From the IMG/VR virus record IMGVR_UViG_3300018080_000604, positions 1-23,423 of that record: a stretch of 23,423 nucleotides of DNA; one strand, given 5' to 3'. The translations under genes and the position numbers were made by a program. Numbering within the stretch: the first letter of the stretch is position 1; every line of letters starts with the position of its first letter. Of this stretch, positions 1-23,423 are shown in pieces. This DNA comes from a virus. Under the pieces are notes generated by a model. That model ran no database searches and had not been told where the DNA came from. It was given only the letters and a program-made list of their open reading frames with translations.

Positions 1-93
1 ACGCAAAGCGGCGTTTTCTTTTGGGGGGCTGGTTTTAGTTGGTATTTCGACAGGAATATAAAAAACTATGAGCAGAAAAATAAAACTAACTAA
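1..93 (+). CDS. 3' end of an upstream gene, possibly a small membrane protein (partial)
   Basis: The first bases read as an open frame without a start, ending at TAA 91-93. The 30 visible residues have a hydrophobic, aromatic stretch (GVFFWGAGFSWYF) followed by a charged tail (DRNIKNYEQKNKTN), which looks like the end of a membrane helix and its flanking cytoplasmic tail. It would overlap the next gene by 26 bases, in keeping with the tight packing elsewhere. A second frame is also open from the window edge, ends at 61, and would give a hydrophobic C-terminus (FGGLVLVGISTGI), so the frame choice is uncertain. A phage holin or other lysis protein is conceivable but cannot be shown from 30 residues. 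Confidence 0.3.
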   Translation, partial: TQSGVFFWGAGFSWYFDRNIKNYEQKNKTN

Positions 94-604
94 AGAGATA
101 AAACATAAGGCGGTAAAGTTTGCAAAACTCAAATTAAAAGACACTTACAATAGATTTGGTTTTGATGATAAAAAACGCCTTAACCAAATTATTATTGGCA
201 ATATTGGGGAATTTGCTTTTGAGAAGGTACTAATTGAACAGGGGTTTAATTATGAGTTTGATTTTTACCAGGAAGGAAGGACGAAAGATAATTTTGATTT
301 TTGCATACATGGCGGGCTAACTATAGAGGTTAAAACTAGTGCTTTTTATAATCAATACGGCTTTTCTAAACTTAATCTTTTATATTCTCAGGATCAGTAC
401 CAAGCAGGATTAAAAAAAGGTTTTGATTATTGCGCTGTTTTGATGATCGAAGGCAAAACCAAACAGGGGTTTAATATTGATTTATGTAATTTTGCCTTTG
501 TTGCCGGCTATATCAAGTATAAAAATATTGCTAAATACAAACAGGAAGCCCGTTTTTTTGGGGATAATTATAAGGTACCTTTAAATCAATTGATAAATAG
601 GTAA
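68..604 (+). CDS. PD-(D/E)XK nuclease-like protein
   Basis: This 178-residue protein has the arrangement of a PD-(D/E)XK nuclease core. There is a helix with Glu48 (GNIGEFAFEKVL), then Asp77 in NFDFCIHGG, then the E87-V88-K89 strand (TIEVKTSAF), followed by helices and an aromatic-rich C-terminus. It has no recognition domain, so it resembles short restriction-like or Holliday-junction/repair nucleases of phages more than a complete restriction enzyme. It starts at ATG 68 and is one of only two genes on the plus strand. Its TAA (602-604) abuts the TAA of the convergent phosphoesterase gene with no base between. A strong terminator follows 32 bases downstream. The fold assignment is by motif; substrate and role (recombination, host DNA degradation, packaging repair) are unknown. 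Confidence 0.55.
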   Translation: MSRKIKLTKEIKHKAVKFAKLKLKDTYNRFGFDDKKRLNQIIIGNIGEFAFEKVLIEQGFNYEFDFYQEGRTKDNFDFCIHGGLTIEVKTSAFYNQYGFSKLNLLYSQDQYQAGLKKGFDYCAVLMIEGKTKQGFNIDLCNFAFVAGYIKYKNIAKYKQEARFFGDNYKVPLNQLINR

Positions 605-1837
605 TTAAAAAGAATATTCAACACTTTCAAACATAGAACCGCAGGAACTTACGTTGTAAAGTTCTGCGGTTTTTTGTACACCTATATAGCCGCTGGCATC
701 ATGCCACGCATCAGAAGCACAAACAGCCCGTAAAAACTTAGCCTTCACCCCTATAAAGTCCTGACCTCTTAAAAATTGATACTCTTTTTGGTGGTGAATA
801 TCTCCAAAGAAAGCATACCTAAACGAAGTAGCCGCCCATTCTTTAGGCTTTTCCTGCGCTATAATTTCGGGAATGTGCCCCACTTTAGACTTCATTTTGT
901 CGCCGTGCGAAAACATGAATAAATTATTACAATATTGTATGTATTTTCGTTTCCTTCTTGAATAGTCTATTTTTACCCTGTTGCTTTCTTTGTAAATAGT
1001 ACCAAGCACAACCCCCAATAAATGTATTAAGTCTTGGTCATGGTTGCCCGCTATCATCAGAACACGAACAGGGGCCAATTTAGCGGCCTTGTCAATAAGC
1101 TCCCTAATTAGATTTAAAACAATTTCAAATGTATCTATGTGGTTTAAGTATGTTTCCTGTGGGGTGCCCTTTTTGGTGGTGCTTCGAGCATCATTAATAT
1201 TAAAAAGGTCGTTACCTATGGGAAGTATAATTAACTCGGGTTTATTAGTCTTACTAAGTAGCTTATTAAAAGTGGATCTAAACAGGGTACAATTTTTGTC
1301 TATATCTGAACTTTGCCCCGTTTCCGTGTATCTGGTGACCTTATCTAAGTGAGCATCGTACAAATTTATTATAGAGCAGTGCCCCGCCTTTGTTCGCTGC
1401 CCGCCTTTATTGTCAAAATTTGGGGCCTTATAGGCATATAGACCGCTTTCTAATCTATTAGCTAGCCTTTCTATTGAACTTTCTTTTTTAAGGGCTAAAT
1501 TTGCCTTTACAGAAAACAATTGTTTAAGCCCTTCCGCTTTGCTGTTCTGTTGCCATGTAGAAACCCTAAAAGAACTAACTTCCCAAATATTAGTATCAAT
1601 TTTACACGCCTTTATTAGTTGTTCTTTAGTCCTTATCTCGGTTCCTTCTTTCTCAATAGTCCAACTATCCCCTGTTAATTCTTCTTTTGTCGTTTCTGTT
1701 GTTTCTTCTCCCTTAAGTATACTTAAAAGCTTTTCAGGCCCTTTTTCTTTTGCAAGTTTGATAATATTAACCCAAACGTCTTTTGAGCCTTCGAGTCCGG
1801 GCCTGTAGGAATAGGCTTTTGTTTGCTTCTTTCCCAT
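605..1837 (-). CDS. Mre11/SbcD-like calcineurin-type metallophosphoesterase
   Basis: The C-terminal two thirds of this 410-residue protein carries the full set of metallophosphoesterase motifs in order: D161-A-H163 (INLYDAHLD), G208-N209-D210, G264-N-H-D267, H311 in MFSHGD, and G345-D-I-H-H349. These bind the two metals used for phosphoester or DNA-end hydrolysis in Mre11/SbcD relatives. About 150 N-terminal residues are not part of that domain; residues 65-110 (TKEQLIKACKIDTNIWEV and following) could be a small helix-turn-helix, which is a guess. The start is ATG 1837, since no other Met occurs before residue 261. It is the last gene of the minus-strand operon, and its first 115 bases overlap the 79-codon frame upstream. 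No SbcC/Rad50-like ATPase lies in the window. A DNA repair or DNA-end processing role is inferred from the family. Confidence 0.8.
   Translation of the reverse strand: MGKKQTKAYSYRPGLEGSKDVWVNIIKLAKEKGPEKLLSILKGEETTETTKEELTGDSWTIEKEGTEIRTKEQLIKACKIDTNIWEVSSFRVSTWQQNSKAEGLKQLFSVKANLALKKESSIERLANRLESGLYAYKAPNFDNKGGQRTKAGHCSIINLYDAHLDKVTRYTETGQSSDIDKNCTLFRSTFNKLLSKTNKPELIILPIGNDLFNINDARSTTKKGTPQETYLNHIDTFEIVLNLIRELIDKAAKLAPVRVLMIAGNHDQDLIHLLGVVLGTIYKESNRVKIDYSRRKRKYIQYCNNLFMFSHGDKMKSKVGHIPEIIAQEKPKEWAATSFRYAFFGDIHHQKEYQFLRGQDFIGVKAKFLRAVCASDAWHDASGYIGVQKTAELYNVSSCGSMFESVEYSF
637..675 (+). terminator. Rho-independent terminator of the plus-strand unit, antisense inside the phosphoesterase gene
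   Basis: The left arm AACCGCAGGAACTT (637-650) pairs with AAGTTCTGCGGTT (659-671), giving 13 pairs with one bulged G (645) and an 8-base loop. T670-T675 follows. The T-run lies on the plus-strand side only; on the minus strand the stem is followed by CTATG, so it should not stop late transcription. It lies 32 bases after the nuclease stop and within codons near the 3' end of the convergent phosphoesterase gene. Confidence 0.8.
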
Positions 1838-1962
1838 GTTAAATAGATTTTATTATCTGTTTGGGGTGCAATAGGTAGATTAAAAACAAAATCTAACCTA
1901 TAAACACATATAAATAAAGCTAGTATAGATATTTGTTGAAGTTTGGTTTTTAGTTCTTTCAT
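1723..1962 (-). CDS. Small putative membrane protein overlapping the phosphoesterase gene
   Basis: This is a 79-codon frame whose ATG (1962-1960) overlaps the upstream stop TGA (1961-1959) as ATGA, a typical translational coupling. The N-terminus is a short basic segment then a hydrophobic stretch (ISILALFICVYRL), so it may be a membrane anchor or export signal. There is no clear lipobox despite the Cys. The last 38 codons are read in another frame over the start of the phosphoesterase gene, an unusually long overlap of 115 bases. Position after a two-helix membrane protein with a coiled coil suggests a lysis or spanin-like partner, but the sequence does not prove this. It may also be a non-coding frame. 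Confidence 0.45.
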   Translation of the reverse strand: MKELKTKLQQISILALFICVYRLDFVFNLPIAPQTDNKIYLTWERSKQKPIPTGPDSKAQKTFGLILSNLQKKKGLKSF

Positions 1963-2327
1963 CGTTGGTTACCCCCTGAATCTATTATTTTATTAATTTT
2001 AGTAGTATTGTTATCTATTAGTTTTCTATTTGTTCTTATATCGTTTTTGTTTTCTCTGAGTTCCTGCCTGTTGGCTGTTGTTTCGTTTCTGCGTTCTTCA
2101 TTCTCTGAAATAATAAAGGAATATAGTTTTAGATTTTGGGTCCAATATTCATGCAGCCGCACTAATGAGCCGGCGGTAGTAGATAATACTAAAACATACC
2201 AAGAAACTAAAAAAACCGAATCTTTAGTATCTACTATTATAATTTCAGGTAGGCGAATAAACACCACCAGCAAAACACAAACCACTGTTAAAATACTAAT
2301 ACATAATATAATATTATTTGTCTTCAT
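1959..2327 (-). CDS. Two-helix membrane protein with coiled-coil tail (holin/spanin-like candidate)
   Basis: This 122-residue protein has two hydrophobic helices, about residues 6-24 (IILCISILTVVCVLLVVF) and 37-55, joined by a short acidic turn. A long polar, charged helix follows (about 72-116: ENEERRNETTANRQEL and onward) with Leu/Ile spaced as in a coiled coil. The layout suits a class II-type holin or an inner-membrane spanin-like subunit: two passes, then a soluble oligomerising tail. It follows the patatin gene by 39 bases and is coupled by ATGA to the next small membrane frame. No sequence family was recognised, and the lysis role is inferred from topology and position only. An accessory envelope protein unrelated to lysis is also possible. 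Confidence 0.65.
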   Translation of the reverse strand: MKTNNIILCISILTVVCVLLVVFIRLPEIIIVDTKDSVFLVSWYVLVLSTTAGSLVRLHEYWTQNLKLYSFIISENEERRNETTANRQELRENKNDIRTNRKLIDNNTTKINKIIDSGGNQR

Positions 2328-2366
2328 TCATTTTTATAAGTTGTTGGGCACTGTTATAAATCGGGG

Positions 2367-3227
2367 TTAAATTTCTTTTATTGCATCCTTAGCACTTTGT
2401 ATTAGTTTTAGCTTTTCTTTATTTCCGTATTGGTATACGTTGTTTAACCTATGCTTATTGTATATCCCTGTTCGCTTTGTACCACGTTCTAAGCAGGTTT
2501 TTAGTTCTTTATATTCATCGTTTAGGCTTGTTTCATGGTTGTAAACCTCTAAAACCCTATTAAGCGTATTAAATAAATTAGGCTTCTTGGGTTGCCATAG
2601 TTTCAACTTCCAATCCTTTGGGCGTGACCAAATAGAAACTAAATGTTTTATATTGTCGTGTTTTTCAAACAAAATACTACTAGGGTTGTGCTCTTTGTTG
2701 CCACCATCCCAATAGTAACAGCCGCCAATTTTAACCGGCTGCGTGTTTCCTGGTATTCGTGCGCTTGCTTCAGCTAACAAAAGGGCCGTTTCTAAGTCGT
2801 AATGTTTTAAATTAAAACTTTCGTGCTTTCCTGTTGTTGCATTAACTGCACCACAATAAACAGGGGGCGAATATACGTTCGTTCTGTAGTCCTTCCACTG
2901 CTTAGGGCTTATTATTTCGCGCATGATTGGCCGCGCGTCCTGCTGCATTAGATAACCTTTGCTAATAGCATTAAACCAACCACCTATTTTAATTCTGCCC
3001 TTTTTAGATACTTGTATCTTTTTATAAGCCTTAGAAGGATCTATTTGTTTAGCTATTTCAAGCAGCTTTTCAGGACCTAAAACAGCATGTATAATAGAAA
3101 CGTAAAGCCCGGAACTAACACCGCTAAAAGCATCATATCTAATACCTAATTTTAAGGCACTTAAGGCACTTGCCACACCTAAAAAAAGAATGTGAGCACC
3201 GCCGCCGCTGTTGCTGTTAACTACCAT
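2367..3227 (-). CDS. Patatin-like phospholipase
   Basis: This 286-residue protein has the patatin signature: a Gly-rich oxyanion-hole segment near the N-terminus (SNSGGGAHILFLGVASAL, residues 5-22), the nucleophile elbow G36-V-S38-S-G40 in AFSGVSSGLY, and the D174-G-G motif in YYWDGGNKEHNP that completes the Ser-Asp dyad. Family members hydrolyse acyl chains from membrane phospholipids. There is no signal peptide. The C-terminal 90 residues are Lys-rich and not obviously catalytic. It starts seven bases inside the end of the upstream 95-codon gene and precedes the two-helix membrane protein. Position after the tail-fibre region suggests a role in lysis, in entry as a virion enzyme, or in altering the host envelope; which one is inference. 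The fold and catalytic residues are well supported. Confidence 0.82.
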   Translation of the reverse strand: MVVNSNSGGGAHILFLGVASALSALKLGIRYDAFSGVSSGLYVSIIHAVLGPEKLLEIAKQIDPSKAYKKIQVSKKGRIKIGGWFNAISKGYLMQQDARPIMREIISPKQWKDYRTNVYSPPVYCGAVNATTGKHESFNLKHYDLETALLLAEASARIPGNTQPVKIGGCYYWDGGNKEHNPSSILFEKHDNIKHLVSIWSRPKDWKLKLWQPKKPNLFNTLNRVLEVYNHETSLNDEYKELKTCLERGTKRTGIYNKHRLNNVYQYGNKEKLKLIQSAKDAIKEI

Positions 3228-3508
3228 CCTAACAAAGTTTCCAAGCTGTTTAATAAATCTAAATTAGTTAAAAAAGTTGTAGTGTTCCCAACTTTTGAAA
3301 CTAACTCTTTTGCTAAATTCACTTTAACCCCATCAATAAAAATAATATTTATCCCATCGCTTTCGTTTTCTTCTAAAACCATTCTTAAAACACTAGTTAA
3401 AGGCTGTTTTATTATTCGATAATCAACGGAAGGGCTGTTTACTAGGTCTTTAGGGTCTAATATAAACCCCTTTCCGTTTGGTGTTAGTGTTATTTCAAAG
3501 CCTATCAT
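3221..3508 (-). CDS. Small hypothetical protein between fibre and patatin genes
   Basis: This 95-residue mixed alpha/beta protein is not recognised. It has an N-terminal strand-like segment (GFEITLTPNGKGFIL), a central helix with acidic residues (SVLRMVLEENESDG), a strand pair with a turn (INIIFIDGVKV) and a leucine-rich C-terminal helix. The start is ATG 3508, three bases after the putative receptor-binding gene, and its stop overlaps the patatin start by seven bases, so it is translated within the same operon. Small genes just after fibre genes often encode fibre chaperones or tip subunits, but nothing in the sequence singles that out. Confidence 0.65.
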   Translation of the reverse strand: MIGFEITLTPNGKGFILDPKDLVNSPSVDYRIIKQPLTSVLRMVLEENESDGINIIFIDGVKVNLAKELVSKVGNTTTFLTNLDLLNSLETLLGW

Positions 3509-3511
3509 TTG

Positions 3512-4714
3512 TTATAGTGTTTTAAAGTTAATACCACCCCTTAAATCTAAATTAGCTCCTACGGGTTGGGCGCAATATGCTAAAACGTCAAAGGTCCCCG
3601 ATAGGCTTGTACCGGGTTGAAATAAACTATTTGCTTCTAATTCGCCGCCTCTGGTCCTGTCTGATATGAAACCCGTGTTTAATATGGTGCCGCCTGTTAC
3701 TGTTGTAGGGCTTGGGTTACCTGCTGCCCCTATTGCGTAATCAAAGCCGCTATTTGTTAAGGCGTTCCAAGTTGGGGCGGTTGCAAAAGTTGGGTTTAAT
3801 ATAAATCTAGTAATAAAAGGGTCGTTAGTAGTACCTAAAGCGGCCCCTAAAAACCCAAACCCGACCGCGCTAGGGTCATTTAGTCGAATAGCTGCAATTA
3901 AATATGTATTACTTATACTATTCGCATTTATAAAGCTGCTGCCTGTATCAACTGCACGGGGGAACCCTACAACATCAATAGCCCCGCCTGTTGTGACTGT
4001 TGCGCAAATTTGCCCCATGGAACCCGCGCCGCCTGTGCTCCTAACTTCCCAACGAACAGGCAAAACAGGCGACCCCACAAAGGTGGTCGCATTTATAGAA
4101 CTGTTTTGTATAGTATGGGCATGATAAAAAACGCCGCCAATATTAAATAACAACCTTAAAGCCGTGCCACCGAGATATAAATAATCTAGTGCCATGACTG
4201 TAAAATTGTTAAAGTTTATATTTAAACCACTTGGGCCGTTACCGTCTAAGCTATCCCCTGTCCAAGATGATTGCGGAACGCTTGCAATAGTAGAACCATT
4301 TTTTTGAATAACTAAACTAATTACGCCGCTTGAACTTTCTAAATAGAAACCATCTAAATTGGTACTATAGGGGGCAGTTGTTGAAGAAGAAAACAGCCCA
4401 ACCCTTTTTATTATGTCTGTTTGTGGTGCAAAATTGTTAAATGTCATTTCTAGTGTTTGGGCCTTCCCTGCTAAATATAAATGCCTTTTAAATGATTGAC
4501 AAACAGTATATTGGCCCGCCGTTACTGACATATTAACAACGCCGCTGCTATATGTTTGGGTTCCTGTCCCCTGTCTGTCTAGTAATAGGGGTAAATTATC
4601 CTTGTCTTGTACGTAATTACCCAAAACAGCTTTTTGAGAAACCGGCAAAGCGCCCCCGGCATCTAAGGCGCTGCTATTGAATGTTAATTCATCATTAGGA
4701 ACAGTAAAAGACAT
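3512..4714 (-). CDS. Putative receptor-binding / tail-fibre or capsid-fibre protein
   Basis: This 400-residue, Ser/Thr/Gly/Asn-rich protein has almost no Lys/Glu helices and is dominated by predicted beta strands. Residues 60-130 contain a segment typical of phage adhesin-like beta-sandwich proteins: TAGQYTVCQSFKRHLYLAGKA, then the theme VGLFSSSTTAPYSTNLDGFYLES. I recognise this pattern from aquatic-phage fibre or receptor-binding proteins, without a search. The C-terminal half holds further repeats of aromatic and Gly-rich strands. It is followed by a small gene and preceded by head and connector genes, the usual place for late host-recognition genes. The exact virion location (tail tip, side fibre or capsid fibre) is unresolved. 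Confidence 0.6.
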   Translation of the reverse strand: MSFTVPNDELTFNSSALDAGGALPVSQKAVLGNYVQDKDNLPLLLDRQGTGTQTYSSGVVNMSVTAGQYTVCQSFKRHLYLAGKAQTLEMTFNNFAPQTDIIKRVGLFSSSTTAPYSTNLDGFYLESSSGVISLVIQKNGSTIASVPQSSWTGDSLDGNGPSGLNINFNNFTVMALDYLYLGGTALRLLFNIGGVFYHAHTIQNSSINATTFVGSPVLPVRWEVRSTGGAGSMGQICATVTTGGAIDVVGFPRAVDTGSSFINANSISNTYLIAAIRLNDPSAVGFGFLGAALGTTNDPFITRFILNPTFATAPTWNALTNSGFDYAIGAAGNPSPTTVTGGTILNTGFISDRTRGGELEANSLFQPGTSLSGTFDVLAYCAQPVGANLDLRGGINFKTL

Positions 4715-4720
4715 ATTATA

Positions 4721-5302
4721 TTATATTATTTGATAGTTTGCCCCATCAAAAAGGAACGTTAAAGAGTTATTAAATTTTGTGGGTCCTGTCTTCTTAATAG
4801 TGGTGCTACTTACTAAGCCATCTATTAAGGCGGGGGCGGTTGCTGCTACTTCTAAAATAAAGGTGCTTTTATCTGACCTTTTAACTATCCATTTAAACCC
4901 CTTTGTTGGTGCTGCAGGTAGTGTAATTTTTATATTGTTTGCGCTTGCATCTGCTACAATTGCGCTTTTAGTTTCAACTGCTGTATAATCTGTATTTATT
5001 AATACAACTTCCTCAGGAACCAACCCGCCGCCGGGTTGAAAATTGTAGTTCGTAAAATAATCTATACTTTCAGCCTGTGATAAAGGCGAACCACCAACTA
5101 CAAAAACAATAGCACCGTTGTAAATAGCATCCCTGAGCCGTTGGCTTCTAAATATTGCGCCGCTCGGGGTCCTTAGGCTGGTTATATCTATAGTTTCAGC
5201 CGCTTCAATTTGGAATTTGTTTTTTATATCTAAATCCGTTCCTATTTGAAGGTCTGTTAGCCTTATTGGATCATCTGTTATATTTGTTATAATGTGTGAC
5301 AA
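4721..5302 (-). CDS. Virion-associated hypothetical protein (TTG start)
   Basis: This 193-residue protein appears to have two parts. Residues 1-80 hold a beta-rich head (SHIITNITDDPIRLTDLQIG) and a segment like RSQRLRDAIYNGAIVFV. Residues 95-193 (TDYTAVETKSAIVADASANN, then TLPAAPTKGFKWIVKRSD) resemble the small beta-sandwich domains that end many phage structural proteins. No Met codon occurs in the frame, so the start must be the TTG at 5302-5300, which directly follows the TAA of the upstream gene with no base between, implying re-initiation. It probably links connector and fibre functions by position, for example as a head or neck fibre adaptor; the role is not recognised. Confidence 0.7.
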   Translation of the reverse strand: MSHIITNITDDPIRLTDLQIGTDLDIKNKFQIEAAETIDITSLRTPSGAIFRSQRLRDAIYNGAIVFVVGGSPLSQAESIDYFTNYNFQPGGGLVPEEVVLINTDYTAVETKSAIVADASANNIKITLPAAPTKGFKWIVKRSDKSTFILEVAATAPALIDGLVSSTTIKKTGPTKFNNSLTFLFDGANYQII

Positions 5303-5962
5303 TTAACAACCGTTGTTTTTATAGTGTCTGTCATTGTAGTATCTATCCCTGCGCCTTTTTGGTGTTGGGCTAAATAACATTAGTTTACTTTTTGGGGGCT
5401 TGGTATCGCAATTATTACAACTGCAATTTTCAAACTCATATTTGCAAGAAGGGCAACAACCCAAAGGCAAACAATCTTTATTTTGACAGATATATTTTTC
5501 TGTTAGCTCCCTAAGCGTTGTTAGTTGCTGCCTTAATGCTGTTTGTAAGCTGTGCAACCCTTCAGACCCCGCCGCTTCTGCATATTGAGTATTATTTCTT
5601 AATAGGCCATTGTTTGTTATCTCTACATCCAAAAAGGGTAAAGCCGTATATATAGTGGCAATACTGCAAATGCGTTTTAGTACGTTGATCCAAAAGTCTT
5701 CGTAACATTGGTTGTTTGGGAACGCATTTTGTAAAGGGCAGTTGCATAAATCATTATAATTAGATACTATACCCCCTTTTTGAGTTTTTAAATCATTATA
5801 CAACTCACTGCCCAATATATCTAAAACGTGTGTTTGTTCAGCTATCCAAATATGTGGGGCTAAAAGATCCGGGTTTAATTGTTGGTTTTGTGGCCCTGTT
5901 CTAACTATTCCCCCGTTGGTTATTTCTTCAGGCTGAATTATTGTATCTGTGATTATTGCCAT
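5303..5962 (-). CDS. Head-tail connector-like protein with Cys-rich C-terminus
   Basis: In this 219-residue protein, the N-terminal 150 residues are helical and resemble the connector-like proteins of Bacteroidetes phages (DUF6712 type): PDLLAPHIWIAEQTHVLDIL, then GSELYNDL, then a bundle ending in LRQQLTTLRELTEKYIC. Its place directly after the portal (start overlaps the portal stop as TAATG) supports a neck/adaptor role in sealing the portal. Odd for such a protein, it has 13 Cys, eight of them clustered in about 30 residues at 165-195 (DCLPLGCCPSCKYEFENCSC), followed by a Lys/Arg/Tyr-rich tail. The cluster could bind metal or form disulfides. The family call is from memory, not from a search. 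Confidence 0.65.
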   Translation of the reverse strand: MAIITDTIIQPEEITNGGIVRTGPQNQQLNPDLLAPHIWIAEQTHVLDILGSELYNDLKTQKGGIVSNYNDLCNCPLQNAFPNNQCYEDFWINVLKRICSIATIYTALPFLDVEITNNGLLRNNTQYAEAAGSEGLHSLQTALRQQLTTLRELTEKYICQNKDCLPLGCCPSCKYEFENCSCNNCDTKPPKSKLMLFSPTPKRRRDRYYNDRHYKNNGC

Positions 5963-7260
5963 TATTCCCCATTGTTTTCAAGTGGTAAAAATCCTAGTTC
6001 CTGCCTTCTTTCGTTGACCGTTAACACTTCATTTATATTTATATCCCCTGCAAAACTTGTAGGTATGTTTTTAACGAACTTTAACGCAACTTCATTAGTA
6101 TAGCCCTTTTGTTGTCCCAACAGGTCTAAAAGCGGTTGTAATAGCTTTTTAGAGAACATATTTTGTCTAGGTATAAACATTTCTTCATACTTATATTCTA
6201 GCTCGGTTCTAAGCTGTTGACTGCCCCCAAGTTCGCCCGGTGATTTATTCCCCATTAAAGCGTCCGAGAAGTTATTTGCTTGCATTATTTTTGATTCAGC
6301 AAGTTTGGAAAGTTCCATATATGAACCTTCGTGCTGTTTGCTTAGTATGTCTATTTTTGCGGGGTAATCTGGATCGCTTATAAGCATTGCAAAAAGTTGG
6401 CTTTGGTTGCCTGTCCCTGTTTGTTCTTCTGTGAACATATCAACGGCGGCCTGTGCTTGTTCATCGTTTTCTGTTCCTGGTACTTGAATGACAGCAGAAG
6501 GCATAAAACCATTTTCAAATTCACTTTGGTTGTATTTTGGTATTCTGTATTCTAGTTCACACCATAACAACGCACTTACCCAGCTAGGTAGCCCGTAATA
6601 CTCAAAGCCTGCTTGATAGTTTTTAATGTGTAAAACTGAACGCTCAAAGCCGTTAATATTCTCAAAATTTGGGTATAGGGGTAAAACTTCACGCTCATAA
6701 GAGTATGTTAAGTAGTTATCAAAATCCCTACTTATAACGCAATATTGTACGGGGTCTAACCTGTTGGTTATTTCCTTCAATCGTACTTCATGTGCGGGCC
6801 TGTGGTATACATCAAGGCCAACAGGGGTTTTAATTATCTCAATATAAGCATTCCCAAAGCAATCAAAATCCCAAATAACCTTCCGTAATAAGTCTTGTAT
6901 ATTTTGGCCCTTTGGGTTGATCTGTTGAAAAAAAGTGTCTATTTCTTCAACCTGTGCGCTGTTAGGCTCCTGCATTTCTCTTTCATCGGTAACGATAAAA
7001 GAACGGCTTTTAGAAATAGGGAAAAAGCCTTTCCCCATTGTAAAGAATAGCTTTTTTTGCAAAATACTTTTAGTTGTTGGGCTGGTATTTACAACGCTGT
7101 GCAACTTCTTTAAAAAACTGTCTTCACTATCAAAAAAGTGAACATAATTTAAAGTATCTTCTTTATCAACCTTAAACAAAAACCGGTTTTGTGGTTCCTC
7201 TAATTGGTCTTCCTTCAAAAACGGGCTATGTGAATAACTTAAACGTGCTGAGTTTAGCAC
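5962..7260 (-). CDS. Portal protein (PBSX-like family)
   Basis: This is the dodecameric channel at one capsid vertex through which DNA is pumped. Supporting segments, numbered from GTG 7260, are a helical wing with FDCFGNAYIEIIKTPVGLDV, the stem-region motif YYGLPSWVSALLWCELEYRI, the NGFMPSAVIQVPG segment, and the C-terminal NINEVLTVNERRQELGFLPL typical of this family. Length (432 residues) is normal. The frame is open to an ATG at 7341, which would add 27 residues made almost only of Lys, Arg, Gln and Asn and overlap the upstream gene by 74 bases. I prefer the GTG at 7260, seven bases after the upstream stop, because the extra residues look like a shadow of that gene's A-rich end. Its place downstream of the major capsid gene is unusual. 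Confidence 0.9.
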   Translation of the reverse strand: MLNSARLSYSHSPFLKEDQLEEPQNRFLFKVDKEDTLNYVHFFDSEDSFLKKLHSVVNTSPTTKSILQKKLFFTMGKGFFPISKSRSFIVTDEREMQEPNSAQVEEIDTFFQQINPKGQNIQDLLRKVIWDFDCFGNAYIEIIKTPVGLDVYHRPAHEVRLKEITNRLDPVQYCVISRDFDNYLTYSYEREVLPLYPNFENINGFERSVLHIKNYQAGFEYYGLPSWVSALLWCELEYRIPKYNQSEFENGFMPSAVIQVPGTENDEQAQAAVDMFTEEQTGTGNQSQLFAMLISDPDYPAKIDILSKQHEGSYMELSKLAESKIMQANNFSDALMGNKSPGELGGSQQLRTELEYKYEEMFIPRQNMFSKKLLQPLLDLLGQQKGYTNEVALKFVKNIPTSFAGDININEVLTVNERRQELGFLPLENNGE

Positions 7261-7267
7261 CTTTTTT

Positions 7268-7498
7268 TTATTCTTTTTCCGATTTTGGCGGCTTCTGTTT
7301 TGGTTGTTTCTCGGTCTTTGGCGTTTCTTCTTCTGTTGCATCTATTACCGTTTCATTTTCTACCCATTGGGGCCATTTTAAGGCTATTTCTTTTAGGTGG
7401 GCTTTCTTCATCTTTTTACTGAAAACAACGTCTAAAGGTTGCCCCTTAGACGTTATAAAAGAAACCCTTTTACCTAAGTAACTAGGTTTAATATTCAT
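7268..7498 (-). CDS. Small hypothetical head-region protein
   Basis: In this 76-residue protein the first 45 residues look folded (KPSYLGKRVSFITSKGQPLD, then KKAHLKEIALKWPQWVEN). The last 30 are a disordered Pro/Lys/Glu tail (TEEETPKTEKQPKQKPPKSE). It starts at ATG 7498, two bases after the preceding stop, and lies directly before the portal gene. The short folded domain plus charged tail would suit a small neck or portal-associated protein, but no family is recognised. Confidence 0.7.
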   Translation of the reverse strand: MNIKPSYLGKRVSFITSKGQPLDVVFSKKMKKAHLKEIALKWPQWVENETVIDATEEETPKTEKQPKQKPPKSEKE

Positions 7499-7500
7499 TT

Positions 7501-8028
7501 TTATACAGGTATTACAACAGCATCCGCGAGTTGCTCCATTGGGGTCAACTGCTTAGCCTGTAAAGTAATTGACATTTCGTTAGCATCCTCTAAAGCGGTT
7601 CCAGTTTCGATTGAACCTTCTAAAAATTTTGCATTTCTTGGTGTTTCTAACCCGAAAATAAAACGGGCCCCGTTTGATGTTTGGAAAATTACAACGAATC
7701 CACAACAACTGTCTGTTAACTCGTTTAATATATCTAAATCGCTTTGTTTTAAGCACTTAAATACAAATGTAATTCCGACCGTATGAATACCACAGCACCC
7801 AACTTGGGTAATAGCATCACTAACGCTTGACACTTCAGGCTGTACTTCATATTCAAAGAAAGTAGCAAGGGCCACCATTGGCAAAGAATCAACTTTGTTA
7901 TCTACGTCCCGCGTGATTGCGTCAATATCTACGTCTGTGCGGTTCGCTATCCAAATACGATCAACACCACCACCACAACAGTTATTTAAAGTACAATCAA
8001 TAGTCCTTCCTTGTGTTATACTTGACAT
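7501..8028 (-). CDS. Structural protein, probable small tail-tube-like subunit
   Basis: This 175-residue beta-rich protein has a C-terminal pattern I associate with small tail-tube/structural proteins of Bacteroidetes phages: GFVVIFQTSNGARFIFGLE, a region like NAKFLEGSIETGTALEDANE, then a final strand (MSITLQAKQLTPMEQL). It has eight Cys including three adjacent Cys-Cys pairs (NNCCGG, VGCCGI, DSCCGF), unusual for a phage tube protein. No other gene here is a better candidate for the major tail protein, although lying between capsid and portal genes is atypical, so a capsid-associated role remains possible. The gene starts at ATG 8028, 29 bases after the capsid gene. Confidence 0.5.
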   Translation of the reverse strand: MSSITQGRTIDCTLNNCCGGGVDRIWIANRTDVDIDAITRDVDNKVDSLPMVALATFFEYEVQPEVSSVSDAITQVGCCGIHTVGITFVFKCLKQSDLDILNELTDSCCGFVVIFQTSNGARFIFGLETPRNAKFLEGSIETGTALEDANEMSITLQAKQLTPMEQLADAVVIPV

Positions 8029-8057
8029 TTATCTAATTTTTAAGGTTAAACAATTGA

Positions 8058-9092
8058 TTAAAGAGCTTTTAAGGCATCAATTACGTTTTGATTTGCTCCT
8101 ACACTGAAAAATTCATCATGTAAGTATTCAAAACCAAGATTAAACATAGAATCTAAATAATTGATTTTATCACGCTTATCATACCAAACTTCTAACTCTT
8201 GTCTTGGGTTGCTGCTATCAGTACCAAACCACAAATTTTGGTTAGTAGTTAACAAAACAAAGTTAGAAGGGGTCACCGATACGTCAACGCCTAAGGCTGT
8301 TAAAACGTCTTCCCATTCGTACATAGGAATCACCGGAATGCCATGATAAGAAAGCATTTGTTTACCATCTTCTGTCATTGTAGTAAACCCGCCGCCCGTG
8401 TTTTGGATCGTTTCTAAATCTTGCCTATAGGCTTCGTAAACTGTACGATCAACAGCAAAAAACTTTTGAGCTGCAGGAACAGCCGCTAAAACGTTCTTTT
8501 GTTTGTTGTATACGTCTTTTAAAAGCGTAATAGCTTCACCAGCCGCCAAAGCTGTATTTTTAGCAGTAAACTGTAGTTTGCCCTCATCCTGTAACGTTGG
8601 CAAATGGTAAGACCATAAACCGTTTGCAATATCAAGATACTCAGCACCAGCAACGGGAGCCATAGAACGTTTGCCAAAGAAAGCAAGGTTTTGCAAATCT
8701 TTTCTAATTGCCACCTGTGCCGCCTCAATTAATATACGCGCCATTAGTGTAGGTGTTAGGTCTGTCTTTCTTAGGCCACGCTGAGTCATACCCATAAAAA
8801 TAGTATCCTCGAATTCGTCTTCACAAAGTGGGATTCTGAATTGTTGGTCATGTATATCAAAACAACGCTTTGATATTTCAATTGCTTCTACTTCTTCAGG
8901 TTTACAACCTGTTCGGCGGCGCAAAAGATTCTGTTTGAATTTGATGTAAGGCACCCGCTTTTTGGTACGCGCGTTTGTATCTACACTGAAAAGTGTTGTA
9001 AAATCTGTATCTAAATAAATTGGCTCTAAAAGTCCAATATTCATGTCGTCTTCGACTAAAGATAAATTAATATCTCTTTGCAAAACTTCCAT
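8058..9092 (-). CDS. Major capsid protein (HK97-fold)
   Basis: This 344-residue protein has the features expected of an HK97-like shell subunit. There is a helical N-arm, then a long spine-like helix region (LMARILIEAAQVAIRKDLQN), the P/A-domain signature SYHGIPVIPMYEWEDV, the strand FVLLTTNQNLWFGT, and a closing EVWYDKRDKINYLDSMFNLG segment. It follows a protease-scaffold gene and a likely decoration gene, the normal capsid cassette. There is no long N-terminal delta domain, consistent with the scaffold being supplied by the protease fusion. The start is ATG 9092, 36 bases from the previous stop, in an A/T-rich leader that may favour high translation. Family call is by recognition of these segments. 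Confidence 0.85.
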   Translation of the reverse strand: MEVLQRDINLSLVEDDMNIGLLEPIYLDTDFTTLFSVDTNARTKKRVPYIKFKQNLLRRRTGCKPEEVEAIEISKRCFDIHDQQFRIPLCEDEFEDTIFMGMTQRGLRKTDLTPTLMARILIEAAQVAIRKDLQNLAFFGKRSMAPVAGAEYLDIANGLWSYHLPTLQDEGKLQFTAKNTALAAGEAITLLKDVYNKQKNVLAAVPAAQKFFAVDRTVYEAYRQDLETIQNTGGGFTTMTEDGKQMLSYHGIPVIPMYEWEDVLTALGVDVSVTPSNFVLLTTNQNLWFGTDSSNPRQELEVWYDKRDKINYLDSMFNLGFEYLHDEFFSVGANQNVIDALKAL

Positions 9093-9128
9093 TTATATTA
9101 TGTTTTTTTTTATTCTAAATTGGGTTTA

Positions 9129-9920
9129 TTATACCGCTGTCCAAGTTAAAGTGAACTTATATAGTGGGTATGCGTTATCTGTAGAAGTAACAACAACCGC
9201 CACGCTATAAGAACCAGCTAAGGCAATATCTAAAACAATATCCTCAGCAAAGTTTAAACTTGCTGTACCATCACCACTAAGCGGGGTATTATTAGTAAAT
9301 GAAGTAACATCCCCCGTAATACTAACAGCGCTAATATCAATGCCTTTTTTAACAAACTCATTAACTAGAGCATTGCCCCAGCCGGCAAGGTTTATAATTA
9401 AATCATCCCCCGCCGTGTAGGTCGTGCCTAGACTTACAGTCGAACCATAAGCAACATAACCTTCAGTCCCTTCAAAAGACGTAGACCCGTTGTCTGTCAA
9501 TTCAACGAATAAGGCTTGGATTCCGTCCTGTATGTTTGTGCCGGTTGCGCCTTTAGGATCGCAAACAGTTAAACAATAATCAGAATTTGCACTATTGCAG
9601 CCCTCAGAAGTTGGCTCAATTCCTGCATAAACACGAATTAACCAATTGCATGAAGCATCTAAAGTTGATGTATCAACAGTTTGCGTATCACCATTAGCAA
9701 CAGGATCAAATTTATAAGCAACATAGGCCCCGTTTTTATCGGTAATTTTTACAGTTAAGTAATCAGCACCGGAAGCGTTTAATACTTCTATATCTGTTGT
9801 TGATCCATCAGCCGCGACAGTATATTGGATATTTGGGTAAAGGGTAACTTCCCCCGCCGCTTTTGGATAATATAGCTTAATGCCGTTTTTTGCAAAAGCG
9901 TTTGGATTAGCTCTTTCCAT
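9129..9920 (-). CDS. Probable capsid decoration or head-fibre protein
   Basis: This 263-residue protein is acidic, Thr/Gly/Ala/Asp-rich and mostly predicted beta strand, consistent with two or three Ig-like sandwich domains: about residues 25-115 (VTLYPNIQYTVAADGST onward), 130-190 and 195-263 (ISAVSITGDVTSFTNNTPLS; ending with YKFTLTWTAV). Four Cys fall in the middle, including EGCNSANSDYCLTVC. It sits between the protease-scaffold and the major capsid gene, where decoration or stabilising proteins are commonly encoded. There is no enzymatic motif. A tail-tube role is the main alternative because tube proteins are also beta-rich. Confidence 0.55.
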   Translation of the reverse strand: MERANPNAFAKNGIKLYYPKAAGEVTLYPNIQYTVAADGSTTDIEVLNASGADYLTVKITDKNGAYVAYKFDPVANGDTQTVDTSTLDASCNWLIRVYAGIEPTSEGCNSANSDYCLTVCDPKGATGTNIQDGIQALFVELTDNGSTSFEGTEGYVAYGSTVSLGTTYTAGDDLIINLAGWGNALVNEFVKKGIDISAVSITGDVTSFTNNTPLSGDGTASLNFAEDIVLDIALAGSYSVAVVVTSTDNAYPLYKFTLTWTAV

Positions 9921-9941
9921 TTTATTAATTAACTTTTAATG

Positions 9942-10367
9942 TTATTTTAAATTTTTTTCAATCAAGGCCGCCAAAGGGTCCTTTTTTGTGTTTGGCTGCT
10001 TTCCTGTTGGGCGTTCGCCGCTAGGTTGGGCCAAAGTTGCTTTAAGTGTGTTAAGCTCGTTTTTAATACTTGTAAAAGCGTCTTTAAGCTCGTTTAAAGC
10101 GTCTTGTTTTGGTTCTTCTTTCTGTTCGGGTGCTTTTTCTTGCTCCTGTTCCTTATTTACGATATAGCCCTTATTTTTAAGGTGCTCAATCATTTCATTT
10201 TCAGTCATTTCTAAATCAGTTTTTTGCTGTTCTTCTGTTGTTGGTTGTGGTTCCTCTATTTGCTCAACTGTTGGGGCTTCGTTTTTAGCACCAAAAAGGC
10301 CACTAAAAGCATTTAGTATTTTTTCCAAAGTTGATATAGAAACCTTCTCTTCTTTATTGTCGTCCAT
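9942..10367 (-). CDS. Possible internally started scaffold protein (nested in the protease gene)
   Basis: Met325 of the protease fusion (ATG 10367-10365) begins exactly where the scaffold-like segment starts, with MDDNKEEKVSISTLEKIL. An A/T-rich leader precedes it (TATTTTATAATATAG), the type of context that marks starts in this DNA. A product of 141 residues from here would be a free scaffold, as Nu3 is made within the protease gene C of phage lambda. Whether this start is used cannot be told from sequence. Confidence 0.3.
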   Translation of the reverse strand: MDDNKEEKVSISTLEKILNAFSGLFGAKNEAPTVEQIEEPQPTTEEQQKTDLEMTENEMIEHLKNKGYIVNKEQEQEKAPEQKEEPKQDALNELKDAFTSIKNELNTLKATLAQPSGERPTGKQPNTKKDPLAALIEKNLK

Positions 10368-11339
10368 TGGATCTATATTATAAAATAGTTTTAAAGTGTC
10401 TGGTATATTTTTATAATTGCTTAGGGTGTTTTTGAACTTATTAGTTATTGGCTGTGTTTCGGGCTGTTCTTTCTCTTTTTCTTCCTCACCATAGCCGCCA
10501 CTTATTACACTGTCTGCCAATCCTAATTCAACCGCTTGTTTTGCATTTAGCCATGTTTCAGCATTGACAAGCCTTTGAAAATAGGCGGCTGTTTTTTGGC
10601 GGTCTTGGTCTATTAATTTTCCTCTTTTTTCTGCTGCATCCGTGTAGGCTTCTACTATTTCCTTTTCCATTGTCTTAAGCGTTCGCCCTTGCTGCTTTAG
10701 TTGCTCTGCTGTCATTGGCTCAGCATTCCATAATGCTACATTGTGAACCATTACAAAAGCCCCCTTTTGTATTTCTACACGGTCCGCACCTGTAAGGATT
10801 AAGGACGCAATAGAAGCCGCTAAACCGATTACTTTTATAGTAGTTTCGCCGTTATAATTTTGTATTGCGTTACGTATTGCAAAGCCCTCTAAAACAGAAC
10901 CGCCGCCACTATGTAGATTAATTTTAACAGGTTGGCCGCCTGCTTGCTTTAGTTGGTTTTCGACTAGGTTATAATCTACACCATAAAAACCTTCTATATC
11001 CCCGATAATGTCTAATTCAAACATATTTTGTTTTTCTTCGTCTATTTGTTGGCTTTTTCTTATAGCCCATTCTATCCCCTCAGTGCCGCCCCAAGCGTCC
11101 CACATTAAACCGCCGCACCCTTCAGAATAGGGAACGTCTTTATTTTGTCGGTGCCTGTTAAAGCTCGCCATTCTTTTAATAGTTTCCTCGCTTATTGGCT
11201 CCCTGTTGGCTAATTGGTTAGCCCGTGCCCATCCAACAGCCGTACCGCACCCGTTTTGGTTGTTCGTTTCATCCCTAAACTTTAGGGCCTTCTTTGCGTT
11301 GTCGCTTGCTGCTTTTGGGTAATCGGTATAACTCGCCAT
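9942..11339 (-). CDS. Prohead protease (ClpP/S14-like) fused to N-terminal phage module and C-terminal scaffold
   Basis: This 465-residue protein has three parts. Residues 1-100 are a phage-associated module (DYPKAASDNAKKALKF; GWARANQLANREPISEETIKR; GLMWDAWGGTEG) often seen next to head-maturation functions. Residues 107-280 are a ClpP-like serine protease: INLHSGGGSVLEG, nucleophile Ser176 in GLAASIASL, catalytic His199 in FVMVHNV, and ETWLNAKQAVELGLADSV. The canonical third residue (Asp) is not obvious. Residues 325-465 are Glu/Lys/Gln-rich with a helix (ALNELKDAFTSIKNELNTLK) and a basic end, as in scaffolds. It likely cleaves scaffold and capsid during maturation. It is the first gene after the internal terminator and probably heads the head-gene transcript. 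Confidence 0.85.
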   Translation of the reverse strand: MASYTDYPKAASDNAKKALKFRDETNNQNGCGTAVGWARANQLANREPISEETIKRMASFNRHRQNKDVPYSEGCGGLMWDAWGGTEGIEWAIRKSQQIDEEKQNMFELDIIGDIEGFYGVDYNLVENQLKQAGGQPVKINLHSGGGSVLEGFAIRNAIQNYNGETTIKVIGLAASIASLILTGADRVEIQKGAFVMVHNVALWNAEPMTAEQLKQQGRTLKTMEKEIVEAYTDAAEKRGKLIDQDRQKTAAYFQRLVNAETWLNAKQAVELGLADSVISGGYGEEEKEKEQPETQPITNKFKNTLSNYKNIPDTLKLFYNIDPMDDNKEEKVSISTLEKILNAFSGLFGAKNEAPTVEQIEEPQPTTEEQQKTDLEMTENEMIEHLKNKGYIVNKEQEQEKAPEQKEEPKQDALNELKDAFTSIKNELNTLKATLAQPSGERPTGKQPNTKKDPLAALIEKNLK

Positions 11340-11411
11340 ATATTCAAAACAACGAATTATATTTTTATAAGTTAATGATGTTTATACGTTTATATTTTCA
11401 GGGGTGCCGTA

Positions 11412-11431
11412 TTGGTTAAGGTTGGTTAAGG
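11412..11431. repeat. Tandem 10-base direct repeat before the head genes
   Basis: TTGGTTAAGG occurs twice back to back (11412-11421 and 11422-11431). On the minus strand it reads CCTTAACCAA twice. It lies between the internal terminator and the protease start (11339), with a further CCTT-containing arm in the adjacent hairpin. It could be a binding site for a regulator or part of an RNA structure. No TAnnTTTG promoter element was found between 11340 and 11440. Confidence 0.7.
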
Positions 11432-11439
11432 GTTTTTAC

Positions 11440-11474
11440 AAAAAAAATACCCTTACCGTGTTAAAAGCAAGGGT
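11440..11474 (-). terminator. Internal intrinsic terminator between tail and head gene blocks
   Basis: Reading the minus strand, ACCCTTGC (11474-11467) pairs with GTAAGGGT (11456-11449), eight pairs with one G-U, around a 10-base loop. It is followed by A and eight Ts (11447-11440). It lies in the window's largest gap (164 bases), downstream of the small genes after the tape measure. It should partly or fully separate terminase-tail transcription from head transcription. Confidence 0.7.
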
Positions 11475-11503
11475 CAGGCTATTGACTTTTTGACATATTT
11501 TTA

Positions 11504-11788
11504 TTAATACCTGTGCCTATTTGAAAGAATGTTCCAAACTGTTTTATAATCACATTCTAACCAGGAAGCCACTTTTTTTATAGCTTGGGTTTTATTGTCG
11601 CTATCTTGCAGGGCTTTAGGATAAAGTACCGTTACCATATAAGCGCGAATTTTACACGGTTTTATGAATCCCTGTTCAACTAAAAAGGATATTATACACC
11701 GTGCGCACTCATTCATCCCCTGAGCATCTACACGCAATTCTAAAGAGTCTAAGAATTTACTTATTATTGTTTCTGGTATATTCAACAT
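11504..11788 (-). CDS. Small protein with a helix-turn-helix-like C-terminus
   Basis: This is a 94-residue helical protein counted from ATG 11788. The frame is open a little further to a TTG at 11809, which I consider less likely. The C-terminal segment QAIKKVASWLECDYKTVWNI has the spacing of a helix-turn-helix, and the middle is Cys-containing (NECARCIISFLVEQGFIKPC). It overlaps the preceding gene by 32 bases in another frame and is the last gene before the internal terminator. A DNA-binding or regulatory role is suggested only by that C-terminus. A structural role next to the tape measure is also possible. Confidence 0.6.
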   Translation of the reverse strand: MLNIPETIISKFLDSLELRVDAQGMNECARCIISFLVEQGFIKPCKIRAYMVTVLYPKALQDSDNKTQAIKKVASWLECDYKTVWNILSNRHRY

Positions 11789-12041
11789 ATTTTTTAAAAT
11801 AGCTTTCAAAACGTATTACACAATTAGGGCACCTTAACTTCTGTTTTATATATTTTTTTGTGTGGTGCTCTTTGCTTTGCTCATTGTAGCGGCTTATGTA
11901 TCTTGGAAGTGCTACGCATTTTCGATAGTAAATATTCCCTAAAAACTGCTTAGCCCGTGCCAAAGTATCATAACTTTGAAGCTCTTTTAAAGCCTTTTCT
12001 ATTTCGTCAAATTGGCCGCTCAGGTGTTCGTATTTATTCAT
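11757..12041 (-). CDS. Small hypothetical protein following the tape measure
   Basis: This 94-residue protein has an N-terminal helical part (YEHLSGQFDEIEKALKELQS) and a basic, aromatic C-terminal half with one CPNC knuckle (KQKLRCPNCVIRFESYFKK). A single CxxC pair could be half of a zinc site or a disulfide. It starts at ATG 12041, eight bases inside the end of the tape measure gene, so it is translationally tied to it. Not recognised; small proteins near tape measures include tail-assembly chaperones, but these usually lie upstream. Confidence 0.65.
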   Translation of the reverse strand: MNKYEHLSGQFDEIEKALKELQSYDTLARAKQFLGNIYYRKCVALPRYISRYNEQSKEHHTKKYIKQKLRCPNCVIRFESYFKKYVEYTRNNNK

Positions 12042-14847
12042 TGTTTATAGTATTTAATATTACTTGTCTGTCTTGGTTGTCCTGCTCTAAATCGCGGGTG
12101 TTTAGTTGTACCTGAGATTTAAATACTACCTTTTCTAGTGCTTCCGTTCTTTTCTCAAAAGCGGCCACCTGTTGGGCAGCATCTAAAGCGGTTCCTATTC
12201 CTGTGGTACTTGAAATATTAGGGGAACCTAAAGAAGGGGTTAAACCACCGTTAGCAAACTTAACACCGCCCCCCGCTTGGTTGATCCTAGATAAAACAGG
12301 ACCAAACATTTTTGTGCTTTTTTTATTTATTACCGCTTCCCCGCCTTCTAGCTCAGCAACACGGCCACCAACGGCAAATTTTACCCCGCCCTGTGCGTGG
12401 CTTGGTCCATCAACTAAACCACCTTTGGCGAACTTTTGAGCGCTAATGGTTGCAATTTGGGCCGCTGTTGTGGCTGCTATGACCACCGCCGCAATTGCAC
12501 CCCCAATGGGGCCAAGTTGGCTAAATGCTTGGGTAATAGCTACCGCCCCATTAATAACGGCGTTTATAATTGCGCTTTCCTTTTTGCGCTGGTTTTCTTG
12601 CTTTTGTATTTCTTCTTTTCGTTTGGCTATTTCTGCCGCCGCCCCTTCTTCCTGTTGGATCTGTTGTTGTAAAAACTGAGCTTCTAACCCTGTTGCCGTT
12701 TGTAACTGTTCTTGTAAACTGGTTAGGTTTTCGGCCCTTTTCGTTTCCTGTTCGCTTAGTCGGTCAATTTCCTGTTGTGCTTGGGCTGCTGCTAGTTGGT
12801 CAAAAGCCTGTAAAACTTGCTGAAACCCTTGTACTAATTGAGCTACTAAAGCCCGCCTTTTTTCGTTTTCTTCCTCTGCTTTTGCTGTTTTTTCATCCTC
12901 AGCAGCTTTAAAATTGTCAACATCTTGTTTTAATAATGCTTCCTGAGTTGTTACCTGTTGCAGCCTTAAGTTTGCTAAATCAGTGTTGAATTGTTGTTCT
13001 AAAAGTTTCTTTTCTTGGGCCGTGCCTTCAAAACTAGCTAATTCCTGTTCTTTCTCAAATTGTAGTAAATCAATACGGGCCTGTATGTCTTGGGCGCTTT
13101 GTTGTAAAATTTGGTTATCAATTTGCTGTAACCTATTAGCTAAATTTTGCCTAATTTGCTCTACCTGTTGGGCGGAGTTTTCTTCCTCACCTGTTAGCGC
13201 ATTTAAGGCCGCTTGGGCTTCCTCTAGTGCCTTTATTCGTTCGCCTGCTATCCCTGTTTGTTGTAGTGCTTTTTGTTGCTGTTCGTTTAGCTTTGATATT
13301 TCGCCGCTTAGGTCCTTAGTTGCTTTAGTTTCCTTTTCGGTTGCTGCTGCGTCCTGTTCTTTTGCGGGTGTCAATTGGTCTAAAATCGCTTTTAGTTCAT
13401 TGTTTACCCTGTTAAGCTCTAAGGTGCTGTTTTTTAGTTCTTCTGTTTGCTCGGTGGAAGGTGTTAGGCCCTTGCTTAGTTGTTCCTGTACGGCCTTAGT
13501 GGCTGCACTTACGCGGGCCTGCAATTTTTCGTATTCTGTTTGCTGCTCTTTTAGGGTTTTGGTTTTGTCTTTGTTCGCTTTTTCGTTTTCCTTTTGGGCT
13601 TCTGTGTTCTCTTTCGTTGCTGAAGTGTCTATATTTTCTAGTCTTGTTATTTCTAACTGAGTATCTATATTTTGCCTTTGAATATCGTTTAAAGCCTTTC
13701 TAATGACAAAAGCGTCCTTTTGAGCAACTATATTTAATTCCCTTGAATCTGCCTCACCTTTTAGGGCTTTACTTAGTTGGTCAATTCGCCTTTGTTGCTC
13801 TACTAAGTTTCTTTTTTGTTCCTCTAAAGCTAATTCTCTTTGAGTTTCTAACAGTGCTCTTTGATCGCCGATTAATCGCCTTACTTTATTACTACTAATC
13901 CCCACCGCTTCGCCGTATTCATTAAAAGCATTTGCCGCGCCTGGTACTTCCTTTGATAGCTCTTTTGTTATGTCGTTTAGTTCTTTTTGTTCTTTTTTGG
14001 ATAAGTTGGCCTTTTGGCTCAATTGGTCGTACCTATCCGCTAAGGGTAAAACTTTACTGCTTAAATCCTGCGTAGCTTTTAACTGTTCGTTGAATGCGTT
14101 TGTAATTTCGTTGGTTATAGGGCTAACACCCCCCAACGCTTCTAATAGGTCAGCTACCCCGTTCAATACAAAAGTAATAGCAGGCCCGAAAACCTGCAGG
14201 AATGCCACCGCCGCTTTTTCACCTACACGGCCCAAGCGTTGGAAGGCCCCACTTAATTCGCCCAAACTTTGATCCGTTTCTTTATTGCGTTCTATAACGT
14301 CACCCAAAAAACCTGTTATTCTTCTAATTCCATCCACAATAGAACGGCCCAAAAATACTTGTCTAATTGTTTTGCCTAATCCAGCAAGGCCACTTCTGTA
14401 ATTACCTACATTCCTTTGAAATTGTCCTATGCTTGCATCTATCTTTTTTAGTTCGCTGTCTAGTCTTTGTATATTACCTATTAAGGCCCGACCTTTTGCC
14501 CCTTCTCGCTCAGCTTTTGAAAGCTCTTTAAATGCTTGTCTAGCTTTCACTAACTCGGAATTTAAAGCCCTGTAAGAGTCCGCGCCTGTCTTAGCTGCTT
14601 CAAAATCCCTTATAGCATTTCGTTGTTCTTGCCTAGCCCCTTTTAATTCTGCTTTAAGCTGTATTAATTGCTTTACTAGATTATCATAAGTTTTTTGTTT
14701 TGCTAAACGTTCGTTTGCAGTCTTAGCCCCATCTATTTCTTTTTGTGTATCTTTTAGGGCCTTATTTGTTTGTTTTATGGCATCTGTAAGCCTTAAAACG
14801 CTTTTTTGTCCTTTTATATCTATTTCTATTGCTACCGTGCGAGCCAT
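12034..14847 (-). CDS. Tail tape measure protein
   Basis: This 937-residue protein spans the tail lumen and sets tail length. Residues 1-140 are a long charged coiled coil ending in the typical SIGQFQRNVGNYRSGL. Residues 160-240 contain hydrophobic helices (FLQVFGPAITFVLNGVADLL). Residues 250-755 are mostly Gln/Glu/Lys/Leu coiled coil. Residues 758-804 form a hydrophobic, membrane-insertable region (GPIGGAIAAVVIAATTAAQI). Residues 805-870 are Gly-rich with KFAKGGLVDGPSHAQGG and ELEGGEAVINKKSTKMF, motifs I know from Bacteroidetes-phage tape measures. By the usual rule of about 0.15 nm per residue the tail would be near 140 nm (inference). Start ATG 14847, 11 bases after the previous gene. Confidence 0.9.
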   Translation of the reverse strand: MARTVAIEIDIKGQKSVLRLTDAIKQTNKALKDTQKEIDGAKTANERLAKQKTYDNLVKQLIQLKAELKGARQEQRNAIRDFEAAKTGADSYRALNSELVKARQAFKELSKAEREGAKGRALIGNIQRLDSELKKIDASIGQFQRNVGNYRSGLAGLGKTIRQVFLGRSIVDGIRRITGFLGDVIERNKETDQSLGELSGAFQRLGRVGEKAAVAFLQVFGPAITFVLNGVADLLEALGGVSPITNEITNAFNEQLKATQDLSSKVLPLADRYDQLSQKANLSKKEQKELNDITKELSKEVPGAANAFNEYGEAVGISSNKVRRLIGDQRALLETQRELALEEQKRNLVEQQRRIDQLSKALKGEADSRELNIVAQKDAFVIRKALNDIQRQNIDTQLEITRLENIDTSATKENTEAQKENEKANKDKTKTLKEQQTEYEKLQARVSAATKAVQEQLSKGLTPSTEQTEELKNSTLELNRVNNELKAILDQLTPAKEQDAAATEKETKATKDLSGEISKLNEQQQKALQQTGIAGERIKALEEAQAALNALTGEEENSAQQVEQIRQNLANRLQQIDNQILQQSAQDIQARIDLLQFEKEQELASFEGTAQEKKLLEQQFNTDLANLRLQQVTTQEALLKQDVDNFKAAEDEKTAKAEEENEKRRALVAQLVQGFQQVLQAFDQLAAAQAQQEIDRLSEQETKRAENLTSLQEQLQTATGLEAQFLQQQIQQEEGAAAEIAKRKEEIQKQENQRKKESAIINAVINGAVAITQAFSQLGPIGGAIAAVVIAATTAAQIATISAQKFAKGGLVDGPSHAQGGVKFAVGGRVAELEGGEAVINKKSTKMFGPVLSRINQAGGGVKFANGGLTPSLGSPNISSTTGIGTALDAAQQVAAFEKRTEALEKVVFKSQVQLNTRDLEQDNQDRQVILNTINNE

Positions 14848-14858
14848 TGTATAATATT

Positions 14859-17081
14859 TTAAGGGAATAAAACAGCTAAACCGTTTAATAAACTATTATC
14901 TATGTTATCTGAATCTGTGACCGCTGCCAAAATATAAGGCAAAAGCACCGTTTTTGTGCTGTCGTCTTTTGTTGGGTCAAAGTCTTGTATTTCTTCTAAG
15001 ATATATCTAATACTATCTAAAAATATATTAGCTCTAAAACTAACATTGTTTAACATTAAGGTATTCCATACTAAGAACTCTTTTAGTTTCTTTGCGTTGC
15101 TCAGTGTTGCCATTTCATGTATATAGAAAGTATCTAACAAACCCGGAACACTTAAGCCGTTTATAGTTTCATTCGCAAAACTTAAAGAAGGGTCTAAGCC
15201 TGTTATATCATTGTAGTTTACAAAAAAACAGGCAGGCAGTTCAACGTCCCCCACCGTATCAACTTGGATATACCCATCAACGCCGCCACGCTGCCCGAAA
15301 AAGTGCAAAATTCTAGGTTTTACATTATAATTCGCCTGTAGTGCTTGGTCGTCTTCTTGGTAGTCTTGCGGGAAAATAAGCGGGATTAATGGGCTAACAT
15401 TTGTGCCCACCGTGTCGGGGTTACTTTGTATTATTTGCTCTAAGGTGTGAATAGTTTTAGCAAAAAAACGTACTTCTTTTTCTTCATCTTGATTTATAAA
15501 AGTATCATCCTGCAAAATATACGCACCCTCATAAATACCCCTTAATTGTCCTTCCTCTTTTGCGCTTTCTGTTGCCCCATCGGTTGCCCACTTAAAAACC
15601 TGATTCTTTTTAGGTTTTAGCCGCTCTATTTCTGCATCCTTTTGAAAGTCTAGTTTTGCTGTATAGTCAACCGTTTGCGCATCATCAAAAAAAGCGGGTT
15701 CTAATGTTTGCGGCGTTGTTTGGCTTGTATCTGTGTATTTGTTTCTTGGTTCTAGTCTTATGGTCCTAGTATTAGGGTCATTCTCAAAACGTAAGTTGTG
15801 TATATCAGTAATGCCGTTGATAAAGTCTAAAGCTGTCCAATCTTTTAAAAGGTATTCCCAAACAATAGGTTGATTAAACCCAAAAGACGCTTCAAATGTT
15901 GCTTGTATTGTCCCTTGAATCGTACACGAACCCGGACCGCCTGCGCCCTGTTCTATGCACAAAGATTGTATTTGTATAGTATCACCAGCACTAACAGGGA
16001 TAACAACACTTTTAAATTTAGAACGCTGCCCCGCTGCTACCGGTGGGCCTGGTGGGCCTACTAAAACAACACTACCAAAGGCCGCCAAAAGGTCAAAAGG
16101 CCCCCCATTTTGGGAAAAGCCTATAAAGCACGTTTGGGGCGGGTTGCCCGCTACTGCTGTGCAAATTAAATCTACATCATAAATGACAAAACCATCATTT
16201 AAAACGGTATATGTAGAAGTTGCACCTACCCAAGCACCGGGATTAAGAGCGGGCAGTTTTAAAGCGTTTAGCCCTAATAATGGTATAGCTGTTGGGGGCG
16301 GTGCTGGTGCTTGCGTGGGGATTAATATATTTGGAACCTCTAAAATGATATTTAAAAAATCATCGCTATACGTTTGGGGGTAAACATCAATAGGTGCAAT
16401 TGGTAAAATTAAACTTTTGAACCGCTCAGTACCAAAAAGATTAGAAGCAAAAGTATAGCCTATAGCGTTTTCTATAGCGTCAAAAATAGCCTTCACAAAT
16501 AGAAAGGGGGTGAACTCGCCTAGTTCTACATTAACACCACTTTTAACAGTTGTGCCCCCTGTTTCGTTGTTCCATGTTCTCCACTTAATTAAGCAGAACC
16601 CGAAAAAATCCCCGCTATCTATAGAAGCATTCCAACCCGCCTGCACTGTTGCACTGTCAAAAGTTTGATTAGTAAATTCTAAATCTGATAGCTTAAGCCC
16701 TTTTAAAGCTAAAAGCCAATCGGTATTTGATCCATAAAGCCCAACTTTATATTTAGAAACTTCCCTTTTGTTTGGCCTTCCTTTTCCGTTTAATATAGCC
16801 CTTTGTAATTGACTAACACCACTAAAAACAGGGACGCCGTTAACCTTAACGGTGGTGCGCTTCCTTTTCATAGCGTTTTTGTTTAGGGTGCCCATATCTG
16901 AATAATTATTGTATAAATTATTCGTTTCTTTGCTTGCAGGTAAATTTATAAACCTGTCAGCACTAGAACCGGCGGCCTGTCCTAATTCGTTTGCTATACG
17001 GTAGGAAAGCAAAAAAGGCAGTTCCTCTAATGGTAAAGCTACTGTTACCCCATCTATTTCTAATTCTATGTATTTTTTCAT
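14859..17081 (-). CDS. Tail tip / baseplate hub-type protein with inserted beta-sandwich domain
   Basis: This 740-residue protein has an N-terminal part (residues 1-250) with LPFLLSYRIANELGQ, RFINLPASKETNNLY, VFSGVSQLQRAILNGKG and YKVGLYGSNTDWLLALKG, and a C-terminal part (400-740) with KDWTALDFINGITDIHNLRF and LSNAKKLKEFLVWNTLMLNN. These match the large baseplate/hub-like proteins that accompany tape measures in Bacteroidetes phages. Between them lies an insert of about 145 residues (255-400) that is Pro- and Gly-rich, beta-rich, and contains GPPGPP and four Cys. It may be a carbohydrate- or surface-binding module. The gene lies just upstream of the tape measure, the reverse of the common order. 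Hub assignment is by similarity of layout, not by structure. Confidence 0.65.
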   Translation of the reverse strand: MKKYIELEIDGVTVALPLEELPFLLSYRIANELGQAAGSSADRFINLPASKETNNLYNNYSDMGTLNKNAMKRKRTTVKVNGVPVFSGVSQLQRAILNGKGRPNKREVSKYKVGLYGSNTDWLLALKGLKLSDLEFTNQTFDSATVQAGWNASIDSGDFFGFCLIKWRTWNNETGGTTVKSGVNVELGEFTPFLFVKAIFDAIENAIGYTFASNLFGTERFKSLILPIAPIDVYPQTYSDDFLNIILEVPNILIPTQAPAPPPTAIPLLGLNALKLPALNPGAWVGATSTYTVLNDGFVIYDVDLICTAVAGNPPQTCFIGFSQNGGPFDLLAAFGSVVLVGPPGPPVAAGQRSKFKSVVIPVSAGDTIQIQSLCIEQGAGGPGSCTIQGTIQATFEASFGFNQPIVWEYLLKDWTALDFINGITDIHNLRFENDPNTRTIRLEPRNKYTDTSQTTPQTLEPAFFDDAQTVDYTAKLDFQKDAEIERLKPKKNQVFKWATDGATESAKEEGQLRGIYEGAYILQDDTFINQDEEKEVRFFAKTIHTLEQIIQSNPDTVGTNVSPLIPLIFPQDYQEDDQALQANYNVKPRILHFFGQRGGVDGYIQVDTVGDVELPACFFVNYNDITGLDPSLSFANETINGLSVPGLLDTFYIHEMATLSNAKKLKEFLVWNTLMLNNVSFRANIFLDSIRYILEEIQDFDPTKDDSTKTVLLPYILAAVTDSDNIDNSLLNGLAVLFP

Positions 17082-17087
17082 GCTGCT

Positions 17088-18335
17088 TTAATTGCGCATT
17101 GTTATTATATTGTTAGACGGTTGTATTGTTACCTCAAATAGGCTTAAATCGTCTTTTATATCGCTAATAGGTGTACTATCTAATATTACTACGCTTTGCA
17201 TCGGTTGCCCATCTATTTCGGCGTATATTTCAGGGCTATATAAAAGCTCCTGAAGCCAAACCCCAAAAGTTTTATCCTTTATTAAATATTCTAGCTCAAA
17301 ACTTTCAATAGCTTCTATATTTACGGGGTATTTACCCTTATCTTGTGGGTTGTGGTAGTTTGGTGCTGGTCCCCAATTTAGCGGCCTTTGTATTGTTGTG
17401 CTGCTTTTATCAATTGTTTGCTGGGTGTATTTCATGGTAACAGCATCAAAACCGCCCTTGCAGTTTAGCCAATACAAACGCACTTTGTAAGAGTCGCAAC
17501 AGGGCACAATATTAAAACGGAATGTTTCAGAAGTTACTAAGAACGAAGGCAGGCCAAAAATACCGCCCTCAACATGGTAATAACTAACATTAGGATCTAA
17601 TATATTCACTGCCCCTTCATCATATACCGCCGCCGATAGATTAGCAGGCCCAAAACCGCCGGTTATTTGGTCTTGTTGTGTTCCTGTTAATAGTGCAAAA
17701 TAGTTAAAACTACCTTCCTGTATTAGTGCTCCTGAACTATCAAATGTTTGAACCCTTATTCTAGTATTAGTACCAAGCCCTAAAGCGGTTGTATATAAAC
17801 TCAGATAGTAAGAATCTTGTAAACAAATATCTAATACTTTGGGGCTGTTAGTTAGGAACCTAGAGGTATTGCCTAATATCGGTGCAAACTCAAATAATTC
17901 CATATTATCAAAGTTTTGCGCCACGTTTGCAAATACATCATAAGTCCCAATTGTTTCAACTATTCCAATATCTTGTAATTTTCCACTTGGTAGTTGTTCT
18001 TGATACGTTGCTGAAAATTCAACTTGGCTAAACAAATCTGGATTTAAAACCTTATAGGGGCTGTTATTGGTACCTAAACTTGTAGTTGTTGTGTTGTCGC
18101 TTTGGTCGGGGCTTAAAAAGTCCTGTAATATGCTTTGTACGTCCATAGTAGCAGTAAAAACGCCCGTTGGACCTTCTTCCATATCATAAGCCAAAGTAGT
18201 TGCTAAACTTCCATTTATTATAACTTCTAAGATGATTTTTTTTAGTTTATTAGCACCAGGCCAAAAAACAGAAGCTAAACACCTTACCGGCCTGTATGCG
18301 CTTATAGTATCTAATAAATCTAATTGTAAAGGCAT
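17088..18335 (-). CDS. Tail structural protein (distal-tail-like)
   Basis: This is a 415-residue beta-rich protein. Its centre-to-C-terminal region has the motif FNIVPCCDSYKVRLYWLNCK followed by GGFDAVTMKYTQQ, which I associate with tail proteins near the baseplate of Bacteroidetes phages ('WLN-GGFD' segment). The C-terminus (SFELEYLIKDKTFGVWLQEL, then SVVILDSTPISDIKDDLSLF) resembles a domain that assembles onto the tail tip. It is adjacent to the 740-residue hub-like gene (gap of six bases), forming a pair before the tape measure. The start is ATG 18335. Exact position in the tail (distal tail ring or tip) is inferred. Confidence 0.6.
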   Translation of the reverse strand: MPLQLDLLDTISAYRPVRCLASVFWPGANKLKKIILEVIINGSLATTLAYDMEEGPTGVFTATMDVQSILQDFLSPDQSDNTTTTSLGTNNSPYKVLNPDLFSQVEFSATYQEQLPSGKLQDIGIVETIGTYDVFANVAQNFDNMELFEFAPILGNTSRFLTNSPKVLDICLQDSYYLSLYTTALGLGTNTRIRVQTFDSSGALIQEGSFNYFALLTGTQQDQITGGFGPANLSAAVYDEGAVNILDPNVSYYHVEGGIFGLPSFLVTSETFRFNIVPCCDSYKVRLYWLNCKGGFDAVTMKYTQQTIDKSSTTIQRPLNWGPAPNYHNPQDKGKYPVNIEAIESFELEYLIKDKTFGVWLQELLYSPEIYAEIDGQPMQSVVILDSTPISDIKDDLSLFEVTIQPSNNIITMRN

Positions 18336-18346
18336 TGTTTATATTT

Positions 18347-18625
18347 TTACCCTAGTAATTCAGTTAATTTAGTGTCAAACTCGGTAACAAAATCCCCCCC
18401 GCTTTGCACTTGCAAAAGAGCATAATAAAACGCCTGCCCATATTTGGCTTTTGTTGTTATATCTGCAGCATTATAACCAGCTACCGCCGTATTTGTTATA
18501 TATATAGGCGTGTAATCTAAGTTATATGTTTTAATACTTATTAGCTCACCTAATACCGCCGTTGTGCCTGTTAGGGGGTTAGTATTAAATATATCAACTG
18601 CCGCCTGTGCGTCTTCCTGTGTCAT
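18347..18625 (-). CDS. Small hypothetical tail-region protein
   Basis: This 92-residue acidic protein (TQEDAQAAVDIFNTNPLTGT onward, ending DFVTEFDTKLTELLG) has a likely alpha/beta fold and no motif recognised. Its ATG follows the preceding TAA with no base between, so translation is tightly coupled to the gp10-like gene. Size and place between tail-completion and tail-tip genes suggest a minor tail component, without further support. Confidence 0.65.
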   Translation of the reverse strand: MTQEDAQAAVDIFNTNPLTGTTAVLGELISIKTYNLDYTPIYITNTAVAGYNAADITTKAKYGQAFYYALLQVQSGGDFVTEFDTKLTELLG

Positions 18626-19159
18626 TTAAGTAGTTTCTTTTATCAACTGTTCAAAAAATAATTCTATCGACATTTGCAGTGCCCTAAATATTAGGTTTTC
18701 GGCTTCCTGTCTAGTATCTAAAAGGGCTGCACTAATAGCCCCCTGCCTTTTCCCTGTCTTACTGAACTTCCTACTATTTCTAGTGCTTAGCCCTTCGCGT
18801 TTGTGTGCGCTTGCTATTGCAAAGGCTATAGAAGTAGCTTTTTTAATAGAAACCCCAAAACGCTTTTTAGCAAAATCTTTAAGGCCCTCAATGTATTTAG
18901 ACCTTCGAGCACCAGAACCGCGCCCGCTGTATGGAATCCTACTAGGTTTTATACCTTGATCTATTACTATTCCATAATCTTGCATTAAAATTAAAACCTT
19001 TGCACCTTCTAGCGTTTCTTGGGTTTTATACTCTATACTCTTTTCTAGTTTGCCCGTTAAACGGTGCCCCTGTAATCTATACTGAATCTTTAGGGCTTCA
19101 ACTGTTAATTTTCCTATTTTTTCAGCGGCTTCTAAAAATCCGCTTCTATCGGTTGCCAT
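18626..19159 (-). CDS. HK97 gp10-like tail-completion / neck protein
   Basis: This 177-residue protein has the characteristic order of gp10-like proteins. An N-terminal helix leads into HRLTGKLEKSIEYKTQETLEG, then a strand with ILMQDYGIVIDQGIKPSRIP, then SKYIEGLKDFAKKRFG helices. The family joins the head connector to the tail tube, or completes the tail. The C-terminal 60 residues (ASAHKREGLSTRNSRKFSKTGK and after) are basic and may be an extension. It overlaps the upstream 77-codon gene by 28 bases. Family call rests on the 'LTG-L--SI' and 'DYG--I--G-KPS-IP' pattern. Confidence 0.7.
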   Translation of the reverse strand: MATDRSGFLEAAEKIGKLTVEALKIQYRLQGHRLTGKLEKSIEYKTQETLEGAKVLILMQDYGIVIDQGIKPSRIPYSGRGSGARRSKYIEGLKDFAKKRFGVSIKKATSIAFAIASAHKREGLSTRNSRKFSKTGKRQGAISAALLDTRQEAENLIFRALQMSIELFFEQLIKETT

Positions 19160-19365
19160 TCCTCAGCGCTTAAAGGTTCTAAAATTGTTTCGTTATTATA
19201 AACGGTGTAGCCGTTCAGTTGTGGGTACTCGGTAGAATCCCCAACCCACAATTTTATAACTGCTTTTGTTTTGCTTGTATTTATCCTTAGTGTATTTGCC
19301 GCTTCTACTATTATATTTAAAATAGATTGCTCAACAGGATAAGGAACTATATAAAATCTTTGCAT
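19132..19365 (-). CDS. Small hypothetical protein upstream of the gp10-like gene
   Basis: This 77-residue protein (MQRFYIVPYPVEQSILNIIV, then KTKAVIKLWVGDSTEYPQLN) looks like a compact beta-rich fold. It ends in an acidic segment (LSAEEWQPIEADF) that overlaps the next start by 28 bases. It begins ten bases after the LamG-fusion gene. No family is recognised; neck and tail-completion neighbours suggest a small joining protein. Confidence 0.6.
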   Translation of the reverse strand: MQRFYIVPYPVEQSILNIIVEAANTLRINTSKTKAVIKLWVGDSTEYPQLNGYTVYNNETILEPLSAEEWQPIEADF

Positions 19366-19375
19366 AATATTATTT

Positions 19376-20647
19376 TTATGGGGTGTCTGTTGTTCTGTCT
19401 ACTTCTTCCATGTTTACCGATATAGTTGTATTATCGTTTTTGCTTTCATCCGGAACATTCCAAACGCCGCCAATATATTGGGCTTTTTCGCCCTGTCTAT
19501 TCCAATAGGCTAAATTAAACTGCTTACTGTGCTGCCTTAAGTCGGTCGGCTTCCCACCGTTGTATGTTTCTGCTACTTCCTGAGCATCAAAACCAATATT
19601 AAAAAGCCCTATTTCGTTTAAATGCCCTCTATAATAACCGCCATTAGCCCACCCCTGTTTTCCTATTACTAACGGCCTGTTATAGTTATTCATTCCTGTA
19701 TAGGTGCCTAAACTTAAGTCTGTTAGTGTCATTTCTGCGCCGTTTAGGTAGGCTTTTATTCCTGCAAATGTTTTACTACCATCGTAAGTATATAAAATAT
19801 GGTTCCACGCCCCAAAATTAACCTGCTCAGTACTAAGTGCGCTCAGGTAATTATTATTAAATATACCGCTATATAGTGTTAATCTTGTTTCCCCCGTATC
19901 AAATAAAACTAATTGATATTCGTCTAAACCTACAAACACGCTTGCGCCCCTTTTATTTATAAGCCATTGACTAGCTCCTGTATTAAGTGGTTTTATCCAC
20001 ATCGAAAAAGTTAGGCCGGTATCTGTCACACCATCCCCAAAACTTAATGTATTATTATCTGGTGCTTCTTGGTATTCGTCCACACCATCATAAAGGTAAC
20101 TAAACGTATCTTTAAAACATTCAACCCGTTCGTTATCTGTATTATTTACGCTTGTAAGGTCTATATCTATGCACTCAGTATTAAAAGGCGTTACTAAATT
20201 GAATGTCAATTCATAAGTCACTAACCTATCATTAAAGGCGTAAGCATCTAAATTAAAAGCCGCTTCCTGTTTTCTTAGTGAGCTTTGTAAACACGCCCCT
20301 TCTGTTTTGATACTGTAAAGCGAACGCATAAAAGAAAGGGCCAATAGTTCTAAATCGCTCATTTTTTCTAAAAGCGTTTCACATATAGCCCCGTTTTTGT
20401 CGCTGTCTTGTCGATCTGCAAACAAAAGCCTAACAGTTCTAAATATTTTGCTGTCGTGTGTCCTGTAAGAACCTGCAGGCGGTTCAAACATTACTAAGGG
20501 GTAAGGGTCTGAACATTTAGGGGAAGGGTTGAAATTATTAATTATACTAGTGTTAATATCACTAAGAAACCCAAAATGATAAGAATTTAAACCCGCTATG
20601 TTTTGAGTAATAGCGTTAAATATATTGCTTAACTCTGTTAGTGTCAT
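19376..20647 (-). CDS. Tail terminator-like protein fused to a LamG (concanavalin-like) domain
   Basis: In this 423-residue protein, residues 1-165 resemble a phage tail terminator/minor structural protein: an N-terminal helix (LTELSNIFNAITQNIAGL), PYPLVMFEPPAGSYR, the strand KIFRTVRLLFADRQD, a helix (CETLLEKMSDLELLALSFMR) and the strand RLVTYELTFNLVTPFN. Residues 185-385 form a LamG-like beta-sandwich: YLYDGVDEYQEAPDNNTLSF, LTFSMWIKPL, LINKRG, WNHILYTYDGSK, KAYLNGAEM, and YRGHLNEIGLFNIGFDAQEV. LamG domains bind glycans or proteins. A lectin fused to a protein of the head-tail junction is unusual and could make an adhesin on the neck or collar. Start ATG 20647 overlaps the previous stop as TAATG. 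Confidence 0.7.
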   Translation of the reverse strand: MTLTELSNIFNAITQNIAGLNSYHFGFLSDINTSIINNFNPSPKCSDPYPLVMFEPPAGSYRTHDSKIFRTVRLLFADRQDSDKNGAICETLLEKMSDLELLALSFMRSLYSIKTEGACLQSSLRKQEAAFNLDAYAFNDRLVTYELTFNLVTPFNTECIDIDLTSVNNTDNERVECFKDTFSYLYDGVDEYQEAPDNNTLSFGDGVTDTGLTFSMWIKPLNTGASQWLINKRGASVFVGLDEYQLVLFDTGETRLTLYSGIFNNNYLSALSTEQVNFGAWNHILYTYDGSKTFAGIKAYLNGAEMTLTDLSLGTYTGMNNYNRPLVIGKQGWANGGYYRGHLNEIGLFNIGFDAQEVAETYNGGKPTDLRQHSKQFNLAYWNRQGEKAQYIGGVWNVPDESKNDNTTISVNMEEVDRTTDTP

Positions 20648-21531
20648 TATTTCAATTTTATATCATATAAGCGGCCCTGATAAGCATTTATAGCGTTATC
20701 CGCTGCTAAATGTGTTAAACATTCCCAAAGGTTGGTTCTTAATACGCTTTCCTGAGAATTAAACCCGCTAATATCAAAAATCTTTTTTTCTGCTAGTCGC
20801 TTAATCGTAAGCAACCAACCAAACGCATTTTGTAAACCCTCTACACCTGCCTTTTTTTCTTCCCTGCTCGGTTTACTAAACAAAGTTTTGCCGTATTTCG
20901 TTTTAATTAGCTTTTTTGTTTCATGGAAGTATAAAAATACTTGCCATGCTTGGGCTAAATTCGCGGCCTTGAATAGTTCTGTGCGTTCTTGTATTATATC
21001 ATTTGATAAATATAGTTGTTCCCCTTCTTTCCTGAGCAGTAAAGCCATTATAGAGGGGAATATATAAAACTTATTTTGGTTGTCCCTCTCCGTGTTTGCT
21101 TCTAATTGGTCAGCTTCGGCATATTGAAACAAAATAGCATTTTGCATATTTTCACCAGGAAGCCGCCAAAGTTCGCCCCCTATAGAAAGAACTTCTTTAT
21201 ATTCATACTTAATAGGGTTTAGGGCGTTGTTTGTTAGATAGTAATATTCTGTCAAAGTTGCCATATCAAAACCCGCCACCGTTTCAAGATCCAAACAGGA
21301 CCAAAAACAAAGATTGGCTTCAAAAAAGGGCCTAAGCTGTTTATTGATAAAGTTATCTGAAAAAGACTGTAATATATTTAAACGCTCTTTTTCGTCCGGT
21401 TCGTTTTCCAGCTTTTCCCATTTAGTAGGCTTAAGCGGTTCAACGTCTAAAAGATATTGATAAACCTCTAATAGTTTTACCTCATTGGCCTGTGTTGGAA
21501 TTTCGTACCTGTTAAGCCTTTTGTATTTCAT
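20647..21531 (-). CDS. Hypothetical phage protein between terminase and tail-completion genes
   Basis: This 294-residue, mostly helical protein is not recognised. Visible segments include MKYKRLNRYEIPTQANEVKL, FWSCLDLETVAGFDMATLTE, a Lys-rich middle (ETKKLIKTKYGKTLFSKPSR), and a C-terminus with DISGFNSQESVLRTNLWECL. No enzyme motif, signal peptide or membrane segment is seen. It overlaps the upstream small gene by 20 bases and the next gene by one. Its constant company with packaging and tail-completion genes suggests a virion assembly role, such as a chaperone or a structural component, which is inference only. Confidence 0.65.
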   Translation of the reverse strand: MKYKRLNRYEIPTQANEVKLLEVYQYLLDVEPLKPTKWEKLENEPDEKERLNILQSFSDNFINKQLRPFFEANLCFWSCLDLETVAGFDMATLTEYYYLTNNALNPIKYEYKEVLSIGGELWRLPGENMQNAILFQYAEADQLEANTERDNQNKFYIFPSIMALLLRKEGEQLYLSNDIIQERTELFKAANLAQAWQVFLYFHETKKLIKTKYGKTLFSKPSREEKKAGVEGLQNAFGWLLTIKRLAEKKIFDISGFNSQESVLRTNLWECLTHLAADNAINAYQGRLYDIKLK

Positions 21532-21724
21532 TGGGTAACAACTTTATTTTTATTTCTACTTTGTTATTTAGCTGCTTTAAGTTTAGTGCTATGTCTTTTG
21601 ATATAGCCTGAAAGCCTGCGTTTTTAGAGCTATGGTATAAAGTTTCGAACATTTGTTCTAATTGCTTTAGCTGCTCAATAGCGGCCTTAAAATCAACTTC
21701 CTTTTTCTTTCTTGGTCTTCCCAT
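21512..21724 (-). CDS. Small basic/coiled-coil protein next to the terminase
   Basis: This 70-residue protein starts with an AT-hook-like stretch (MGRPRKKKEVDFKAAIEQLK) followed by a helix with heptad-like Leu/Met spacing (LKQLEQMFETLYHSS) and a Lys/Leu-rich end. It begins three bases after the large terminase and overlaps the next gene by 20. DNA contact and oligomerisation are plausible from composition, so it may assist packaging. No family recognised. Confidence 0.6.
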   Translation of the reverse strand: MGRPRKKKEVDFKAAIEQLKQLEQMFETLYHSSKNAGFQAISKDIALNLKQLNNKVEIKIKLLPNEIQKA

Positions 21725-21727
21725 TGT

Positions 21728-22972
21728 TTAGCGTCTTTTTCTTTTTGCTGCTATTACGCCGCTTTTGTTGGTCAGATAGCTAAAAGCATAACGCCCCGCG
21801 TCTATTGCATGATTGTAAGCGTCTATAGGTATTCCTGCTTTCCTATCATTCCAAATATAATTATTAAATTCTGTTTTTATATTGGTGCTTTGTGGTGTTA
21901 TTATATGTGTATAGTCCTGCATAGATGTTAAACCAGCACTAACAGAACCGGGACCCTTTTTACATGGTCTTATATTTAGGCCCATTTTTGAAAGGTCTTT
22001 TATTAACCTTCCTTCTGCGCTGTCTGCTATTATTAAATCATTCTTAGCCCTTAAACGGCTTTTATTCAGTTCGTATATTTCAGCAGTGCCTAAACTATCA
22101 GTTGTATATATTTCTTCATGCCAATACATCTTTTTAGCTTTCTTATCTACTGCTATTTTTATTAGGGTCGTTGGATCAATACTAAAACCGTAATCCTGAC
22201 CAAGACAATAGGGTAAAGAGTTATTAAACTCGCCTTCCTGCCAATTGTCAAAAATAACCCCTTCCGCCTTATCGAGCCACGCCCCTATATATTTGTGTTG
22301 GTACTTTTTAGGGTTTTCTTTCCTTACCTGCTCCCACTGTTGCACCTTTTTAGCGTCTAGGTTCGTTATATTTATGTGGTACGTTGTGTGTATGTGTTCA
22401 ACTTCCTTATGTGTACTTTGTTGATATGTAAAGCCATGTAAACTTTTTATAGTATGGCTTTTAGCAAAGAACTTTTTATAAATAAAGTGCTCTTTAGTTG
22501 TTGGGTTCTGTATCCATATAATACGGTTTTGTATGCCTTTGGTCCTTATACTATCGTCTATGTCAATAAAACTCTGTTCTTTATTGTAGTCTTCCCCTTC
22601 TTCAATAACCCATGTCGTTATGTTTGGTAACGTTTTTAAATTCCCTGTTTGGTCCCCTGAACTTGTCTTAATACCTGAAAACATAATACTACTACCTGTC
22701 ACATTGTTTGTTATTAGCTTTTTAGTAATAGTGTACTTTTTAGGATCAGATATTAACTCTATATGTTTTGCGAATAGGGGAATTATTGTTTTTTCCACGC
22801 TGGTCATGGTGTAACGTGTATATAAAATACTTTGCCCTACCTGTTCCAGTAACCTTATCAGGAAATCCTGAACCGCAAACGTTTTACCAGAACCGCGCCC
22901 CCCTGTAAGTATAAAGTAACGCTTTTTTGATGTATAGAGGGGTTTATATATGCTATTTATTTTTATCATCAT
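21728..22972 (-). CDS. terL: Terminase large subunit
   Basis: This 414-residue ATPase-nuclease pumps and cuts phage DNA at the portal. Walker A is G24-GRGSGKT31 (YFILTGGRGSGKTFAVQ). Walker B is WVIEEGED (residues 121-128) with Glu124/Glu125. The C-terminal RNase H-like nuclease has Asp260 (LGQDYGFSIDPTTLIKI), Asp317 (LIIADSAEG) and Asp391 (NHAIDAGRYAF), with KKGPGSVSAG between. The pattern is that of the Terminase_3/Terminase_3C families. Length is normal and the gene looks intact. Two ATGs stand in tandem at the start (22972 and 22969); the frame overlaps the small subunit by 20 bases. The C-terminus is basic (AAKRKRR). Confidence 0.95.
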   Translation of the reverse strand: MMIKINSIYKPLYTSKKRYFILTGGRGSGKTFAVQDFLIRLLEQVGQSILYTRYTMTSVEKTIIPLFAKHIELISDPKKYTITKKLITNNVTGSSIMFSGIKTSSGDQTGNLKTLPNITTWVIEEGEDYNKEQSFIDIDDSIRTKGIQNRIIWIQNPTTKEHFIYKKFFAKSHTIKSLHGFTYQQSTHKEVEHIHTTYHINITNLDAKKVQQWEQVRKENPKKYQHKYIGAWLDKAEGVIFDNWQEGEFNNSLPYCLGQDYGFSIDPTTLIKIAVDKKAKKMYWHEEIYTTDSLGTAEIYELNKSRLRAKNDLIIADSAEGRLIKDLSKMGLNIRPCKKGPGSVSAGLTSMQDYTHIITPQSTNIKTEFNNYIWNDRKAGIPIDAYNHAIDAGRYAFSYLTNKSGVIAAKRKRR

Positions 22973-23321
22973 CGACCCACGTTATTGGGTTTATACTTTG
23001 TATTTTATCCCCTTTTGTGGTATGGTCTATATTTTGTTTGTTTAGCTTTTCAAGTTCTTCAGGTGTTGCACAAAGTTTGTAAAGTGCTATTTCTGTAGTG
23101 GCGTTTCCTGCTTCGTACCATTTATCACGTAAACCGCCCTTCATACTTATTTTGTTTTCCTCTATAGCCTTTTTAATGCTTTCTAGTTTTTCCAACTCTT
23201 TATTATAAAAAGTAGCTGAAGAACACGGTAAAAAGTGCACAACTTCCTGAATAAATATAAGTTTGTGCTTCTGTATTGCCTTGATTGCTAGCTTTTCAAG
23301 TTCCTCATTGTCGTATGCCAT
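22953..23321 (-). CDS. terS: Terminase small subunit
   Basis: This 122-residue DNA-binding partner of the large terminase recognises the packaging site. The first 40 residues form a helix-turn-helix-like segment (HKLIFIQEVVHFLPCSSATF), followed by KKAIEENKISMKGGLRDKWY and NATTEIALYKLCATPEELEK, a pattern I know from small terminases of Bacteroidetes phages. The C-terminus is polar and probably flexible. It is the first gene of the late operon, starts at ATG 23321, and its end overlaps the large subunit by 20 bases. Position and pattern agree well. Confidence 0.8.
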   Translation of the reverse strand: MAYDNEELEKLAIKAIQKHKLIFIQEVVHFLPCSSATFYNKELEKLESIKKAIEENKISMKGGLRDKWYEAGNATTEIALYKLCATPEELEKLNKQNIDHTTKGDKIQSINPITWVDDDKNK

Positions 23322-23327
23322 TGTTTT

Positions 23328-23340
23328 AGTTTTTAAAACT
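23328..23340. repeat. 13-base near-perfect palindrome before terS
   Basis: AGTTTTTAAAACT has six-base arms (AGTTTT and AAAACT) around a central T. It lies 6 bases upstream of the terS ATG in the untranslated leader. It might be a weak operator or simply a product of AT richness. Confidence 0.4.
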
Positions 23341-23344
23341 TAAA

Positions 23345-23382
23345 TATACAAAATACCTTTGATATATAAACGTTTTTGTATA
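23345..23382. repeat. 9-base inverted repeat in the late-operon leader
   Basis: TATACAAAA (23345-23353) and TTTTGTATA (23374-23382) are exact reverse complements with 20 bases between, so their centres lie 29 bases apart. They fall between the predicted promoter and terS. Candidate uses are a dimeric regulator operator or the packaging recognition site of the small terminase, often found near its own gene. All-AT flanks mean chance cannot be excluded. Confidence 0.5.
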
Positions 23383-23414
23383 ACTTTATGTTTCAAGTGT
23401 TTAATTAACTAAAA

Positions 23415-23422
23415 CAAAAGTA
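23415..23422 (-). promoter_or_regulatory. Bacteroidetes-type -7 promoter element for the late operon
   Basis: The minus strand reads TACTTTTG, an exact match to the Bacteroidetes sigma-ABfr -7 consensus TAnnTTTG. Transcription would start near 23408 and give a leader of about 87 bases before the terS ATG. The -33 element would lie beyond the window edge, so only half of the promoter is visible. Confidence 0.5.
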
Positions 23423-23423
23423 T

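Follow-up and report, generated by a model that had tools for sequence, protein, structure and literature searches.

At the end of the late operon in a 23.4-kb fragment of a phage genome (23,423 nt, IMGVR_UViG_3300018080_000604; this whole stretch is the window), a gene predicted to encode a patatin-fold lipase occupies the place where related phages carry an endolysin, which suggests that the host is burst partly by an attack on membrane lipids. Tailed-phage lysis of Gram-negative hosts is described in terms of holin, endolysin and spanin, and the host here is expected to be a free-living, walled bacterium of Bacteroidota type. We judge the chances about evenly balanced that the patatin stands in for the endolysin and attacks lipids in lysis, with a 122-aa membrane protein as holin and the envelope phospholipids as target.

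The patatin gene and its neighbours

All four genes of the preliminary description are present on the minus strand, in the order patatin, 122-aa membrane protein, 79-aa ORF and phage exonuclease (Table 1). The terminase, portal and capsid genes lie on the same late strand. The patatin gene overlaps the gene before it, and no Bacteroidota-type promoter pattern was found ahead of it (1 match in the whole window vs 2.27 expected), so that it does not look like an independently transcribed passenger.

Table 1. Features at the left end of the window
Feature	Position	Strand	Evidence and remarks
178-aa protein	68..604	+	end of convergent operon; window's left end truncates the rest of the operon
Exonuclease / Mre11-like phosphoesterase, 410 aa	605..1837	-	phrog_704; anchor gene directly downstream of the lysis slot
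79-aa ORF	1723..1962	-	one hydrophobic segment (11-29)
122-aa membrane protein	1959..2327	-	hydrophobic segments 6-24 and 38-56, charged C-terminal tail; putative holin
Patatin-like lipase (predicted), 286 aa	2367..3227	-	PF01734, fold, dyad, selection
95-aa protein	3221..3508	-	7-bp overlap with patatin start, translationally coupled
400-aa virion structural protein	3512..4714	-	phrog_1645, E=1e-39; last recognisable structural gene ahead of the slot

The patatin matched PF01734 at 43.4 bits (E=5.8e-11; Pfam cut-off 27.7 bits), and Ser38 (GVSSG) and Asp174 (DGG) are invariant in 4/4 phage patatin copies aligned, in agreement with the intact dyad first reported for it. Its predicted structure (pLDDT 80.5, pTM 0.83) shows the patatin fold with the active site, and not the fold lacking one that the preliminary description had allowed for. 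The best PDB matches were patatins (VIA, 9kh6_A: Z 21.3, rmsd 3.7, 262 aligned). No N-terminal extension precedes the first beta strand, hence no signal peptide. The usual patatin oxyanion loop is GGGx[KR]G. In the window patatin (SGGGAHI) the GGG is kept and the K/R and last G are replaced, and the sister phage described below has GGGAYI; this departure in the catalytic loop counts against a role in lysis.

Full-length cellular matches to a profile of the phage patatins were chromosomal Bacteroidota patatins of ~300 aa (E down to 2e-30), so the gene may come from a host. The chromosomal copies differ in their housekeeping-like context, adjoining a conserved gene read as an aminopeptidase, in sequence (14-19% identity) and in the loop, which is GGGSKG in the seven compared.

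In the sister phage, G001 (38 kb and probably close to complete), all four genes keep this order and are under purifying selection. Between the window and G001, with dS near saturation for three of the four genes, dN/dS was 0.09 for the patatin, 0.11 for the 122-aa protein, 0.48 for the 79-aa ORF and 0.07 for the exonuclease, compared with 0.05 for both MCP and TerL. Judged by these ratios, purifying selection on the patatin is as strong as in core genes, and the recurrence of the four genes in order with such values argues that the arrangement is not due to chance. No MCP relatives were found by search of phages or of genome contigs.

By its architecture, the 122-aa protein is holin-like, and we treat it as a putative holin. 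It had no Pfam match above cut-off, no PHROG and no tblastn match in phages at E up to 1; that its sequence gave nothing to identify it as a holin is a further point against lysis. The two membrane helices first described are seen as two hydrophobic segments in the window, but the sister's homologue passes the same threshold for the first only; the coiled coil was read by eye. Similarly, the ATGA overlap said to couple the 122-aa and 79-aa genes is present in the window, but G001 has a 2-bp gap. The 79-aa ORF has a Cys common to the window and the sister, and its last 115 bp overlap the phosphoesterase gene, where synonymous divergence is low, as translation of both frames would predict.

The lysis slot in related phages

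The fourth gene, initially called an Mre11-like phosphoesterase, matched phrog_704, 'DNA repair exonuclease' (E=2.2e-53), which bears out that assignment. Judged by gene order, it also marks the lysis slot, a point not made in the preliminary description. A wall hydrolase lies no more than four genes upstream of the exonuclease in 5/6 other orthologue-bearing phages examined. Three of these have Amidase_2, in L014/L023 (E 1.3e-4, just under cut-off), in L022 (3.9e-5, just under cut-off) and in snusmum6-1 (2.4e-16, with a PF05105 holin; the slot spans the record's ends); one has SLT (L024, 1e-25) and one GH25 (L025, 3.8e-18). The five cassettes take up the same place as that of the window, from the structural genes to the exonuclease, but have the hydrolase where the window and G001 have the patatin. 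Portal and exonuclease are common to the window, L014 and L022, and the MCP also to the window and L014; thus L014 and L022 share this late operon but differ in its lysis genes. These two also carry a protein with a lipoprotein-like start and a C-terminal membrane segment, presumably spanin-like, that is absent from the window and G001; the window's slot, which includes the unassigned 79-aa ORF, holds no lipoprotein of this spanin type.

PF01734 was present in G001 and absent from 7/7 more distant records searched. Because the patatin has the same place and neighbours in the window and G001 and is missing from all seven, a lineage-specific swap is indicated; the conserved co-occurrence proposed earlier as a check holds for the four genes in these two phages and does not extend to the patatin in the distant records. 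The exonuclease had been counted as part of the functional cassette. We rejected this, since the relatives have it after conventional lysis genes of amidase, SLT or GH25 type, which places it in the next module; it is probably outside the lysis function.

The exonuclease matched 28 Flavobacterium records, of which one (snusmum6-1) was read whole and another over its first 2 kb. It was found in 2/395 Bacteroidota genomes (L122 and L123), whose surroundings were compared with the window and G001 proteins. Nonlabens phage P12024L, with an endolysin-holin-metallophosphatase order that looks alike, was left out of the slot count because its phosphatase (19% identity) is no orthologue.

The idea of a lysis module gains independent positional support from the slot, and we infer the function from it. 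The patatin would be a late, cytoplasmic product of the slot from which relatives express their endolysin. The 122-aa protein, acting as holin, would time the opening of the inner membrane, and the lipase would hydrolyse envelope phospholipids, those of the inner membrane and, once it is released, of the outer membrane as well, and the lipid barriers would give way. Since a lipase by itself does not cleave peptidoglycan, either a second enzyme, for which a 187-aa protein of the sister is a candidate, or host autolysins acting after membrane damage must be assumed to cut the wall. A bolder version, which we hold to be rather unlikely, is that a tailed phage whose Gram-negative host is free-living and has a cell wall dispenses with the usual endolysin and spanin; a timed membrane protein and a phospholipase would then lyse the cell, with lipid hydrolysis as the main step and the wall left to autolysins or a new tethered enzyme. 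Counting phage WO, patatins would then have been recruited to lysis twice, independently.

Against any role of the patatin in lysis, position is not function, and other late genes can enter a slot. In one of the six orthologue-bearing phages, Rctr41k, no lysis gene is annotated next to the exonuclease, and the patatin arrangement is carried by two phages only, the window and G001. Beyond G001, patatins in viral contigs were jumbo-phage copies only, which are distant and lie outside any lysis slot.

The search for a wall hydrolase and other readings of the patatin

No peptidoglycan hydrolase family was found among the window ORFs or the ORFs scanned in G001, unlike the canonical holin-endolysin-spanin cassette. 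PF01464 and PF01510 were absent from both, and SLT and destabilase profiles gave no match in G001. The earlier statement that no classical endolysin is visible therefore stands for the window ORFs, the window being only a fragment. A 70-aa window ORF with an SLT-profile match at E=0.0096 was dropped, as the alignment was short and chance-like.

In the sister, the convergent operon continues, beyond the point matching the window's left end, to a 106-aa secreted-looking protein and the 187-aa membrane-anchored protein (L002:14401-14964), which is the only candidate wall enzyme there and may be the hydrolase of an ordinary endolysin-holin-spanin set lying elsewhere, as considered in the preliminary description. 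It is unlikely that this protein is the true endolysin and that the patatin either helps it, e.g. in place of a spanin, or has nothing to do with lysis. Its N-terminal hydrophobic anchor (12-30), its location just past the window's left end and motifs that by eye we took to be lysozyme-like favor this explanation, but it had no Pfam, PHROG or PDB match, scored below 11 other ORFs against an SLT profile built here, and reached 0.6% in hhalign vs 100% for the positive control. The lysozyme/transglycosylase reading was not upheld by these profile and structure searches. The protein matched itself alone in viral contigs and was found in 0/395 Bacteroidota genomes, a set in which empty searches show little; its AF2 model, made without an alignment, had a pLDDT of 44.

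It is quite unlikely that the lipase is borne on the particle and lets the DNA in by breaching the outer or the inner membrane. Consistent with this, the patatin comes straight after structural genes (the phrog_1645 protein) and is coupled to the 95-aa gene, the jumbo-phage patatin in LR756500 follows tail-fibre-like genes, and Kent et al. left both options open for phage WO (PMC3173496). However, the patatin is not fused to a structural domain, and its gene is found downstream of the structural ones, at the position that relatives use for lysis enzymes.

We consider it very unlikely that the patatin is a conflict protein that kills or stalls the cell on attack by a rival phage or counters host defence, like the patatin effectors of CBASS. 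The fold is shared, as the model matched AbCapV (Z 19.4, rmsd 4.1, 269 aligned) and CapE (Z 19.3, rmsd 3.7, 255 aligned), but PlpD (Z 18.7, rmsd 3.6, 232 aligned) and Patatin-17 tie with them (Z 18.4-19.4 for all four), which means that only the fold is matched. In addition, PADLOC gave 0 matches for the 6 proteins tested, no CD-NTase-type Pfam match was found in the ORFs scanned that would point to a partner nucleotide cyclase, and the gene is coupled into the late operon and not a separate transcription unit; the CapV-type defence raised in the preliminary description was not borne out. Least probable is an auxiliary metabolic gene that remodels host lipids during infection, freeing fatty acids or changing membranes: patatin genes in viral contigs have been listed as such (PMC9469726), and the nearest full-length cellular match is chromosomal, but the late, lysis-slot position and the low identity to the chromosomal copies argue against it.

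Comparison with known systems

In the open-access literature consulted, lipid-attacking lysis enzymes are established for mycobacteriophage LysB only and proposed for phage WO. LysB, a mycolyl-arabinogalactan esterase, is experimentally proven (PMC5707550, PMC8309991, PMC6116114). Like the patatin as read here, it is a lipolytic enzyme of a phage lysis cassette and attacks an outer lipid barrier; by its description it is set apart as an esterase that works beside an endolysin.

The closest precedent for the cassette, which the preliminary description did not recognise as a known unit, appears to be that of phage WO of Wolbachia, itself only proposed: a 'patatin-based lytic cassette' in which the patatin adjoins a small membrane/coiled-coil protein and takes the position of the GH108 lysozyme of related phages (PMC9203015). 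In both systems the patatin lies by structural genes, beside a small protein with an N-terminal membrane segment and a charged tail, no endolysin is recognisable, and the matching position in relatives is filled by a wall hydrolase. The WO patatin differs in belonging to another subfamily (14% identity, VDGGGIRG loop), and the small proteins have no detectable similarity, with the WO record HQ906662 among the sequences searched. No ankyrin protein was found here, and the WO tail type, with sheath and baseplate genes (HQ906662), is unrelated. According to the same paper (PMC9203015), peptidoglycan has not been detected in Wolbachia; the host here, by contrast, is expected to be free-living. Searches of open-access literature on phage patatins turned up no such lysis cassette apart from that of phage WO.

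With a predicted lipase in the endolysin's exact place and relatives that bear amidase, SLT and GH25 enzymes, lysis by phospholipid hydrolysis would become testable by simple co-expression; the host of phage WO cannot be grown freely. If true, it would add a further explanation for phage genomes that seemingly have no endolysin.

The patatin and its late operon

All 23,423 bases of the IMG/VR record were taken as the window; the record is classed as linear, so the window is probably a fragment of a phage genome. A single minus-strand late operon runs from the terminase to the exonuclease at 605. Because the terminase is closest to those of Riemerella phages (best identity 49.5%) and a DUF6712 protein is encoded, a Bacteroidota host is likely. 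The tail-terminator-like protein carries at its C-terminus a lectin domain that probably serves on the tail as a display domain for binding carbohydrate. Over its first ~98 residues the head protease shares 62-65% identity with a separate protein in two viral contigs, L014 and L022; this domain is fused to a ClpP-like protease in the window and free-standing in L014 and L022. The 178-aa protein contains a GE...IEVKTS stretch, which we take to resemble PD-(D/E)XK nucleases.

Coordinates of features in the window, the sister phage G001 (stretches L002, L004, L005), contigs L014 and L022, and jumbo-phage loci L006 and L007
Feature	Coordinates	Matches
Window terminase	21728-23321(-)	
Window tail-terminator-like protein	19376-20647(-)	phrog_347 E=0.0012; Laminin_G_3/concanavalin-like lectin, PF13385 E=3.2e-15
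Window portal	(-)	PF04860
Window head protease	9942-11339(-)	PF00574, phrog_94
Window virion protein, 400 aa	(-)	phrog_1645
Window 95-aa gene	3221-3508(-)	
Window patatin	2367-3227(-)	PF01734 E=5.8e-11
Window 79-aa ORF/exonuclease overlap	1723-1837(-)	
Window exonuclease	605-1837(-)	phrog_704
Window 178-aa protein	68-604(+)	weak PHROG matches, all of unknown function
G001 187-aa protein	L002:14401-14964(-)	
G001 106-aa protein	L002:14084-14404(-)	
G001 79-aa ORF/exonuclease overlap	L002:11403-11517	
G001 early gene, N-terminal part	L004:3-308	
G001 early gene, other part	L005:792-1556	Phg_2220_C
G001 leucine-rich-repeat pair	L004:776-1676(-)	longer protein, PF12799 E=1.1e-17
Separate protein matching the first ~98 residues of the head protease	L014:4891-5454; L022:2793-3377	
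Jumbo-phage patatins	L006:5989-6882; L007:5983-6894	

The Ser38-Asp174 dyad, described as intact in the preliminary description, was borne out: S38 (GVSSG) and D174 (DGG) are invariant across four phage patatins (window, G001 and two jumbo phages). A good structure model from the four sequences (pLDDT 80.5, pTM 0.83) had patatin lipases as its top PDB matches, the best being 9kh6_A (Z 21.3, rmsd 3.7, 262 aligned), with AbCapV (19.4, 4.1, 269), CapE (19.3, 3.7, 255), PlpD (18.7, 3.6, 232) and Patatin-17 (18.4, 4.2, 264) also matching; matches at most 1 Z apart count as tied, and the subfamily is therefore not given by structure. The modelled protein opens with its first beta strand (residues 2-7), so the patatin lacks a signal peptide and must initially be cytosolic. 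In the oxyanion loop GGG is retained, with the usual K/R and last G lost, a point against ordinary activity of the predicted lipase.

Conservation in the sister phage

The searches turned up a single close relative, IMGVR_UViG_3300025093_000053 (G001; 37,957 bases), whose patatin is 75% identical. The four genes described earlier occur together there as well, with the order unchanged (400 aa, 95 aa, patatin, 123 aa, 79 aa, exonuclease). The two ends of G001 fall in an apparently single early gene, suggesting that the record is an almost complete circular genome interrupted within a repeat; no exact overlap of the ends was found. Its early region also encodes two adjoining leucine-rich-repeat proteins with similar N-termini.

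Between window and sister, dN/dS was 0.09 for the patatin (pN 0.16, pS 0.70), 0.07 for the exonuclease, 0.05 for both MCP and TerL and 0.11 for the 122-aa protein, rough values because dS is close to saturation. It was 0.48 for the 79-aa ORF. The 79-aa ORF overlaps the exonuclease gene by 115 bp, where exonuclease-frame pS falls to 0.48 (0.89 over the next 38 codons), as expected when both frames are read; true dual coding is thus likely. The 95-aa gene has an unusually low pS (0.41; most neighbours ~0.7), suggesting recombination or an embedded signal.

The lysis slot and candidate endolysins

Viral contigs searched for the exonuclease, used to anchor the slot, yielded five loci (G001, L022, L023 (= L014), L024 and L025), and the isolates snusmum6-1 (L017) and Rctr41k (L018) were added. 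L014 encodes, before the exonuclease, a 64-aa protein, Amidase_2 (E 1.3e-4; 22.7 bits, below the cut-off of 26), a 68-aa membrane protein and a lipoprotein-like protein with a C-terminal membrane segment; L022 is arranged identically (Amidase_2 3.9e-5; 24.4 bits, just under cut-off). L024 has, in this position, a 75-aa membrane protein, a 69-aa protein, SLT (1e-25, above cut-off), 176-aa and 81-aa proteins and an 87-aa protein. L025 has GH25 (3.8e-18) and 121-aa and 169-aa proteins, before an exonuclease truncated by the contig end and matched weakly (E 9e-6). In snusmum6-1, a PF05105 holin and Amidase_2 (2.4e-16) are joined across the record ends; Rctr41k has no annotated lysis gene beside the exonuclease. 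A wall hydrolase thus lies upstream of the exonuclease in five of the six other phages examined. L014 and L022 resemble the window in portal (27-30% identity) and exonuclease, and L014 in the MCP too: their late operon is of the same type but encodes another lysis enzyme.

A PF01734 search recovered the patatin of G001 and gave no match in the seven other records. Amidase_2 was found in L014, L022 and snusmum6-1, and in neither the window nor G001; SLT, searched in five records, matched only that of L024. The claimed lack of a classical endolysin agrees with Pfam scans, which, small and a few overlapping ORFs aside, gave no peptidoglycan hydrolase among window ORFs (TerL by PHROGs) or 22 further G001 ORFs; ten G001 proteins in one scan include the 123-aa and 79-aa proteins, outside the 22 counted.

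A candidate endolysin, with no family assigned, is the membrane-anchored 187-aa G001 protein, just past the point corresponding to the window end. A lysozyme-like reading by eye was supported by none of the tests run. Its gene overlaps by 4 bp that of a 106-aa secreted-looking protein, inside which the window's left end falls; no family is known for either.

The patatin would be made late, in the cytosol, from the lysis slot, with a membrane protein encoded next door; given these features and its strong conservation, a lysis role fits best. It may act on the inner membrane, stand in for a spanin at the outer membrane, or carry out the whole lysis event. The gene cassette described earlier is confirmed, and its reading as a lysis module is strengthened, short of proof, to about an even chance.

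Origin and comparison with known patatins

The four-phage patatin profile matched in 113 of 395 Bacteroidota genomes, and one set of full-length matches represents a chromosomal gene of ~300 aa. When 31 patatin loci were clustered, a conserved gene (c1; by eye, an aminopeptidase) adjoined patatin in 22. The window patatin is 14-19% identical to seven of the chromosomal proteins, and 33 neighbourhoods (31 patatin, 2 exonuclease) showed no likeness to this phage beyond patatin, exonuclease and a leucine-rich protein. Most simply, then, the phage gene would descend from a cellular patatin taken up long ago. Two jumbo phages, both uncultured (LR756500, 462 kb; LR756504, 636 kb), have patatins 22-27% identical to the same seven; one lies after tail-fibre-like genes, and the other is isolated, with genes of the opposite strand on either side.

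Lake-virus patatin genes have been listed as possible metabolic genes (PMC9469726). For the patatin of the Wolbachia phage WO, Kent et al. leave both entry and exit open (PMC3173496), and patatins are listed among the expressed WO proteins, a listing that does not settle their place (PMC4701759). The WO patatin belongs to another subfamily (14% identity), so the two uses would be independent. A lipase in the lysis slot is a variant of an already proposed kind of cassette, of interest because it is testable by co-expression.
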